Origin: Chitinivibrionales bacterium
Lineage (GTDB): Bacteria; Fibrobacterota; Chitinivibrionia; Chitinivibrionales; FEN-1185
DNA: 64,000 bases
Assembly (NCBI GenBank): GCA_035516255.1
Contig: DATJAL010000054.1
Coordinates: forward strand, 1 to 64,000
Direction: 5' to 3'
Positions 1 to 64,000 of this stretch are shown here, piece after piece. Numbering within the stretch: the stretch's first letter is position 1; each line of letters opens with the position of its first letter. A program made the translations under genes and the position numbers. The notes under the pieces were generated by a model, which was given only the letters and a program-made list of their open reading frames with translations, ran no database searches and was not told the origin of the DNA.

Positions 1-80
1 TGGCCTTTTTTCCAACAGAATTTTCTGAGGAACAGTTTTGCCCTGTTTTCAGTTTTCCCTATGAATTCAAAGGTTTCTAA

Positions 81-109
81 TTGACTAAAGCCCATATGCA
101 CAAGATAAT
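81..109 (+). promoter_or_regulatory. sigma70-type promoter of the MurNAc salvage operon
   Basis: A -35 hexamer TTGACT (81-86) and a -10 hexamer GATAAT (104-109) are separated by exactly 17 bases, close to the sigma70 consensus. Transcription would begin near 116, leaving a leader of about 150 bases before the ATG at 265. It is the best promoter-like match upstream of the three-gene operon. Confidence 0.6.
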
Positions 110-147
110 TCCTGTGCAAGATGTTTTATAATTACCTAAAACAATTC

Positions 148-161
148 TTGATCTACATCAA
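148..161. promoter_or_regulatory. perfect FNR/CRP-type dyad box
   Basis: The sequence is TTGAT, four bases (CTAC), ATCAA, a perfect match to the FNR consensus TTGAT-N4-ATCAA. It lies downstream of the predicted start site of the 81-109 promoter, where binding would repress, or it could activate a second weaker promoter. No crp/fnr-family gene is in this window, so the cognate regulator is unknown. Confidence 0.55.
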
Positions 162-264
162 AAACAAGGCATTTTTATTTGATGAGGATGAATGATCATT
201 TGCCGTCACCGCTTTTTGTATATTTTCTCTATCACATCCTTCAATCGATTTGAAGAAAACAATA

Positions 265-1443
265 ATGACCCGCTCCGGTCTTGACATCGTCGCAGCAAAA
301 TTTCCCAAAGAACTTGCCGGGAAAAAGATCGGCCTGCTCTGCCACGCCGCTTCGATCACGTCGAAATACCGCCATGCCGTTGATGTTTTTCTCAAATCCC
401 CCTGCAAGCTCGCGGCCCTGTTCGGCCCGCAGCACGGCATGTTCGGCCAGACCCAGGACAACATGGTGGAATGGCAGGGATACACTCATCCGGTGCTGAA
501 GATCCCGGTGTACAGCCTTTATGGCGAAACCAGGAAGCCCGGCAGGGAAAGCCTTTCGGCGCTCGATGCGTTCGTGGTTGATTTGCAGGACGTGGGCGCG
601 CGCCCCTACACATACGTCTGGACCGTCAAGCTTTGCATGGAGGCTTGCAGCCAGGCAGGCATCCCTTTATGGATTCTTGACAGACCAAACCCGATCGCGG
701 CGCTGCCGTTTGACGGCCCAATGCTTTCGGACAAATTTCATTCGTTTGTCGGCGGCGCGCCGATTCCGCTTTGTCACAGAATGACGATGGGAGAGATGGC
801 GCTGCTCCTTAAAAACTTTTATTTTCCTACTGTCAACCTGCAGGTCGTTTGGATGAAAGGATGGCAAAGGAATTCCCTGTGGCCCGAAACCGGCTTGCCA
901 TGGGTGCTGCCGTCTCCAAATATACCAACATTTGATACGGCGGTGGTGTATCCCGGCACAGTCCTTCTTGAGGCGACAAACCTATCGGAAGGGCGTGGCA
1001 CAACACGGCCGTTTGAAATCATCGGAGCGCCGTATCTTGACGCGGATAAACTGGTGAAAGAAATCGCACCATACGATCTTAAAGGATGTGTTTTCCGTAA
1101 GCACGATTTTATGCCGACGTTCCAGAAATGGCAGGGTAAATATTGTTATGGCCTGCAGGTGCACGTGACCGATCCCCGAAAGTACGAACCGGTCCTTACA
1201 ACGGCGGCGCTGCTTCAGGCTGTCATCAAACATTCGGATGGCCAATTCTCATTTAAACAGCCGCCCTACGAATACGACACGGTCAACATGCCATTCGATA
1301 TCCTGTCCGGCGACACGACCCTGCGGAATGCCTTCATGCGCGGTGCTGACCTGCGCAAGGAAAAAGAATCCTGGAAGCAATCGTATAAAGCGTTTCTTCC
1401 CGTCTTTAAAAATGTCTCGCATTATCCGGAGAAGGCTTCGTGA
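265..1443 (+). CDS. NamZ-like exo-beta-N-acetylmuramidase (DUF1343)
   Basis: About 392 residues with the DUF1343/NamZ signature: GLLCHAAS near residue 23, FGPQHG at 53-58, DLQDVGARPYTY near 106 and DRPNP at 139-143. Characterised NamZ enzymes release MurNAc from the non-reducing ends of peptidoglycan fragments. No signal peptide is visible, so this one is probably cytoplasmic and would act on imported muropeptides. As I recall, secreted NamZ proteins carry FGPEHG and an EGP motif; here these read FGPQHG and DGP, so catalysis or specificity may differ. A TTG at 250 is an alternative start in the same frame; I prefer the ATG at 265. The gene overlaps the next by GTGA, and the following MurU-like and AmgK-like genes supply the salvage route for its product. 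Confidence 0.85.
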   Translation: MTRSGLDIVAAKFPKELAGKKIGLLCHAASITSKYRHAVDVFLKSPCKLAALFGPQHGMFGQTQDNMVEWQGYTHPVLKIPVYSLYGETRKPGRESLSALDAFVVDLQDVGARPYTYVWTVKLCMEACSQAGIPLWILDRPNPIAALPFDGPMLSDKFHSFVGGAPIPLCHRMTMGEMALLLKNFYFPTVNLQVVWMKGWQRNSLWPETGLPWVLPSPNIPTFDTAVVYPGTVLLEATNLSEGRGTTRPFEIIGAPYLDADKLVKEIAPYDLKGCVFRKHDFMPTFQKWQGKYCYGLQVHVTDPRKYEPVLTTAALLQAVIKHSDGQFSFKQPPYEYDTVNMPFDILSGDTTLRNAFMRGADLRKEKESWKQSYKAFLPVFKNVSHYPEKAS

Positions 1444-2390
1444 CCGGATTCATTCTCGCAGCCGGATTCGGCACGCGGCTCAAGCCGCTTACCGACCATG
1501 TTCCCAAGGCGCTTGTCCCGGTTTGCGGCATTCCGCTGTTAAAAAGAGCGCATGATTTCTTCTCGGCAAACGGATTTGACAGGATTGCGGTCAACTCGCA
1601 CCACCATCCTGAGCAAGTGCAGGATTTTATAACTGATGCAAAACTTGACTGCGTTATATTCCATGAGGCGGGAAAAATCAGGGGCACCGGAGGCGCGCTG
1701 TTTTTTGCGAGGGACTTTCTTGCGGATGAGGAATATTTCTGCGTCGCAAATGTTGATATCGTTGCCACGCTTGATCTTAGGTCGCTGTTTGGGGCGTTTG
1801 TTAACATGAGTTGCGGCGCGGGACTTGTTTCTATTGTGTCAACCCGTGGTACGCTGTGGTACGATGCGGAAACAAAAGACTATATCGGCGCGCGGTCGGA
1901 ACAATCCGGGGTTCCCGGCGGATGCAGGGGAGAGCCCCGCGGCGCTGAATTCATGGGAATAGCTTTTTACAAAAAGGAAATCATCAACCTTCTCACTGCA
2001 GAGGATTTTTCCATTCTTCCCGTGTGGAAACGCTGCCGGGAGCAGGGAATGTCAGTGAAAATCATTGAGGCAAAGCCGGACTATTGGATTGATTTAGGTA
2101 CTCCCGCAACCTTGGCCGGAATTCATTTTGACGTTCTTGACGAAAAGTGCCGGCTTGCGGTTCCGGAGCACCTGATCGTTGACGGGAAAAAGAAAAAGGC
2201 ATGTCCGCGATCGTTTGATATGTCGCTGCGGGAAAGACTGGGACCCTATTCGTGGGTCGATGCACCGTTCATGCCCTCGTCCTGCGAAATTTCACGCTCA
2301 ATTATTTTCAGCGATGCCGTTGTCCCTGAACACGCAATCGTAAAAAACTCACTTTTTACAAAATACGGGGCGATCTCCTTTGGCTCCTGA
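1440..2390 (+). CDS. MurU-like nucleotidyltransferase (MurNAc-1-P uridylyltransferase)
   Basis: A sugar-phosphate nucleotidyltransferase of 316 residues. The N-terminus has the FILAAGFGTRLKPLT and PKALVPV nucleotide-binding motif, then a metal-site aspartate in the NVD segment and a late WIDLGTP motif. With NamZ upstream and an AmgK-like kinase downstream, the most likely reaction is MurNAc-1-phosphate plus UTP giving UDP-MurNAc; a mannose- or glucose-1-phosphate enzyme is possible from sequence alone. Known MurU proteins are about 220-240 residues, so the last 85 or so residues are extra; they include a hexapeptide-like stretch (SIIFSDAVVPEHAIV) resembling a short left-handed beta-helix. The GTG start at 1440 overlaps the upstream stop (GTGA), implying translational coupling. 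Confidence 0.8.
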   Translation: MTGFILAAGFGTRLKPLTDHVPKALVPVCGIPLLKRAHDFFSANGFDRIAVNSHHHPEQVQDFITDAKLDCVIFHEAGKIRGTGGALFFARDFLADEEYFCVANVDIVATLDLRSLFGAFVNMSCGAGLVSIVSTRGTLWYDAETKDYIGARSEQSGVPGGCRGEPRGAEFMGIAFYKKEIINLLTAEDFSILPVWKRCREQGMSVKIIEAKPDYWIDLGTPATLAGIHFDVLDEKCRLAVPEHLIVDGKKKKACPRSFDMSLRERLGPYSWVDAPFMPSSCEISRSIIFSDAVVPEHAIVKNSLFTKYGAISFGS

Positions 2391-3390
2391 GCCTGTACTA
2401 TTGACACCTGCGCAAAAGACGTTTCTTGCAGACGTGATACCGTCTTTCAGCCCGGATTCGTGGTCGATCACCTCGGCAGGAAACGCCGGCTCCGACCGCA
2501 GGTTTGTCCGGATAAAAGCGCCTGTTAAAAACGACTCATATATCCTGGTTGTCTGGGACAGCAGCGACCACGACTGGCGCCGTTTTCTTTCCATCCAGAA
2601 GGATGTCTCGGCGCATGTGCCGTTTTTGCCGGCTATTTTTGCCAGCGACGACGGCCACGGCCTTATCCTTGAGGAAGACCTGGGTGCATTGACATTAAAG
2701 AAATATTGCGCATCAGGAGCGGCGACAGCGGCATCCATGGAGGCGATCTACAAAAAGGCGCTCGACGCGCTTGTGCAATGGCAGCAGCTTGACATCGGAG
2801 CAAGCGCAACGATTGCGGCGCGCGACATGGACCTCGAGATGTTTTTGTGGGAAAGCGACTATTTCACCCAGCACTGCGTGCGGGAATATTTCGGACTCGA
2901 AAAGCTGGTCTCCGCCGAATGGGAAAATGAGCGCCGGGCCATAGCCCGGGAAGCGGCCGGCTTGCCGAAGGTATGCATCCACCGGGATTTCCAATCCGAA
3001 AACATCATGCTGGCGGCTGAAAAAATACGGTTTGTTGATTTTCAGGGCGCACGCCGCGGCCCGGCCGGTTACGACGTGGCGTCGCTGTTGCTCGATCCCT
3101 ATGTGAAGCAACTCACGCCGGCGTTTTCCGGGCTGCTGCTTGAATATTATATGTCAATAGCGCCGGGCAACATCGATGAACGGTCATTCAAAATTTGCGC
3201 GTTGCAAAGGCTCATGCAGGCGCTCGGGGCATTTGCCAATTTATCCATCCATAAAGGGAAGGAATGGTATCGCGCGTTTATTCCGGTTGCGCTTAAACGG
3301 CTGGAGCTAATGGCTGATGGGCAGAGTATGTTCCCCGTGCTTCAGGAAATCGTCCGGGCATGTGGTGAAGCGTGCAAGAAGAAATGCTGA
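2380..3390 (+). CDS. AmgK-like MurNAc/GlcNAc 1-kinase (APH family)
   Basis: A 336-residue aminoglycoside-phosphotransferase-fold kinase. The catalytic loop HRDFQSEN is at 201-208 and the metal-binding DFQ at 220-222, followed by GPAGYDVASLL, the pattern of AmgK kinases that phosphorylate MurNAc at the anomeric hydroxyl. Its product would be the substrate of the MurU-like gene, bypassing de novo UDP-GlcNAc/MurA/MurB synthesis and the fosfomycin target. The start is TTG at 2380, overlapping the upstream gene by 11 bases, so all three genes form one coupled operon. It ends 3 bases before the convergent gene at 3394, with no hairpin between them. Substrate assignment rests mainly on context. Confidence 0.8.
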   Translation: MAPEPVLLTPAQKTFLADVIPSFSPDSWSITSAGNAGSDRRFVRIKAPVKNDSYILVVWDSSDHDWRRFLSIQKDVSAHVPFLPAIFASDDGHGLILEEDLGALTLKKYCASGAATAASMEAIYKKALDALVQWQQLDIGASATIAARDMDLEMFLWESDYFTQHCVREYFGLEKLVSAEWENERRAIAREAAGLPKVCIHRDFQSENIMLAAEKIRFVDFQGARRGPAGYDVASLLLDPYVKQLTPAFSGLLLEYYMSIAPGNIDERSFKICALQRLMQALGAFANLSIHKGKEWYRAFIPVALKRLELMADGQSMFPVLQEIVRACGEACKKKC

Positions 3391-3393
3391 GGG

Positions 3394-4950
3394 TTATTGT
3401 GCCGGATAATCCAACAACGTTCCCCTATTCAACAGCCATTGCGGGTCAAAAGCGGTTTTAATCGCCCTCATTTCCGCGATCGCTTTTTTACCGTACATTT
3501 CCCTCAGATATGCCGTCTTCAATTTTCCTATCCCATGCTCCGCCGAGACCGTGCCGCCGGCCGAAATCGCGGCCGCCATGAGTTCCCCGTACAGCTCTTT
3601 TGCTGTCGCCATTTCTTGCGAGTTGCGCGGAATCAGATTGATGTGCAGGTGAAAATCGCCGAGGTGGCCGAACGCCGCATGCGCCAGACCGCTGGCCTTG
3701 ACCTTGTCGATGCTCCAATCAAAGGTTTCCTCGAATTTTCCCGATGCGAGAGCGGTGTCCGTCGAGATTTTGCGTATATCCGGGTGATCACGCTTGTACC
3801 GGGCGATGGCGCTGTTGACCGCCTCGGGAATGCCGTGCCGTATCGCCTTGAGCTTCTCAATTTCCTTTGGTTTGAATCCGCTCCAGGTATCATCAAAGGA
3901 AGAACCGTGGCTCGACAGCGATTCCTCCCATTTGTCCATTTGATCCTCAAACTGCGCGCCGCTATCGTCGCGGCATTCCCAATAGACGGCATATTTTTTG
4001 TCCGGCGGGAAATCGGGAAGAGCAAAAGGCAAATCTTTTTTCACCGATTCAAGGAACGCGACGGCAGTCTCGTCAAAATATTCTATTGCGAGAACCTGTT
4101 GTTGATCTCTAAGAAAAGATGCGAATCCAAAGGCCGCTTTTCTGGAAGGAAAAAAACTGAGTCCGGCCGCAAAAAAAGGTTTCGGCGCCAGCCTGATTCC
4201 CACCATTGAAAAAATCCCGAGCGTTCCTTCCGAACCGATAAAAAGGTCTATGAGATCCATGTCGTCCGCCGCATAATATCCGCTCGCGTTTTTAATTGCG
4301 GGGATTCTATAGGCAGGCGCGTTGACGGAAAAGACGCTTCCCTGGCCGGTAGTGACAGCAAAAACGCCGTTACGTGCCTTGCAGTCGCCGCGCTTCAAAT
4401 TGAGCGTGCCGCCGTTTGCAAGCACAACCGAAAGGGAATGCACCCAGGCACGCGTCGGCCCGAAATGGAAGGACCGCGCGCCGGACGCGTTCGTCGCCAC
4501 CGTGCCGCCGAGCTGCGCCGTTGTTTCGGTGGGGTCTGGCGGATACAGCCATTGCTTTCCTTCAAGCAGGTTTGTTCCGGGAACCGGATACGGCCATGCC
4601 CGGGGCCGATCAAGAAAGGCCGCGATATTTTCAAGCGTAATTCCCGGCTCGCATAAGAGCACCCGCGTGCCATCGTCGCTTTTGTCAACACTGAGGATTC
4701 TGTTCGTCTCCGATATGCAGATTGCGGTGCAGCCGTCTGTCGGCACGCATCCGCCGGCTATTCCGGTCTTGCCGCCAATTACGGTGATTGGGGTACCGTC
4801 GCGGTTGCAACCGCGAACAACGGAAAGAAGGTCGTTCAGGTTTTGCGGAAAGTAAACCTTTTCCGGAATTCCCAGTGTAAAGCGGGACTCGTCGTACAGA
4901 AGCTCGGGCGCCGCTTCCCGAATGGTTTCTCTGCCGATAAATGATTTCAT
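3394..4950 (-). CDS. FAD-binding oxidase, D-lactate/glycolate dehydrogenase family (GlcD-like)
   Basis: A 518-residue two-domain flavoprotein. The N-terminal PCMH FAD domain shows VIGGKTGIAGG near residue 58 and PDPTETTAQLGGTVATNASG near 138. The C-terminal FAD-oxidase domain carries AHAAFGHLGDFHLHINL and the late GTVSAEHGIGKLK motif, whose histidines contact the 2-hydroxyacid. Family members oxidise D-lactate, glycolate or D-2-hydroxyglutarate and pass electrons to quinone or an electron-transfer flavoprotein. No Fe-S partner subunit is adjacent, so the acceptor is unknown. It lies 27 bases downstream of the Nudix gene and was probably cotranscribed with it. The exact substrate cannot be read from sequence. 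Confidence 0.85.
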   Translation of the reverse strand: MKSFIGRETIREAAPELLYDESRFTLGIPEKVYFPQNLNDLLSVVRGCNRDGTPITVIGGKTGIAGGCVPTDGCTAICISETNRILSVDKSDDGTRVLLCEPGITLENIAAFLDRPRAWPYPVPGTNLLEGKQWLYPPDPTETTAQLGGTVATNASGARSFHFGPTRAWVHSLSVVLANGGTLNLKRGDCKARNGVFAVTTGQGSVFSVNAPAYRIPAIKNASGYYAADDMDLIDLFIGSEGTLGIFSMVGIRLAPKPFFAAGLSFFPSRKAAFGFASFLRDQQQVLAIEYFDETAVAFLESVKKDLPFALPDFPPDKKYAVYWECRDDSGAQFEDQMDKWEESLSSHGSSFDDTWSGFKPKEIEKLKAIRHGIPEAVNSAIARYKRDHPDIRKISTDTALASGKFEETFDWSIDKVKASGLAHAAFGHLGDFHLHINLIPRNSQEMATAKELYGELMAAAISAGGTVSAEHGIGKLKTAYLREMYGKKAIAEMRAIKTAFDPQWLLNRGTLLDYPAQ

Positions 4951-4977
4951 GAGGGTCGAATAAGGTTGGGGAGGCGG

Positions 4978-5646
4978 TCAAGCCCGGCGAATGTTTCTCA
5001 GATACTCGTTGAACAGGTAAAATCCCAGCCTCACCTGCAGGGACGTTGTTTCTTCTTCCGCCTCCTGTTGCGTACAGAGGCACACGGCGGTGGACTCGCC
5101 GTCGCTTTTGCTGCCTGCCTTTCGCCCTTCAAACGAGGAGAATTCCTCATTGGAAAGGGGCACAATGCATCCAAAGTAAAAAATTCCCTCGTCGCATGCG
5201 CCGGGCGAACTGTAGAGCGGGCCTTTATGAAGGGGGCGCAGGGCTTCCGTGGTGATTGAAAGGCCCGTTTCCTCTAAAAGTTCTTTTACCGCGACCGCTT
5301 CAACGTTATTTATTTCACGGTCAAGCATTCCCGCGGGAAATTCCAGATTGAGCGTGCCGTTGCCGATCCTTCGCTGCCGGATCATCAGATATCGCTCGAC
5401 GCCCGTGTCCTTGTTCCTCAGCAGCGCCACGACGATCGCGGCATGCCCGCGGATGAAAATGTATTTGGGGAGCTTTTTTTTCTGCGGATCAGTGACGTTT
5501 GCCTCGCAGAGCGCGAACAGGAGCTCGCCGTTTTTGCTGTGGAGCAGGGAAATGGGCGTGAGACCGTTGATCGTGCAGCCGGCATCGCGAAGGGCCTTTT
5601 CCCATTGAAGCACTTTGGGCTCGGAGCGGAAGTCGGAGGGAAGCAT
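4978..5646 (-). CDS. Nudix hydrolase, ADP-ribose pyrophosphatase-like
   Basis: A 222-residue protein with a central Nudix box: FPAGMLDRE followed by KELLEETGL, the glutamates of which bind the catalytic metals. The box has one extra residue relative to the classic spacing and Lys replaces the usual Arg. The preceding GTLNLEFPAG and later SSPGACDEG-type loop are typical of ADP-sugar or NADH-type Nudix enzymes. It would hydrolyse a nucleoside diphosphate linked to another moiety. The N-terminal 80 residues look like a separate small beta domain. It is the first gene of a pair with the FAD oxidase downstream on the same strand. Confidence 0.8.
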   Translation of the reverse strand: MLPSDFRSEPKVLQWEKALRDAGCTINGLTPISLLHSKNGELLFALCEANVTDPQKKKLPKYIFIRGHAAIVVALLRNKDTGVERYLMIRQRRIGNGTLNLEFPAGMLDREINNVEAVAVKELLEETGLSITTEALRPLHKGPLYSSPGACDEGIFYFGCIVPLSNEEFSSFEGRKAGSKSDGESTAVCLCTQQEAEEETTSLQVRLGFYLFNEYLRNIRRA

Positions 5647-5725
5647 GATTTTGTTTTAAAATAACATGTTCGGATGAGATAAAGTATATGAATTTTTATG
5701 TGCTATTTTAGTGAAGGGATCCTAA

Positions 5726-5926
5726 TGGATTAGATCCATCGTAAACCGATTGCTAAAGATCTATGACATTGCAGGACGGCTGGTTTGCTCGCTTGTCAAG
5801 AAGAAGCAGGCCGGTGGAAGGTATGCTGTTGTCCCGCCTGTAGAGAATATACGATCGGGCAATTATCTTTATTCATTTACCGCAGGGGAGTATAAGGTAC
5901 AGAATAAATTTGTTATCATCCGATAA
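5726..5926 (+). pseudogene. orphan C-terminal sorting-domain remnant
   Basis: In the 327-base gap between two minus-strand genes, one plus-strand frame from 5726 to the TAA at 5924-5926 encodes a clear T9SS-type sorting-domain tail: IYDIAGRLVCSL, then GGRYAVVP, then IRSGNYLYSF and a terminal NKFVIIR. This is the final strand pattern of a secreted protein's beta-sandwich. A stop codon (5723-5725) lies just upstream and no start codon or body follows from it, so this is the tail end of a decayed secreted-protein gene. No other gene is visible in the gap. Confidence 0.7.
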
Positions 5927-5973
5927 CATTTTGAGTTTTGCGTCCTTTGCGAGAGATTTTTTTAAAAAAATAC

Positions 5974-6834
5974 TTACACCACCGACCCCGACTCCCTCCA
6001 CACCGAATACTTCACCCGGTCTTTTCCCTCTTTTTTCGCGGCGTACATCAGGGCGTCGGTCTTTTTGATGATCTCCTCCACGCTCGAGGGTGGGCGGATG
6101 AAGGTCATGACGCCGATGGAGAACGTCACCGGCCAGCGCGCCCGGTTCATCCGTTCGTCGAGTACCGCATGCACCTTGTCAATCACCGCCTGCGCCTGCC
6201 CGTCGCCGGTCTCAGAGAGCAGCAGCACGAACTCGTCGCCGCCGAGGCGCGCGAAGAGGTCGGTGGAACGTATGTTTTTCAGGATCGTCGCGGCGACGGT
6301 GCGGAGCACCAGGTCGCCGGTGTCGTGTCCCATGGTGTCGTTGATTGCCTTGAAATCGTCGAGATCAATGTAGGCGAGGGAGAAGGGGTGCTTGTACCGT
6401 TGCGCCCGGTCAATTTCGATCATAGCGCCCTCGAAAAAGGCCCTGCGGTTTGCGGCACCGGTGAGCATGTCATTCCGCGCGAGGTTTTTTTCCGACGCCA
6501 GCGCGGTCTTTAGACGTGAGAGGATTTCGACGACAATCAGGAAAATGCAGAATTTCACGGTGACGTTCCAGTACGGCACGATCGGATGCGAATACGATGA
6601 ATGGGAAATGACGTCGGAAAAAAACCACGCCGCCGCGCCGACCACCGCAATGATTCTGCCCGCATGCCGACCCGAATACCATGTCGCCATCAGAATGGGA
6701 AGCAGGTAAAACACCAGAAATGAGAGATCGGGGCCCGTGATGTTGTCGAACACCCAAAAGAAGATGATGGCGACGATGTAAAAAAGGTAGAGTACGGGCT
6801 GAGGAACCGAATAAATGAATTGAGATAAACGCAT
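5974..6834 (-). CDS. membrane-anchored diguanylate cyclase (GGDEF)
   Basis: A 286-residue protein with four predicted membrane segments in the first 107 residues, then a GGDEF domain. The active-site GGDEF is intact at 198-202, and an RSTD inhibitory I-site stands five residues before it (189-192), so product feedback by cyclic-di-GMP is expected. It would make c-di-GMP from two GTP at the inner membrane, sensing something through the small membrane domain. An open frame extends upstream into the next gene, but the ATG at 6834 directly starts the first membrane segment and is the credible start. No EAL partner is nearby. Confidence 0.9.
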   Translation of the reverse strand: MRLSQFIYSVPQPVLYLFYIVAIIFFWVFDNITGPDLSFLVFYLLPILMATWYSGRHAGRIIAVVGAAAWFFSDVISHSSYSHPIVPYWNVTVKFCIFLIVVEILSRLKTALASEKNLARNDMLTGAANRRAFFEGAMIEIDRAQRYKHPFSLAYIDLDDFKAINDTMGHDTGDLVLRTVAATILKNIRSTDLFARLGGDEFVLLLSETGDGQAQAVIDKVHAVLDERMNRARWPVTFSIGVMTFIRPPSSVEEIIKKTDALMYAAKKEGKDRVKYSVWRESGSVV

Positions 6835-6874
6835 GGTGTCTCTATAGGATAAGTATAGAATAAAGGCAGAAAAA

Positions 6875-8404
6875 CTACCACTTAAACAGTATTTTTGCCG
6901 ATTTCCACCCGGCGGCGAGGAGCACCGAAAAGGCGGTGAGGACGAGGACGCCGGGAATTCCCTTGAGAACAAAACAAAAAACGGCAAGGAAGGGAAAGAG
7001 AAGGAGCAGTCCCGCAAGCATGAATTTTTCCAGGTACACGAGAAAGACATATTTGCGGAACTCTGATGGCTTCTCGCAATAATAGCGGAGGAAGCGCATG
7101 CCCTCCTGGTTCCATTTTCCCTTGAGCCGCTTGTGGCGGGCGAACTGAACCATGATGTCGTTCCATCCGTTTTTTTCGGCATAATGCTTGAGAAACGGCG
7201 TGGTGAAGCGCACGTGGCCGGTGTCGAGCATGATGTCGATCATAGGGGGAATGAGTTCTTTCTCACCAGGCATGCTCTCGTAAGCGCTGTGGAGAAAGTG
7301 GAACGCCCTGAGGTTGTCTCCCTGTTCACGGTAAAAGTCCGCGAGAAACCAGTAGTCCTCGATGCAGTACGGGTGCTCCTGCCTTATGACGGCGTACACG
7401 AATTTTTCCATTGCGGAAAAATTACCCATGTTCCGCAGGTGATGGTAGTAATCGCGCATGATTTCAGGATTATGCGGCTCGAGCGCGAGTGCGGCCTCAA
7501 ACACCTTCTGCGCTTCCTTGTTTTCCTGTTTTTCCGAATAGGCGATGGCCTTGACGCGGAGCGCCTCGGCGTCGATGGGCGAAACGTCGAGCGCCTTGTT
7601 TGCCGACTGGAGGGCGAGGTCGAGCCTGCCGCTGTTAAGGTAGGCGTAGGCGCAGTCGACATACCCCACCGGTGAATTGGGATACAGGCGCACCGTTTCC
7701 TGCGCGAGCGCGAGTGCGTCGTCCATCTGGTCGTTCTGGGAAAGGCAGAACACGAGCCGCGACAGGGTCCTGATGTTTCTCGGCGATTGTTTCAGGTACT
7801 CCTGGTACAGCGCCACGCTCTTGTGCGGTTCGCCGCGGAAGAGGAAATGGTCGGCCAAAAGGTCGCGCGCCTCGTCGAACTGTGGATTGAGCTGGAGCGC
7901 GGTTTTAAAGCAAGTCTCGGCATTTTCGTGATCCCCGATGCGCTCGTAGGTGATGGCGGCGTTGCGGAACGTGTCGGGATTGTCAGTCCCTATTTTCAGG
8001 GCTTTTTCGAAATAACCGATGGCCCGGTCGAACTGGTTCAGCTCGGTGCAGTACCAAATCATGGCGCTGAGCACCGCCTCGACATCGGGATTGTACCGTT
8101 CGGCGCGCAAAAGATATTTGGCCGCTTTTTTAAAGTGGTCGAGCTGGGCAAAGGCATAGAACAGGCCGAGCAGCACGTCCACGTTTTTCTTGTCGAGCTT
8201 GAGGCTTTTATAAAGGTAGGGGATCGCTTCGCGGGGATTGTTCTTTTCCATGTAAACGCGGGAGTAAAGAAAATACAGTTCCCATTCGTCCTGGTACAAA
8301 ACGGCGTACGGCTCCAGAAGGGCGAGGGCATCGTCGCAGAGGCCTATGTCGAGGAGGTCTTCGACCCGGTCGGACAGATCCTGTATTTCGAGCCATTCTT
8401 CCAT
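6875..8404 (-). CDS. TPR-repeat protein with C-terminal membrane anchor
   Basis: A 509-residue protein made of about ten tetratricopeptide repeats between residues 10 and 390, recognisable by the A-Y/F-G-A-P helical rhythm (for example IGYFEKALKIGTDNPDTFRNAA and LALQSANKALDV). The last 60 residues hold two hydrophobic helices, so the repeats probably face the cytoplasm as a protein-binding scaffold held at the membrane. There is no signal peptide. It sits 40 bases upstream of the diguanylate cyclase on the same strand, suggesting joint expression. The binding partner cannot be inferred. Confidence 0.8.
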   Translation of the reverse strand: MEEWLEIQDLSDRVEDLLDIGLCDDALALLEPYAVLYQDEWELYFLYSRVYMEKNNPREAIPYLYKSLKLDKKNVDVLLGLFYAFAQLDHFKKAAKYLLRAERYNPDVEAVLSAMIWYCTELNQFDRAIGYFEKALKIGTDNPDTFRNAAITYERIGDHENAETCFKTALQLNPQFDEARDLLADHFLFRGEPHKSVALYQEYLKQSPRNIRTLSRLVFCLSQNDQMDDALALAQETVRLYPNSPVGYVDCAYAYLNSGRLDLALQSANKALDVSPIDAEALRVKAIAYSEKQENKEAQKVFEAALALEPHNPEIMRDYYHHLRNMGNFSAMEKFVYAVIRQEHPYCIEDYWFLADFYREQGDNLRAFHFLHSAYESMPGEKELIPPMIDIMLDTGHVRFTTPFLKHYAEKNGWNDIMVQFARHKRLKGKWNQEGMRFLRYYCEKPSEFRKYVFLVYLEKFMLAGLLLLFPFLAVFCFVLKGIPGVLVLTAFSVLLAAGWKSAKILFKW

Positions 8405-8500
8405 GAAACGGTGGTTCCTTGCGGGAAAAAATAATTGATAATGAAAGGACGCGGACGGAATTTTAGGGAAGCGCCGCAGGCGGGACTCCTGGCCAGGTTG

Positions 8501-9658
8501 TCAGAAGTAGAAACCCGGCTGGTGACGGATCACGGTGTTGCCGCGGAGGTAGTATCGGTCGAGCTTGGTGCTCAGCCCGCATAGGATCTCGTACCCGATC
8601 GTCTGCGCATGGAGCGCCACGTCGTCCGGACTGATGTATTCGCCGTCCTGATATCCGATTGCCACGACTTCGTCGCCGATGGAAAAATCAGGTTTCGCAC
8701 CGGCGTCCACCATGATGAAATCCATGGTGACCGTGCCCGCAATGGTGTACCGTTTTCCCTTGATCAGCACCTGGCCCTTGTTGGAAAGCAGGCGGGGCAG
8801 GCCGATGCCGTAGCCGAGGGGGATGGTGGCGATACAGGTTTCGGAGGACGTGACATAACGGCCGCCATAGCTGACGCAGGTGCCTTTCGGAACCCGTTTG
8901 ATCTTTGCGACTTTTGCCTTGAGCGAAATCACGGATTTAAGATGCAGCGGAAAATCTTGCGCCGGGTCCGGTTTGCATCCGTAAAGGGCGATGCCGGGAC
9001 GCACGAGCGTGCATTCCGGCGAGACCGGAAAGCGCATGATCGCGGCGCTGTTTGCGTAATGGATGAGCTTCGGCGAGATGCCGTTCTGGTGAAGCAGGTC
9101 AAGCGCTCCCCTGAACCGTTTGAGCTGGAGGGCGACGGTATCGGTGTCGGGGCGGTCCGCGCAGGCCAAATGGGTATAAGCGCCCTCACAAATCAGTTTT
9201 CGGTTTGCCGTAAGCAGCGGAATCACCTGTGAAATCTGTTCCGGTCGCACCCCCAGGCGCCCCATGCCGGTATCGATGTTCAGGTGAAATTTTACCGGTG
9301 CGCCTGATTCGTTCCCTGGCCCAAGGTCAAGCGGGTCGTTGCAGGAAAAACTGACGTTGTTTTGGTTTCCCCAGGAGATTTCCTCGGCCGAGCACGGGCC
9401 GAGGATCAGGACCGGCAGCGTGACGCCATTGTCCCTGAGCACGCGCGCTTCGCCGGCGGTGGCCACGGCGAGCCATGCAACGCCGCTTTGCTGGAGAGCG
9501 CTGCTTACCATGACCGAGCCGCATCCGTAGGCAAGGTCCTTGACAACCGCCATAATGCCTTTTCCGCTTGGCGCGGTGCGCCGTATTTCCGCCAGATTAT
9601 CAAGGAGGTTGTCTAAGGACACTTCGATATAAGGATTGCAGGATGTTTTATCGTTCAC
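8501..9658 (-). CDS. alr: alanine racemase
   Basis: A 385-residue fold-type III PLP enzyme that interconverts L- and D-alanine for peptidoglycan. The PLP lysine is K40 in AVVKDLAYGCG and the second acid/base tyrosine is Y264 in CVSYGG; IATIPLGYGIGLPR and GTVTMDFIMVD are standard C-terminal motifs. The lysine loop is unusual: most alanine racemases read KANAYGHG, so the Asn and His positions are Leu and Cys here. Activity is still likely because both catalytic residues are present, but a broader or altered amino-acid specificity is possible. The GTG start at 9658 overlaps the upstream aldolase stop (GTGA), so the two are translationally coupled. Confidence 0.85.
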   Translation of the reverse strand: MNDKTSCNPYIEVSLDNLLDNLAEIRRTAPSGKGIMAVVKDLAYGCGSVMVSSALQQSGVAWLAVATAGEARVLRDNGVTLPVLILGPCSAEEISWGNQNNVSFSCNDPLDLGPGNESGAPVKFHLNIDTGMGRLGVRPEQISQVIPLLTANRKLICEGAYTHLACADRPDTDTVALQLKRFRGALDLLHQNGISPKLIHYANSAAIMRFPVSPECTLVRPGIALYGCKPDPAQDFPLHLKSVISLKAKVAKIKRVPKGTCVSYGGRYVTSSETCIATIPLGYGIGLPRLLSNKGQVLIKGKRYTIAGTVTMDFIMVDAGAKPDFSIGDEVVAIGYQDGEYISPDDVALHAQTIGYEILCGLSTKLDRYYLRGNTVIRHQPGFYF

Positions 9659-10311
9659 GGTTTGTTTTTCCTGGATGAGTGAATGATTGATGCCAGTTTT
9701 AGCGCATTTTTCGTTATCTCATCATATCGTTCCGATTGAATAATGCTCTCGCTGATGAAAGAGGCGCCGGTGAACAGGCCTGATGCGCCGGCTTTCCGGT
9801 AAGCTTCCGCATTGTCAATATTCACGCCACCGCAGGGGAATAAGATCGCTTCAGGAAAAGGAGCACTGAGCGACTTGATGTAGGCAGGGCCGCCCACGGC
9901 GTTGCAAGGGAAAACTTTTATACCAGACGCACCCGCCTTAATGGCGTTTTCAATTTCGGTGGGCGTGAGGGCGCCTGGGAAACACGGGACATCCGCCGAA
10001 ATGCATGCTTTGATGACTTCCGGGTTCGAGTCCGGGCTCACGATGTATTGAGCGCCGGCTTCGATGGCGTCACGTACTGATTCCGGGTCGAGAACGGTTC
10101 CGGCGCCGAGAAGAAGATCTTTGCCGAAGCGTTTGGCGACCTTTGTAATTATCGTCAGCGAACCGGGAAATGAAAGGGGAAGTTCCAGAACAGGGACCGA
10201 GCCTTTGATGAGGGCCTCGGCGACGACAATGGCATTGCCCTCTGACGATGTGCGGAAAATAGGGATAATGCCGATATCGAGGAGAGTAAAAAGCGTTCCG
10301 GATTTTCTCAT
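9655..10311 (-). CDS. eda: KDPG / 4-hydroxy-2-oxoglutarate aldolase family
   Basis: A 218-residue class I aldolase. The family pattern is complete: GIIPIFR near residue 14, GAGTVLDPESV near 69, YIVSPDSNPEV, then the Schiff-base lysine in SGIKVFPCNAVGG near 130 and a phosphate-binding FPCGGV. It cleaves 2-keto-3-deoxy-6-phosphogluconate to pyruvate and glyceraldehyde-3-phosphate, or 4-hydroxy-2-oxoglutarate to pyruvate and glyoxylate. No Entner-Doudoroff dehydratase (edd) is in the window. Co-orientation with proA and proB makes the hydroxyproline-type activity worth considering. An open frame runs further upstream into hisI, but the ATG at 10311 begins the conserved domain. It overlaps alr by 4 bases. 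Confidence 0.85.
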   Translation of the reverse strand: MRKSGTLFTLLDIGIIPIFRTSSEGNAIVVAEALIKGSVPVLELPLSFPGSLTIITKVAKRFGKDLLLGAGTVLDPESVRDAIEAGAQYIVSPDSNPEVIKACISADVPCFPGALTPTEIENAIKAGASGIKVFPCNAVGGPAYIKSLSAPFPEAILFPCGGVNIDNAEAYRKAGASGLFTGASFISESIIQSERYDEITKNALKLASIIHSSRKNKP

Positions 10312-10336
10312 GCTGGCGCGTCCTTCGATGCATTTG

Positions 10337-10693
10337 TCAGGAAAGTTTTTTATCGCAGATCTCCCACGCATCGTCCTTGCGTTTCCGGAAAAAGCACGAA
10401 AAATACCCTTCATGGCAGGCCGCGCCGGTCTGGTCCACTTTGAAAAGCAGGGAATCGCCGTCGCAGTCAGCATACACTTCGCGCACGGCCTGAAAATGAC
10501 CCGATGTCTCCCCCTTGAGCCACCGCTTTTTCCTGCTCCTGCTGAAATACACCATTCTGCCAGTGGCAAATGTTTCCTCCAGCGTTGCGCGGTCCATGTA
10601 TGCAACCATGAGCACGCGATTGGTGCTGTAATCCTGGGCGATTGCCGGCACCAGGCCGTTTGCGTCGAATTTTATAAAATCAATTAGGTTCAT
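10337..10693 (-). CDS. hisI: phosphoribosyl-AMP cyclohydrolase
   Basis: A 118-residue stand-alone HisI, the third step of histidine biosynthesis, opening the adenine ring of phosphoribosyl-AMP. The signature is complete: [12 protein letters not shown], the [11 protein letters not shown] active-site segment, DCDGD for the metal, and [13 protein letters not shown] with the zinc-binding cysteines. There is no fused HisE domain. It stands between proA and the aldolase rather than in a his operon; no other his gene is in the window. The short gap upstream (10694-10723) holds a TCAAC-rich low-complexity stretch. Confidence 0.95.
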
Positions 10694-10723
10694 TGTTCAC
10701 TTCGATCTTTCAACTCTCAACTT

Positions 10724-11983
10724 TTAACTTCTTATCTGTCCATTTCCCCTCACCACCCATTTGTATGTCGTCAAGTCAGCCACGCCCATGGGCCCTCTCG
10801 CGTGCAGCTTGTCCGTGGAAATGCCGATCTCGGCGCCCATGCCGTATTCACCGCCGTCGGAGAAACGGGTGCTCGCATTCACCATGACCGACGAGGAATC
10901 AACAAGCCGCACGAACTGGTCGGCCTCCTCCTTTGAGTCGGTGACGATGGCGTCGGTATGGTGGGAGCCGAAGGCGTTGATGTGCGAAATTGCCTCGCCG
11001 ACGTTGTCGACCACGCGCACGGCAAGCCGCAAATCAAGGTATTCGGCGAACCAGTCGTCGCGCGTGGCACGTTTTGCCGACGGCACGAGCCTGCGCACCG
11101 CTGGATCGCCGTAGAGGATAACGCCTTTTTCAACGAGCGCCGAAAGGATTTTCAGCTTGTTTGGGTTGGAGAGCGCCTTGTCGAGCAGCAGGGTCTCCAT
11201 GGCGTTGCACACGCCGGGCCGCTGCACTTTTGCGTTGACGACGATGGGGAGGGCCTTTGCCATGTCCGCGAAGCGCGACACATACACGTGGCACACGCCC
11301 TTGTAGTGTTTAATCACGGGAATGCGGGATTTTTCCACCACGGCGCGGATGAGCCCTTCGCCGCCCCGGGGGATCACGAGGTCGATGTCGTTATCTTTTG
11401 TCAATAGCATATCGATGGCCTTCCGGTCCGTGGTGGGGACAAGCTGGACCGCGTCCCCGGGCAGGCCCGCGCCCGCGCACGCCCTCGCGATGAGCGCGGC
11501 GAGCGCCTTGTTCGAAAAAAATGCCTCGCTTCCGCCGCGCAGGATCACGCTGTTGCGCGACTTGAGGCACAGCGACGCGGCGTCGACGGTGACGTTGGGG
11601 CGTGATTCGTAGATGATCGCGATCACGCCGATGGGGACTTTCATTTTATAAATGGTAAGCCCGTTGGGCCGCACGTGCTCGTCGAAAATGGAACCAACGG
11701 GCGTTGAAAGGTCCGCGACCGCGTTGAGCCCTTTTTTCATTGACTCAAACGCCTTGTCGGAGAGCGTGAGACGGTCGATCATGGGCGCCGCAAGTCTTTT
11801 TGCACGCGCCAGGGCGATGTCTTTCCGGTTGGCCTTGACCAGCGCGTCTTTCTGAGCGTCGAGGAGTCCGGCAAGCGAGCGCAGACAATTGTCAACCTTG
11901 TCCTGGGCCGTGTCGCCGAGCACGATGCTTGACGCGCGGGCCTTCCGCGCAATCGCATCAATCGTTTTTGTTAAGGACGTCAT
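10724..11983 (-). CDS. proA: gamma-glutamyl phosphate reductase
   Basis: A 419-residue aldehyde-dehydrogenase-fold enzyme that reduces gamma-glutamyl phosphate to glutamate semialdehyde with NADPH, the second step of proline synthesis. Characteristic stretches are KMKVPIGVIAIIYESRPNVT, NSVILRGGSEAFFSN, VIPRGGEGLI and the catalytic-cysteine region RPGVCNAMETLL. The C-terminal GEYGMGAEIGISTDKLHARGP segment is diagnostic of ProA. Length is normal. It follows proB by 57 bases on the same strand, and the two products form the usual kinase-reductase pair. No proC is present here. Confidence 0.97.
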   Translation of the reverse strand: MTSLTKTIDAIARKARASSIVLGDTAQDKVDNCLRSLAGLLDAQKDALVKANRKDIALARAKRLAAPMIDRLTLSDKAFESMKKGLNAVADLSTPVGSIFDEHVRPNGLTIYKMKVPIGVIAIIYESRPNVTVDAASLCLKSRNSVILRGGSEAFFSNKALAALIARACAGAGLPGDAVQLVPTTDRKAIDMLLTKDNDIDLVIPRGGEGLIRAVVEKSRIPVIKHYKGVCHVYVSRFADMAKALPIVVNAKVQRPGVCNAMETLLLDKALSNPNKLKILSALVEKGVILYGDPAVRRLVPSAKRATRDDWFAEYLDLRLAVRVVDNVGEAISHINAFGSHHTDAIVTDSKEEADQFVRLVDSSSVMVNASTRFSDGGEYGMGAEIGISTDKLHARGPMGVADLTTYKWVVRGNGQIRS

Positions 11984-12040
11984 GGGTGTTTCCTCGGGGT
12001 AACCGGTATCGTTTATGGTAGGAAAATAACTATTGCGGGG

Positions 12041-13171
12041 TCAGAGGATGACAAGGTTGTCCCGGTGGATGAACTCGTCGAAGGCCTTCTGCCCGAGCCG
12101 CGCGGCGATGTCGGCGGTCTTGCACCCGGCGATTTTCTCGGCTTCTACCGAGGAATAGTTCGCCAGCCCGCGGCCGATGACCCGGCGCTCGGCGTCCTGT
12201 ATGTCAACCATGTCGCCGGTCTTGAACGTGCCTGAAATTTTCTGGATGCCGGCGGGAAGAAGGCTTTTTCCCTTTTCGGTGATCGCCCGCATCGCGCCCG
12301 TGTCGATGGTGACGGTTCCGCGGGGCTGGCCCGTAAACGCGATCCAACGGTGGCGTGCAGACATTTTTTTCTCGCCGGCCAAGAAGAGGGTGCCTGCCTG
12401 GGGATCGGCAAGCACCTGCTGCAGTGTGCGGTGGAAGCCGTCGCCGATGAGCGCGGTGATGCCGGCCCTGGTCACCATCTCGGCCGCTTTGAGCTTGGTG
12501 CGCATGCCGCCGACGCTTATTTCGCTCGAGCTTTCGGAAGCGTACCGGTGGATTGCCGGGGTAATGCTTTGAACGACAGGAATCTGGCGCGCTTCGCTGC
12601 TCACCGCAGGGTTGGCATCGTAGAGGCCGTTGATGTCGGTGAGGTTCACGAAAAGGTCTGCCTGCACGAGCATCGATAGCTGGGCCGCAAGCGTGTCGTT
12701 TTCGCCGAACCGTATTTCCTCCACCGCCACGGAGTCATTTTCGTTGATGATGGGGACGGCGGCCATGTCGAACAGCTGGAAAAGCGTGTTGCGCAGGTTG
12801 AGGTACCGCTTCTTGTCCCGCAGGTCGTCCCAGGAAAGCAGCACCTGGCCGATGGGCACGCCATGCTTAGAGAACAGTGATTCGTACATGTTCATGAGGC
12901 GGATCTGTCCGATGGAAGCGCAGGCTTGCTTTTCGGGAATCGTCGAAGGGCGTTTTTTGTAACGCAGCGCCATCATGCCGTGCGCGATGGCGCCCGAGGA
13001 AACGAGCAGCACGCGCCGCCTGGAACGGACCAGCAGGGCTATGGCGTCCACAAGCCCGCCCACACGCCTGAGGTTCGGGACGTTATCCTGCGAAGTGAGG
13101 ATCCTGCTTCCGACTTTCACGACGATCGTCGAATTTGCGGTGATTTCCTTGCGGAAGGCGGGGGAGGACAT
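12041..13171 (-). CDS. proB: glutamate 5-kinase with PUA domain
   Basis: A 376-residue ProB. The amino-acid kinase domain (about residues 15-260) shows VVKVGSRILT, LVSSGAIAHGM, IINENDSVAVEE and FGENDTLAAQLS; a PUA domain fills the last 100 residues (ARHRWIAF onward). It phosphorylates glutamate to gamma-glutamyl phosphate and is normally feedback-inhibited by proline. The PUA domain is typical of long-form enzymes. It starts 15 bases downstream of the TPR lipoprotein gene, so proBA transcription probably reads through from the envelope genes upstream. Confidence 0.97.
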   Translation of the reverse strand: MSSPAFRKEITANSTIVVKVGSRILTSQDNVPNLRRVGGLVDAIALLVRSRRRVLLVSSGAIAHGMMALRYKKRPSTIPEKQACASIGQIRLMNMYESLFSKHGVPIGQVLLSWDDLRDKKRYLNLRNTLFQLFDMAAVPIINENDSVAVEEIRFGENDTLAAQLSMLVQADLFVNLTDINGLYDANPAVSSEARQIPVVQSITPAIHRYASESSSEISVGGMRTKLKAAEMVTRAGITALIGDGFHRTLQQVLADPQAGTLFLAGEKKMSARHRWIAFTGQPRGTVTIDTGAMRAITEKGKSLLPAGIQKISGTFKTGDMVDIQDAERRVIGRGLANYSSVEAEKIAGCKTADIAARLGQKAFDEFIHRDNLVIL

Positions 13172-13186
13172 GGGAATTGGCGGCCT

Positions 13187-13804
13187 TTACCGTGTTTTTT
13201 CCATTTTGACAATGGTCTGCTCAAGCTCGACAATTTTTTTTACCATCATGGCCCGCTCGAGATCGAGCGAATCGCGCTCGGCGGAGCACCGCTGGATCGT
13301 CTCGAGAAGCGTGTCGAGGCTCCCGCTTTCAATGGCGGTCTTGTTCTGGAGTTTTTTCATGCGCGCCGTAGTCGCGTCGTACTGGTCCTCGAAGCTTTTG
13401 AGCACCACGAGGATCTTGACGATGGTGTTGACTTCACCGGTGTATTTGTCCTCGGGATACCGCGCCTTGAACGAGTTGAATGCCTCAAGCGAGGCTTTCG
13501 GGTTGGCCTTCGGGTTGTCGTAATAGATGTTGATATAGCCGATGCGGTAGAGGGCGACCCGCGCGGCATCGGTCTCCGCATACGCGGGCGAATTCGCCAG
13601 CTCCTCATACAATTTGAGCGCTTCCGGATACCGCTTGTCCTCGAACTTTGACTCGGCCTCGGCAAGAAGCCGTTTTTCATAGGTGTACTGGGCGTGGCTG
13701 CTCGCCGCGCACCCGCAGAAAAACAGGGCGGCAACGACACAGAACCGCACCGGCACTCTAACCGGGTGCGGCGGTTTTTGAAGTGTGGTGGGCATGATCG
13801 GCAT
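13187..13804 (-). CDS. TPR-containing outer-membrane lipoprotein, BamD/YbgF-like
   Basis: A 205-residue protein. A hydrophobic leader (VAALFFCGC) ends in a lipobox-like site with a cysteine near residue 32, predicting lipidation. The body has two or three TPR-like helical hairpins (YEKRLLAEAESKFEDKRYPEAL; AFNSFKARYPEDKYTGEV), then a coiled-coil tail from about residue 135 with alternating charged and leucine positions. The Y-P-E-A-L plus FxxRYP pattern recalls BamD and YbgF. It starts 17 bases after the kinase-like gene and precedes proB. Function is inferred only as an envelope scaffold. Confidence 0.7.
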   Translation of the reverse strand: MPIMPTTLQKPPHPVRVPVRFCVVAALFFCGCAASSHAQYTYEKRLLAEAESKFEDKRYPEALKLYEELANSPAYAETDAARVALYRIGYINIYYDNPKANPKASLEAFNSFKARYPEDKYTGEVNTIVKILVVLKSFEDQYDATTARMKKLQNKTAIESGSLDTLLETIQRCSAERDSLDLERAMMVKKIVELEQTIVKMEKTR

Positions 13805-13821
13805 ACAACGTGCTGAGTTTC

Positions 13822-14955
13822 TTATTCGGTGGAGGATTTGTCAAGGTTTATCATCTGCTCGCCGCTCGATGTGTATTCCTCGACGATGGGATTCTTGATC
13901 TCCCGCATCTTCCTCGTTACCGCAGAGATCCGGTCGGTCTCCTCGAGGATGACCTTCACGCGCTCCTTCATCTCTTCGGGGTAGTCTTTCATGGACATCT
14001 GGAGAAACTGTGCGTTCCCCGAAATGATCATGAGCGGGTTGTTGATCTCGTGGTTGACGGAAGCGACCACTTCGCCGATCGCCGCGAGCCGCTTCGATTT
14101 CACCAGCTCCTCCTGCGTCTTCTTGAGGTCGGCGGCCATGTCGTAGAACGCGGCGGCGAGATCGCCGATCTCATCCGTGGGATAGCCCGACTTGTCAAAG
14201 GAAAAGTCGCCCTTGCCGATGAGGCTCGCCGATTCCTTGAGGCGACGCAGGGAATTCGTGATGACGAGCGAGAAAAAGAGCGCGAATCCGAGGGCGACGA
14301 GCACGACGATGCCGAGGATGATGATGGTCATCTGCTTGATGTCGCTGATCCTTCCCTCGGTGGCCTTGATGGCGCTTTTGGTCTGCTCGTCGATGAGGAA
14401 ATCGGCCGACTTGAGCGACTTGGTGAGACGCATGTCGGCGGAATCGAGGACGCGGATGAGCGGCAGCCCTTTGTCGCCGGCGACGTATTTCAGGGAGTCG
14501 GGACGCTTGCCGGAAAAGGCGAGCGTCGCGAACGATTTGTCGTAGAGCGCCGTATACTGCTCCACGGCGTTGACGAGCGACAGGAGTTTCAGATGGCTTT
14601 CGTAATGATCATTGGTGGCGACGGACTTGCGGAACACGCTCGAGTCGAGGCGTGAGATGGCGCTCAGTTCGAGGTTCACCGAATCGAGCCCCTGCAGCAT
14701 GGTCTTGCCGGTCTGCTTGAAATTCTCCACCGACTCCGACCTGCCGATGGCCTCGAATGATGTCCGGCTCCTCCGTTTGTCGCTCTGCAGGCTCGCAACA
14801 TTGAGCAGTTCGTTTTTTACATGGTCCTGCCGCTTGAGGATGTCCGCAAGGCTGTTGAGGTCCGATAGCTTGTTGATGAGGATGACGAAGATGGCGTTCA
14901 AGAAAATGACGCAGAGGAATCCCAAAAATAATTTGGAGGAAATGGTCAGACGCAT
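13822..14955 (-). CDS. histidine-kinase-like protein lacking the ATPase domain
   Basis: A 377-residue membrane protein: membrane segment 7-28, a mostly helical periplasmic sensor of about 175 residues, second membrane segment 209-233, HAMP linker to about 285, and a HisKA helix pair with the phospho-acceptor H302 in VNHEINNP. The reading frame stops about 75 residues after that histidine, with no HATPase motifs (N box, DxGxG) in it or in the next gene, which starts 17 bases on. It can therefore dimerise and possibly be phosphorylated, but cannot phosphorylate itself. It may be a receptor served by another kinase, or a truncated remnant; the absence of internal stops favours a functional protein. 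No response regulator is adjacent. Confidence 0.8.
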   Translation of the reverse strand: MRLTISSKLFLGFLCVIFLNAIFVILINKLSDLNSLADILKRQDHVKNELLNVASLQSDKRRSRTSFEAIGRSESVENFKQTGKTMLQGLDSVNLELSAISRLDSSVFRKSVATNDHYESHLKLLSLVNAVEQYTALYDKSFATLAFSGKRPDSLKYVAGDKGLPLIRVLDSADMRLTKSLKSADFLIDEQTKSAIKATEGRISDIKQMTIIILGIVVLVALGFALFFSLVITNSLRRLKESASLIGKGDFSFDKSGYPTDEIGDLAAAFYDMAADLKKTQEELVKSKRLAAIGEVVASVNHEINNPLMIISGNAQFLQMSMKDYPEEMKERVKVILEETDRISAVTRKMREIKNPIVEEYTSSGEQMINLDKSSTE

Positions 14956-14999
14956 AATGCCTTAACGTTTAAAAACGGCGAAGAAACGCGTGAAAAAAT

Positions 15000-17513
15000 T
15001 CAAAAATCATGCCCAAGAGAAAGATAAAAAAGGTTTTCCGACAAAATCGAAAGTTCGGGATCGAGCTTGTTGCGCAGCAGCCTGCCCCATGAAAAACGGA
15101 TGGGCCCCAACGGGGTATCGTAGGCGACTCCTATGCCGATTCCTAACGGCGCCTGGTCAAGGAACTCCGACCCGATTTTCTGCAGTCCGCTCCATCTCAA
15201 ACTATCAAGTTTCCAGCGATCTTTCCAAGGCCATGCATAACCCCAATCCAACGAGCACGATAAGTACAGGCTCTGTTGGAGCTTCAGCCGGTAATCCCCA
15301 TGCAACAGGAGCGCGATATCGCCCGGCATCGCGCGCGGCCGTAGTCCGAAAAAGGGAATATAATTGTAAACGCCTATTTCCTTGTATTTTTCTTCGGGCC
15401 CCGCTCCCCCTAGGTACACTTTTTCAACGTCAGGCATCGAATCGGTGGCCCACACAAACTGCAACTGGGGTGAAAATGTATGGATTTTTCCAATCGTGTA
15501 ATACTGGCTGAAATGCCCGTCTATTTTAAAAAAACCTGCTGTTCCGCCGATGACATCATGCGCCCCGCCGATAGTAATATAGTGTTTTTGTCCTTTTTCG
15601 GGAAAGGGAAATCTGTCGAGGTCGTCGCCGCTGAGACGCAGCATCAGGTACTCCATGCCGCCTTTGAATGCGCCGAAAGGATCCTTGAATGCCATTGACT
15701 GATATACGGCGAATCGCTCAAACCTGATGCCGCCTTCGAGCATGAAAAACTTTCCCAACTGCACCCCGGCGATCCCCATGACGCCCAGTTTCTGCAGCGT
15801 CTGCTCCTCGAGTTTCACATGGGTGAGTATTGAGTCAAGCGAATCCGCGTATTCCGAGCGGGTCACTACGCGCTCGCGGGCGAGATATCCCTGGACTTGC
15901 ACCATGTTCGCGATGGCGGAGGAGAAAATGTGGTTTTCGAGGAGTTCAAACGCATATTTCTCCCTCATCGAACCGTATTGCAGGTGCAGCGATGTGGAGA
16001 TGCCGAGCCCGAAAAGGTTTTCGTAGGCCGGCTGGACATAGCCTTCGAGCAGATTGTATTCGTCAAACCGGAGGCCGACGCGGGCGCGCCAGTAATCCTG
16101 CTCCGTGAGCACGATCTCGACCATTCCGCCGGTGTCCGCGGTGATATTGACATTTTTAAACAAACCGGTGGAATACAATCCCGACATGGCCCTGCTGATT
16201 TTCTGCGGGGTGAGTGTGTCGCCGGCATTCATGCCGAGCGAGGTCTGGATGACGAATAAATTGGTGACGTTGTTTCCAGTGACGGAAAATCCTTTAACGA
16301 TACCGGGTGCGAGCGTCACGACGGTGCTGGAATCCTTGCGCGCGATGGAACGGATCCGGTCAAAGGGACGGCCTTGCGCTGCAAGGACCGTGTACACCTT
16401 TTTTTTGAATTCAGCAACGGGAACAGCTGCCGTGCCGACGAATGCCTTTTTAAGGGAGGCGGCGACCGGAGCGATGGCATAAAGAAAAGTGAACGGGCCG
16501 GAAACGGAATCACTTCTGTTGCACGGCGCCGGAATGCCCGCAGAATCGGCGGACGCCGCCTGTATTTTTTCAAGCGCGGGAATGGATGCCGCGTAACCGC
16601 GCGACACGATGGTGTCCGCTTTGGAAAAATCGGTGTTGAGGATCCCGGAAAGGTCGGGCGTGATGAGCGTCGCGGCGAGCTTTTTTTCCGCCGCTTTCTG
16701 CTTGGCAAGCCCGATGTTCACGACCTGGTCGACGAGCCGCGCCGGATTGGAAAGGGACTGCTTGTCCCACAGCGGAGAAGTGACGTCAACGGCGATCACA
16801 TAGGAGCCGGGAAACTCGTCGAGCCCGACCGACACCGGGATGTTCGACATGAGCCCGCCGTCCATGAGTAGCATGGTGTCAACATTGACAGGAGAGAATA
16901 TGAGCGGAAACCCGCACGATGCGCGGATGGCGGCGGTGAGGTTGCCCTTCGAAAAGACCACCATGCGGCCGGTAACGATGTCGGTGGAAACGATCCGCAA
17001 CGGGATGGGGAGGCTGTCAAAATCGGCGCCGAACCGGTGCTGAACTGCCGCGAGCTTCGGCGCAAGCACGGTGTAAAACACCTGGCCCTCGGAGATTGAA
17101 TGGGGGAGAAGCAGATTGAGATTTTTATCGAAGCGGACCTCGAACAGGTAGTTTCCCGTCTCGCTCTTGCGGCTCATCAGCATTTCTTTGCGCGGCGGCT
17201 CGTTCGAAAAAATATCTCCCCAGTCCACCGATTTTGCGAACCGCGCGATGCTGTCGGCGCTGTATCCCGCTGCATAGAGGCAGCCGATGATCGCGCCGAT
17301 GCTGGTCCCGACGATGAGATCCGGTTTTATGCCCGTCTTTTCGAGCGCCTTGAGCGTGCCGATCTGCGCAAGGCCGCGCGCCCCGCCGCCGCTGAGAACG
17401 AGAATGACGCATTGCTTCGGGGAACATCTGGCGGGTCCCGAAAGCAGGCACAGGATGCAGAGAGCCAGTGCCGATAGAAGTTGTATGGTATGCTGCTGGC
17501 GCGCGGCCGTCAC
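15000..17513 (-). CDS. patatin-like phospholipase with POTRA and outer-membrane barrel (type Vd-like)
   Basis: An 837-residue protein. A signal peptide (to about residue 30) leads into a patatin domain with oxyanion loop SGGGARG at 41-47, nucleophile S71 in GTSIG, and catalytic D218 in DGG. A POTRA-like segment follows near 385-470 (FSVTGNNVTNLFVI, GLFKNVNI), then a 16-strand-type barrel of the bacterial surface antigen family ending in a terminal phenylalanine. This is the PlpD/FplA architecture: the lipase is carried across the outer membrane by its own barrel and cleaves phospholipids. The GTG start at 17513 overlaps the stop of the upstream glycosyltransferase (GTGA). Confidence 0.9.
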   Translation of the reverse strand: MTAARQQHTIQLLSALALCILCLLSGPARCSPKQCVILVLSGGGARGLAQIGTLKALEKTGIKPDLIVGTSIGAIIGCLYAAGYSADSIARFAKSVDWGDIFSNEPPRKEMLMSRKSETGNYLFEVRFDKNLNLLLPHSISEGQVFYTVLAPKLAAVQHRFGADFDSLPIPLRIVSTDIVTGRMVVFSKGNLTAAIRASCGFPLIFSPVNVDTMLLMDGGLMSNIPVSVGLDEFPGSYVIAVDVTSPLWDKQSLSNPARLVDQVVNIGLAKQKAAEKKLAATLITPDLSGILNTDFSKADTIVSRGYAASIPALEKIQAASADSAGIPAPCNRSDSVSGPFTFLYAIAPVAASLKKAFVGTAAVPVAEFKKKVYTVLAAQGRPFDRIRSIARKDSSTVVTLAPGIVKGFSVTGNNVTNLFVIQTSLGMNAGDTLTPQKISRAMSGLYSTGLFKNVNITADTGGMVEIVLTEQDYWRARVGLRFDEYNLLEGYVQPAYENLFGLGISTSLHLQYGSMREKYAFELLENHIFSSAIANMVQVQGYLARERVVTRSEYADSLDSILTHVKLEEQTLQKLGVMGIAGVQLGKFFMLEGGIRFERFAVYQSMAFKDPFGAFKGGMEYLMLRLSGDDLDRFPFPEKGQKHYITIGGAHDVIGGTAGFFKIDGHFSQYYTIGKIHTFSPQLQFVWATDSMPDVEKVYLGGAGPEEKYKEIGVYNYIPFFGLRPRAMPGDIALLLHGDYRLKLQQSLYLSCSLDWGYAWPWKDRWKLDSLRWSGLQKIGSEFLDQAPLGIGIGVAYDTPLGPIRFSWGRLLRNKLDPELSILSENLFYLSLGHDF

Positions 17514-19036
17514 TTCAGGACTCCTGAATAAATTCCCCAGTCGTTCGTGATGGTTTTGCTTTGACGAAGCGTCGCTCTGTCCCTGAGGGCGATTATTGAA
17601 AAGTTTTTCTTGATGATCGTATCAAGAAACCAATCATCCGTCGAATGGAGCAAGAAGACGCTTGAACCCGCCGCGGGCCTGCGCTGCGGCCACAGTGAAT
17701 ACTGGTTGTCCCGTGAATTCGTGTTGAGGGCGAACATTTTGGGATGGTCGGGAAGATAAAAGCCGAAAACCGAAGCTTCCTGGTAGCGCTGCGTGCAAAG
17801 GGGCGATGCGCGGTGCGGATCGATCCGCTCCCGAATTCCGTCAATGTCAATTGCCAGCTCCTTCCAGCCGCGCACCTGCGCCGATGGATCATTCTGCGGC
17901 GGAAGAGGAAGAAAGGGTATTTGAAAATGGGCGAGTATGGTAGCGGCCGCGACGGCGGCGATCGCCGCGGAGGCAATGGCAAAACGCCGTATGCTTTTGT
18001 TTTTTGCCGGATCGAGATTCTCCCAGAAGAGCGAAACAAGAATAATGCCGCTCACATAGGCGCAGGCGGTCCAGTTGGCCTCGACTTTCTTCTGCAGGCT
18101 CGCGATGAGGAAAAAGCCGAAAGGAACAATGCAGAAAGAAACAAGGTAGACTATTTTCCCTTGTAAAGTGCTGGCTTTCAGGAAAAACCACAGCGCCCAG
18201 GCCAGAAGGACAAACGGAAAAATCGACAGGACGCCGAGCTGGCCCGCAATGAAATCACCGAGCGTATCCAAATGCAGTGCAATGTGCTTATTCAAACCGT
18301 GTGACGTTTGGAACATGACAGCCTGCCATCCATGCTGCTGGTTCCAAATCAGGTTGGGAAGAAAAACAATGAGCGCAATGCAGGCCGCGGCATAGGGCTG
18401 CCATCGGCCGAACCAGGCGCGGTGGTCGCGGGAAACGGCCAGAAAAATGAAAAGTGAGATCGGAAAAAGGATGAAGGTGTATTTGGAAAGAAGGCCGAGC
18501 CCGGCGGCGATCCCGAGAATGATCCATGAGATGGACGATGGCTCAAAGACGGCCTTATATCCAAAGAACAGCGACAGGGACCAGAACAGCACGAGCGGTA
18601 TGTCGGGCGTGGCGAGAAGCGACCCGACGCAAAACAAAACAACACTGTTGGAAATAACGATCCATAGGAGGAGAGATGAGGTTTTAACGACATACTTTTT
18701 AGCAAGAAGGTATGAAACCACCGATGCGAGAGATCCGCAGGCAATGACGGCAGACCGTACGCCGGGCAGTGTTTCGCCGAAGACCTTGCGTGATAGGAAA
18801 ATGAGCCAGGCGATCATGGGGGGATGGTCATAATAGCCCCACGAAAGGTCACGCGACCAGTCCCAGTAATAGGCCTCGTCCGGCACAATGGGAAGAAATG
18901 CGGCGTAGATCAGCCGGAAAAGAAACACCGCGGCGAGCAGCGAATATGCCAACAGGTCCGTCTTGCGGAATTGGCCATGAAAGACAGCATTTATGCCGGC
19001 GTTTTCTTCCAAGAAGCTGCTGGAATGGGGATCCAT
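17510..19036 (-). CDS. GT39/ArnT-type membrane glycosyltransferase
   Basis: A 508-residue polytopic protein with about ten membrane helices. The first loop holds DEAYYWDWSRDL and GYYDHPP, the acidic motif of the PMT_2 family, whose members move a sugar from a polyprenyl-phosphate donor to lipid or protein on the periplasmic face. The last 130 residues form a soluble domain after the final helix. Its acceptor is unknown: lipid A, other lipid or a secreted protein are all possible. It is the first gene of a coupled pair with the patatin-barrel gene. The 255-base gap upstream holds a palindromic repeat. Confidence 0.85.
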   Translation of the reverse strand: MDPHSSSFLEENAGINAVFHGQFRKTDLLAYSLLAAVFLFRLIYAAFLPIVPDEAYYWDWSRDLSWGYYDHPPMIAWLIFLSRKVFGETLPGVRSAVIACGSLASVVSYLLAKKYVVKTSSLLLWIVISNSVVLFCVGSLLATPDIPLVLFWSLSLFFGYKAVFEPSSISWIILGIAAGLGLLSKYTFILFPISLFIFLAVSRDHRAWFGRWQPYAAACIALIVFLPNLIWNQQHGWQAVMFQTSHGLNKHIALHLDTLGDFIAGQLGVLSIFPFVLLAWALWFFLKASTLQGKIVYLVSFCIVPFGFFLIASLQKKVEANWTACAYVSGIILVSLFWENLDPAKNKSIRRFAIASAAIAAVAAATILAHFQIPFLPLPPQNDPSAQVRGWKELAIDIDGIRERIDPHRASPLCTQRYQEASVFGFYLPDHPKMFALNTNSRDNQYSLWPQRRPAAGSSVFLLHSTDDWFLDTIIKKNFSIIALRDRATLRQSKTITNDWGIYSGVLK

Positions 19037-19152
19037 TGTAACTCTTTTTCATAAAATACAACGTGGCGGAATAATATGCCTTTTGTTAAAGGTCTGTTTT
19101 TGATATTTTAATACTTTGATCAGCAGGAATTAGTGGTAGATATGATAGATGA

Positions 19153-19187
19153 GTGATGTCACTCCCGCGAAGGCGGGAGTCCAGTTT
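19153..19187. repeat. dispersed palindromic repeat, copy 1
   Basis: The core CTCCCGCGAAGGCGGGAG is a perfect hairpin (CTCCCGC and GCGGGAG), flanked by GTCA on the left and TCCAGTTT on the right. The same flanked core recurs at 44174-44203 and 47226-47257, always between genes. It has no T-tract. The rest of the gap 19037-19291 shows nothing that I can assign. Confidence 0.75.
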
Positions 19188-19291
19188 ACGATTAAATGGA
19201 ATTTATATCAGGATTGGGTTTGATTGATATTTATTATGCCCTTTAACATCCGGCGGCCAGAAAATCTGTTTCAAGGCTTAAATAGATCATC

Positions 19292-20914
19292 ATGTTTCGG
19301 TTACACTCTATTTTCTTTTTACCGTTTCTTTTCATCTTCGGATTTTACTCCATGGTCTTTCCGATAACCCTCCGTACCAGCGTGCTTCCGCGCGATGTCC
19401 ATGAGGCGTCGCTCATGCTCAAATCAGGAGCGCTTGACTCCTTGGAATGGAGCATGCTGCAACCCTATTATGTCCAGCCGATCGAGGTGCCGGCCGGCGA
19501 ACTTACATATCTCAACGACTTGCTTGACAACCGCCTGCAGGACCTGCCGGTTTCTGGCGAGCAGCTTGCCCGCTATGAGCCTTGGAAACCGGAAGACATT
19601 GCGAAGTTTTTTTCAGATTATCCGCAGCTTAAAAAATACGAGCCCATTCTTTCGTTTTCCCATGCCGGGATGCGGCGGATGTCGGATGCCGGCGTGGCCG
19701 TTTCCACCGATGAATCGTGGAACACGACGGCGCTGACGCGTTTTTCGTTAAAACCGCATCAGGGGATTTCTTTGCAGGGAACGGCCGGCCTCGGCGACAC
19801 GGCGCTGCTGTGGAAGCGGCGGACGCTTTCCGCGGCGTTTCCCGGAATAGCCTCTTTTGAAATTGGAAATTTCCAGCAGATAAAAGACGGTGGATTGTTT
19901 TACGGCTATTTTCCAAATGATAATCCACCGACTGCGACGCTTTCCAACTGGCAATACGGCATGACCGGCACATGGAACGGGCTGAGCGCAAAAACCGATT
20001 GCTGGAAACATGTCGAGGTTTCCGCGTTTTTCCATGACCGCTTGACGGAACAGGCCTACGGCGTTTTCTGCGAAGCAAAACCGAATGACGTGCTTCGCGC
20101 GAAGGCGGGAATATCCAGTCTGGCTTCCGCGCCGCAGGACAGCACCGCACCGGCCAGAGATTATTTTGTCCATGGCGGCGTTTCCATGAATAAAAACGGC
20201 TACGGCATTCAGATCAATACCGGATTGGAGCACAGCCGCCCCCTGGCGCTGCCGTTCAGCGCGGAATTCACCACGAAGAGCTCGGGCGCGGAAGTAAAGC
20301 TCTTTACGGCGAGAATCCCCGGTCCGCTCACCCTGAACCGCAGCAGGATCGCGTTTGACTGCAAGGACGAACTTGACGCGAAAGACAGCTCCGGCTCCGA
20401 CATCAGCCTGATCGACTGCAGCACCGGATTCAAGGTCTCGAACGCGCTTGCTGCAACCATGGACCTGTCGTCGGTGCTGCAAGGCGGCAACGCGGCGCTC
20501 AGCGCGACGGCGGGCGCTTCGGGCAAACTGTTCTTCGATTACCGGGTGTTGTATACGTATCGCATGTCAACTGCAACATCGGTGGAATCTCACGCGGCGC
20601 TTGTTTCGATAGACCGCAATTTTTCGTCCCGCGTGAAAGCAGGGCTTTCGATACGGACCTATTCCTCAAGCACGGGATTTCAGAGCGCTTTTTCGCGGAT
20701 GGTGACCGAGTTTGATCTCCTGCCCGGTTTGAGCCTGGGGCCGTATGCGACATTGTTCGGGACAACGACGCACGAGTGGGATGCTTCTCTTGGCGTCAAG
20801 CAGGAACTTCGCTTGTTTGAAAAAACATGGTGCGAATGGGATCTCGCATCGTCAACCGATGAACAACATCAACGGAAATGGGATATGAATGCACGGGCGT
20901 ATTTTTGTTTTTAG
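19292..20914 (+). CDS. predicted outer-membrane beta-barrel protein with HhH-like N-terminus
   Basis: A 540-residue protein I cannot assign to a named family. A signal peptide (FFLPFLFIFGFYSMVFP) is followed by a helical region of about 110 residues containing two degenerate helix-hairpin-helix-like units (TYLNDLLDNRLQDLPVSGEQ; KPEDIAKFFSDYPQL), reminiscent of Bacteroidota HhH-plus-barrel proteins. From about residue 130 the sequence is amphipathic beta-strand rich (alternating aromatic and polar residues) and ends in phenylalanine, as outer-membrane barrels do. It overlaps the downstream metallo-beta-lactamase gene by 26 bases, so the two are cotranslated and probably function together. Confidence 0.65.
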   Translation: MFRLHSIFFLPFLFIFGFYSMVFPITLRTSVLPRDVHEASLMLKSGALDSLEWSMLQPYYVQPIEVPAGELTYLNDLLDNRLQDLPVSGEQLARYEPWKPEDIAKFFSDYPQLKKYEPILSFSHAGMRRMSDAGVAVSTDESWNTTALTRFSLKPHQGISLQGTAGLGDTALLWKRRTLSAAFPGIASFEIGNFQQIKDGGLFYGYFPNDNPPTATLSNWQYGMTGTWNGLSAKTDCWKHVEVSAFFHDRLTEQAYGVFCEAKPNDVLRAKAGISSLASAPQDSTAPARDYFVHGGVSMNKNGYGIQINTGLEHSRPLALPFSAEFTTKSSGAEVKLFTARIPGPLTLNRSRIAFDCKDELDAKDSSGSDISLIDCSTGFKVSNALAATMDLSSVLQGGNAALSATAGASGKLFFDYRVLYTYRMSTATSVESHAALVSIDRNFSSRVKAGLSIRTYSSSTGFQSAFSRMVTEFDLLPGLSLGPYATLFGTTTHEWDASLGVKQELRLFEKTWCEWDLASSTDEQHQRKWDMNARAYFCF

Positions 20915-21761
20915 CGCATGCAGTTTGTTTTTGATGATGGCGGCATCGTGCGTACGGCAGCAGGGCGCGCGGGAACGGTTTGCGTTCACGGTCGTCGATG
21001 TCGGCGAGGGGCTTGCGCAGATCGGAAAAACGGGCGTGGATGCGATTGCCTGGGACATGGGCGACACCGGAGCCGCAACCGAGTGGAACAGGGTCTACAA
21101 TGAACTCGGCAGACCGCATTTGGACGCCATTGCCATTTCTCACTCGCACAGCGACCACATGGGCGGATTGAACAGGCTTGGAGATTCGGTAGCTTTTTCC
21201 GGCCTCATCATTACCAGCATATTCGAAGACACCGGGCTGATTCGACAAAACTGCGGACCGTGGCAGGGGAGAATATCCTTCAGAACCATAGCGGAGGGCG
21301 ACACCATCGGCGGATTGAACGGCGTTTCAGTGGAATGCCTGTGGCCGCCGCGCGACCTCGCCGTGAGCGTGCCGGTGATTGACGATGACAAGAACCGGTA
21401 CAGCCTGTGTTTTATGGTCAGGTACGGGGCAAATGCGGTGCTCATCACCTCGGACATCGACACGTTTGCCGAACAAGAACTGGCTGCTCGCTACGGCTTT
21501 TCGCTCGGGTCGGATGTCATCGTAGTGCCGCATCACGGCTCTTCAAGCTCGGTTGACCCTGTTTTCTACGGATATGTCAACCCGTCGGCGGCCGTGATTT
21601 CCTGCGGGATAGACAATCCGTACGGGCACCCTGCTCAAAACGTTCTTGACCTGCTTTTCCAGATGCATGTGCAACTGTTCGAAACCGCGATAAAGGGTAC
21701 GGTTTCCGCCGTGGCCAACGGATACTATTTTGCGGTTTCTCCGCAGAGCATAACCCCGTAA
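20889..21761 (+). CDS. ComEC-type metallo-beta-lactamase-fold lipoprotein
   Basis: A 290-residue protein with a leader ending in the lipobox MAASC (Cys near residue 21), so it is exported and lipidated. The MBL domain resembles the C-terminal nuclease-like domain of ComEC: FTVVDVGEGLAQI, the metal motif HSHSDHMGG, an aspartate in LITSDID, and PHHGSSSS near the end. ComEC proteins handle DNA during transformation; here the domain is free-standing with no channel part. It begins 26 bases inside the end of the outer-membrane barrel gene. Activity as a nuclease or phosphodiesterase is inferred from the fold only. Confidence 0.8.
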   Translation: MHGRIFVFSACSLFLMMAASCVRQQGARERFAFTVVDVGEGLAQIGKTGVDAIAWDMGDTGAATEWNRVYNELGRPHLDAIAISHSHSDHMGGLNRLGDSVAFSGLIITSIFEDTGLIRQNCGPWQGRISFRTIAEGDTIGGLNGVSVECLWPPRDLAVSVPVIDDDKNRYSLCFMVRYGANAVLITSDIDTFAEQELAARYGFSLGSDVIVVPHHGSSSSVDPVFYGYVNPSAAVISCGIDNPYGHPAQNVLDLLFQMHVQLFETAIKGTVSAVANGYYFAVSPQSITP

Positions 21762-21765
21762 TCAT

Positions 21766-21807
21766 ATAAAAAAAGGCATCTGCCGGCTTTCCGCCGGCAA
21801 ATGCCTT
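21766..21807 (-). terminator. Rho-independent terminator of the RRM gene
   Basis: A 15-base stem with one mismatch (AAGGCAT..GCCGGC pairing with GCCGGC..ATGCCTT) closes a short loop at 21788-21792. Read on the minus strand it is followed by seven T residues. It lies between convergent genes and may also slow plus-strand transcripts. Confidence 0.85.
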
Positions 21808-21898
21808 GACCCACATTTCTTCACAGTAATGTTTACTGCAACGAAATTCTTTATCAGCTAAGCGTGAGAATGCAAAAGTGTTGAAAAATCCGGCGGGA

Positions 21899-22204
21899 TT
21901 ACCACGCGCGGCGAACGCCACCTTTGTTGTCTCTGTAGCCACCGCCACCGCCGCGGCGTTCCGTACGCGGACGCGCCTCGTTTACGGTGAGGGGACGGCC
22001 TTTGAATTCCTTGCTGTTAAGGGCTGCGATGGCAGCCTGGGCTTCGGCGTCCGTGGGCATTTCGACAAATGCAAAACCTCTCGGCCTTCCGGTGAATTTG
22101 TCTTCGATGACCGACACCGTCGCAACCTGGCCGTGCGCCTCGAACAACTGGCGTACATCAGCCTCGGTTGCCTCGAACGACAAATTACCAACGTAAATGT
22201 TCAT
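21899..22204 (-). CDS. RRM-type RNA-binding protein
   Basis: A 101-residue single-RRM protein. RNP2 is IYVGNL at residues 3-8 and RNP1 is RGFAFVEM near 42-49, both with the aromatic residues that stack on RNA. The tail is Arg/Gly-rich (RTERRGGGGGY). Small RRM-Gly proteins of this kind in bacteria are usually abundant RNA chaperones, often cold-induced. The start at 22204 follows a good ribosome site (GAGAGGTG); the open frame upstream of it is not conserved in pattern. Transcription ends at the strong terminator at 21766-21807. Confidence 0.92.
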   Translation of the reverse strand: MNIYVGNLSFEATEADVRQLFEAHGQVATVSVIEDKFTGRPRGFAFVEMPTDAEAQAAIAALNSKEFKGRPLTVNEARPRTERRGGGGGYRDNKGGVRRAW

Positions 22205-22275
22205 ACAAAACACCTCTCTAGAAACTGTTGAATTGATAAGAGCCACTCGGCTCGCTGGCATGATTGCCTGGAAGC

Positions 22276-22305
22276 AATATAACATTTCCAAGTGGTAAAA
22301 TCCAA
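22276..22305 (-). promoter_or_regulatory. candidate promoter of the RRM gene
   Basis: On the minus strand a -35 TTGGAT (22305-22300) and -10 TATATT (22281-22276) are separated by 18 bases. The leader of roughly 65 bases includes a short hairpin (GAGCC-GAGT-GGCTC near 22242-22255) that could serve in temperature control. The match is moderate. Confidence 0.4.
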
Positions 22306-22684
22306 AAGAATAAAGAAAAAAATATCGGCTAAGGGTAATGAACCCCGGTGGGACTGATGGGGTGGGGATTAATGTGACGTGGATTAGGTGTGGGGTAGTG
22401 CGGGGAGGAATAAAGATGATAGTCGGAAGACGAACCTGAATTCGTCATTCTGGTCTGACGCTTTTGTTTGCCGCTGCATTGTTCTATAGAAAAAAAACCA
22501 GAAAATGGAGCTATTCAAACCAAGATCATTTGACGCTTCAGTCCAAATATCTGTCAGCGTATCACTTATAATTAATCCCTGTAAAAAGGCTACTCTTTAT
22601 TTCCGCGTCAACCCGTCAACGCGTTTACTTTTTCTCTGGCCCGCGCCGCCTGCTTCAACCCCTCGACATACAGTTTAACCATCT

Positions 22685-23127
22685 TCACTTTTCCATTGCT
22701 GTGCAATTAACCATCCACCGTATGCCGAACCTGTCCGTGCATGCGCCGTAATACGCGCCCCAGAACATGGTCTGCAGTTCCATGGTCACCTCTTGCCGCC
22801 TTTGGACAGCGCCTCGAAAATCCTTTTTGTCACTGCCCGTGTGCCCAGGTCAAGCGAAAGGTGAATGTTGTTGCCGGTTTTCAAGGGTAAGCCCATTGAT
22901 CCCGACGCATCAGTGCCCATCAGTACATAGCCGCCGGGCAGGGAAAGTTCTGTGTTGAACGACGAGGTTCCTGTCCTTTTCGTCAAGGTGCGGCATGCCC
23001 TTGCTCCTCTGCACCTCCCCGAACCGCATTATTTTCCGTTGAATTCTCCGCCGAAAACGGCTTTGTAGAAGTTAAATGCACTTTCGGTATTTCGGGGGAA
23101 ATTAAGGTAGGTGCTGGCTTTTGCCAT
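22685..23127 (-). pseudogene. VOC/PhnB-like (glyoxalase superfamily) pseudogene
   Basis: A start with a good ribosome site (AAGGAG before the ATG at 23127) opens MAKASTYLNFPRNTESAFNF and FYKAVFGGEF, the typical opening of PhnB-like VOC proteins. The frame is then lost after NGK; it resumes in other frames as IMRFGEV, later as GGYVLMGTDASGSMG and TGNNIHLSLDL, and finally as MFWGAYYGACTDRFGIRWMV with a stop at 22685-22687. At least three frameshifts are needed to join the parts, so it is broken unless the assembly is wrong. A 24-codon open frame follows it on the same strand. The stretch 22306-22684 shows nothing else that I can assign. Confidence 0.8.
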
Positions 23128-23215
23128 TGGGAATCTCCTTTTGATTTATCTTTTCAACCTTTCGACTATTCAACTTTTCAACAATACCGCAAAGCAAGGC
23201 TCGAACTTCAACAAA

Positions 23216-26167
23216 TTAATTTGTTATTGCAAACTTTTGTGTCACCATAGATTGGCCGCTTTTACACCTCACAAGATAAATTCCTCTTTTCAAAGGCTTT
23301 GAAATCAGGCTTGTCGTAGAGGAATTGTTCTGTTGCGAAATTGCTAGTTCTTGTACGAGACGGCCGCGAAAGTCGAAAATGGAAACGGCAGTTGATGTGT
23401 TAGGGACGTCCCGAAAAATGACCAGGACCTGACGGGACCTTATGGGACGGATAAGAAGTGACGGCGCTTGACGATATTTCGTTGATGGCGACGCGGAAGA
23501 AAAGACACCTTCTATCCGGTAATTATCTATTCCCGCAAGCCTGTTAATCCTGAAAGAACCGTCAGTTTGAGGCGCAAGCGTTATTTCCTGAGAATTTCCA
23601 TTTGTAAACACTCTCATCCCGGCCAGCGGCCACGGCAACTTGCCCGGATTAACGTCAACAAAACTCTGGCTCCCGATAAAAGCCAGATGGACCCACGCGC
23701 TGTCCTTTCTCAAAAACACCGCGCCTGCTGATTTGACGCCGCCCGCCTCGGTGGAAGCGCCGTAGCCGTTCACGAAAAGACGGTCGGAAAGCTTTGCGCA
23801 CGCGATTGTACCCGAACCTGTCGACAGGCGGTACACTTCCTGGCTGCCGTCGGTGGCGTAAAATCCCCGTGATGCGAGTGTCGTTGGGCCCAGCGCGTAG
23901 GTTTTCGCGGAGTCGAAATTGACCGTAACGGTCCAGCCGTCATCAAATGCCGTCTGCTGGACCATTGCATCCGGCGTTATAAAACTGTGGCCGGTCATCC
24001 TGGCAAACCCGACGCTCCTGGTAACTGCCGACACGAGGTTGTAACTTGTCAAGAAACGTTCGAAGTTGGCCTTCCAATAGCCTGTATCGGGCGGCATGAA
24101 CAGCGGCATGGAGGCATAAAGAATGTTGAACAGGTCCTTCGCATCCCAGAACGCGGGCACGCGGGACACGCCGTCGCCGGTGTACCAGGTGGGGACATGC
24201 ACGTCGTGATAGATGAGGCCGTGCAGCGGCACGCGGATGGCCGGGTTCACGTCGTAATGGACAAAATCGGAATCCGGAGAAGCGGGAGTCATCCAGTCGT
24301 AGCCCGCGTTCGTCGCGGGGCAGGGACTCATGGTCCCTTCGCCGTAATCGACGAACGGGAAAGCAAAGTCGCGGGCCTGCTCGCCGCCGAGCACGAGATT
24401 GAATGTCGTGCGCAGCGTGTCGAACAGCTTTTCGCGCGCAAGAGCGTCGGTGTACCGGTTGACGGGATGCGTCTGCGACCAGCATTCCTCAAGGCCCATG
24501 GCGAGTTCAACGTCGATGAACCGGCAGTTGAGGTGCTTGGTCGCGCGCTCGGCGGCGATGCGTGGAATGGCATACTTGCAGTGTGAGGCAGCGCACACCT
24601 CCTGCGCCTGGAGTGTGCCCCCGCCGCTGAGGTAGGCGAGCCAGCCGTTCATGTAAGAGCCGTCTTCATTGACTATTGCGTCTGTATTGTATCCATCGGA
24701 TTGGTAACCGGCGTTGCCCGGTGGATAGGCGTCGCAGTAGCAGTCGTATTCGCTGGTAAGGAAGCCGAGCGAGTTCAGCGTGTCTGTTACCGCGTTTGAG
24801 AAATTGCCGGAGAAGATTGCCTGGTCCATGCCTTTGTCAATGAGGTTCCGGAAGAAGTCCGCCGTGGGGAGCCAGAACCCTTTGCCAAGAATCCAGAAAT
24901 CAACAGCGCCTTTCATGCGGTTGATATTTGGCACAACCGATGCCTTCTGGGCGAACGTTCGAGCGTACCCGAGCTTTTCCACGTGAGATCGGTACCAGGT
25001 GCACATCGCTGCATATCCGCCGGTATCGATGAGGGTGTAATAAAGTGTTCTGTCCTTGGAAAACAGATGTTTCGCCGCCTCCAGGGTGATGTGCGGCGCG
25101 TTTGCGGTTGTCCCCGCGGCAGGTGTGAAACTCACGCGCGTGAACCACGGGTCGTCGGAAGTGATCATGTAGCCGGAGGTCTTGTCCGTCACGCCGGTAA
25201 AACACAGGTCGCTCTGCCAGTCGTGCATGCCGATCCAGTAATACCTGCTCATGTACCCGGGCGCGCCCTGCGCCGGGCAGATGACGCCCGTTCCCTTCGG
25301 GATTATGAGGAAGTCGGTGGCCTGCGCGGCGATGGGACCGGGAAAATCCAGGTCGCTTGACATGGGGGAAGCAGCGGTACCGGAGAGCCTGATACCAAGG
25401 GCCGGTCCCTCAAGCCACATCGAAATTGCAACGGGCCAGTTGTCCGGCAGATACGTGCAATGAAACACCAGCGAATCGGGAAACGAATCGACACTTGAGG
25501 TCTGAAAAACGCCCACACCGGAGGCCGCATACGTTCTGGAGGTGGCGGTGCTCTGCAGGGTCAGATCGAATGAGATTGGATTGATGATGACCTTGATGTT
25601 CGCATTCTGTAAAACATACGGCCGCGCGTAACCGGCCGGAACGCTGTCGACCAGCGTCAGTGAGAAATCGTCGGCATAGAGGCCGCAGGTGTCGTTTCCC
25701 ATGAGCCGCGGCCGTATGGTGGCGATGTGCGTCGGGATAAGAAACCGTGTGCTGTATTGCGTAAATCCTGTGGAAAGGGTGCATTGCTTTGCCGCGTACG
25801 ACCAATCCACGGCGTTGTTCATGGAATCATAAAGAACAACGCTGATCTCGGCGGATGCGCCGGAAGGCAGCGTGTCGGTGCGTATCCAGGCGCTGTATTC
25901 GTAAAGCTGGCCCGGTTTCACCGTGACCACGGCTGAAGGGCTCACGCTCCAGTCCAGGGTTCCCCAGTGCTTGACCTGCGCGGCCTTTGCCCCGCTGTGA
26001 ACGGGCGCGGCCACTACTATGAGCGAGCCGGCGCCAGCATCGCGAGACCAGAACGTGTTCCAACCGGTCAAATCGTTTTCAAATCCCGGGTTGGTGATGA
26101 GGTTCTGGGAAAAAGCGCCGCAAAAGGCGGTAAGGCAAATGACAAATATTCCGATGAAAAGATTCAT
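23216..26167 (-). CDS. secreted TIM-barrel glycoside-hydrolase-like protein with sorting domain
   Basis: A 983-residue exported protein. Signal peptide to about 20; residues 22-170 form a CBM4/9-like jelly roll (NLITNPGFENDLTGW to LYADDFSLTL). The centre (about 180-780) resembles large TIM-barrel hydrolases of the GH101 / DUF5696 type: a FIDVELAMGLEEC segment, VLGGEQARDF, VDYGEGTMSP and LIYHDVHVPTWYTGD, with several candidate acidic catalytic residues. The last 75 residues are a T9SS-style sorting domain (VSIFDFRGRLVQEL, then RGIYLVRCKSGQ). It would bind and cleave an unidentified glycan outside the cell. A terminator separates it from the GH3 upstream, so it has its own promoter. The family assignment is from memory of motifs and could be wrong. 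Confidence 0.7.
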   Translation of the reverse strand: MNLFIGIFVICLTAFCGAFSQNLITNPGFENDLTGWNTFWSRDAGAGSLIVVAAPVHSGAKAAQVKHWGTLDWSVSPSAVVTVKPGQLYEYSAWIRTDTLPSGASAEISVVLYDSMNNAVDWSYAAKQCTLSTGFTQYSTRFLIPTHIATIRPRLMGNDTCGLYADDFSLTLVDSVPAGYARPYVLQNANIKVIINPISFDLTLQSTATSRTYAASGVGVFQTSSVDSFPDSLVFHCTYLPDNWPVAISMWLEGPALGIRLSGTAASPMSSDLDFPGPIAAQATDFLIIPKGTGVICPAQGAPGYMSRYYWIGMHDWQSDLCFTGVTDKTSGYMITSDDPWFTRVSFTPAAGTTANAPHITLEAAKHLFSKDRTLYYTLIDTGGYAAMCTWYRSHVEKLGYARTFAQKASVVPNINRMKGAVDFWILGKGFWLPTADFFRNLIDKGMDQAIFSGNFSNAVTDTLNSLGFLTSEYDCYCDAYPPGNAGYQSDGYNTDAIVNEDGSYMNGWLAYLSGGGTLQAQEVCAASHCKYAIPRIAAERATKHLNCRFIDVELAMGLEECWSQTHPVNRYTDALAREKLFDTLRTTFNLVLGGEQARDFAFPFVDYGEGTMSPCPATNAGYDWMTPASPDSDFVHYDVNPAIRVPLHGLIYHDVHVPTWYTGDGVSRVPAFWDAKDLFNILYASMPLFMPPDTGYWKANFERFLTSYNLVSAVTRSVGFARMTGHSFITPDAMVQQTAFDDGWTVTVNFDSAKTYALGPTTLASRGFYATDGSQEVYRLSTGSGTIACAKLSDRLFVNGYGASTEAGGVKSAGAVFLRKDSAWVHLAFIGSQSFVDVNPGKLPWPLAGMRVFTNGNSQEITLAPQTDGSFRINRLAGIDNYRIEGVFSSASPSTKYRQAPSLLIRPIRSRQVLVIFRDVPNTSTAVSIFDFRGRLVQELAISQQNNSSTTSLISKPLKRGIYLVRCKSGQSMVTQKFAITN

Positions 26168-26256
26168 AAGGCCTCCACGGTAAAATAGCCACAGAGACGC
26201 AAAGTAACGGATGGCTAAAATAAAATAATAAAAAATTTTCGATCAATAAGCTGTAA

Positions 26257-26292
26257 TAAAAAAACAGCCGCGGAAGAAATTCCGCGGCTGTT
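26257..26292 (-). terminator. Rho-independent terminator of the GH3 gene
   Basis: A perfect 13-base stem (AACAGCCGCGGAA with TTCCGCGGCTGTT) around a four-base loop. On the minus strand it is followed by a run of T. It lies 25 bases past the GH3 stop codon. Confidence 0.88.
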
Positions 26293-26317
26293 GAAATCGA
26301 CGGGAAGAATACCGAGG

Positions 26318-28612
26318 TTAATCTGTCAATCCGAACCCGTAAGCGAAACGTCCGGTCTGGCCGTCGCCGGAGTTGATGGGCTCCTGCGCAAGGTTCATGG
26401 GCCATGTGACCGGCAATTTGCCGCTGAATTTGACATCGCCGAACAGAACATCGGAGATGCCCGCGCCCTCGGTGCCGGGCAGGCCCGACCAGATGAATGC
26501 ATCGCAGTTGTCAATTACCGACGTGATGTCGAGCACCCTGCCGGCAATGAGCATCCCGATCACCTTCTTGCCGGCCGTATGGGCCGCGGCGATCTCAGTG
26601 ATCACGGCCTGGTTCGAGCCGGTGGCATCGTCGCCCGTGAGGTTGATGGCGCCGAACGACGTCTCGGCGTACGGGTTCTCGCTGAGCACCGCGAGGATAT
26701 AGTCGGAGGTGCCCACCGCTCCCGGGCTTGCCACATAGCTCACGTTGGCATCCACCGCCTGGCATGCGGTCTTGATCGACGTGCCGCCGCCGCCCGGAAT
26801 GGGTCCCTGCTGTCCCTGCCAACTCACCGTCCATCCGCCGCACTGAATTCCTATATTGTCTCCGGCGGTGCCCCAGATTGCCAGGTTGGCAGTCTTGGCC
26901 ATGGGCAGGACATTGTTTGTATTTTTAAGGAGCACCTGTGAGGCCGCGACGCACTGCCGCGCCACCGTCCGGTGTGCTGCGCTTCCGACAAGAGCGGTAA
27001 GAGCGCGGTTCGTTGTGTACTGCCTCGAGTCGAACAGGTTCATCCAATATTTTACACGGAGCACACGTTTCACCGCGTCATCCAACCTTGCCTGGTTAGC
27101 GGCATAAATACCGTTGAGCGATCCGATAATTCCAGTGCTGGCCTCGGGCGCCATCTCCACGTCGAGCCCAGCCTGCTCGCTGGTACCTAGAGTGGCCGCG
27201 TCCCAGTCGCCCACAATGAATCCCTGGAAACCAATTGAATCAGACTTCAGGTAACCGGTCATAAGCGTTTTATTAATATGCATTGGCGTGCCGTCGCACC
27301 ATTTAGAAAACGAAGGCATGATGGTTGCCACACCGGTTTTGACCGCGGATGCGTAACCCGGCAGGTTGATGGCCCGCGCCGTTGCATCGGGCCCCACTGT
27401 CGTCCCTGCGTTCACGCCGTTAGCCGTGTTGCCGTCGCCCGCGAAATGCTTGCAGCACATGGCATACGTCAAGGGATTGGACAGGTCGGTGAGCTGCCCG
27501 CCCAGCACAGCGTGTCTGGCCATGATCTGGGTGCGTTCCGGAGTTTCGCAGAAGCCTTCATACGCGCGTCCCCAGCGGTCGTCGCGGATGACGGCGATGC
27601 AAGGTCCATATCCCCAGTTGCAGCCCGATCCGCGAACTTCAAGCGCGCACACACGAAAGGCCTTCTGGATCAGGAGCGTGTCCTGGATTGCGCCCATCGC
27701 AAGGTTGTGCGGGAGCATGGTCGCGCCCGGGACAGCGCTCGCGCCGTGAACAAAGTCGTATGCGGCAAGGACCGGTATCTTCAGGGAGCCGTTCATCATC
27801 GCGGTCTGAACGGCGTCTACGCCATTCGCGCACGCCGAAGCGCTTGACCCCAGCAGCGCGCCGCCGCCGCCGAATAAACTTCCGCAATTGTTGTTTACAA
27901 TGGTATTCACATCTTGCGTCGGCGGCATGCAGAGCTGGGCGCATTTCTGAGTCTGGCTCAGCGCTGCAAGCTTGGTATTGACTTCTCCTTCGATGTCAAC
28001 GGTGGTTAATGTCTGGTCGCCGATATTGAGGCCGTAGGAGACAATAGGTATGTAAACAGGGGTGTAGCCGGTTCTTCCAATTCGAACCGTATCAGCGTTC
28101 GCGAGTTTCTTTGCCATGACCACCGGTTCGCTCGACGAAGAAAGGACAACAGTATATCCATTGTTCTTTGCACCGGTATTGAGCATTTTTTGACAGGTCA
28201 CGTTGTTGCCAGCCCTGATTTTGAGCAAATACATCGATTTGGCGAGTTTTGTTGAAAGCGGTTCCAAGAAATAAGTTCCCTTGTCAAGTTTGCCATTGAC
28301 TGTTTCGATTTTTTTTCCTGCCATATCATAAACTTCGATGGTGACAGGGCCGTTCGCGAACATGGTGACTTTCGGATTTTGTCCAAGAGGTTGTTTGACA
28401 CCTACATTGATGCCGAAAGTGCCGTCTGCGCGCGAGAAATCCCACGACAGACTTCTGGCAGCACTGGTGTAGGTGACGGTGGCGCCTTGAAAGGGGTTTC
28501 CACCAACTAAAACGCGACCTGTTGTCTCGAAATCACCGCTCTGTCCGAATACAACGACGTATGCCAAAAGCACCGCCGATACGACGGAAGCAAACCTTAC
28601 AAAGGTTCTCAT
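26318..28612 (-). CDS. secreted GH3 glycosidase with N-terminal sorting-domain-like module
   Basis: A 764-residue protein with a signal peptide to about 24. Residues 30-145 look like a sorting domain moved to the front: VTIEVYDMAGKKIETVNG, KGTYFLEPLS, and KSMYLLKIRAGNNVTCQKML. A short linker leads to a GH3 catalytic region from about 200: KHFAGDGN, and the nucleophile D469 in FIVGDWDA; the second domain includes GKLPVTWP near the end. GH3 enzymes remove beta-linked glucose or similar terminal sugars. Normally the sorting module ends such proteins; here the C-terminus stops at the GH3 fold. The start has a strong ribosome site (AAGGAGG). An inverted repeat at 28744-28767 lies upstream. Confidence 0.88.
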   Translation of the reverse strand: MRTFVRFASVVSAVLLAYVVVFGQSGDFETTGRVLVGGNPFQGATVTYTSAARSLSWDFSRADGTFGINVGVKQPLGQNPKVTMFANGPVTIEVYDMAGKKIETVNGKLDKGTYFLEPLSTKLAKSMYLLKIRAGNNVTCQKMLNTGAKNNGYTVVLSSSSEPVVMAKKLANADTVRIGRTGYTPVYIPIVSYGLNIGDQTLTTVDIEGEVNTKLAALSQTQKCAQLCMPPTQDVNTIVNNNCGSLFGGGGALLGSSASACANGVDAVQTAMMNGSLKIPVLAAYDFVHGASAVPGATMLPHNLAMGAIQDTLLIQKAFRVCALEVRGSGCNWGYGPCIAVIRDDRWGRAYEGFCETPERTQIMARHAVLGGQLTDLSNPLTYAMCCKHFAGDGNTANGVNAGTTVGPDATARAINLPGYASAVKTGVATIMPSFSKWCDGTPMHINKTLMTGYLKSDSIGFQGFIVGDWDAATLGTSEQAGLDVEMAPEASTGIIGSLNGIYAANQARLDDAVKRVLRVKYWMNLFDSRQYTTNRALTALVGSAAHRTVARQCVAASQVLLKNTNNVLPMAKTANLAIWGTAGDNIGIQCGGWTVSWQGQQGPIPGGGGTSIKTACQAVDANVSYVASPGAVGTSDYILAVLSENPYAETSFGAINLTGDDATGSNQAVITEIAAAHTAGKKVIGMLIAGRVLDITSVIDNCDAFIWSGLPGTEGAGISDVLFGDVKFSGKLPVTWPMNLAQEPINSGDGQTGRFAYGFGLTD

Positions 28613-28743
28613 GATCCGATCCTCCTTGTTTTTTTGGGATTTTTCAGTGAAGGGAAGCGTGGAAAAGTAATTAAGTCAATGAGGCGCATTTTTTTTTCGA
28701 CATCGGGAAAAAGAGATATTTTGCCCCCCTCCAACAATAATAT

Positions 28744-28767
28744 AAACATTTCTTCAACGAAATGTTT
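28744..28767. promoter_or_regulatory. perfect inverted repeat upstream of the GH3 gene
   Basis: AAACATTTC, six bases, GAAATGTTT: a perfect 9-base dyad 132 bases upstream of the GH3 start. The AT-rich dyad has the size of a transcription-factor operator. On the plus strand it is followed by a run of T but no gene precedes it there, so a terminator role is unlikely. Confidence 0.4.
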
Positions 28768-28840
28768 GAAAAATATTCTTCTTTTTTTAACTTATTAATG
28801 GGTCAGAATATAGATGACATTTTTGATGGAAACCGATATC

Positions 28841-28901
28841 GCTCGTGGTGAGCTTGTTGAACCATGAGCGTTCACCCTTCGAAAAGTTCAAGGCGAATGG
28901 T
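28841..28901. repeat. intergenic hairpin repeat, GTGAGCTTG type
   Basis: The first half forms a hairpin (CGCTCGTGGT against ACCATGAGCG) and the second half, TTCACCCTTCGAAAAGTTCA, a weaker one. The composition strongly resembles a repeat I know from many environmental bacterial genomes (GTGAGCTTGTCGAACC paired with CCTTCGACAAGCTC). Only one copy is in this window. Confidence 0.55.
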
Positions 28902-28977
28902 TGCCATCTATTAAATGACCGGATTAATAATTGGCGATCAATTATTTAGTTATTTGATGAAAAATCTGTAAAACCAA

Positions 28978-29063
28978 TGCCCGGGGCCGGAATCGAACCG
29001 GCACAGCCGTTGCCAGCCAAAGGATTTTAAGTCCTTTGTGTCTACCTGTTCCACCACCCGGGC
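28978..29063 (-). tRNA. tRNA-Leu (anticodon UAA)
   Basis: An 86-base class II tRNA on the minus strand. The acceptor stem GCCCGGG (29063-29057) pairs with CCCGGGC at the 3' end, discriminator A at 28978. The anticodon stem-loop AAGGACTTAAAATCCTT places TAA at the anticodon. The long variable arm (GGCTGGCAACGGC) and T loop GGTTCGATTCC are typical of leucine tRNA. CCA is not encoded. Confidence 0.95.
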
Positions 29064-29121
29064 TTGGAATAAATATAGTTGATTCGATTATTTGCGAATA
29101 GCGGTTCGTTGTTCTTCAATG

Positions 29122-31134
29122 TCAATGACCAAGTATCCTTCGCAGCTCTTCGATCCGGTCGCGCAGCTTTGCCGCTTTTTCGAATTCCAGCCTTCTTGCC
29201 GCGTCGCGCATGTCGTTTTCAAGCTTCTTGATGGTGAGTTCCAAATCCTTTTCATCGGTAATGGATATAACTGGAGTTTTTGTGGAATATGGCGCGGCTT
29301 TTTCCCTGACTTCGCCGGCGGCGGCAGATGATTCCTCCTCAACAGGGGAGAACAATCGCTCCTGGATGGGCCGCTGGATCGTGACCGGCGTGATGCCGTG
29401 AGCTTTATTGTGCTCGATTTGCTTCATGCGCCTGCGCGTGCTTTCTTCAACGGTTTTTTTAATCGAATCGGTGATGATATCGGCGTAGAGGATGATTTTC
29501 CCCTCAACATTGCGCGCGGCCCGGCCCGCGATCTGTATGAGCGAGCGCGCCGACCTGAGGAACCCCTCGCGGTCAGCGTCGAGGATGGCCACGAGCGCGA
29601 CTTCCGGAAGGTCAAGGCCCTCGCGCAGCAGGTTGATGCCCACGAGCACGTCGAACTCGCCGAGCCGCAGGTCGCGGATGATGTCCGAACGCTCGAGTGT
29701 CTCGATTTCCGAATGCAAATACCGCACGCGGAAGTCAAGCGTCTCCAGGTATTCGGTGAGATCCTCGGCGGTCTTTTTGGTGAGCGTGGTGACCAGCGCC
29801 CGCTGCTTTTTCTCAACAACAACGCGCAGCTGTTCAATGAGGTCATCGACCTGGTTTTCCGCCGGCCGCACCTCGATGAGCGGGTCCACGAGGCCGGTGG
29901 GCCGGATCACCTGCTCAACGATGACGCCGCCGCTTTTTTTCAGTTCGTAGTCGGCAGGCGTGGCGGAAACAAAAATCACCTTGTCGTTCATCGCCTCGAA
30001 CTCGTTGAACCTGAGCGGCCGGTTGTCTAGCGCGCAGGGGAGCCGGAACCCGTGCTCCACGAGCGTTTCCTTGCGCGCGCGGTCGCCGTTGAACATGCCC
30101 TGTATCTGCGGGACCGTGGCATGCGATTCGTCAATGAAGGTGAGGTAGGGCGGCTTGAAGAAGTCGATGAGGGTGAACGGCCTGCTGCCTGGTTCTCGTC
30201 CGTCAAGGATGCGCGAGTAATTCTCGATGCCGGATACGAACCCCATCTCCCGCAGCATCTCGATGTCGTACAGCGTGCGCTGCTCCAGGCGCTGCGCCTC
30301 GAGCAGCTTGCCCGCATTGCGGAACGTCTCGAGCTGCAGCTGAAGCTCCTTGTGGATCTGCAGCACGGCCTGCTCGATGCCGACCCTGGTGGTGGTGAAA
30401 TGCTTTGCCGGGAAAATCGTGATCTCATCGAGCGTCGAAATCACCTTTGCGGTAAGCGGGTGTATCCGCTTGATCGCCTCGATGCCGCTGCCGAACAGCT
30501 CGATGCGAAGCGCGGTGTCGTCGTACGCGGGCTGCAATTCGATGATGTCGCCGCGCACGCGGAACATGCCGCGCTCGAGGACCATGTCGTTGCGCTCGTA
30601 TCGCATGTCGTTGAGGCGGCGGAAAAACCCCTCACGGTCGAGCTCGGTGCCGGTCGCTATTTTCATCGCTGCCGCTGCATAGGATTCCGGCGAGCCTATG
30701 TTGTAAATACACGATACGCTCGCAACGATGAGAACATCTTTACGCGAGAGAAGAGAACTCGTGGCCTTGAGCCGCAACCGGTCTATCTCGTCATTGATCT
30801 CCGAGGTTTTTTCGATATACGTGTCCGTGGAGGGAATATATGCCTCGGGCTGGTAATAATCATAGAAGCTCACGAAATATTCAACGGCATTTTCCGGAAA
30901 ATACCCCTTGAATTCCTGGAACAATTGCGCGGCTAGCGTTTTGTTGTGCGAGATGACCAGCGTCGGCATCTGCAGCTGCTCGATGACGTTTGCCATGGAA
31001 AATGTTTTGCCTGAACCGGTGACGCCGAGCAGCGTCTGGTGCTTTGCGCCACGCCGCACACCGTCAACGATCTGGCGGATTGCCTCGGGCTGGTCGCCGG
31101 CGGGCTTGAAGTCGGAAACGAGCTTGAAATTCAT
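29122..31134 (-). CDS. uvrB: excinuclease ABC subunit B
   Basis: A 670-residue UvrB, the damage-verifying helicase-like subunit of nucleotide excision repair. All helicase motifs are visible: LLGVTGSGKTF (Walker A, near 36), the beta-hairpin YYQPEAYIP, TFIDESHATVPQ (Walker B), FVSATPADYE, LVGINLLREGLDLPEV and QIAGRAARN. A C-terminal UVR domain (AAKLRDRIEELRRI) for UvrC contact closes the protein. The length is normal. It is a housekeeping gene set inside the polysaccharide-hydrolase block, with tRNA-Leu downstream. No uvrA or uvrC is in the window. Confidence 0.98.
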   Translation of the reverse strand: MNFKLVSDFKPAGDQPEAIRQIVDGVRRGAKHQTLLGVTGSGKTFSMANVIEQLQMPTLVISHNKTLAAQLFQEFKGYFPENAVEYFVSFYDYYQPEAYIPSTDTYIEKTSEINDEIDRLRLKATSSLLSRKDVLIVASVSCIYNIGSPESYAAAAMKIATGTELDREGFFRRLNDMRYERNDMVLERGMFRVRGDIIELQPAYDDTALRIELFGSGIEAIKRIHPLTAKVISTLDEITIFPAKHFTTTRVGIEQAVLQIHKELQLQLETFRNAGKLLEAQRLEQRTLYDIEMLREMGFVSGIENYSRILDGREPGSRPFTLIDFFKPPYLTFIDESHATVPQIQGMFNGDRARKETLVEHGFRLPCALDNRPLRFNEFEAMNDKVIFVSATPADYELKKSGGVIVEQVIRPTGLVDPLIEVRPAENQVDDLIEQLRVVVEKKQRALVTTLTKKTAEDLTEYLETLDFRVRYLHSEIETLERSDIIRDLRLGEFDVLVGINLLREGLDLPEVALVAILDADREGFLRSARSLIQIAGRAARNVEGKIILYADIITDSIKKTVEESTRRRMKQIEHNKAHGITPVTIQRPIQERLFSPVEEESSAAAGEVREKAAPYSTKTPVISITDEKDLELTIKKLENDMRDAARRLEFEKAAKLRDRIEELRRILGH

Positions 31135-31291
31135 AGGGTAAAAGATACATGAGGAGGGATAATAAATTAAACAAATTTGTCTGAATGAACAGCAATTGCC
31201 TTGAGGTGCTTACGTTTTTGAATGTTGCAGAACAATACATTTTGATTGGAAAATCTGAGGAGCGAGTGCTGCTCGGAATCGGTCGAAATCT

Positions 31292-32662
31292 TCAATAATA
31301 ATATCTAATTACGAATAGAGATTGAGATATCCGCACCGGTAAATAAATCCTCATAGATCCGACACCACTCTCCGTTCTCTCAAATTTCCAATCAAGTCTT
31401 CCTTTAACATCAAAAATATCAACGCCTTGAACATTTTCAGGTAATGTAATACTGGAAGTAAACGGTTCGCTTTTTACAATCGATAATGCTTTTATATTCT
31501 TATTTTTCGCTGCAAGATTCGCAATGGTCGCCGTCGTGTAATCCACCATCCCGGGATGGGCGTCACGGAACGCCTTGAGCTGGTTTTTAACGCTGTCCCA
31601 GGTGCCTGCGCCGTCGTTCGCGTTGTACGACCACGGCATTATGCCGCAATAACCGTTCGTAAAGCAGTTGGCGATCATTTGGGACACGGTATAGATGCCG
31701 TCCTCGGCAGGGCATTCGCCCACGAGAACGGGTTTGTCAAGTTGCCACCAGGCCGGCGTTTTGGCGGGTGAGAGCTGGAACGGATCATATCCCCAGTCCG
31801 TGTTGTTCATCCAGTCATAGTAATGAATTTCATAAAAATCTAAAGTTGACTTTGCATCGTTGGCACATGCTGCCTTAAGAGCTGAATCGCTCCACATGTT
31901 AAGTACAGCAGGACCTACGCGGGGAGAGCACCATTTGAGCGATGCTGAGCCAACGGTCACCATCTTGCTGGAATTCGAATGGATTGCAGACGCGATCATG
32001 CCGCAAAAGCGCTGCATCTCCACCTTGAGCACCATGTCGCCGGCGCCGCCGGCCTGGATGTCGGAAACGCTCCATTCCGGCTCGTTTATGATTTCCCACG
32101 CGAAAAGATTGGGCGTATTCGCGAACGCGGTCACCATGGGGATGAGCGCGTTGGTGATGTACGACTGGGTCTTCTGCGCGCTGCGGATCAGGTCGCTGTG
32201 CTTGCCGCCGTATTTTCCCGCGCCGCTCGTATTGTCCTTTGTCATGTCGAAAGACCAAAGACACGGCATCACCATCACATTGTGCGACTGGCCGCGGGCA
32301 AGGATGTCGGTGAAATCGGAGAGAAAAGAGGTGCCGAGTCCCGTTACATACCCGCTGTCATCGAAAGTCGGCGAGGTGCGGCCGTCGCAATGGATCCAAA
32401 GCCGGACACAGTTGACGCCATACTGCTGGCATTGGGTGAAGAACGTTTCAAACCATGTCGGGTTGTAAAGATGTCCCCACTCGTAATGCGTGCCCGCGTC
32501 AGAGCCGAATTGATTCCAGGGAACGTTGATGCCGTTGATGTAATAGGACTTGCCGTTGTAGGTGATTGTGGCGGAAGATGATGGAATGGATAATATCAGG
32601 ATCAAGATTAAGCAAAAAATCAAAGGGAAAAACATTTGGCATTTTGCAGGATGATTCTTCAT
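31292..32662 (-). CDS. secreted GH5-type glycoside hydrolase (mannanase/cellulase-like)
   Basis: A 456-residue secreted enzyme. A signal peptide (FFPLIFCLILILILSIP) leads into a (beta/alpha)8 catalytic domain; acid/base E194 stands in WEIINEPEW and nucleophile E316 in VLVGECPA, the GH5/clan A pair. The NVPWNQFG and CVRLWIH segments near the front resemble beta-mannanases. The last 75 residues form a degenerate sorting-domain-like tail (VQGVDIFDVKGRLDWKF, then SQSLFVIRYYY). A TTG five codons upstream is open, but the ribosome site AAAGGAG falls inside those codons, so the ATG at 32662 is the start. It shares a strand with the esterase at 32942, probably acting on the same polysaccharide. Confidence 0.85.
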   Translation of the reverse strand: MKNHPAKCQMFFPLIFCLILILILSIPSSSATITYNGKSYYINGINVPWNQFGSDAGTHYEWGHLYNPTWFETFFTQCQQYGVNCVRLWIHCDGRTSPTFDDSGYVTGLGTSFLSDFTDILARGQSHNVMVMPCLWSFDMTKDNTSGAGKYGGKHSDLIRSAQKTQSYITNALIPMVTAFANTPNLFAWEIINEPEWSVSDIQAGGAGDMVLKVEMQRFCGMIASAIHSNSSKMVTVGSASLKWCSPRVGPAVLNMWSDSALKAACANDAKSTLDFYEIHYYDWMNNTDWGYDPFQLSPAKTPAWWQLDKPVLVGECPAEDGIYTVSQMIANCFTNGYCGIMPWSYNANDGAGTWDSVKNQLKAFRDAHPGMVDYTTATIANLAAKNKNIKALSIVKSEPFTSSITLPENVQGVDIFDVKGRLDWKFERTESGVGSMRIYLPVRISQSLFVIRYYY

Positions 32663-32941
32663 AATATCTCCTTTCAAATATTCTTTCCGATGAAATTCTT
32701 CTTAAATATAAAGCTATTTGCTGATGATTAGTGATGGTTTTTTCATCAAGTGAATGATGCAATATTGAAGAAAAATCTTCAGGATGGCAATAAATTAGGC
32801 CGATCCGGACTGTTTTAAGCTGTGCGGGAGGATATGATGCGCCGTAGCCGCAAGCTTGGCATGGCCGGACCGGCCTTCAAAGTGGGTCAGTCAATGATAA
32901 CAACGTTTGAGGGATTGGGAATGTTACGGGAAAAATTGGAA

Positions 32942-34060
32942 TTATTTAATGAGTAGCTTGAAAACACTGCTCCCTGTTTTTAAAAAATAAACGCCGTTAG
33001 CCTTGACAGGCAGTTTGTCGGCCAGGGATGCAGGGGTGAAGTTTTTAGTGGCATGCACATTGGCAACCAGCCTGCCGGTAATGGAATAGATTGCGACTAT
33101 CCCATCATCAGTCATAAAAGGCGAATGTGCGTTTACCTTAGACAATATTGACGTGTTCAGGTCTGAAGGAGAAACATGAACCGTATTGGTCACCAGCATG
33201 TCGTCGTTTGTCGTGCTTTGTCCTACTAAAGCTCTGTAGAGACCAGTGTCTTTTGCAAAAAGAACTTCATCATTCCCTCCCACGGCGGCGGCAACGGGGA
33301 CGTCCGTGCAATACCATTGGTAAAAAGAACCGTTCTGCGGCGCGGCAAGCCTGTTTTTCTGCTGGAAAACCTTGAGCGTGTCTTTCATGAACATGCCGTA
33401 GATTTTCTGCGCCATCATCAGGTATCCCGCCGCATTGGGATGGATGCCGTCGGGAAACAGGCTTTTCTGGCTGCTCATCAGCGTCCACATATCGATGAGC
33501 GGGATGCCTTTGTCAAGCACAACGGTCTTGATTTTAGGCAATATCTCATAATGGATGACCATGCTGTCGATGAGATAAGCGGTGCTGAACGCGGGCGTGG
33601 GGTAGAACGCCCATACTTTGGGATGCGTTGGCAAGTAGCTGAACGTGTCTACCATGGCCTCGTAATCGCCGATGAATTCGCCGCTGTGCGAAGGCCAGTT
33701 GTCGACGCCGCCGCTCCCCTTGGAATCGTTGGTGCCCAGCTCAATGGTCACGATGTTGGGAAGAAACGCCATTGCCTCCTTGAATTGGGTGATCCCAAAG
33801 GTCCAATAAGGTTTGTTCCCAAGCTTGAGCATGGTGGCGCCCGCCACCCCGCAATTGAGGACGTTGTAGCCGGATCCGAGCATCTGCTGCAGACGCGCGG
33901 GGAACGATGCCGTGTCGGCGCCGTCAAGCCCCTCGGCCTTCGTGATGCTGTTGCCCACGCAGGAAACGTGGATGGTATCGGCCGGAAAAGCAAGGTGCTG
34001 GATTGAAATGACAATGAGGAACGAAAGAAAGAAGGATTTTACAAATGGTGGAGTTTCCAT
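32942..34060 (-). CDS. secreted SGNH/GDSL esterase with sorting domain
   Basis: A 372-residue exported hydrolase. After a signal peptide (FLSFLIVISIQHLAFPA) the SGNH blocks appear in order: CVGNSIT with nucleophile S38, a block II glycine in NCGVAGAT, block III IELGTNDS, and block V DGIHPNAAGY with the Asp-His pair. Such enzymes deacetylate carbohydrates such as acetyl-xylan or sialate esters. The final 75 residues are a sorting domain (VAIYSITGRLVANVH, then ANGVYFLKTGSSVFK). The frame is open 25 codons further upstream, but the ATG at 34060 directly precedes the signal peptide. It lies in the same orientation as the GH5 gene, 279 bases upstream of it; the gap shows no gene. Confidence 0.85.
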   Translation of the reverse strand: METPPFVKSFFLSFLIVISIQHLAFPADTIHVSCVGNSITKAEGLDGADTASFPARLQQMLGSGYNVLNCGVAGATMLKLGNKPYWTFGITQFKEAMAFLPNIVTIELGTNDSKGSGGVDNWPSHSGEFIGDYEAMVDTFSYLPTHPKVWAFYPTPAFSTAYLIDSMVIHYEILPKIKTVVLDKGIPLIDMWTLMSSQKSLFPDGIHPNAAGYLMMAQKIYGMFMKDTLKVFQQKNRLAAPQNGSFYQWYCTDVPVAAAVGGNDEVLFAKDTGLYRALVGQSTTNDDMLVTNTVHVSPSDLNTSILSKVNAHSPFMTDDGIVAIYSITGRLVANVHATKNFTPASLADKLPVKANGVYFLKTGSSVFKLLIK

Positions 34061-34304
34061 TGGCGTTTCACGGTATAATATACAACTTTTGTGGTGGATT
34101 TGTAGGAAATATGGAGGATGGATTTCCGTTTTCATGTATTAAAGAGTCCAAGAATCAAACCCGTCACGATGCGTCAAAAATGATGCTTTAGTACCGCGTA
34201 AAACAAGAGCAAATGATGAAATCATCTTTTTCTTGCTTCTCCCTCAAAGACCTTCTAATTTCATGATTCACTCTAGAACGGATTCAAGCTAAGGAGAGAC
34301 AATT

Positions 34305-35054
34305 TTGCTGAACGCCCTGCTTGCCATCGAATTCGCCTCTGCAGCAGGCGTCATTATCCTGCTTTTTTTCATCAACGCGCCGTATGGACGGTTTGTCCGC
34401 AAAGGATGGGGACCGACAGTTTCCGCACGCTACGGCTGGATGCTCATGGAATTTCCCGCGTTTTTGATGATAGCCTGGATAGTACTCGCAAACCTTGATA
34501 AAGCAGGCGCTTTCGGCGCGTTTTTCCTGATCATCTGGGAGGCGCATTACTTTTACCGCGTATTTGTCTATCCGTTCATCATGACGTCGCCTAAAAAGCC
34601 GTTTCCGGCGCTGCTCGTATTTTTTGCCGTATGTTTTAATTCTGTCAACGGCGCGGCGAACGGCCTCAGCCTGGTTGGCATGGGAGGATTTTATTCGGCC
34701 AACGGCTGGAGCATGGATGCGCGGCTCTGGATCGGACTCACGCTGTTTATCGCGGGATTCGGCGTCCACGCGCACTCGGACAAGGTCCTGCGCATTCTCC
34801 GGCGTCAAGGGAAGGGAGAATATCTTATTCCAAAGCAGGGAATGTTCCGTTTGGTATCGAACGCCAATTATCTCGGCGAAATGGTGGAATGGACGGGCTT
34901 CGCCATCGCCACGTGGTCGCTTGCGGGGCTGGCGTTCGCCTCGTTTACGATTGCGAACCTGCTGCCGCGCGCCTACAGCAATCATCAGTGGTACAAGAAG
35001 ACGTTTGCGGACTATCCAGTGAACCGAAAGGTTCTGGTGCCGTTCCTATGGTGA
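34305..35054 (+). CDS. steroid 5-alpha-reductase-like membrane protein
   Basis: A 249-residue protein with about six membrane helices. The C-terminal half matches the 3-oxo-5-alpha-steroid 4-dehydrogenase family: FRLVSNANYLGEMVEWTGFA followed by PRAYSNHQWYKKTFADYP, where the family binds NADPH. These enzymes reduce enone double bonds of steroids or polyprenoid lipids; the bacterial substrate is unknown. The start is TTG at 34305, set by a perfect ribosome site (AAGGAGAG at 34291-34298). Its last seven bases overlap the start of the helicase gene, so the two are coupled. Confidence 0.85.
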   Translation: MLNALLAIEFASAAGVIILLFFINAPYGRFVRKGWGPTVSARYGWMLMEFPAFLMIAWIVLANLDKAGAFGAFFLIIWEAHYFYRVFVYPFIMTSPKKPFPALLVFFAVCFNSVNGAANGLSLVGMGGFYSANGWSMDARLWIGLTLFIAGFGVHAHSDKVLRILRRQGKGEYLIPKQGMFRLVSNANYLGEMVEWTGFAIATWSLAGLAFASFTIANLLPRAYSNHQWYKKTFADYPVNRKVLVPFLW

Positions 35055-37582
35055 ACGGACCGCCCACCTCCATGACGCCGCTCCCCATCATTGAGTTGAA
35101 CGACAAAATCCTCTCCGCTGTTCAAAACGGAAACCGGCTCATAATCCGAGCCCCCACGGGCTCCGGCAAGTCAACCCAAGTTCCTCAAATGCTGCTCGAT
35201 TCAGGAATTTGCTCCGGGCAAATTCTCGTACTGCAGCCGCGGCGGCTCGCCGCGCGCATGCTTGCGGCTCGCGTGGCCGAAGAACGGGGAACTGCACTGG
35301 GTAATGAGATTGGGTTCCAGACGCGTTTCGAGTCTGCCGTTTCAAAGGACACGCGCGTCCGGTTCATAACCGAGGGCATCCTGCCGCGAATGTTCTTGTC
35401 GGATAGGAATTTATCTGAGGTATCCGCAGTGATATTTGACGAATTCCACGAGCGCAGCCTCACCACCGATGTGGGGCTTGGCCTTGTCGCGGATTTACAG
35501 AAGAAAACAAGATCGGATTTACGGATCATCGTCATGTCAGCCACTTTGGATAGTGCTCCGTTAAAGGATTATCTGCAAGGATCCGCGGTTATCGAATCTG
35601 CGGGAAGGACGTTTCCCATCGCCCTGCGTTATGCGAGCAGTCATGCATCACAAAAACCTCCGGTATGGAAAATTGCCGCTGCTGCAACGGCAAATCTTGT
35701 CATAAAAGAAAAAGGCGACATCCTCATATTCATGCCGGGAGCTTATGAAATCAGGAGAACCGTTGAAGCGGTTTCACAGACGGTGCGCTCTGAAAGCGTA
35801 ACGGTGCTGCCGCTGTATGGCGATCTGCCTGCGAACCGGCAGCACCAGGTCATGGAAAACGCCGGACGCAGAAAAATCATCGTGGCCACGAACATCGCGG
35901 AAACATCGCTCACCATCCCCGGCGTACGGCATGTGATCGATTCCGGTCTCGCGCGCGTCAACCGGTATGATTCGGGACGCGGGTTCAACACCCTGTTCAC
36001 GGAACCAATAAGCATGGATTCGGCCGACCAGCGCGCGGGCCGCGCGGGACGTGAAGACGCCGGCGTGTGCGTGAGGCTGTGGAGCGAGACCGAGCATGCG
36101 GGGAGAGGCAGACGAACCACACCCGAGGTGCTCAGGGTCGATCTCGCTGAAACGGTTTTGCATTTGCGGATGATGGGGTATCCGTCACCCGATGAATTTC
36201 CATGGTTTGAAAAACCGCCGGTTCTGGCAATAGCCGCCGCAAATGAACTTCTTGCGCTCCTTGGAGCTTTGGACGCTTCAGGAAAAATCACTGATACCGG
36301 AAAAGAAATGAGCGAGTTTCCCATGCACCCGCGGCTCGCGCGGCTTCTCATCGAGGCCGGGAAGCGGGGAGCGGCCCGGCTCGCGTCATTCGGAGCCGCG
36401 CTCTTATCGGAGCGCTCCGCGCTTGCGGGAAAACCGGAATATCCGGAGGAGACGCACCGCCACGAATTGGCGTCCGATTTTTACGGCCAGTATTGCCTGC
36501 TTGAAAAAATCAGCAAAAGCGGATTTGATCCGGCGATGTGCGCACGAAATGCCGTGAACGCGGGCGCGGCGCGCAATATTCTGCGAACGCAGGCGCTGTT
36601 CCTCCAGCTTTGCCGGCAAAAAGGCCTTCACACACGCGACTCGCAGGACGCGCCGATCGCGCTTGCGCAAAGCCTGCTTCTTGCGTATCCCGACCACCTT
36701 GCCGTGCGTAAAGACAAAGGCACCCTCAATTGCAGGTTGCGGAACAACCGGCATGGCGAGCTTGAAAGAAACAGCCTTGCGCGGAGCGCCGAAATTCTTA
36801 TCGCTGCGGAAATAAGGGAGATAAAGGATCCAAAACAAAAACTCAGGACCATGCTGTCGCTTGCAACGGAAATAAAAAAGGAATGGCTGCGGGAATATTT
36901 CGTGGATGATTGGCGATCAGAATCGGGCGTGGAATGGAATACTATCGAACAGGCGGTGGAAAGCCGCGGCAGTACTTGGTGTCTCGGTGTATTGATAGAG
37001 GAGAAAAAATATATAAATGTAGACCTTGAAAAGGCATCAAGCCTGCTTGCGGATATAATTATAGAAAAAAACATGCCGCTCAAGGGCTGGGACCAGGCGG
37101 CATCCGATTTCATCAACCGGGTGCGCTGGGCGTCGGAACAGTTTCCAGATGAGAAACTGCCATCGTTCACGGAAGACGACAGGCGCCTTGTCGTGCATGC
37201 CATGTGCGAAGGCGAGCGGCGTTATGCAATCGTGAGGGACAAGCCGGCGCTGCCCTTTTTGCATGAATCGCTCAATTGCCGGCAGCACCGTTTCTTGGAT
37301 TCGGCCGCGCCGCCGTATGTCGAGCTGCCCAACGGCAGGAGAATGCGCATCCAATATGAGCCGGGAAAGCAGCCGCGCGGACGTACGCGCATCCAGGACC
37401 TTTACGGAATGCGAAGCACGCCACGCGTCGGTAATAACAGGGTACCGTTGCTCATCGAAATCCTCGCACCCAACAACCGGCCGGTGCAGATCACCGAAGA
37501 TTTGGAAAGCTTCTGGAAAATCCACTATCCGGAATTGAAAAAGACGCTGAGCAGAAGGTATCCCAAGCATGAGTGGCGATAA
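35048..37582 (+). CDS. hrpB: ATP-dependent RNA helicase HrpB
   Basis: An 844-residue DEAH-family helicase. APTGSGKSTQVP (Walker A, about residue 35), FDEFHERS (DExH), SATLD, ATNIAETSLTIPGV and QRAGRAGRE are the core motifs; HA2/ratchet sequences follow, and the C-terminus (RTRIQDLYGM, then SFWKIHYPELKKTL and RYPKHEW) is specific to HrpB. It probably remodels RNA, though its physiological role in bacteria is poorly known. An open frame extends 53 codons upstream inside the preceding gene; the ATG at 35048, or the one at 35072, is the realistic start. A repeat with two hairpins directly follows the gene. Confidence 0.9.
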   Translation: MVNGPPTSMTPLPIIELNDKILSAVQNGNRLIIRAPTGSGKSTQVPQMLLDSGICSGQILVLQPRRLAARMLAARVAEERGTALGNEIGFQTRFESAVSKDTRVRFITEGILPRMFLSDRNLSEVSAVIFDEFHERSLTTDVGLGLVADLQKKTRSDLRIIVMSATLDSAPLKDYLQGSAVIESAGRTFPIALRYASSHASQKPPVWKIAAAATANLVIKEKGDILIFMPGAYEIRRTVEAVSQTVRSESVTVLPLYGDLPANRQHQVMENAGRRKIIVATNIAETSLTIPGVRHVIDSGLARVNRYDSGRGFNTLFTEPISMDSADQRAGRAGREDAGVCVRLWSETEHAGRGRRTTPEVLRVDLAETVLHLRMMGYPSPDEFPWFEKPPVLAIAAANELLALLGALDASGKITDTGKEMSEFPMHPRLARLLIEAGKRGAARLASFGAALLSERSALAGKPEYPEETHRHELASDFYGQYCLLEKISKSGFDPAMCARNAVNAGAARNILRTQALFLQLCRQKGLHTRDSQDAPIALAQSLLLAYPDHLAVRKDKGTLNCRLRNNRHGELERNSLARSAEILIAAEIREIKDPKQKLRTMLSLATEIKKEWLREYFVDDWRSESGVEWNTIEQAVESRGSTWCLGVLIEEKKYINVDLEKASSLLADIIIEKNMPLKGWDQAASDFINRVRWASEQFPDEKLPSFTEDDRRLVVHAMCEGERRYAIVRDKPALPFLHESLNCRQHRFLDSAAPPYVELPNGRRMRIQYEPGKQPRGRTRIQDLYGMRSTPRVGNNRVPLLIEILAPNNRPVQITEDLESFWKIHYPELKKTLSRRYPKHEWR

Positions 37583-37596
37583 TCGCCACAGGCGAC

Positions 37597-37652
37597 GGGG
37601 GCGTTGCCCCCGAACCCCCACCTACTTTCTGTCAACAGCGACAGAAAGTAGG
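37597..37652. repeat. double-hairpin intergenic repeat after hrpB
   Basis: Two hairpins stand side by side: GGGGGC-GTT-GCCCCC near 37597-37611, then a perfect 13-base stem CCTACTTTCTGTC / GACAGAAAGTAGG at 37621-37652 with loop AACAGC, continuing into CAAAGAACGCCGCG. There is no T-tract right after the second stem. The pattern (CTACTTTC..GAAAGTAGGCAAAGAA) resembles a repeat seen in other environmental genomes. Confidence 0.65.
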
Positions 37653-37796
37653 CAAAGAACGCCGCGCCCGCAGCGCCGCCTGATCCCTCGGCAGTCGGGC
37701 CGCTCGTGAACGCCCTGCTTTTTTTTATTTTGGATATGCAATAAAACCGCCTACCTTTTGCATTGTCCTTCTCAAACTGCTATTTTTTAACCTCTC

Positions 37797-38591
37797 ATGA
37801 CCATCATCGATTTCCACACCCATATATTCCCGGACAGCCTTGCCGAACGCGCGCTGAACGCCCTCAAGGCGCATTCGCCCGAGGCGAAATCCTTCACCGA
37901 CGGCACGCTTGCGGGGTTGAGACGGTCCATGAAGCAGGCGGGCATTTCGCGGGCGGCGCTGCTTCCGATAGCCACCAAGCCTTCGCAGGTGTCAACGATC
38001 AATAAAACCTGCAAGGACCTTGTGGCGCCTGATACCATTCCCTTCGGGACGATTCATCCCGGCGCCGATACCTTTACCGACGATATCGCGGTGCTTGTTT
38101 CATCAGGTATCAAGGGCATCAAGTTCCATCCGGAGTATCAGGATTTTTACATAAGCGAGCCGCGTTATTTCCCCATTTACGACGCGCTCCAGTCCGCGGG
38201 CATGATCGTTGTTTTTCATGCGGGAAAAGACCCGGGGCCGTTTACCTGCGACCATGCGCTGCCGCCGGCGTTCAAAGAAATCCATAAGAATTTTCCGCGG
38301 CTTAAAATCGTTGCGGCGCACCTGGGCGGCTGGCGGGTGTGGGTGGATGTCGAAAAGTACATGCTCGATCTTCCTATTTATTTTGATTCGTCCGCCATCC
38401 GTGAATGGATGGCACCGGAGGAATTCATCAGGCTCGCGCGAAAGCATGGAACGGATAAAATACTTTTCGGCTCTGACTCGCCCTGGTTTGACCAGGCTGC
38501 CGATGTGCGATGGATCAACCTAATGAATCTCACCAGTGAAGAGAAGGAAAAGATATTCCATAAAAACGCGGAAATACTGCTTGGCGAATAA
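37797..38591 (+). CDS. amidohydrolase family 2 (TIM-barrel metal-dependent hydrolase)
   Basis: A 264-residue metallohydrolase. IDFHTHIFPDS at the N-terminus supplies the HxH metal ligands; GIKFHPEYQ, VVFHAGKDPG, AAHLGGW and LFGSDSPWF carry the further ligands and the catalytic aspartate. Family members act as decarboxylases or hydrolases on small cyclic or aromatic acids. No substrate can be read from sequence. Placed 73 bases before iorA, it could be transcribed with the aryl-acid genes, but the link is weak. Confidence 0.8.
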   Translation: MTIIDFHTHIFPDSLAERALNALKAHSPEAKSFTDGTLAGLRRSMKQAGISRAALLPIATKPSQVSTINKTCKDLVAPDTIPFGTIHPGADTFTDDIAVLVSSGIKGIKFHPEYQDFYISEPRYFPIYDALQSAGMIVVFHAGKDPGPFTCDHALPPAFKEIHKNFPRLKIVAAHLGGWRVWVDVEKYMLDLPIYFDSSAIREWMAPEEFIRLARKHGTDKILFGSDSPWFDQAADVRWINLMNLTSEEKEKIFHKNAEILLGE

Positions 38592-38664
38592 GAGTTTCAG
38601 GTTGCGGACATTATGTTCCCGGTTGGAAATGATTTAGATCATTCAGAACCCAAAAAATTACGGT

Positions 38665-40440
38665 ATGGCACTAAATCTCAACAATCATGTAAATTCTACC
38701 TCTATGGAAAATCAAAAAAACATGACTGCACAAGAACTCGTTTCCGGCGACGAGGCGGTCGCGCGCGGCGCATGGGAAGCGGGACTGCGCGTCGCCTGCG
38801 CCTATCCCGGGACGCCGTCCACCGAAATACTCGAGACCCTGGCCGGATTCGACGGCGTTGACACGCAATGGTCTGTCAACGAGAAGGTGGCGTTTGAAGT
38901 GGCGCTCGGCGCGGCCATTGCCGGCGGAAGGAGCCTGTACGCGTCCAAACATGTCGGTCTCAATGTGGCGATGGACCCGCTTATGACTGCGTCGTACACC
39001 GGCATCAACGCGGGTTTTGTCGCGGTCGTATGCGACGATCCGGGGCTCGCCTCGTCGCAAAACGAGCAGGACACCCGCTGGGTGGCGCCGTACGCGAAAC
39101 TTCCCATGATCGAACCCGCGAGTTCATCGGACGCATATAACTATATCAAATATGCTCTTGACATCAGCGAACAGTTCGATACGCCCGTACTGTTCCGCAT
39201 GTGCACCCGCGTGGCACATTCAAAAGAAAACGTTGCGGTCGGACAGCGGCAAGAAGTGCCGCTCAAACCGTTTGCGCCGAACATTCCCAAATACGTGATG
39301 GTGCCGCGCAACGCGTACCAGAAGCACATTCTCGTCGAGAAGCGACTTTTGCAGCTTGCCGCGCTGTCCGAAAAAACGCCGCTTAATAAAATCGAAAAAG
39401 GGAGCGCGAAGCTCGGGTTCATCACGTCCGGCATCTCGTACCAGTATCTTAAAGAATGCTATCCCGACGCGTCGTTCCTGAAACTGGGGTTCACCTATCC
39501 GTTCTGCGACGGAAAAATCGCGCTCTTTGCGAAAAGCGTGAAGGAACTCGTGGTGGTGGAGGAGCTTGATCCGATCATCGAGGACCATGTGCGGATGCTC
39601 GGCATCAAGGCGAAGGCAAAACACCCGTCGTTCAGGATAGGCGAGCTGCTGCCCCAGTACATGCCTCTTATTTGCAAAGGCGCAAAGAAAAAAGAAATTC
39701 CCTCCACCGCACGCAAACCGGTGCTCTGCCCGGGATGCCCGCACCGTTTCGTGTTTTCGGTGCTCAGGCGCAACAAGACGGTGGTCGCGGGCGACATCGG
39801 CTGCTACACGCTTGGCGCAAGTCCGCCTCTCGCGGCCCTGCACACCTGTCTGTGCATGGGCTCGGCAGTCACCTTGCACGAGGGATTCAGGCGCATTCTG
39901 CCGGATGGGAAGATTGTGGGAGTTCTTGGAGACTCAACATTTGTGCATTCTGGGATCACCGGCATCGTCAACGCCGCCTACAACCGGATGAAGGGGCTCA
40001 TCATCGTCCTCGACAATTCAACCACGGCAATGACCGGCGGCCAGAACCATCCGGCGACGGGCAAGACCATCCGCGACGAGCCCACCAAGCAGCTCTCGCT
40101 TGAGGCGATCTGCAAGGCGAGCGGCGCGGAAAACGTTGACGTGATCGACCCGAAAAACATCAAGCAGCTCGACGCGCTTGTCAGGCAGCGGCTTGCCGAC
40201 AACGCGCTGTCGGTGATCATCGCGCGGCGGCCGTGCAAGCTCATCGACCGCGAGAGGCTGCAGATGCCCGCGTTCGACAAGGCAAAATGCAAATCGTGCG
40301 GCATCTGCTTCAGCCTCGACTGTCCGGCGCTGACCAGAACGGCCGAGGGCTTTGTGGAGATAAACAAGTCGTTGTGCGCGGGCTGCTATCTGTGCGCGGA
40401 CCTGTGCCCGGCGGAGGCGTTGATCAAACCATTTAAATAG
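38665..40440 (+). CDS. iorA: indolepyruvate:ferredoxin oxidoreductase, alpha subunit
   Basis: A 591-residue catalytic subunit with the pyruvate-family order: an N-terminal pyrimidine-binding domain (CAYPGTPSTEI, SNEKVAFE-like segment), a transketolase C-like region, a ThDP-binding domain from about 350 (CPGCPHR, GDIGCYTLG, GDSTFVHSG, LDNSTTAMTGGQNHP), and a C-terminal 2x[4Fe-4S] ferredoxin domain (CKSCGICFSLDCP; CAGCYLCADLCP). It converts aryl-pyruvates from aromatic amino acids to aryl-acetyl-CoA, reducing ferredoxin, or runs backwards for synthesis. ATGs at 38704 and 38722 are alternative starts; the conserved part begins near QELVSGDEAV. It is followed by iorB and a CoA ligase. Confidence 0.95.
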   Translation: MALNLNNHVNSTSMENQKNMTAQELVSGDEAVARGAWEAGLRVACAYPGTPSTEILETLAGFDGVDTQWSVNEKVAFEVALGAAIAGGRSLYASKHVGLNVAMDPLMTASYTGINAGFVAVVCDDPGLASSQNEQDTRWVAPYAKLPMIEPASSSDAYNYIKYALDISEQFDTPVLFRMCTRVAHSKENVAVGQRQEVPLKPFAPNIPKYVMVPRNAYQKHILVEKRLLQLAALSEKTPLNKIEKGSAKLGFITSGISYQYLKECYPDASFLKLGFTYPFCDGKIALFAKSVKELVVVEELDPIIEDHVRMLGIKAKAKHPSFRIGELLPQYMPLICKGAKKKEIPSTARKPVLCPGCPHRFVFSVLRRNKTVVAGDIGCYTLGASPPLAALHTCLCMGSAVTLHEGFRRILPDGKIVGVLGDSTFVHSGITGIVNAAYNRMKGLIIVLDNSTTAMTGGQNHPATGKTIRDEPTKQLSLEAICKASGAENVDVIDPKNIKQLDALVRQRLADNALSVIIARRPCKLIDRERLQMPAFDKAKCKSCGICFSLDCPALTRTAEGFVEINKSLCAGCYLCADLCPAEALIKPFK

Positions 40441-40540
40441 ATGGTTACTGTTGACAGTTGACTGTTGACAGTGTAATCCTGAAAAAATGTAATAATGTTT
40501 TGCTGTTAACTGCAAACCGTCAACGGTCAACAAATCGAAT
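40441..40540. repeat. GTTGAC / GTCAAC inverted repeat cluster
   Basis: Between iorA and iorB, the left part repeats TGTTGACAG and TTGACTGTTGACAG, and the right part carries the reverse-complement motifs (CTGTTAACTG, CCGTCAACGGTCAAC). The two arms could fold into an imperfect stem of about 25 bases. The 120-base gap is long for two genes of one operon. Confidence 0.6.
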
Positions 40541-40560
40541 CTAAACGAAAATAAAAAGAC

Positions 40561-41085
40561 ATGAGGGCAAAAAAAGAAATTTCCGTTGAAAGGATCTGGA
40601 ACGTCCTGTTCTGCGGCACCGGCGGACAGGGCGTTCTTACCGCTTCCGAAATCTGCGCCGTCGTGGCGATGAATGCCGGCTTTCACGTAAAAAAGTCGGA
40701 GGTGCACGGCATGGCGCAGCGCGGCGGGTCGGTTGAATCGCACCTGCGGTTCGGCGCAAAGGTCTCTTCGCCTCTCATTCGTCCCGGCCAGGCTGATTAT
40801 ATTGTGTGCTTCCATGAAGGTGAAGGGCAAAGGATGAACGGCTTTCTTAAAAAAGGCGGATTGTCCTTTCTTTCTTTCCTTACCGATCCTCAATTTCAAC
40901 CTCGCGACAAGCGTTTCGGCAACACGTTTGCCCTCGGGATCCTGAGCGCGTTTCTGCCCATGACGGAAGAAACCTGGCGCGCGGCGCTTAAAAAAATGCT
41001 CAAACGGTCGCTGGTTGAAAACGAACAGGCGTTCACCGACGGGAGAAGCGCTGGATTTGCGTGGCTGGGGAGACAAAAAGCCTGA
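40561..41085 (+). CDS. iorB: indolepyruvate:ferredoxin oxidoreductase, beta subunit
   Basis: A 174-residue gamma-domain subunit, the short form. The family marks are FCGTGGQGVLTASE near residue 17 and VHGMAQRGGSVESHLRFG near 48, which contact the CoA and substrate face of the alpha subunit. It completes the IorAB heterodimer. The reading frame ends 6 bases before the first phenylacetate-CoA ligase, so the aryl-CoA product and the ligase reaction are linked on one transcript. Confidence 0.95.
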   Translation: MRAKKEISVERIWNVLFCGTGGQGVLTASEICAVVAMNAGFHVKKSEVHGMAQRGGSVESHLRFGAKVSSPLIRPGQADYIVCFHEGEGQRMNGFLKKGGLSFLSFLTDPQFQPRDKRFGNTFALGILSAFLPMTEETWRAALKKMLKRSLVENEQAFTDGRSAGFAWLGRQKA

Positions 41086-41090
41086 TTTCC

Positions 41091-42401
41091 ATGGAAACCT
41101 CCTTTCTTGACAAGCGGGCCGAAACACGTGACCGGCCGTCGATTCAGCTCGATCAACTCCGCCTTTTGCGGGAGACCGTCGACCAGGCGTTGAAGACGCC
41201 GTTCTACCAGAAGAAGCTGAATGATTCGGGAGTCTCTTCAGGACACGACATCAAAGCCCTGCCTGACATCACGCGCCTGCCGTTTACCACGAAAAACGAT
41301 CTGCGCGACGCATATCCGCGAAAACACCTTGCCGTGCCCGTTGAAGAAGTCGTGCGCGTGCACATGTCAAGCGGTACCACCGGCATACCGACGGTCATCT
41401 ATTACACCCGGGAGGACCTTGACAACTGGACGCTTCTTCTCACGCGCTCCATCATCGCCACCGGATGCAAAAAAGGCGACGTGTTCCAGAACATGATGAC
41501 CTATGGCCTTTTCACCGGCGGGCTTGGACTCCATTACGGCGCCGAAAAGGCGGGCATGATGGTGATCCCCGCCGGATCCGGCAACACGAAGCGCCAGCTC
41601 TGGCTCATGAAGGAATTCAGAACGACCGTCGTGCACGCAACGCCGAGCTACATGCTGCATATTTATTCCGAACTTGTCAAGGAAGGATATGCGCTCTCGG
41701 ACCTGCGGCTTAAAAAGGCCTTTCTCGGCGCGGAACCGTACTCGGAGAATACGCGGAAGAAGATCGAGGATCTTTTTAAGATCGACGCGTATAATTCTTA
41801 CGGCCTCAGCGAAATGAACGGGCCTGGCGTGGCGTTCGAATGCGAACATAAATGCGGCATGCATGTGTGGGAGGATTCCTACATTGTCGAGGTGATCAAT
41901 CCCGAAACGATGGAACCGTGCGTGGACGGGGAAGAGGGCGAGCTCGTTTTCACCACGCTCAGGCGCAGGGCAACGCCCCTTCTGCGGTACCGCACGCGCG
42001 ATCTGTCGAAAATCATCAGCGGTCCCTGCGCCTGCGGCAGGACGCACCGCCGCATCGACCGGATCATGGCGCGCACCGACGACATGCTCATCATCAACGG
42101 CGTGAACGTGTTTCCGTCGCAGATCGAAGAAGTGCTCATGCACATGCCCGAAATGGGCACCAACTACCAGATCGTCATTGATAAAAAGGAATCGCTCGAC
42201 CGCATGACCGTCAAGACCGAAGTGCATTCGAACCTGTTCAAAGACGACATGCGCGGACTCGATGCGCTGTCGAAGCGCATCAGGGACACCATCAAATCAA
42301 CGGTGCTGGTGAATCCCGTGGTGGAACTCCATGAACCGGGGATGCTGCCGGTATACGAGGGCAAGGCAAAACGGGTCATCGACAACAGGCCCGCTCTCTG
42401 A
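41091..42401 (+). CDS. paaK: phenylacetate-CoA ligase, copy 1
   Basis: A 436-residue acyl-adenylating enzyme. The P-loop-like motif SSGTTGIPTV (about 95), YGLSEMNGPGV, the GELVFTT strand, LRYRTRD and the C-terminal DDMLIINGVNVFPSQIEEV are the phenylacetate-CoA ligase set. It forms aryl-acetyl-CoA from aryl-acetate, CoA and ATP, or in reverse releases aryl-acetate with ATP gain. Closeness to iorAB suggests the aryl-acetyl-CoA link. A GTG at 41061 overlapping iorB is an alternative start; I prefer the ATG at 41091. Two paralogs lie in the same neighbourhood. Confidence 0.92.
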   Translation: METSFLDKRAETRDRPSIQLDQLRLLRETVDQALKTPFYQKKLNDSGVSSGHDIKALPDITRLPFTTKNDLRDAYPRKHLAVPVEEVVRVHMSSGTTGIPTVIYYTREDLDNWTLLLTRSIIATGCKKGDVFQNMMTYGLFTGGLGLHYGAEKAGMMVIPAGSGNTKRQLWLMKEFRTTVVHATPSYMLHIYSELVKEGYALSDLRLKKAFLGAEPYSENTRKKIEDLFKIDAYNSYGLSEMNGPGVAFECEHKCGMHVWEDSYIVEVINPETMEPCVDGEEGELVFTTLRRRATPLLRYRTRDLSKIISGPCACGRTHRRIDRIMARTDDMLIINGVNVFPSQIEEVLMHMPEMGTNYQIVIDKKESLDRMTVKTEVHSNLFKDDMRGLDALSKRIRDTIKSTVLVNPVVELHEPGMLPVYEGKAKRVIDNRPAL

Positions 42402-42599
42402 TGCAGAGGCTTCCCGGCCCCCGGTGATCCTCATTTCCGAACGCTTTTTCCTATTATATTGTGATTTTTTTTCATTTAATGCATTAAACAATTTATTATA
42501 TTTTTCTCAGCCAATTTCCACATCGTTTACATAACGAAAAAGAATGTCAATTCTCATTTGAAAGCTTCACCATCACCATTTTACCATGAGGGAGGTTGC

Positions 42600-43985
42600 A
42601 TGCGTATCTTGAGTTCATTGATGTGTGTCCTGTTTCTGTGCGGCGTTGTCCTGGCCGCCGATTCCACGTCGGCAAAGGCCCCGGCCGCGGCACCAGCTCC
42701 GGCTGTCGAAAAGGCCGCGCGGGCTCCTGCAGCCGAGGCTCCTGCTCCCGCAGCGGAACCGGCCCCGGCTCCTGCACCCGTTGTTGAAACTCCTGCCCCG
42801 GCCCCGGTCGTTGCGCCGAAACCTGCGGCACCGTCGGGCATCCAGCTCACGTGGTACGGCATGGCAATGCTGCGATTGCGGGAAGAAATAATCACCAACT
42901 GGTTGACAACAAAGGACAGAGAAGAAAAAGCAACCTTTTCGTACCAGATCGCCTATAAACTTGGCCTGAAAGTGAAGCCGAACGACCAGACGCTGATACA
43001 GTTCGAACTGGGCAATGACTGGTATGCCACCGAAGAAGCTTACGGGATACCCGGCAATTACTATCAGAAAAGAAACCCGCTCACTCCCTGGTTCTGCCTT
43101 GCCTATGCACAGTGGGATCCCGGTTACCTGCACCTCCAGGCCGGTATCATTCCGGTAAGGGGCACGCCGCTGATGGATCTTCTCGGCGTTTCGATTCTTC
43201 TGAACAGGACCTATAAAATGGCGGCCCACCTGCCATGGGGCGTGGTCACAAATTTCAGCCAAACGGGATTGCGGCTCGGAGCGCCCATTCTCAAGGGTGA
43301 GAAGGCCGAAGATTTCAACATCGGCGTGGACCTGATGTCGGCGGTGCTCGAACAGCGGCAGATCCTCGCCGGAATCGACACGATGAAGCTCAATCCCATT
43401 GCCGTGGAATTCCTGCTTGAGGTTCCAATGACCGTTGCCGGATTGAACCTGACGCCGCAGGCGTTCATCGTTCCCAACCGCAGCTACAACAGGTCCACCG
43501 GCAAAAGCGACCTGGAATTCGGTGCCGGCTTTGATCTCGGCTACAAGGTCAATCCCGACATCGTTTTGCGGGGAGGCTTCGGATATGCGCGCAATTCCAA
43601 CTTGAATTCGTATAAAAACGCCGACGGCACTTACAACATGATGTACGACGTAATCCCCGATCCGACGGTCTCAAAGACCGATACGATAAACAGCAAGCTT
43701 GACAATGTAGGATTCGACAGGTGGGGCACCAACCTGAACGTCGGTACGACCATCGCACTCGGGCCCGGCAAGCTTGATCTGGATTTCAACCTCAGCAACG
43801 AGCAGAACTCCTGCGACACCACCGTCAACGACTGGTATCCCTTCGTGGACGTCAAGTACGGCTGGGCGCTCACCAAGAACTTCATCCTTATGCCACGGGT
43901 GCGGTTCTTCATGGCCGCGCCGCACGTGAAGTATGATTTCAAGGAAACCACGCGGCCCGAGCTGATTTTCACGGGAGTGTTCTAA
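42600..43985 (+). CDS. porin-like outer-membrane barrel with Ala/Pro-rich linker
   Basis: A 461-residue exported protein. A signal peptide (LCGVVLAAD at its end) is followed by a low-complexity segment (about 25-75) of alternating Ala, Pro, Glu and Lys, then a beta-rich region with regular amphipathic strands (YGMAMLRLREEI, LGYKVNPDIVLRGGFGY, KLDLDFNLS) ending in the aromatic GVF. It resembles a small-molecule or general porin; no family name is clear. The ribosome site GGGAGG precedes the ATG at 42600. It stands between the aryl-acid ligase and transport genes, so it may carry their substrates across the outer membrane (inference). Confidence 0.7.
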   Translation: MRILSSLMCVLFLCGVVLAADSTSAKAPAAAPAPAVEKAARAPAAEAPAPAAEPAPAPAPVVETPAPAPVVAPKPAAPSGIQLTWYGMAMLRLREEIITNWLTTKDREEKATFSYQIAYKLGLKVKPNDQTLIQFELGNDWYATEEAYGIPGNYYQKRNPLTPWFCLAYAQWDPGYLHLQAGIIPVRGTPLMDLLGVSILLNRTYKMAAHLPWGVVTNFSQTGLRLGAPILKGEKAEDFNIGVDLMSAVLEQRQILAGIDTMKLNPIAVEFLLEVPMTVAGLNLTPQAFIVPNRSYNRSTGKSDLEFGAGFDLGYKVNPDIVLRGGFGYARNSNLNSYKNADGTYNMMYDVIPDPTVSKTDTINSKLDNVGFDRWGTNLNVGTTIALGPGKLDLDFNLSNEQNSCDTTVNDWYPFVDVKYGWALTKNFILMPRVRFFMAAPHVKYDFKETTRPELIFTGVF

Positions 43986-44016
43986 ATCGGTTTGCTTGAG
44001 GAACTGTGTTTTGGAA

Positions 44017-44050
44017 GGGGAGGGAACAGTGGGTTCCCTCTCCTTTTTTT
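44017..44050 (+). terminator. Rho-independent terminator of the porin-like gene
   Basis: An 11-base stem (GGGGAGGGAAC against GTTCCCTCTCC, one G-U pair) with a five-base loop, followed by seven T residues on the plus strand. It sits 32 bases past the stop codon. Confidence 0.88.
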
Positions 44051-44173
44051 ATATCCGTTATTGCCTCTCGCAAGGCACGCAAAGAGCGCCAAGAAATAAA
44101 TAATCAGTAGGTTAACAAATGACATTCAGCGGATTTGTTGGCCCAGTGAAAGCGGAAACCCGGATGATTTGTT

Positions 44174-44203
44174 GACTGGACTCCCGCATGCGCGGGAGCG
44201 GCG
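44174..44203. repeat. dispersed palindromic repeat, copy 2
   Basis: CTCCCGC-ATG-CGCGGGAG forms the same hairpin as copy 1 at 19153, again flanked by a GACTGGA-type arm. Upstream at 44063-44098 is a different short repeat, CGCAAGGCACGCAAAGAGCG. The gap 43986-44331 otherwise holds only the terminator at 44017. Confidence 0.7.
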
Positions 44204-44331
44204 TTGGTTATTTTTGGATGCGCTCAGGTGAGCTCAAAGAGATTGCTTCGTGGAGTTTGTCCCGAGATTTGCCGAGGGGCTCGCAATGGCACATCTATCA
44301 ATTCATCAACTCGTTTACCCCGTCAACTCGT

Positions 44332-45642
44332 CTACAATTTTCTCTTATCTTCCACCACCGGCTGTTTCTTTCCCCGGGATTCCGCCTGCAGCGAACTTTC
44401 TTCCATAAACGAGACGTTTGCGGTAACCCCGAGGACTGTTTTGATCCGCTGGGCAATTGTTTTGCGCAAATGTTCCAGCGCCTTGATCTCGTCGAGGTAA
44501 TCGCTGCCCGATGCCACGGCGACGCAGATCTCCATGACGTCTGCGTCGTCTTTTCTGTCAAGAACGATCTTGCACTGGGGAACAATGCCTTCAACGCCGA
44601 GCACGGTCTCGAAGACCTGGGCGGGGAAGAGCTTGGCGCCCCGGAGCACGATCATGTCATCGGTGCGGCCCTTCACCCGGGTCATGCGCGCGAACGTGCG
44701 GCCGCAGGCGCAGGGACCCGGCATAAGGCTCGCGCGGTCTCCGGTGCGGTACCGGATGACCGGGAACGCCTCCTTGGTGATGGTGGTGAACACCAGCTCC
44801 CCTTCCTGGCCGTCCGCAACCGGCTGCAACGTGGCCGGATCGATGACCTCAACGATGAAATGGTCTTCGCTCACATGGAGGCCGTCTCTTTTTTCACATT
44901 CGCCGGAAACGCCCGGTCCCATGATTTCGCTCATGCCGTAACTGTCGTACGCCGTGATTTTGAAGATCTCCTCGATTTCCTTGCGCACGTTTTCGCTCCA
45001 CGGCTCGGACCCGAAAATGCCGCGTTTTAGTTGCATCTGGTCCGGACCGACGTCCATCGATTCCATGGTCCGCGCAAGGGAGAGGGCGGTAGACGGCGCG
45101 CAGATGAGCGCGGAGGTTTTAAAGTCCTTCATGATGGTCACTTGGTCGCGCATGTTGCCGTGCGTCGACGCGGGGATCACCGACGCCCCGATTTTCTCAG
45201 CGCCGAAATGGAAACCGAGCCCGCCGGTGAAGAGGCTGTATGAAAACGCGATCTGCACCACGTCGTGCTCCGTGATGCCGGCCCAAGAAAGCTGGCGCGC
45301 CACGAGGTCGGACCAGTGCATGATGTCGTTTTTAGAATAACCCACCACGATGGGCTTGCCCGTGGTGCCGGAACTCGCGTGAATGCGCACGATGTCACGC
45401 AGGGGCAGCGCGAACATGTCGTAGGGATAGCTGTTGCGCAGGTCTTCCTTAGTTGTAAAGGGGAGGTTTTCTATATCCTTGATCGACCTGATGTTCTCGA
45501 TGACGATGCTCTTTGCGTCAAGGGCGTGCCTGTAGAACGCGACGTTGCGATAGACCCTGTTAAGCGTGGTCTGCAGGCGCTCGATCTGCAGCTGCGCCAG
45601 GTCGTCGCGGGACATGGTTTCGAATTTCTGGCTGTCGGTCAT
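44332..45642 (-). CDS. paaK: phenylacetate-CoA ligase, copy 2
   Basis: A 436-residue ligase of the same family as copies 1 and 3: [45 protein letters not shown] and DDMIVLRGAKLFPAQV. The C-terminal lid differs from copies 1 and 3 (RGAKLFP rather than NGVNVFP or RGVNVFP), suggesting a distinct substrate, perhaps indoleacetate or 4-hydroxyphenylacetate. The ATG at 45642 has a strong upstream AAAAGGAGG; an in-frame ATG at 45678 overlaps the livF stop and is the alternative. It is the last gene of the livJHMGF run. Confidence 0.9.
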   Translation of the reverse strand: MTDSQKFETMSRDDLAQLQIERLQTTLNRVYRNVAFYRHALDAKSIVIENIRSIKDIENLPFTTKEDLRNSYPYDMFALPLRDIVRIHASSGTTGKPIVVGYSKNDIMHWSDLVARQLSWAGITEHDVVQIAFSYSLFTGGLGFHFGAEKIGASVIPASTHGNMRDQVTIMKDFKTSALICAPSTALSLARTMESMDVGPDQMQLKRGIFGSEPWSENVRKEIEEIFKITAYDSYGMSEIMGPGVSGECEKRDGLHVSEDHFIVEVIDPATLQPVADGQEGELVFTTITKEAFPVIRYRTGDRASLMPGPCACGRTFARMTRVKGRTDDMIVLRGAKLFPAQVFETVLGVEGIVPQCKIVLDRKDDADVMEICVAVASGSDYLDEIKALEHLRKTIAQRIKTVLGVTANVSFMEESSLQAESRGKKQPVVEDKRKL

Positions 45643-45670
45643 AAGAGGCGGCCTCCTTTTATTGATCTGT

Positions 45671-46405
45671 TCACTCATTAATCTTCTGATAATCCTTCCC
45701 CAGATATGCCCGCTGCACTTCCGTATTGTTAAGCAGCTCCCGCGCGGTCCCTTCAAGCACAATGGAGCCTGTTTCCATCACATACCCGCGGTCGGCAATG
45801 CCGAGCACTGCTTTCGAATTCTGCTCAACCACGAGGATCGTACTGCCGCCGTCGCGCAACCTGCTTATCGTGGCCAGGATCTCCTTCACTACCAAAGGCG
45901 CGAGTCCCATTGACGGTTCGTCGAGCATTATAAACGCCGGCTTCGCCATTAGTGCGCGGCCGATGGCGAGCATCTGCTGCTCGCCGCCGGAAAGCGTTCC
46001 GGCGAGCTGGCCGCTACGCTGCTTGAGAATCGGAAACAACTCGAACACGAGGCCGAGCTGGGTTTTTACCTCGGCGCCCGCGCGTTTCTGGAACTGCGTG
46101 TAGGCGCCAAGGACAAGGTTTTCCTCAACGGTCATGGGCGCGAAGAGCAGTCTTCCCTCGGGAACGAGCACGCAACCCCTGCCGACCACCTTGTGCGCCG
46201 TGATGCCGGAAAGGGGGGCGCCGTTAAACAATATTTCGCCCGACCAAGGCTTGATCACGCCAGCGATCGTGTTGAGCAGTGTGGTTTTTCCGGCGCCGTT
46301 CGCGCCGATGATGCCGACGATCTCGCCGGGATTGACATGGAGCGAAACGCTCTTGAGCACACGCAGCTTGTTGTAGCCCGATTCGAGACTCCGCACCTTA
46401 AGCAT
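45671..46405 (-). CDS. livF: branched-chain amino acid ABC transporter ATPase
   Basis: A 244-residue ABC ATPase with GANGAGKTTLLNTI (Walker A), LSGGEQQMLAIGRAL (signature) and IMLDEPSMGLAP (Walker B); the SMGLAPLVV continuation is typical of LivF rather than LivG. It energises uptake by the LivHM channel. The first bases overlap livG by 8, so the two ATPases are coupled. The substrate may be branched-chain or aromatic amino acids, since an aryl-acid enzyme set flanks the genes. Confidence 0.95.
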   Translation of the reverse strand: MLKVRSLESGYNKLRVLKSVSLHVNPGEIVGIIGANGAGKTTLLNTIAGVIKPWSGEILFNGAPLSGITAHKVVGRGCVLVPEGRLLFAPMTVEENLVLGAYTQFQKRAGAEVKTQLGLVFELFPILKQRSGQLAGTLSGGEQQMLAIGRALMAKPAFIMLDEPSMGLAPLVVKEILATISRLRDGGSTILVVEQNSKAVLGIADRGYVMETGSIVLEGTARELLNNTEVQRAYLGKDYQKINE

Positions 46406-47162
46406 GCTCTTCCCCCAGATAGACCCTGATGACTTCCTTGTTTTTCTGGATGTCGCGCGGTTTTCCCTCGGCGATCATCTGTCCGAACGAAAGCGCGCTT
46501 ATCCCGTCCGAAACGTTCATCACCAGCGACATGTCATGCTCGACCAGAAGGATGGTGACGCCGGTGTCCCGTATTTTCCGAATCGTTTGGCCGAGCCTCT
46601 CGGTTTCCTGCATGTTAAGCCCGGCTGCCGGTTCGTCAAGGAGCAGCAGCACCGGTTCGCCCGCAAGGGCGCGCGCAAGCTCGACGTGGCGCTGCTGGCC
46701 GAACGCGAGGCTCATCGCGTCGGTGTGCGCAAGGTGCGACACGCCGAGCAGGTCGAGCATGGCGAGCGAGCGTTCGCGTATGAGCCTTTCTTCCTTCCAC
46801 GAGCGGGGGAGGTTCAAAATGCCGCTCATTATCCCACACCTGCTCCTGATGTGCCTTCCGATCATGACGTTCTCGAGCACGGTCATTTTCGCAAAAAGCT
46901 TGATGTTCTGAAACGTGCGTATCACGCCGTGTGATGCGATTTTATGCGGCGCGAGTCCATGGATCGGTTTTCCGTTAAAGAAAACAGCGCCGGAATCCGC
47001 CTTGAGGGAACCTGAAATAAGGTTGAACAGCGTGGTTTTCCCCGCGCCGTTGGGACCGATGAGTCCCTTTATCATCCCCTTTTCAACTGAAAAGGTGACA
47101 TCATTGACGGCGTGGAGCCCGCCGAAGTGTTTGCTGAGGTTTTTTATTTCAAGTAGTGCCAT
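46398..47162 (-). CDS. livG: branched-chain amino acid ABC transporter ATPase
   Basis: A 254-residue ABC ATPase with GPNGAGKTTLFNLI, an insert typical of LivG (GVIRTFQNIKLFAKMTVLENVM), LAFGQQRHVELARAL in place of the classic LSGGQ signature, LLLDEPAAGLN and the switch histidine in LVEHDMSLVM. Its signature starts LAFG, as in many LivG proteins. The pair LivG-LivF is preserved in order. A 65-base gap separates it from livM and holds part of a repeat. Confidence 0.95.
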   Translation of the reverse strand: MALLEIKNLSKHFGGLHAVNDVTFSVEKGMIKGLIGPNGAGKTTLFNLISGSLKADSGAVFFNGKPIHGLAPHKIASHGVIRTFQNIKLFAKMTVLENVMIGRHIRSRCGIMSGILNLPRSWKEERLIRERSLAMLDLLGVSHLAHTDAMSLAFGQQRHVELARALAGEPVLLLLDEPAAGLNMQETERLGQTIRKIRDTGVTILLVEHDMSLVMNVSDGISALSFGQMIAEGKPRDIQKNKEVIRVYLGEEHA

Positions 47163-47225
47163 ATATGAAATTACAAAGTGACAAAGAAACGAAGAGGCAG
47201 AGCAAAAACCGTATCATGAGTTTAT

Positions 47226-47257
47226 GGTCATTTCCGCGAAAGCGGGAATCCAGTTTT
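47226..47257. repeat. dispersed palindromic repeat, copy 3, inside the livM 3' end
   Basis: GTCATTTCCGCGAAAGCGGGAATCCAGTTTT is the same flanked hairpin as at 19153 (core CCGC-GAAA-GCGG). It covers the livM stop codon at 47228-47230, so its sequence forms the final codons of that gene. Confidence 0.8.
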
Positions 47258-48352
47258 ACTTTTCTCCGTGCTCTCCGTGTCTCCGCGGTGGATTTTTCTT
47301 ATAACAGAACCGATATTTTTAAACACTCCGGTCTTCACCAAAATTCCGTTCGGCGCAAACAGCATCACCAGGACAAGTATTCCGCCGAACACCGCCTCGT
47401 CGAATGAACCGAAGTATCCCCGCAGCGAAAGAAAGTTGAGCGTCACGCTCGCGAGGATGGCGCCCCACAGGTTCGACATGCCGCCCACGGCCACGATCGC
47501 CACGTATCGCACCGATTTCATGATCGACGCCTCGGAAGGGCCGATGCCGCCGTTGTAATGGGTGAGGAAAATCCCGGCGACCGATGCGAACACGGCGCTT
47601 ATGACGAACAGGGTGAGCTTGTAACGGGCAACGTCGACACCCATGGCTGCCGCAGCTTCCTCGTTGCCGTGGATCGAACGAAGGGCGCGGCCCGCCCGCG
47701 AATGAACCAGGTTGTGCATGAGCAGTGCGGCGAGAAGCACGAGGAACCACGCGATGTAATAATTGGAGATGCGGGCACCCATGTTGCCGCTCACGTTGAG
47801 CCCATGTGTGAGTCCGAACGCCGGAACGTTCGCTATGCCGTCAGCGCATCCGAACACCTTGGTGCCGAGAACGATTTTGTAGATGATGGAGCCGAATCCC
47901 AGCGTCGCCATGGCAAGATAATGTCCCTTGAGCCGCAAAACCGGAATTCCGATAAGGTAAGCTATAATGACGGTGGCGATGATGGCTGCGAAAAATGCCA
48001 GCCATGGAGTGAGATGGCCGATGTCCGCGCCGTACACGTCTTTTCCCACGCTGATCCACCCGATGTGCACCATCAGGCGGCCGATCGCGCCTTTTGTCAA
48101 GGGATAAAAGTCGGCGGTGGTAAGCGCCGCGGAAACGTACCCGCCGATGGCGAAGAATCCCGCATGCCCGAGCGAAATCTGGCCGGCATATCCCATGAGC
48201 ATGCACAAACCGATCACGACGATCGTATAATACGCCGACATGGTGAGCTGGGTGAGATAGAATTTGTGTCCGGTGAGCGTTACCAACAGCTGTATGCCGG
48301 CCACGAGCGCAGCGATGATAAGGAGCGGAAGGTATCGCTTGAGGTTTGCCAT
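47228..48352 (-). CDS. livM: branched-chain amino acid ABC transporter permease
   Basis: A 374-residue permease with eight to ten membrane helices; GYAGQISLGHAGFFAIGGY near 53 and the late GGMSNLWGAILASVTL loop are LivM landmarks. It forms the channel with LivH. The last 19 or so residues (HRGDTESTEKSKTG onward) are encoded by two intergenic repeat families, so the native stop was probably overrun. The extension is hydrophilic and should not stop function. It starts 2 bases after the livH stop, giving tight coupling. Confidence 0.92.
   Translation of the reverse strand: MANLKRYLPLLIIAALVAGIQLLVTLTGHKFYLTQLTMSAYYTIVVIGLCMLMGYAGQISLGHAGFFAIGGYVSAALTTADFYPLTKGAIGRLMVHIGWISVGKDVYGADIGHLTPWLAFFAAIIATVIIAYLIGIPVLRLKGHYLAMATLGFGSIIYKIVLGTKVFGCADGIANVPAFGLTHGLNVSGNMGARISNYYIAWFLVLLAALLMHNLVHSRAGRALRSIHGNEEAAAAMGVDVARYKLTLFVISAVFASVAGIFLTHYNGGIGPSEASIMKSVRYVAIVAVGGMSNLWGAILASVTLNFLSLRGYFGSFDEAVFGGILVLVMLFAPNGILVKTGVFKNIGSVIRKIHRGDTESTEKSKTGFPLSRK
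47263..47297. repeat. CCACGGAGACACGGAG-type repeat inside livM
   Basis: On the minus strand it reads CCACCGCGGAGACACGGAG followed by AGCACGGAGAAAAG, a tandem of the unit (A)CACGGAGA. A related stretch, CCACAGAGACGCAAAG, is at about 26190 upstream of the 983-aa hydrolase gene. It encodes HRGDTESTEK near the end of livM. Confidence 0.7.
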
Positions 48353-48354
48353 GG

Positions 48355-49245
48355 CTAGAATTCCTTGAGCGCCCCGGCTTCTTTGCTGCCGAAAAGACCG
48401 GCCGGTTTAAAAAAGAGAATCGCCAGCAGTATCGTTATGGCTATGACATCTTTGTACGCGACCGGCAGCACGCTGATGCTGAAGGCTTCGATGATTCCCA
48501 GCAGCAGGCCTGAGGCGACGGCGGCGGTGCTGTTGCCCAGCCCGCCCAGAATGGCGACGGTAAAGCCCTTGATGGCGAGGGGCGTGCCGCACTCGTACTG
48601 GGTCTGGGTGAGCGGCGAAATCACGCACCCGGCAAGTGCACCGATCGCCGCGCTTAACATAAAGGAAAAGGTCACCATGTTCTTCACGCTGATGCCGCAC
48701 AGTACCGCTGCGGTGCGGTTGGCCGAGCAGGCACGCATGGATCTGCCGGTAAGGGTGTATCTGAAAAATAAAGAAAGCAGAATCACCATGGCCGCGCACG
48801 TGCCGAGCACCCACAGCACCTGCGGTGAGATGTAGGCGCCGAAAATTGCAATCGAAGAACACTCATTGCCGGTGAAGAATTTCAACGCCCGAACTTTTTC
48901 GTCCCAGACATGGAGCGCCGCTTCCCTGAGCAGTATCGAGAGGCCGATGGTGATGATGATCATGCGCAGCACGGAAGGGCTTTTGAGCCAGCGGATGAAA
49001 AGCAGCTCGACCAGCGCGCCTATTGCGGCGGTGATCCCGACTGCGCAGGCGATCGCGAGCGGCAACGGCATGAAAGGGGAGAGCGAGATGGCGGTCATTG
49101 CGCCGAGCATGACGAATTCGCCCTGAGCAAAATTGATGATGCCGGTCGTATTGTAAATGATGTTGAACCCGATGGCCACGATGGCGTAGATGCTGCCGCT
49201 GGTAATGCCGGAAAGAAAATATTGAAGAATTAGTGAGAAGGACAT
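48355..49245 (-). CDS. livH: branched-chain amino acid ABC transporter permease
   Basis: A 296-residue inner-membrane permease of about eight helices. SGITSGSIYAIVAIGFNIIY at the start and NFAQGEFVMLGA near 38 are the LivH hallmark; AVLCGISVKNMVTFSFMLSA and GGLGNSTAAVASG match the family core. It pairs with LivM. It is preceded by a hairpin that separates it from the binding-protein gene, the standard layout for a higher level of binding protein than permease. Confidence 0.95.
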   Translation of the reverse strand: MSFSLILQYFLSGITSGSIYAIVAIGFNIIYNTTGIINFAQGEFVMLGAMTAISLSPFMPLPLAIACAVGITAAIGALVELLFIRWLKSPSVLRMIIITIGLSILLREAALHVWDEKVRALKFFTGNECSSIAIFGAYISPQVLWVLGTCAAMVILLSLFFRYTLTGRSMRACSANRTAAVLCGISVKNMVTFSFMLSAAIGALAGCVISPLTQTQYECGTPLAIKGFTVAILGGLGNSTAAVASGLLLGIIEAFSISVLPVAYKDVIAITILLAILFFKPAGLFGSKEAGALKEF

Positions 49246-49336
49246 TTTCGTTGAGAATTGGTCCGGTTAAACGTTAGGACTTACCTTGATGATACATAAC
49301 CCAAGCAATCGATCCGACATCTATAAATATAAAACA

Positions 49337-49370
49337 GGCCACCCTCACCCTTGCAGGGAGGAGGGTGGCC
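49337..49370 (-). terminator. hairpin between livJ and livH (partial terminator)
   Basis: GGCCACCCTC and GAGGGTGGCC form a perfect 10-base stem around a 14-base loop. On the minus strand a TGTTTTAT stretch follows. Since transcription must reach livH, this is likely an incomplete terminator or 3' stabiliser that raises livJ mRNA over the membrane genes. Confidence 0.65.
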
Positions 49371-49446
49371 CGAAATGTATTGTAAGAGCTGAAAAGAAAT
49401 TCAAACCAGCAATGAAATAAGCGGATTTTCTCCAAATCAAAGAAAA

Positions 49447-50673
49447 TTAATTCGAGTACAGAGCAAACTTCCCGCCCTTGACGGTCAGCATCTCAAACGC
49501 GTTGATGTCAAGACCGTTGTGGTCAGTCGCCGAGAAATTGAAAATGCCCGCTGTTCCCACGAATCCCTTGAGGCCCTCGATTGCCGCGACGACTTTCTCC
49601 CTGTCGGGGCCGCCCGCGACTTCGATGGCCTTGGCAAGAATCGTGAGGGCGTCGTAGGCGTGCCCGCCGAACGTGCTCACGTCTTCCTTGTATTTGGCTT
49701 CGTAATCGGCCTTGTATTTCTCGAGCAGCGCTTTTTGCGGATGATCCTTGAGAAGAACGGCGGCGACAAGAAGGCGTCCGGCAGGGAAAATGATGCCTTC
49801 GGCCGCTTCGCCCGCGGTCTGCACGTACTTGATGTTGCCGAACCCATGGCTTTGGAACAGCGGGACCTTGAAGCCGAGCTGTTTCATATTCTTGGCGAGG
49901 AGCGCCTGCGCGGGTTCGATGGACCAGTTGACAACCGCGCCGGGGTTTGCCGCCTTGACCTTGGTGAGCACGCTGGTAAGGTCGGTGGCGTCTTTGTCAT
50001 AGACTTCGTTGGCGACGATGGTGATTTTGTAATCGGGGGCGATTTTCTCCAACTGTTCCTTGCCGAGCTTGCCGAAGCCGGTGTTGCTCGAGGTCACGGC
50101 GATCTTGTCGATCTTGAGCTTGTTGAGCGCCATGAAGATCTTGCGCGCCGCATCGCTGTCTTTCTGCGGCGTCTTGAACACGTATTTGGCCTGCGGTTTG
50201 ACAATGGCTTCCGCCGCGGCGCAGGAAATGAGGATGGTCTTGTTGCTGTCGCAGATGGACTTGATCTGCATGGTCTCGCCCGAGGTGGACGGACCGATGA
50301 TGGCGAACACTTTTTCCTCCTCGATCAGCTGCTTGGCAAAGGAGACTGCGTTTTCTGGCTTGCCCTGAGAGTCCTTTATGACGAGGACCAATTTCTGCCC
50401 TTTAACGCCGCCTTTCGCGTTGATGTCGTCGACGACCAACTGGGCGGTCTTTTCTTCCGGTGCGCCGAGATTGGCAGCGGGCCCGGTTATTGCAAATATG
50501 GCGCCGATTTTAATGGGTTCGGCGGCCTTTGCGGGAGCGGCCGCAGGAGCCGCGGCGGGGGAAGCTTTCGTGTCCTTTGCGGACTTATCCGCAGGCTTTT
50601 CCAAGGCAAATGAAAAGCTGCACATCACGACAACGAGTGCGGCAACAGCCGCAATCCACGAACGTCTGGTCAT
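49447..50673 (-). CDS. livJ: branched-chain/aryl amino acid periplasmic binding protein
   Basis: A 408-residue periplasmic binding protein of the Leu/Ile/Val type. A signal peptide (AALVVVMCSFSFA) is followed by an Ala/Pro/Lys spacer (residues 30-55) like that of the porin gene, then IKIGAIFAITGPAANLGA, GPSTSGETM and GHAYDALTILAKAI. The ribosome site AAGGAGG fixes the ATG at 50673; the open frame upstream is not credible. Ligand identity is unknown: related proteins bind branched-chain or aromatic amino acids. The hairpin at 49337 follows it. Confidence 0.92.
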   Translation of the reverse strand: MTRRSWIAAVAALVVVMCSFSFALEKPADKSAKDTKASPAAAPAAAPAKAAEPIKIGAIFAITGPAANLGAPEEKTAQLVVDDINAKGGVKGQKLVLVIKDSQGKPENAVSFAKQLIEEEKVFAIIGPSTSGETMQIKSICDSNKTILISCAAAEAIVKPQAKYVFKTPQKDSDAARKIFMALNKLKIDKIAVTSSNTGFGKLGKEQLEKIAPDYKITIVANEVYDKDATDLTSVLTKVKAANPGAVVNWSIEPAQALLAKNMKQLGFKVPLFQSHGFGNIKYVQTAGEAAEGIIFPAGRLLVAAVLLKDHPQKALLEKYKADYEAKYKEDVSTFGGHAYDALTILAKAIEVAGGPDREKVVAAIEGLKGFVGTAGIFNFSATDHNGLDINAFEMLTVKGGKFALYSN

Positions 50674-50722
50674 ACAATGCCTCCTTAAAGGGTTTGGTTT
50701 AAAAGGGCTATTTGCGATTATT

Positions 50723-51154
50723 TCAAATCTTACGGACTTCCTCATCGGTCATCAGCTTGTACCCGTTTTTCTTGAACACCTCGATTGCCTTGTCGCCGTT
50801 TTCAAAACGCAGGAACAGGATCGCCTTGTTGGAATACTGTTCGACAAACGAATAGGTGTATTCGATGTTAAGGCCGTTCTTGTCGCACAGGTTCATGATG
50901 TCGTAGAAAATGCCTTCACGGTCGTCTATCTCCACTGCGATCACGGTGTTGATTTTCACCGTGAACCCGGCGTTCTTGAGCATTTCGTTAGCCGCCTCGG
51001 GTTTGGACACGATCATGCGCAGGATGCCGAAATCCGAGGTGTCGGCAATGGTAAGCGCTCTTATGTTGATCTTGTTTTCCTTGAGCACTTGTGCCACATG
51101 CGCAAGCCTGCCCGGTTTGTTTTCGAGAAAAACTGAGATCTGCTGGATATTCAT
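50723..51154 (-). CDS. tandem ACT-domain protein
   Basis: A 143-residue protein made of two ACT domains (1-70: ISVFLENKPGRLAHV; 70-140: VIAVEIDDREGIFYDIM). ACT domains bind small effectors such as amino acids; free-standing double-ACT proteins commonly sit next to phenylacetate-CoA ligase genes in anaerobes, where they may sense an aromatic or branched-chain ligand. No catalytic domain is fused. It starts 17 bases after the ligase copy 3 stop and precedes livJ. Confidence 0.85.
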   Translation of the reverse strand: MNIQQISVFLENKPGRLAHVAQVLKENKINIRALTIADTSDFGILRMIVSKPEAANEMLKNAGFTVKINTVIAVEIDDREGIFYDIMNLCDKNGLNIEYTYSFVEQYSNKAILFLRFENGDKAIEVFKKNGYKLMTDEEVRKI

Positions 51155-51171
51155 GGATTTTCTCCTTTTTC

Positions 51172-52470
51172 TTAAATGACCCGTTTGTCGATGATTCTCT
51201 TTGCTTTGCCTTCGCTGCGCGCAATAGTCTTGGGTTCCACGAGTTTCACCTTGGTGTTGATGAGCAGTGCCTCATGCAGTTCTTTTTCAATCTGTTTTTC
51301 CCTCGCTTCGAGGTTCTTGATTTCATCGGAAAAACCGGCTTCGCCCAATTCAACTTGCACTTCGAGGTAATCGAGGTTATCGCGCCGCTCCACGACAAGC
51401 TGGTAATGGGGGGCGACGCCTTCCATCTTCAGAAGCACCTCTTCGATCTGCGTAGGAAACACATTGACCCCGCGGATGATGAGCATGTCGTCGGTGCGGC
51501 CGAGGATGCGGTGCATGCGCACCGACGTGCGGCCGCAGCCGCATTTGCTTCGGTCAAGATAGGTGATGTCCCGTGTGCGGTACCTTACCACCGGCGAGCC
51601 TTCTTTCGTGAGCGTGGTAAAAACCAATTCGCCCTTTTCGCCGTCGGGCAGGAGCTCGCCCGTTTCCGGATTGATGATTTCGGGGTAAAAATGGTCCTCG
51701 AAAACGTGGAGAAGGTTCTGGCGCTCGCATTCCGATGCCACGCCAGGGCCGATGATCTCGGTAAGCCCATAAATGTCGATTGCTTTCAGGTGGAGTTTTT
51801 CCTGAATTTCCTTTCGCATGTTCTCGCTCCACGGCTCAGCGCCAAAGCATCCGGATTTAAGCGGCAGCTTTGAGAAATCGATGCCTTCCTCGGCTCCAGC
51901 CTCGGCAAGGTACAGGGCGTAGGACGGGGTGCAGGCAAGGACGGTTGTGCCGAAATCCTTCATGATCTGGAGTTGGCGTTTGGTATTGCCGCCCGAAATC
52001 GGTATGATCATTGCGCCGATCTTCCTTGCTCCGTAGTGAACGCCAAGACCGCCGGTGAAAAGGCCGTATCCGTAGGCATCCTGAACTCGGTCTTTTGCCG
52101 TTGTGTCACCCATGGCAAGAGTTCTGGCCATTACTTCCGACCAAATCTCAATATCTTTTTTTGTATAAGCGTCCACCACCGGTTTGCCGGTGGTTCCCGA
52201 TGACGTATGAATTTCTACAATGGAGTTTACATCGCAGGAAAGGAGCCCGTACGGATATACGTCCCGCATCTCGGTTTTTGTCATGAACGGCAGTTTCACG
52301 ATGTCGGATATATGTTTGATGTCCGAAGGCTTGACCCCTGCGGCGTCCATTTTTTTTCTGAAATAATCGTTGTTGTTGTACACCATCCTTACCAGGTTCT
52401 GCAAGCGACGCGTCTGGAGCAACGCGAGCTTTTTTCTGCTCATGCATTCGCATTCTCGGTTCCAAATCAT
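51172..52470 (-). CDS. paaK: phenylacetate-CoA ligase, copy 3
   Basis: A 432-residue ligase with [61 protein letters not shown] and [21 protein letters not shown]. It is closest in style to copy 1 but differs from copy 2 in the lid. A TTG two codons upstream is open; the ATG at 52470 is simpler. It leads the minus-strand run, with the ACT protein and livJ downstream, and has a candidate promoter at 52544-52571. Confidence 0.92.
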
Positions 52471-52543
52471 TGGCAAGCCCCCAATAAATAATTAGGATTG
52501 AAAAGAATATGGGAAAAACGTAATAACGCTCGAAGATAATAAC

Positions 52544-52571
52544 ATAATATATGGTATTATGGGGTTTGCAA
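52544..52571 (-). promoter_or_regulatory. candidate promoter of the paaK3-ACT-liv run
   Basis: Minus-strand -35 TTGCAA (52571-52566) and -10 TATTAT (52549-52544) with 16 bases between. It lies about 75 bases upstream of the ATG at 52470. The match is moderate. Confidence 0.4.
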
Positions 52572-52672
52572 ATGGAATAGGCCCCAGGACGCTTTGCACA
52601 TCGACAGCATGAAAAAATCAGTGTTTTTCACTGCGCGGGAATTTAAAAGCCAATAGGATGGAGACTTACCGC

Positions 52673-52701
52673 TTGACATTGAGAGCTTGGCTTGGTATCA
52701 T
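52673..52701 (+). promoter_or_regulatory. sigma70-type promoter of the hybrid kinase gene
   Basis: TTGACA (52673-52678), 17 bases, TATCAT (52696-52701): a consensus -35 with a good -10. Transcription would begin near 52708, giving a leader of about 58 bases before the ATG at 52766. Confidence 0.6.
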
Positions 52702-52765
52702 TTGAATTGACGGTTTTTTTGACACTCAATTCCTCGGTTTCCCGCCCGTTTCCGGGATATGGAAC

Positions 52766-55324
52766 ATGACAGCAAAAACATCTCTATTCAACGCAATTTA
52801 CTACGGGACCAAACTCTCCGAAAAGATGCATGAGGACGACACGGAGTATAATCGGAGAGTCCCGTTACTTATTACCCTGGCTTATTTCGCAATCATAATG
52901 CTTTCGGTGTTTTCACTCATCGATTTAATCCGGGGCGATGGGTTTAACGCGGTTAGAAACCTACTGGTCCTGGCATGTATTGTTGCAGGATTTATTCATC
53001 TCCGCATGACCGGTAAAACCGCTTTTGCATCGAACGTTTTTCTTTGCATGATCTGCATTCAATTTTTTATTGATTTCGCCATTGACAACTTCCGTGCCAT
53101 GTGGTCGTTTTCCGTACCCCTCCTGTTCTTTTTTATGCTTGGCATACGCAACGCGGCAGTCGCTACTACGATCTTTTTTCTTGCCGAGTGTGGATATATG
53201 TTTGTGATGGCACCCCAACATTTTCCAACCGATTTTAAAATCCGGTTTCCTATCATTTTCTTTTGCATCGCACTGTTTTCATCGTTTTTCGAATGGGTGC
53301 GTTTTGTCACCCAGAACAAACTCGAACGCAGCCGTTCAATGTTTAAAATCCAGAGTGACATCGGCGTTATCCTTGGATCTGAAGAACACCTTGCCCCGGC
53401 TTTGGACCGGATGCTCGACGCCGTTCTCGTGATTAAAGAAATTGATTCCGGTTGGGTATATTTGGTTGATAAAAAGACCGGGGCCCTTGATCTTGCAGTT
53501 TGCCGGGGCTTGACCGCTGAATTTGCCCGGGACGTTTCCCGCTGTGCTCCAGATTCCTTTTATACAACACTTGTCATGAAAGGCGCACCGGTGTTCCAGA
53601 GATGCCAAGAGACCGGGCTTATTCATCCGGATGCAAAGTACAGCGAGGGACTGAAGGGCATGGCGGTTTTGCCTATTCTGAACGAAGCCAAGGTTATTGC
53701 GGTGCTCAATCTTGCCTCGCATAGCAGTGATGAATTCCCGCTCGAGACACAAAGACTTCTCGAGTCGATTTCTGCAAGCCTTGGCAACGCAATTGCGAGA
53801 ATGATTGCGATAGACGAATTGCGAAAGCTATCGGTGCGCAACGATGCAATCCTGTCCGCGGTCCCTGACATTATTATGGAAACGGACAACAACAAGGTGT
53901 ATAAATGGGCCAATAAGGCTGGCATAGATTTTTTCGGCCGCGATGTCGTAGGGAAGGGTGCAGATGCCTTTTTTGAAGGTGAACAGGAGACCTATATAAA
54001 AACAGAGCCCCTATTTTCGGGAAGCGATGAATTGATTTACGTTGAGAGCATGCAACGCCGCAAAGACGGCGAAAAGCGTCTGCTTGCCTGGTGGTGCCGC
54101 TCCCTTAAAGACCTTGATGGCAGGGTAACCGGTGCATTGTCGAGCGCACGTGACATTACCGATATGCGGAAGCTGGAGCAACAACTCCGACAGGCCCACA
54201 AAATGGACGCAATTGGCCAGTTGGCAGGCGGTATTGCCCACGATTTCAACAATCAGCTTACCGCCATTGCCGGGTTTGCCCAGCTCCTTTCACAGAATGC
54301 GGGCGAAAACCAGCAGATGTTAAAATATGCCGAAAAAATAATGCTGACCGCGAAGCGCTCCTCGGATCTTACCGCACAGCTTCTGGCATTTTCGCGAAAG
54401 GGGAATGTTATTTCCGTTGCAACGGACCTCAGGACCATTATTGCCGAGGTTGTGGAGATACTCAAACATACCATTGATAAAAAAATAATTTTAAAGCAGC
54501 GTCTCGGTGTCCACCCCATGGTTGTTCAGTGCGACCCTTCACAGATCCAGAACGCGCTGCTTAACATTGCTCTCAACGCACGGGACGCAATGCCAGATGG
54601 CGGTGACATGGTGTTTGCCACCGAGAAGGTGAAGATTGACCGTTCCTATGCCGTCTCAAAACATTTCGAAATTCACGAAGGCACCTATATCCTGGTAAGC
54701 GTCACCGACACCGGATCGGGCATGGACGCCGATACGCAGAAACACATCTTTGAGCCGTTCTTCACCACCAAGGAAATAGGAAAGGGCACCGGCATGGGGC
54801 TAGCGGCGGTTTACGGCATTGTCAAGAGTCACAGGGGCTGGATCAATGTGTACAGCGAACCTGGCTACGGCACCGCCTGCAAACTCTATTTTCCCGCGTT
54901 TGATGTCGAGGCTGCGGGCGAAAAGGAGAAAAAAACCTCTGTGGGGACTGCCGGCCAAAAGTTGCGCATCCTTTTTATTGATGACGAAAAGATGATAGGC
55001 GAAATGGCGCATGATATGTTGGCTTCGCTCGGCCATGAGGTGAGTGTATTCAATAGTGCTAAAAAGGCCGTGGAACATTACAAGAAATCGTGGCAATCGA
55101 TCGACCTCGTCATCATGGACATGATAATGCCCGAAATGGGAGGAATGGAAACGTTTGTCGCGCTGCAAGCAATAAACCCTTCAATACGTTCTCTATTGTC
55201 GTCAGGTTATTCCCTTGCAGGTGAAGCACAGAAGATCATCAACAAAGGTGTACGCGGATTTGTTCAGAAACCGTTCATGTTCGATCAACTGCAAAAAGCC
55301 ATTGAGGATGCAATGACAGGATGA
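52766..55324 (+). CDS. hybrid sensor histidine kinase (membrane-GAF-PAS-HisKA-HATPase-REC)
   Basis: An 852-residue hybrid kinase. About six membrane helices occupy residues 30-185; a GAF domain follows (about 200-350), then a PAS domain (about 355-475), HisKA with H492 in GGIAHDFNNQL, a complete HATPase (NALLNIALNARDA, DTGSGMD, GKGTGMGLA) and a C-terminal receiver with phospho-acceptor D785 in VIMDMIMP. The single receiver with no separate regulator nearby suggests phosphotransfer to a distant partner. It is monocistronic, with a promoter at 52673 and a bidirectional terminator at 55368. The signal is not evident. Confidence 0.93.
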   Translation: MTAKTSLFNAIYYGTKLSEKMHEDDTEYNRRVPLLITLAYFAIIMLSVFSLIDLIRGDGFNAVRNLLVLACIVAGFIHLRMTGKTAFASNVFLCMICIQFFIDFAIDNFRAMWSFSVPLLFFFMLGIRNAAVATTIFFLAECGYMFVMAPQHFPTDFKIRFPIIFFCIALFSSFFEWVRFVTQNKLERSRSMFKIQSDIGVILGSEEHLAPALDRMLDAVLVIKEIDSGWVYLVDKKTGALDLAVCRGLTAEFARDVSRCAPDSFYTTLVMKGAPVFQRCQETGLIHPDAKYSEGLKGMAVLPILNEAKVIAVLNLASHSSDEFPLETQRLLESISASLGNAIARMIAIDELRKLSVRNDAILSAVPDIIMETDNNKVYKWANKAGIDFFGRDVVGKGADAFFEGEQETYIKTEPLFSGSDELIYVESMQRRKDGEKRLLAWWCRSLKDLDGRVTGALSSARDITDMRKLEQQLRQAHKMDAIGQLAGGIAHDFNNQLTAIAGFAQLLSQNAGENQQMLKYAEKIMLTAKRSSDLTAQLLAFSRKGNVISVATDLRTIIAEVVEILKHTIDKKIILKQRLGVHPMVVQCDPSQIQNALLNIALNARDAMPDGGDMVFATEKVKIDRSYAVSKHFEIHEGTYILVSVTDTGSGMDADTQKHIFEPFFTTKEIGKGTGMGLAAVYGIVKSHRGWINVYSEPGYGTACKLYFPAFDVEAAGEKEKKTSVGTAGQKLRILFIDDEKMIGEMAHDMLASLGHEVSVFNSAKKAVEHYKKSWQSIDLVIMDMIMPEMGGMETFVALQAINPSIRSLLSSGYSLAGEAQKIINKGVRGFVQKPFMFDQLQKAIEDAMTG

Positions 55325-55367
55325 AATACCTTCTTTTAATGTGATCACACACGGGTCTTCGTCAATT

Positions 55368-55396
55368 AAAAAGGCATCACTAAAGATGCCTTTTTT
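55368..55396. terminator. bidirectional Rho-independent terminator
   Basis: A perfect 11-base stem AAAAAGGCATC / GATGCCTTTTT with a six-base loop. T-runs follow in both directions. It ends the hybrid kinase transcript and, read on the minus strand, lies just past the orphan sorting domain at 55395. Confidence 0.9.
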
Positions 55397-55524
55397 AATG
55401 ATTGTTTTTAGAATCATTTTGCAATGCAATACGCTTGGCCGCACTAGGGTTTTTCTCAGCCAAAATGCGGATAAAATAAACGCCGTTTACATATGCGCCT
55501 GCATTATCCCGCTTTTCCAATGGT
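55395..55524 (-). pseudogene. orphan C-terminal sorting-domain remnant
   Basis: On the minus strand, one frame ending at the TAA 55397-55395 encodes LPLEKRDNAGAYVNGVYFIR, then ILAEKNPSAAKRIALQN: the final part of a sorting domain, with the hallmark NGVYFIRI. Upstream sequence (55525-55690) is AT-rich and carries no matching gene body, start or ribosome site. It has its own terminator just past the stop. This is the second such remnant in the window, after 5726-5926. Confidence 0.65.
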
Positions 55525-55697
55525 AAGAGGTGATATGCTATAAAAGGTATGGTGATATATTAATTGAGATAATTTTCCCAAATAATCATTTGCTAATTAT
55601 AACAGGATATAAAATTTGTAACAACATAATTAATAATAAGTTATAATATTAATTAGTATAATTAAAATCATGAGCCGTTTTACAAAATAAAAATAAG

Positions 55698-55726
55698 TTG
55701 ACATATAATCCAAAATACTGTATATT
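55698..55726 (+). promoter_or_regulatory. rex promoter
   Basis: TTGACA (55698-55703), 17 bases, TATATT (55721-55726). This is a consensus -35 with a near-consensus -10 in very AT-rich DNA. The start site would fall near 55733, inside the putative Rex operator. Confidence 0.7.
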
Positions 55727-55727
55727 T

Positions 55728-55745
55728 AAGTGAAACTAATCACAA
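55728..55745. promoter_or_regulatory. rex: candidate Rex operator at the rex start site
   Basis: AAGTGAAACTAATCACAA is an imperfect dyad (GTGA with TCAC) close to the Rex consensus TTGTGAAATATTTCACAA: the inner GTGAAA and the TCACAA arm are kept. It covers the predicted start point of the rex transcript, where bound Rex would repress itself and let it rise when NADH is high. Confidence 0.55.
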
Positions 55746-55762
55746 TAATTAACCGGTAGTAG

Positions 55763-56416
55763 ATGATGTTAAAAAATAAAAAACCCAATATTCCTTTGCC
55801 TTCGCTTTCCAGGCTTCTGACTGTATACCGTCTTCTTGAGCAACTAGAAAAGGATGGGATTGCCTCCGTGTCTTCGTCCGAGATCGGCAAAATTCTTGGA
55901 TACAAGCCGGATAGCATCCGCAAAGATGTCAGCTTTCTTGGCGAAGTGGGGAATTTCGGAGGCGGATACGAGGTTCAGAAACTCAAGAGGCACATCAGCA
56001 CAAAACTGGAATTGGAGAAAAAGAGAAAAACCTGCATTGTGGGACTTGGCCGGCTTGGTACGGCGATTCTGAATTACGACGATCTGCTTAGGAACGGGTT
56101 CATCGTTGTGGCGGGGTTCGATTCTAATATAAATAAACTTGAGACGATAAATACCGCGCTTGAATTGTTCCCTGCCTATGAAATCGCGGAAATCGTGCGA
56201 AGAAAGGAAATTGAGATCGGAGTGATTGCGGTGCCGGCACGGTCCGCTCAAGAAACCGCTGACCGGCTCATGGAAGGCGGCATCAAGGGGATAATAAATT
56301 TTTCGCCCGTGGCGATAGAGGTGAAAAACAGTGTGATGATCAGGAACATTGATCTTCTTGGCGAGTGCATGCTCCTGTCAACACTGCTTACCTTTGAAGA
56401 AAACGCGTTGAGATAG
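55763..56416 (+). CDS. rex: redox-sensing transcriptional repressor Rex
   Basis: A 217-residue Rex. The N-terminal winged helix (residues 10-85: LSRLLTVYRLLEQL, VSSSEIGKILGYKPDSIRKD) binds the operator; the Rossmann domain (IVGLGRLGTAILNY, near 91) senses NADH/NAD. The C-terminal helix (LLGECMLLSTLLTF) swaps between monomers. High NADH releases Rex from fermentation and redox genes. Two ATGs (55763 and 55766) are adjacent. It is followed at 32 bases by serC, so serine synthesis may be linked to the same redox signal (inference). Confidence 0.95.
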   Translation: MMLKNKKPNIPLPSLSRLLTVYRLLEQLEKDGIASVSSSEIGKILGYKPDSIRKDVSFLGEVGNFGGGYEVQKLKRHISTKLELEKKRKTCIVGLGRLGTAILNYDDLLRNGFIVVAGFDSNINKLETINTALELFPAYEIAEIVRRKEIEIGVIAVPARSAQETADRLMEGGIKGIINFSPVAIEVKNSVMIRNIDLLGECMLLSTLLTFEENALR

Positions 56417-56448
56417 GGATATAAACCTTATAGAAAAAGGAGAGTCAC

Positions 56449-57531
56449 ATGGCACGAGTGTTTAATTTTTCCGCTGGACCTGCTGTGCTTCCTGAGCCAG
56501 TGCTCAAGAATGCTGCAGCCGAAATGCTCGATTGCAACGGATCCGGGATGTCGGTGATGGAGATGAGCCACCGGTCAAAGGATTTTGAGGCAATCATCAA
56601 CGGAGCCGAGGAACATCTACGAAAGCTCATGAACATTCCTCCAAACTATAAGGTGCTGTTTCTACAGGGCGGTGCGTCGAGCCAGTTTGCCATGGTGCCG
56701 CTCAACCTGCTCGGAAAAAACGGGAAAGCAGATTTCCTTAATACCGGAACCTGGTCCAAAAAGGCGATTTCCGAGGCAAAACGGTACGGGAAAGCAAATG
56801 TCGTGGCAACGTCTGAGGATAAGAATTTCAGCTACATTCCCAAAGTCGCCAAGGACAAGTTCGATCCGCAGGCGAGTTACGTGCACATCACCAGCAACAA
56901 CACGATTGAGGGAACGAAATACTCCGTTTTTCCAGATACCGGCGCGGTGCCCCTTGTTGCGGACATGTCTTCGAACATTCTCTCCGAGGCGATGGATGTC
57001 ACGAAATTCGGTCTGATTTATGCAGGCGCGCAGAAGAACATCGGACCTGCGGGCGTATGCGTAGTCATCATCCGGGAAGACTTGATTGGCAAGGCGCTCG
57101 ACATCACCCCAACCATGTTTAATTACGACACCCATGCCAAGGAAAAATCTTTGTATAATACGCCGCCCACATACGGCATTTACATTGCAAAACTGGTGTT
57201 CGAATGGATGCTCGAAAAGGGAGGCGTCCCCGCGATAGAGAAAATTAACAGAGAAAAGGCTAAGATGTTGTACGATTTTATAGACAATTCCAGCCTTTTC
57301 AAAGGAACGGCGGCAAAGGAAGACCGATCCATTATGAACGTTCCCTTTACGCTTCCGACCGACGAGCTTACCGAAAATTGCCTCAAGGAGGCAAAGCAGA
57401 ACGGCTTGGTTCAGCTCAAGGGACACCGGAGCGTTGGAGGAATGCGCGCCAGTATTTACAACGCGATGCCATTTGAAGGCGTTAAAAAGCTTGTCGATTT
57501 TCTTAAAAAATTCGAAACGGCCAACAAATAA
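56449..57531 (+). CDS. serC: phosphoserine aminotransferase
   Basis: A 360-residue PLP enzyme converting 3-phosphohydroxypyruvate and glutamate to phosphoserine. FNFSAGPAVLPEPV opens it, MSHRSKDF and LFLQGGASSQFAMVP follow, and the PLP lysine lies in IYAGAQKNIGPAGV near residue 197. The C-terminus KGHRSVGGMRASIYNAM is diagnostic. A strong ribosome site (AAAAAGGAGAG) precedes it. It stands between rex and serA as a compact serine unit. Confidence 0.97.
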   Translation: MARVFNFSAGPAVLPEPVLKNAAAEMLDCNGSGMSVMEMSHRSKDFEAIINGAEEHLRKLMNIPPNYKVLFLQGGASSQFAMVPLNLLGKNGKADFLNTGTWSKKAISEAKRYGKANVVATSEDKNFSYIPKVAKDKFDPQASYVHITSNNTIEGTKYSVFPDTGAVPLVADMSSNILSEAMDVTKFGLIYAGAQKNIGPAGVCVVIIREDLIGKALDITPTMFNYDTHAKEKSLYNTPPTYGIYIAKLVFEWMLEKGGVPAIEKINREKAKMLYDFIDNSSLFKGTAAKEDRSIMNVPFTLPTDELTENCLKEAKQNGLVQLKGHRSVGGMRASIYNAMPFEGVKKLVDFLKKFETANK

Positions 57532-57627
57532 AAATGGACATTGAGGACACAGTGGAAAAAAATTAAAAAACGCTTATTCTCCGTGATCTCGATGGCTATG
57601 CTTACAACTTAAAGGAGGAAACAGACA

Positions 57628-58800
57628 ATGTTCAAGATTCAGACGCTCAATAAAATCTCCCCGAAAGGTCTCGAGCTTTTTCCAAGGGAAGAGTACGAAA
57701 TCGCTTCGGAGTTGATGAATCCCGACGCCGTGCTGGTCCGTAGCGCGGACATGCATGAGATGCAGATGGCCGACTGCATCAAGGCCATCGCGCGCGCCGG
57801 GGCCGGCGTCAACAACATTCCCATCGACAAATGTTCCCAAAAGGGCATCGTGGTCATGAACACTCCCGGCGCAAACGCCAACAGCGTCAAGGAACTCGTG
57901 ATCGCGGGATTGCTGCTGTGCTCGCGCAAGCTGGTGGACGGAATCATTTGGGCAAAGGGGCTCGCCGGCAAGGGGGACGAGGTGCCCAAGCTCATCGAAA
58001 AGGGAAAAAGCAATTTTGAGGGCCCCGAAATCAAGGGGAAAAGGCTCGGCGTGATAGGTCTCGGCGCCATCGGCGTCAAGGTGGCGAACGACGCGGTGTC
58101 GCTCGGCATGGAGGTGACGGGGTATGATCCCATCATTTCGGTGGAGGCCGCCTGGGAACTCTCCCATAACGTCAAGCGCTCGCTTTCGCTTGACGGCCTG
58201 GTGGCGAAATCGGATTACATTACCCTGCATGTCCCGCTCAACGACAAGACCAAAGGAATGCTCAACAAGGAAAAGTTCGCGCTCATGAAAAAAGGCGTGC
58301 GCATCCTCAATTTCGCGCGCGGCGGACTGGTGAAAAACGAAGACCTCAAGGAAGCGTTGAAGGCAGGAACGGTCGCCGCGTACGTCACGGATTTTCCCGA
58401 CCAGGATCTGGTTGCCCTGGAGGGCGTTATTCCCATTCCGCACCTGGGAGCGTCCACGCCCGAGGCGGAAGACAACTGCGCGATCATGGCCGTCAATCAG
58501 ACGAAAAATTTCCTCGAATACGGGAACATAAAAAACGCCGTGAATTTCCCAGACTGCGAGATGGAACCCTCGGGCAAAACAAGGATCCTGGTGGGCAACA
58601 GGAACGTGCCCAACATGGTGGGGCAGATCACGTCGCTCTTGGCCGCGGAGAAAATAAATATCGCCGACATGCTTAACAAAAGCAAAGGAGACCTCGCCTA
58701 CAACATCATCGATATTGACAACGTGATAAGCGAAAGCGCGCTGAAAAAGCTGAAGGCGATAGAGGGAATAATAATGGTAAGCGTGTTGGAAAAAAAATAG
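57628..58800 (+). CDS. serA: D-3-phosphoglycerate dehydrogenase with ACT domain
   Basis: A 390-residue SerA. The NAD-binding GVIGLGAIGVKVAND is near residue 147; the catalytic Arg stands in NFARGGLV near 231 and the His in PHLGASTPEAEDN near 271. A C-terminal ACT-type domain (about 315-390, RNVPNMVGQITSLLA) would bind serine for feedback inhibition. It makes phosphohydroxypyruvate, the SerC substrate. The ribosome site AAAGGAGG is clear, and an intrinsic terminator follows the gene. serB is absent from the window. Confidence 0.96.
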   Translation: MFKIQTLNKISPKGLELFPREEYEIASELMNPDAVLVRSADMHEMQMADCIKAIARAGAGVNNIPIDKCSQKGIVVMNTPGANANSVKELVIAGLLLCSRKLVDGIIWAKGLAGKGDEVPKLIEKGKSNFEGPEIKGKRLGVIGLGAIGVKVANDAVSLGMEVTGYDPIISVEAAWELSHNVKRSLSLDGLVAKSDYITLHVPLNDKTKGMLNKEKFALMKKGVRILNFARGGLVKNEDLKEALKAGTVAAYVTDFPDQDLVALEGVIPIPHLGASTPEAEDNCAIMAVNQTKNFLEYGNIKNAVNFPDCEMEPSGKTRILVGNRNVPNMVGQITSLLAAEKINIADMLNKSKGDLAYNIIDIDNVISESALKKLKAIEGIIMVSVLEKK

Positions 58801-58816
58801 TCACTTTTATCGCGCG

Positions 58817-58846
58817 AGCGGGGGCCACGTGCCCCCGCTTTTTTTT
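58817..58846 (+). terminator. serA: Rho-independent terminator after serA
   Basis: AGCGGGGGC and GCCCCCGCT form a perfect 9-base stem around a five-base loop, followed by eight T residues. It closes the rex-serC-serA transcript 16 bases past the stop, just before the convergent TerB-like gene. Confidence 0.95.
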
Positions 58847-58850
58847 GTAA

Positions 58851-59423
58851 TTAATAGAACGCCGCTTCAAGTTTTCTCAGCATCGCATGTTCTTCTTCGG
58901 AAATCTTGTTGATCCCGAGGAAACCGCCGCTTGCCTGGGCAACGGCGCGCGCGCTGCCGACAAACTCCTCCTTGAACGCCTTTTTCTGTTCCTTGCTCAT
59001 CTGTTCGCAAAGCCCCTTTACATAGTGCGTCCACGCCTCAAAGTGGTCGGGCGTGGGCCGATGTTCGAGCCACTGCATGATCAGCAGATAACCGGCGCTT
59101 CCCTCGGAAAATCCCATGCGGTCGGCTGCCTTGAGCACGGCTTTCTTTTCCAACGCGTCAACGTTTCCGTCGGCCCAGGCGACCTCCACGAGCGGAAGCG
59201 CCTTGATGGGAACGAGTACCTCCGGCCTTACCTTCAATTCCACCAGGCGCTGGAGAATGGCTTCGTTCTTGATGCCGGACACTTTGGAAAGCTCTTCCTT
59301 GGTTTCCTTGAGCATGCGCAGACCGCGGATTTTCCCCAGGCGTTCTTTTTCAGCCTCGCGGATCGCCTTGTCCAGCAAACGGGTAACCGCCGCAGCCTCA
59401 TCCATGCCGGGGGTGATCGGCAT
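58851..59423 (-). CDS. TerB-like alpha-helical protein
   Basis: A 190-residue soluble all-helical protein. The segment VEVAWADGNVDALEKKAVLK near residue 80 carries the acidic ADGxVDxxE pattern of the TerB/tellurite-resistance fold, which binds metal through conserved acidic residues. The N-terminal 60 residues are a helical extension (KERLGKIRGLRMLKETKEEL). The start at 59423 follows AAGGAGG; the longer frame upstream is not credible. Role unknown; there are no other ter genes around it. Confidence 0.75.
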   Translation of the reverse strand: MPITPGMDEAAAVTRLLDKAIREAEKERLGKIRGLRMLKETKEELSKVSGIKNEAILQRLVELKVRPEVLVPIKALPLVEVAWADGNVDALEKKAVLKAADRMGFSEGSAGYLLIMQWLEHRPTPDHFEAWTHYVKGLCEQMSKEQKKAFKEEFVGSARAVAQASGGFLGINKISEEEHAMLRKLEAAFY

Positions 59424-59460
59424 CGGTCCCTCCTTGATGTAACAAAGTATACCGTGCTGG

Positions 59461-62400
59461 CTAGCGGGTGGCAAGACTTGCGAGATAATTTGGCTCGTCG
59501 ATAAGCTCCCAGTTGTCAAAATCGAAGCCGAGGGAGAAGGTGATGTGGTCGCCGCCGAGCGGCCAGGGCCTGTTGAATCCGTTGTCGTATCGCAAGCTGA
59601 GGGCGAGGGGAAACCCGAATGACTTAGCCTTGAGCCTGATCTCGGCGCCGGCGGACGAAAGCCAGTCTTCCTTGCGGAACGGGAAAATATCGGAGGTGCT
59701 GTGCCAGCCCGCGCCCGCGCAGAAGTTCAGCGCGCCATAGAGCTGGTCGATGTTGAAAAACCACAGCCGTTTGCCGATCTGCGTCCCTGGCCAGAGCGGA
59801 AACCGGTACGAAAGGTTGACAGCGGCGACGGTGTTGCCCGTGACAAGAACGGTGTCGAAGATGATCGAATCGGCCGAGGCGTCGTTTTTTTTAAGCGTTC
59901 CCTTGAAGAAATAGGCGTATCCGCTGAGCCATTCCACAGGCTTGTAATATGAGGGGAGCTCTTTTTCCTGGTCGTGGCTGCCCAGCAATGCGTTGGCGAT
60001 TCTTTCGTGCGGCACCACCACGGTCGCGTTGACATCGGCATAGAGGTCGTGGTATTCGTACCAGGGCGACGTCATCCCGAATTTGAGCGTGCCGCCCAAT
60101 TCGTGGTATTTGAACATGTCGTAGTTTTCCCGGGGAATGTTGTTTTCGATCGTCACCCCTTTTTCGTTGAGCAGGTACTGGCCCCAGAAATTGTAATGAA
60201 GGTTTGCGGCGATTCCGCGCGGTGAAATGACCATGCGCTGATCATACTCCGGCGCAAGGAGCGAAAGATAAATTCCCGCCCGGTAGCCCTGCGCAACGTC
60301 ATAAAAGAAGTCCTTGGTACCGGGGAAAATGTCCTTAAAAGCGTCTTCGAGCAGCAGGTACACTTCGTACCAGTTGTAGCTTCCGATAAGGTGAAAGTTG
60401 ATGCCTTCGGCAAGCGGATGCGAGGCCATGAAATCGAGATATCGCAGCGTTATCTGATAGTTGAGCGGAAGTTGTGTGGCCGTGCCCGCATTGTCCCAGT
60501 AAAAGTAATCGCTTTCGGTGATGGCGCGGTTCAGAAAGTCAAAGGACAATTCAACAGGAAGCGTTTTCGTGCTGCCGAACGCGCCGAGGTCGAAATTGAT
60601 GGACCTGCCGAAAAAGCCTTTGTCCAAATTGATGAACTGATTGAGTTTGTCTGGCTCGAGCAAAAGATACCCGCCGATCTGTGTGCCCATGTCCGCAGAC
60701 GCCAGCGGATCTTCAAGATAGCCCACAGCCCCTGCCTTGAACACCGATCGTCCCTTGAACACATCGTAAATCTGGGGGATCGCCTGTTCCATGATGAATG
60801 TGGGGGCAAGCATGAACATCGTGGGGAAATATGACGAGTAAGGATGCGCCTGGCTGGCAACCGGCGGCACGGGCGGCGCGGGCGCTGGCTGGCGCGGCAC
60901 GAACAGGGAGTCTTCCTGCTCCTGAGAGAGAACGGTCACCGTATCGATGAGGAATATGCCGTAGCCGTCCTTGTCGTAGTTGGCGCACACGAGCTTCTTC
61001 TGGTTTTTTGAAACATCTGGTGCGAATGCGCCGCCGGAGACGTTGGTGAGCCGTTCCAGCGAATGCGTTTCGAGGCTGTACCGGTAGATGTTGAAAATGC
61101 CGGTGCGGTCGGACGAGAAGTAGAGGGTTTTTCCGTCGGCGCTGTAACGGGGATCGCGGTCGTCGTATCCGGAATTTTTCATGAGGTCGAACTGGTGCGT
61201 GAGCGTGTCGTAGATGCCGATCCTGCGGAACCCCGTGTCGATGTAGCTGACCGCGATGTGCCTGCCGTCGGCAGACCAGTCGAGACTGTAGATGTATTTG
61301 ATGGGCAGGTTCGGACTGTTGGAAGCAGTATCGGGGTACACGATCGTCCCGTTCTTTCCCGCGGTGTCGGTAATGCTGAGGTAGAATTTGTCAACAACGC
61401 GTTCGGCGGCTGCCAGCCGGTCGCCGCCCGGTGAGAAAACGGCCGAAAAAATGTGCAGTTTTTTTGTCACCTGGCGCTCGGTTTTCTTCTTAAACGGGTT
61501 AAACTTCTTTTTTTCGGCGGGCAAGGTGTCAATGAATACATCAAAGGCGCGGTCGCCACCCTTGTCGGACGGCAGCGTTGACTTTTCGGATTTCATGCTC
61601 GTGTAGGCGATCAGACCCGACGGCGCGTGAATGGAATAAAACCCGGAGACGCCTTTTTCCTCCTTTATCTTTTTATCTTCCTTGACGGTGTCCAACAGGC
61701 TGTACGAATAAAGCGTCATGGAGAAAAAGGAGAAGTCCGCCTTGCCGTTCGAGATAAAGAACACCTTCTTTTCGTCGGGCGAGAACTTGGGCCAGTAATT
61801 GTCGTAACCGTCCTTGTTGATTTTCCTGCCGTACACCTGTTTCCCGAGTTTTTTCACCTGATCGTTGTATTTTATCTCGAGTGAGTGCTTCCATTCGTCA
61901 TACAGCTGCTGGCCCGTGATGCCGAGCACCTTTTTTACCGCCGCATTGAAGTCGAGTCGGAAGAAATGAGCGCACTCCTTGAGCAGGGCGACCACCTTGC
62001 CGTAACCGTAGGTGTCGGAGATGTATTTGACAAGAGAGAAACCGTGGTTGTAGGTCTTTTCGAGGTCCTCGCCGGTGCCGGAGAATTCGAACATGCGCGC
62101 GGCGGGAAGCATTTTTCCCGACACCACCAGGGTGCGCAGGATCATGTCGCGGTGCGAGTCCCACGAATCGCTCCCATGGCGTGAGTCCTCGTACTGCGCG
62201 ATGCCTTCGGTAAACCAGGGTGGCAGGATATCGCTGGGGAAAATGTGGAGCGCCTCGGTGCGGTAGGGTTCGTTCGGGTGGCTGAAATACCCTATCTGAA
62301 TGGCGGGAATGAACGGCGGCAGCTTCAACCCGGCGGTAATGGAGAAGATATGCGCGAATTCATGGGCGATCACGCCCTTGAGCCAGTCGTGCGTACCGCG

Positions 62401-62781
62401 CAGATTGATGTCGAAGTCATGCGGCCAGAGGATGATGAAATTATGATTGGGGTCGGCAAGGCCGTTGGTCATCTCCCCGTCGATCAGCAGCACCTTGGTT
62501 TTGGCTGGAAGCACGATGTCGTAGGTTTTTACGTAGATCGTGTACAGGTTTTCGAAAATTGCGCCCGCCTCGCGCGCGACTTGCTCCAGTCCGTCGGTAT
62601 AGTTAATGGTGACATGCTGGGTTTCTATGGTAAAAACCTTGGTGCCGAAGCCGTTCCACGCGTTGGGCGGCATGTCCTGGGGTAACGCCGGAGAGTAAAA
62701 AAGCATTAAAACCGGAAGAATGAAAATAATGGCGGCGGAAAAATTATGAGGGCGGGTGCCCGTGGCCTGATGGATGGTCAC
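59461..62781 (-). CDS. HExxH peptidase-like, beta-propeller, outer-membrane barrel protein
   Basis: A 1106-residue exported protein. A signal peptide (to about 35) leads into a gluzincin-type domain with the zinc motif HEFAH at 140-144 and the third ligand E192 in WFTEGIAQYED. A propeller of five to seven PD40/WD40-like blades follows (about 330-600: YWPKFSPDEKKVFFIS; DPRYSADGKTLYFSSD), then a Pro-rich hinge near 640-660 and an outer-membrane barrel to the end. Such fusions are known in FCB bacteria but their substrates are unknown. The GTG start at 62781 overlaps the upstream gene's stop (GTGA), so it is cotranslated with the FG-GAP protein. Confidence 0.8.
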   Translation of the reverse strand: MTIHQATGTRPHNFSAAIIFILPVLMLFYSPALPQDMPPNAWNGFGTKVFTIETQHVTINYTDGLEQVAREAGAIFENLYTIYVKTYDIVLPAKTKVLLIDGEMTNGLADPNHNFIILWPHDFDINLRGTHDWLKGVIAHEFAHIFSITAGLKLPPFIPAIQIGYFSHPNEPYRTEALHIFPSDILPPWFTEGIAQYEDSRHGSDSWDSHRDMILRTLVVSGKMLPAARMFEFSGTGEDLEKTYNHGFSLVKYISDTYGYGKVVALLKECAHFFRLDFNAAVKKVLGITGQQLYDEWKHSLEIKYNDQVKKLGKQVYGRKINKDGYDNYWPKFSPDEKKVFFISNGKADFSFFSMTLYSYSLLDTVKEDKKIKEEKGVSGFYSIHAPSGLIAYTSMKSEKSTLPSDKGGDRAFDVFIDTLPAEKKKFNPFKKKTERQVTKKLHIFSAVFSPGGDRLAAAERVVDKFYLSITDTAGKNGTIVYPDTASNSPNLPIKYIYSLDWSADGRHIAVSYIDTGFRRIGIYDTLTHQFDLMKNSGYDDRDPRYSADGKTLYFSSDRTGIFNIYRYSLETHSLERLTNVSGGAFAPDVSKNQKKLVCANYDKDGYGIFLIDTVTVLSQEQEDSLFVPRQPAPAPPVPPVASQAHPYSSYFPTMFMLAPTFIMEQAIPQIYDVFKGRSVFKAGAVGYLEDPLASADMGTQIGGYLLLEPDKLNQFINLDKGFFGRSINFDLGAFGSTKTLPVELSFDFLNRAITESDYFYWDNAGTATQLPLNYQITLRYLDFMASHPLAEGINFHLIGSYNWYEVYLLLEDAFKDIFPGTKDFFYDVAQGYRAGIYLSLLAPEYDQRMVISPRGIAANLHYNFWGQYLLNEKGVTIENNIPRENYDMFKYHELGGTLKFGMTSPWYEYHDLYADVNATVVVPHERIANALLGSHDQEKELPSYYKPVEWLSGYAYFFKGTLKKNDASADSIIFDTVLVTGNTVAAVNLSYRFPLWPGTQIGKRLWFFNIDQLYGALNFCAGAGWHSTSDIFPFRKEDWLSSAGAEIRLKAKSFGFPLALSLRYDNGFNRPWPLGGDHITFSLGFDFDNWELIDEPNYLASLATR

Positions 62782-64000
62782 TTTACAACCGCCATTTTCC
62801 AGGTGTTGGTATATTTGGTGCCGCCCACCACCGCCTCGAGCCGGCAGCGGTAAATGCCGGGCCCGAAGGTTTCGAGCGAAAGCTGCGGCAGTTCATTGTA
62901 ATCGGGAAAGCTCCCCGAAATTCCTGTTTTGGAAAGCACGTGGAGCCCGCCGATGGTGAAAATGTCGAGGCGCACGTCCCGCGCCGGGGCAGAGAATTTG
63001 TATTTGAACACCACGTATTTCGAGCCGTTGGTCGGGTTGGGATATGAGTAAAAGACGATGGGCCTGTTATCGGCCGGGCCGATCTGCGGCGACGAGCCGA
63101 GATAGGCAAAAGGCCTGGAGCCATTGTAGCCGAGCTGCTGCCAAACAATGGTGTCGCCGATGACGCCGTTGCCGAGCTTCCAGCGGTATACCCATCCGTT
63201 GCGCGCCACCGACACGAGGTTGATGAGGCCGTCGTTGTCGAGGTCGTCGAGGAGCGGGGAAGTGGCGCCGGGGCCGCCGACGGTGAGCGGCCAGTAGGAG
63301 AGTATCTGGTTTGCGCCGATAGTGTTCAGGGGCCTTTTTCCGTTTTTGTCAAGAGCATCCACATAGCCTCCCGGCAGCACGATGGGAAGCACCAGCGAAT
63401 CGCCGAACACGAGCGCCGAGTCAATGAAGCCGGCCGAAACGCCCACGAGGCTGTCTTTGGAGCCGTCCTGACGCAGGTACACGACTTTTCCCGTGCTCCG
63501 GTCGACGCGGATGATGGAATCGATTTCCCAGGTGTCGTTCTCGCCGGTCGCGGAGTTGAACATCACGAGCGGTCCGGGCGTCGCGGCCGCCGATCGCGTA
63601 ACGACCGGAGAGCAGGCGATGTTGCCGCGCCAGAACCTGTTGTCAAGGACGGCGGGCCATCCGGCGAGCGGCACGCCTTTGTAATTAAGGGCATACACGC
63701 CGCTGGTGCCGCCCGCTATGATATCGGGATAACCGTCGCCATTGACATCCGCGATTGACGGCGGCGCAAGGTTTATGGGAAGCATGCTTCGGGCGCGTGA
63801 CGTGTCGAGCGCCGACGCCCAATCGTTCGGCAGGTTCGACCAGCCCGGCGCCGGCACAAGGTCGGTGGTATAAACCCACAGACCCTTGCGGCTGTCGCAC
63901 ACGACTATTTCGGGTTTGTTGTCTTTGTTAAGATCCGCGGTGACCAGCGAATAGGGCGGAATCCCGCTGTCGACATGCGCGGACAGCACCGGTGCCGGAC
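62778..64000 (-). CDS. FG-GAP/VCBS-repeat surface protein with sorting domain (partial)
   Basis: At least 403 residues; the frame stays open to the window edge, so the N-terminus and signal are missing. FG-GAP-like repeats appear as LVTADLNKDNKPEIVVCD, IADVNGDGYPDIIAG and LLDDLDNDGLINLVSV, whose D-x-N/D-x-D/N-G loops bind calcium in a beta-propeller. The last 75 residues are a sorting domain (VRLDIFTIGGLHVLSK, PGIYRCRLEAVVGG). Such proteins usually sit at the cell surface and bind polymers or partners. It is coupled by GTGA to the peptidase-propeller-barrel gene and presumably works with it. Confidence 0.82.
   Translation of the reverse strand, partial: PAPVLSAHVDSGIPPYSLVTADLNKDNKPEIVVCDSRKGLWVYTTDLVPAPGWSNLPNDWASALDTSRARSMLPINLAPPSIADVNGDGYPDIIAGGTSGVYALNYKGVPLAGWPAVLDNRFWRGNIACSPVVTRSAAATPGPLVMFNSATGENDTWEIDSIIRVDRSTGKVVYLRQDGSKDSLVGVSAGFIDSALVFGDSLVLPIVLPGGYVDALDKNGKRPLNTIGANQILSYWPLTVGGPGATSPLLDDLDNDGLINLVSVARNGWVYRWKLGNGVIGDTIVWQQLGYNGSRPFAYLGSSPQIGPADNRPIVFYSYPNPTNGSKYVVFKYKFSAPARDVRLDIFTIGGLHVLSKTGISGSFPDYNELPQLSLETFGPGIYRCRLEAVVGGTKYTNTWKMAVVK

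Follow-up and report, generated by a model that had tools for sequence, protein, structure and literature searches.

The GH3 enzyme encoded in the window (the whole 64,000-nucleotide stretch of Chitinivibrionales DNA analyzed here) carries a composite module close to its N-terminus. This module is almost certainly a T9SS type A CTD-like β-sandwich nested, by way of two flexible linkers, within a CarboxypepD_reg-like domain. It is used in a modular fashion across Fibrobacterota, where it replaces the C-terminal sorting tail rather than occurring beside one. We found no description of such a nested module in the open-access literature. At ~180 residues, it represents a defined, testable unit.

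Anatomy of the GH3 protein and its nested module

The features of the protein are listed in Table 1. Its catalytic part matches GH3 β-glucosidase-like enzymes (PF00933/PF01915) and scores 176–182 bits against the BglX and exo-1,3/1,6-glucosidase equivalogs, well under their cut-offs of 666–1330 bits. A search of named genomes returned a single close relative, from Chitinivibrionales bacterium STD1_157, with a Flexithrix GH3 as a distant one.

The initial annotation had placed a sorting-like domain between the signal peptide and the GH3 catalytic domain, and this proved correct. TIGR04183 matches residues 83–142 with 23.7 bits in the whole protein and 27.0 bits in the module alone; the cut-off is 23 bits, and the window copy lies above it. 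PF18962 stays sub-threshold on the module, at 19–22 bits, and other module copies often fall under the TIGR04183 cut-off in the genome-wide scan. The C-terminus was also rightly said to lack a sorting domain, since GH3_C reaches residue 762 of 764. The extent given for the module, 28170–28540 (residues 25–148), was too short: the host domain resumes after the sorting-like insert and takes the module to about 27995. Thus, "sorting-domain-like" describes the insert and not the outer part, and the annotation's own counter-proposal, folding as a different, known domain, applies to the CarboxypepD_reg-like outer part and not to the CTD-like insert.

Table 1. Features of the GH3 protein and a comparison tail, in window coordinates.
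Feature	Position	Strand	Basis or remark
GH3 ORF	28612..26318	(-)	764 aa
Sec signal peptide, residues 1-24	28541..28612	(-)	Sequence and hydrophobic-core scan; no lipobox
Whole composite module, 181 aa	28537-27995	(-)	CarboxypepD_reg/SusC-NTE-like domain interrupted by T9SS-CTD-like domain
Outer domain, N half, CarboxypepD_reg-like (strands 1-4)	28400..28537	(-)	AF2 strands at 2-46; PF13620/PF13715 matches in siblings; SusC NTE profile match
N-side linker	28373..28399	(-)	Median 30 aa over 88 copies (counted from the alignment column of module residue 46 to that of residue 63)
Nested T9SS type A CTD-like domain	28184..28378	(-)	TIGR04183 27.7 bits (genome-wide scan); gingipain CTD profile matches; Foldseek 8glk_D TMt 0.61
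C-side flexible linker, A/S/G-rich	28094..28171	(-)	pLDDT < 50 over most of its length (model 2); median 29 aa
Outer domain, C half (strands 5-7)	27995..28093	(-)	Motif 'DTVRIGRTGYTP...'; AF2 strands 150-176; siblings' Pfam match spans junction
GH3 N-terminal catalytic domain PF00933	27053..27949	(-)	160 bits, above cut-off
GH3 C-terminal domain PF01915	26327..26935	(-)	103 bits, above cut-off; stops 2 residues before C-terminus
Ordinary C-terminal T9SS tail (comparison)	23225..23428	(-)	TIGR04183 39.3 bits, the genome's best score

With AlphaFold and Foldseek, the structure prediction that the initial annotation had proposed recovered a CarboxypepD_reg-like fold and a probable CTD-like fold. 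In the AlphaFold model, built from an 88-sequence alignment (pLDDT 82.7), outer halves of four and three strands enclose the inner sandwich (pLDDT ~90), and the C-side linker is disordered. A profile of 19 module copies compared with solved structures gave the same partition: positions 1–44 match the SusC N-terminal extension, and positions 50–109 match the gingipain R2 CTD.

Rejoined in silico without the insert, the sibling outer halves scored above the PF13620/PF13715 cut-off in five of the seven cases tested, at 38–54 bits and across the junction. The sibling N halves alone reached 27–37 bits, and the C halves alone had no Pfam match. Pfam does not recognize the diverged window copy (a sub-threshold 19.6 bits), and its outer domain is therefore identified by homology and structure. 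Foldseek aligned model 1 over the whole query, across the insert, with the SusC N-terminal extension 9hfj (TMt 0.81, rmsd 2.4, E 0.075); 9hfj lay outside the top 50 for model 2. Asp149 in the C half is invariant or nearly so. The module thus resembles CarboxypepD_reg/CarbopepD_reg_2 (PF13620/PF13715) in the rejoined halves of those five copies, and 9hfj in fold. It differs from them in that the domain is split after strand 4 by a foreign domain of 58 aa with two linkers of ~30 aa each. The module had no Pfam match to a CBM family.

Two simpler architectures were considered and rejected. A stand-alone new domain does not fit, as each part matches a known fold. A tandem of two domains does not fit either, because the C half makes sense only as the end of an interrupted CarboxypepD_reg domain. 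Divergence of the inner part follows that of the outer part (Mantel r 0.47, permutation maximum 0.08), so that the two travel as one unit.

The inner domain resembles the T9SS type A CTD (TIGR04183/PF18962; gingipain RgpB 5hfs/5ag8, NucA 8glk) in basic charge, an invariant Gly and a Lys/Arg column, and probably in fold. For the inner part of model 2, Foldseek found 8glk_D, the CTD of a translocon-bound T9SS substrate (TMt 0.61, rmsd 4.0, probability 1.00, E 0.068). The Lys near the C-terminus of type A CTDs is reported to be almost invariant and functionally important (PMC10994853). In the 88 module copies, the column aligned to it holds K in 56% and R in 27% (K/R 84%); the window copy has K, within "CQKML". 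The inner domain is basic like the tails (net +4 versus +5), and the modules share the invariant Gly with same-genome tails. Conservation of the GxY motif is looser in the modules, with G at 37% and Y at 65%; in the best-scoring tails, which are a biased sample, both residues stand at 100%. The final aliphatic strand, behind the Lys, is also weaker in the modules than in tails. A phylogeny of the 58-aa domain gave no clean split between inner domains and tails, the best split being 84% correct. Unlike the CTDs, the inner domain lies within the chain near its N-terminus, has another domain on either side and precedes its cargo.

It might be argued that the insert is a generic Ig-like β-sandwich that merely scores against TIGR04183. 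Single-copy scores lie close to the cut-off, the Foldseek matches of the whole models are for the most part unspecific, to Ig-like proteins, and no match of the module models attains E 0.001. We consider such an artefact very improbable, given the independent matches to gingipain CTDs and to the translocon-bound substrate CTD, the Gly and basic column shared with same-genome tails, and the canonical CTD motifs, e.g., NFPNPFNP, that nested copies of the Flexithrix phylum (see below) keep.

Recurrence, placement and cargo

The search for the same domain order in Fibrobacterota, also suggested by the initial annotation, showed that the module is no oddity of a single enzyme: it is recurrent, phylum-wide and always N-terminal. 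A profile search found 31 full-length copies in this genome, and another GH3 of the same genome carries a copy 52% identical to that of the window; the window module is therefore not a chance occurrence. All 31 full copies start at residue 19–39, directly behind the signal peptide. A scan of the complete module ORFs with a model built from this genome's tails found no further tail at their C-termini. By comparison, the 30 highest-scoring ordinary TIGR04183 matches all stop no more than 21 aa short of the C-terminus. Cargo among the scanned genome copies includes GH3, GH30, GH64-like, GH12, GH116, a phosphoesterase and proteins without assignment; GH45-like enzymes, esterases, Fib_succ_major, FGE-sulfatase and TPR proteins were seen in other genomes.

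Across the phylum, the module profile matched in 147 of 151 Fibrobacterota genomes, a count that includes inner-only matches. With ~31 copies in one genome and a presence across almost the whole phylum, the module looks like a standard part. Eight other Fibrobacterota genomes showed a clean split, with the full module N-terminal and the inner-only match C-terminal. A hydrophobic-core scan placed a Sec signal directly before the module in all 88 distinct full copies. A lipoprotein anchor for the set is ruled out, as a possible lipobox occurs in only 2 of these 88 and the window copy has none. One module protein (L133:336-2000, the same gene as L015) has a plausible lipobox, LLAGC, within its signal peptide, and a few module proteins might be lipoproteins.

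Outside the phylum, Flexithrix dorotheae gave 85 profile matches, each to the N half, which often lay in an ORF of ~1,100 aa, or to the inner part, with no full-length module among them. Across 396 genomes from the phylum of Flexithrix, the matches listed were almost entirely inner-only. At least five nested loci were found there (L214, L219, L221, L222 and L223), a lower bound since eight candidates were scored per genome; in each, the insert lies inside a CarboxypepD_reg-like domain behind a signal peptide.

Possible roles in targeting and docking

The genome encodes T9SS components, with matches to SprA (TIGR04189, 482 bits) and PorU-like (NF033707, 507 bits). Co-occurrence of the module with SprA is uninformative because SprA is near-universal in the phylum, matching in 148 of 151 genomes; four genomes have an SprA match without a module match.

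The retained Lys/Arg column, the basic charge, the exclusion of C-terminal tails and the polymer-acting cargo together favor T9SS-linked targeting or docking. We tentatively suggest, from sequence and at somewhat less than an even chance, that the module stays uncleaved at the N-terminus and serves targeting or docking, being recognized through its T9SS-CTD fold. The GH3 enzyme would first leave the cytoplasm via Sec. The flexibly tethered CTD-like fold might then be recognized by the outer-membrane apparatus of the T9SS (an SprA/PorV-type pocket), whereby the enzyme downstream would be brought to, or retained at, the cell surface. As the cargo lies C-terminal of the CTD-like domain, PorU-type tail removal could not take place in its usual way, and the module would be expected to remain attached to the mature enzyme, serving as a dock. 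The relaxed GxY motif and last strand and the internal position speak against a T9SS role, and the internal position in particular disfavors the standard route with PorU cleavage.

About equally possible is a re-use in which the export role has been lost and the module acts as a stable N-terminal spacer or binds carbohydrate, peptidoglycan or the envelope. The enzymes would then be periplasmic or exit otherwise, e.g., in outer-membrane vesicles. The same relaxed motif and strand and the internal position fit this reading, as does the occurrence of CarboxypepD_reg-like domains in many contexts, including SusC N-terminal extensions. GH3 glucosidases are often periplasmic, which also counts in its favor. 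Furthermore, a role in carrying CAZymes has been proposed for outer-membrane vesicles in Fibrobacter (PMC8092306). However, placement is strictly N-terminal after the signal peptide in proteins without C-terminal tails, the Lys/Arg column persists at the frequency given above, and for cargo acting on polymeric substrates (GH45, GH64, GH12) no other outer-membrane route was recognized.

A folding or pro-domain, which would serve the exported enzyme as an intramolecular chaperone or regulate its activity and might be cleaved later, appears improbable. The position directly behind the signal peptide suits it, and the long linkers could hold protease sites, but cargo folds as unrelated as GH3, GH30, GH12, GH64, GH45, phosphoesterase, TPR and FGE-sulfatase would be unusual for a dedicated pro-domain.

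T9SS signals in the literature are C-terminal (PMC11205867, PMC12618676), and the papers covered contained no report of the export of a protein with an internal T9SS signal. The closest precedents come from the same phylum. The C-terminal basic domain BTD/FPm-1 of Fibrobacter was proposed as a T9SS signal (PMC6851124). It shares with the module the occurrence on secreted polysaccharide-degrading enzymes and a basic T9SS-like domain; in contrast to the N-terminal module, it is C-terminal and, according to that study, absent from mature-protein peptides. The GH19 chitinase CHISP_3496 of Chitinispirillum alkaliphilum has an internal Por domain, mentioned without comment (PMC4814513); the sorting domain is internal as in the module, and neither its odd position nor any nesting is remarked on in the passages concerned.

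A further step would be that the nested domain functions as a T9SS signal away from the C-terminus: the T9SS would recognize the CTD-like fold on its two linkers close to the N-terminus and bring C-terminal cargo to the surface without signal removal. This seems rather unlikely. If it were true, Fibrobacterota would have a second class of T9SS substrates; T9SS substrates are counted genome-wide via C-terminal domain families. An internal signal usable by the T9SS would revise a defining rule of the system and point to a second way of surface display in lignocellulose degraders. Otherwise, TIGR04183 matches in Fibrobacterota can be something else, and substrate predictions are affected.

GH3 genes without the module and the gene neighborhood

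The genome has four GH3 genes without the module. Three are immediately preceded by a gene encoding a small secreted protein with a T9SS-like CTD, and the fourth follows one of these three GH3 genes. The small proteins (G000:C25:40846-41262 (-), C9:23615-24118 (+) and C56:1798-2220 (+); further loci L169, L171, L173, L174, L187, L193 and L198) consist of a signal peptide, ~30 aa with an SxxFxF motif and then only the T9SS-like C-terminal domain. The pair of small protein and GH3 also occurs in four other genomes, making ten cases in five genomes, all with SxxFxF. The other GH3 genes of the compared genomes have neither the module nor a small-protein neighbor. Therefore, some of the GH3 enzymes are linked with the CTD-like fold in two forms, in cis and as the product of an adjacent gene, and the small proteins are a possible in-trans counterpart of the module.

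Elsewhere in the window, a T9SS-tail-like fragment with no enzyme in front of it lies at 5744-5917 (+), in a 66-aa open frame (25.4 bits), and is probably the remnant of a decayed gene. The gene next downstream of the GH3 gene (23216..26167, 983 aa, CBM4_9/GH129-like) carries the comparison tail of Table 1. These two belong to a secreted carbohydrate-active cluster at 23216-34135 that also includes a GH5-like protein and a GDSL esterase, the latter similar to AxeA1 and with a weak tail. The cluster is interrupted by uvrB and a tRNA-Leu gene (28978-29063).
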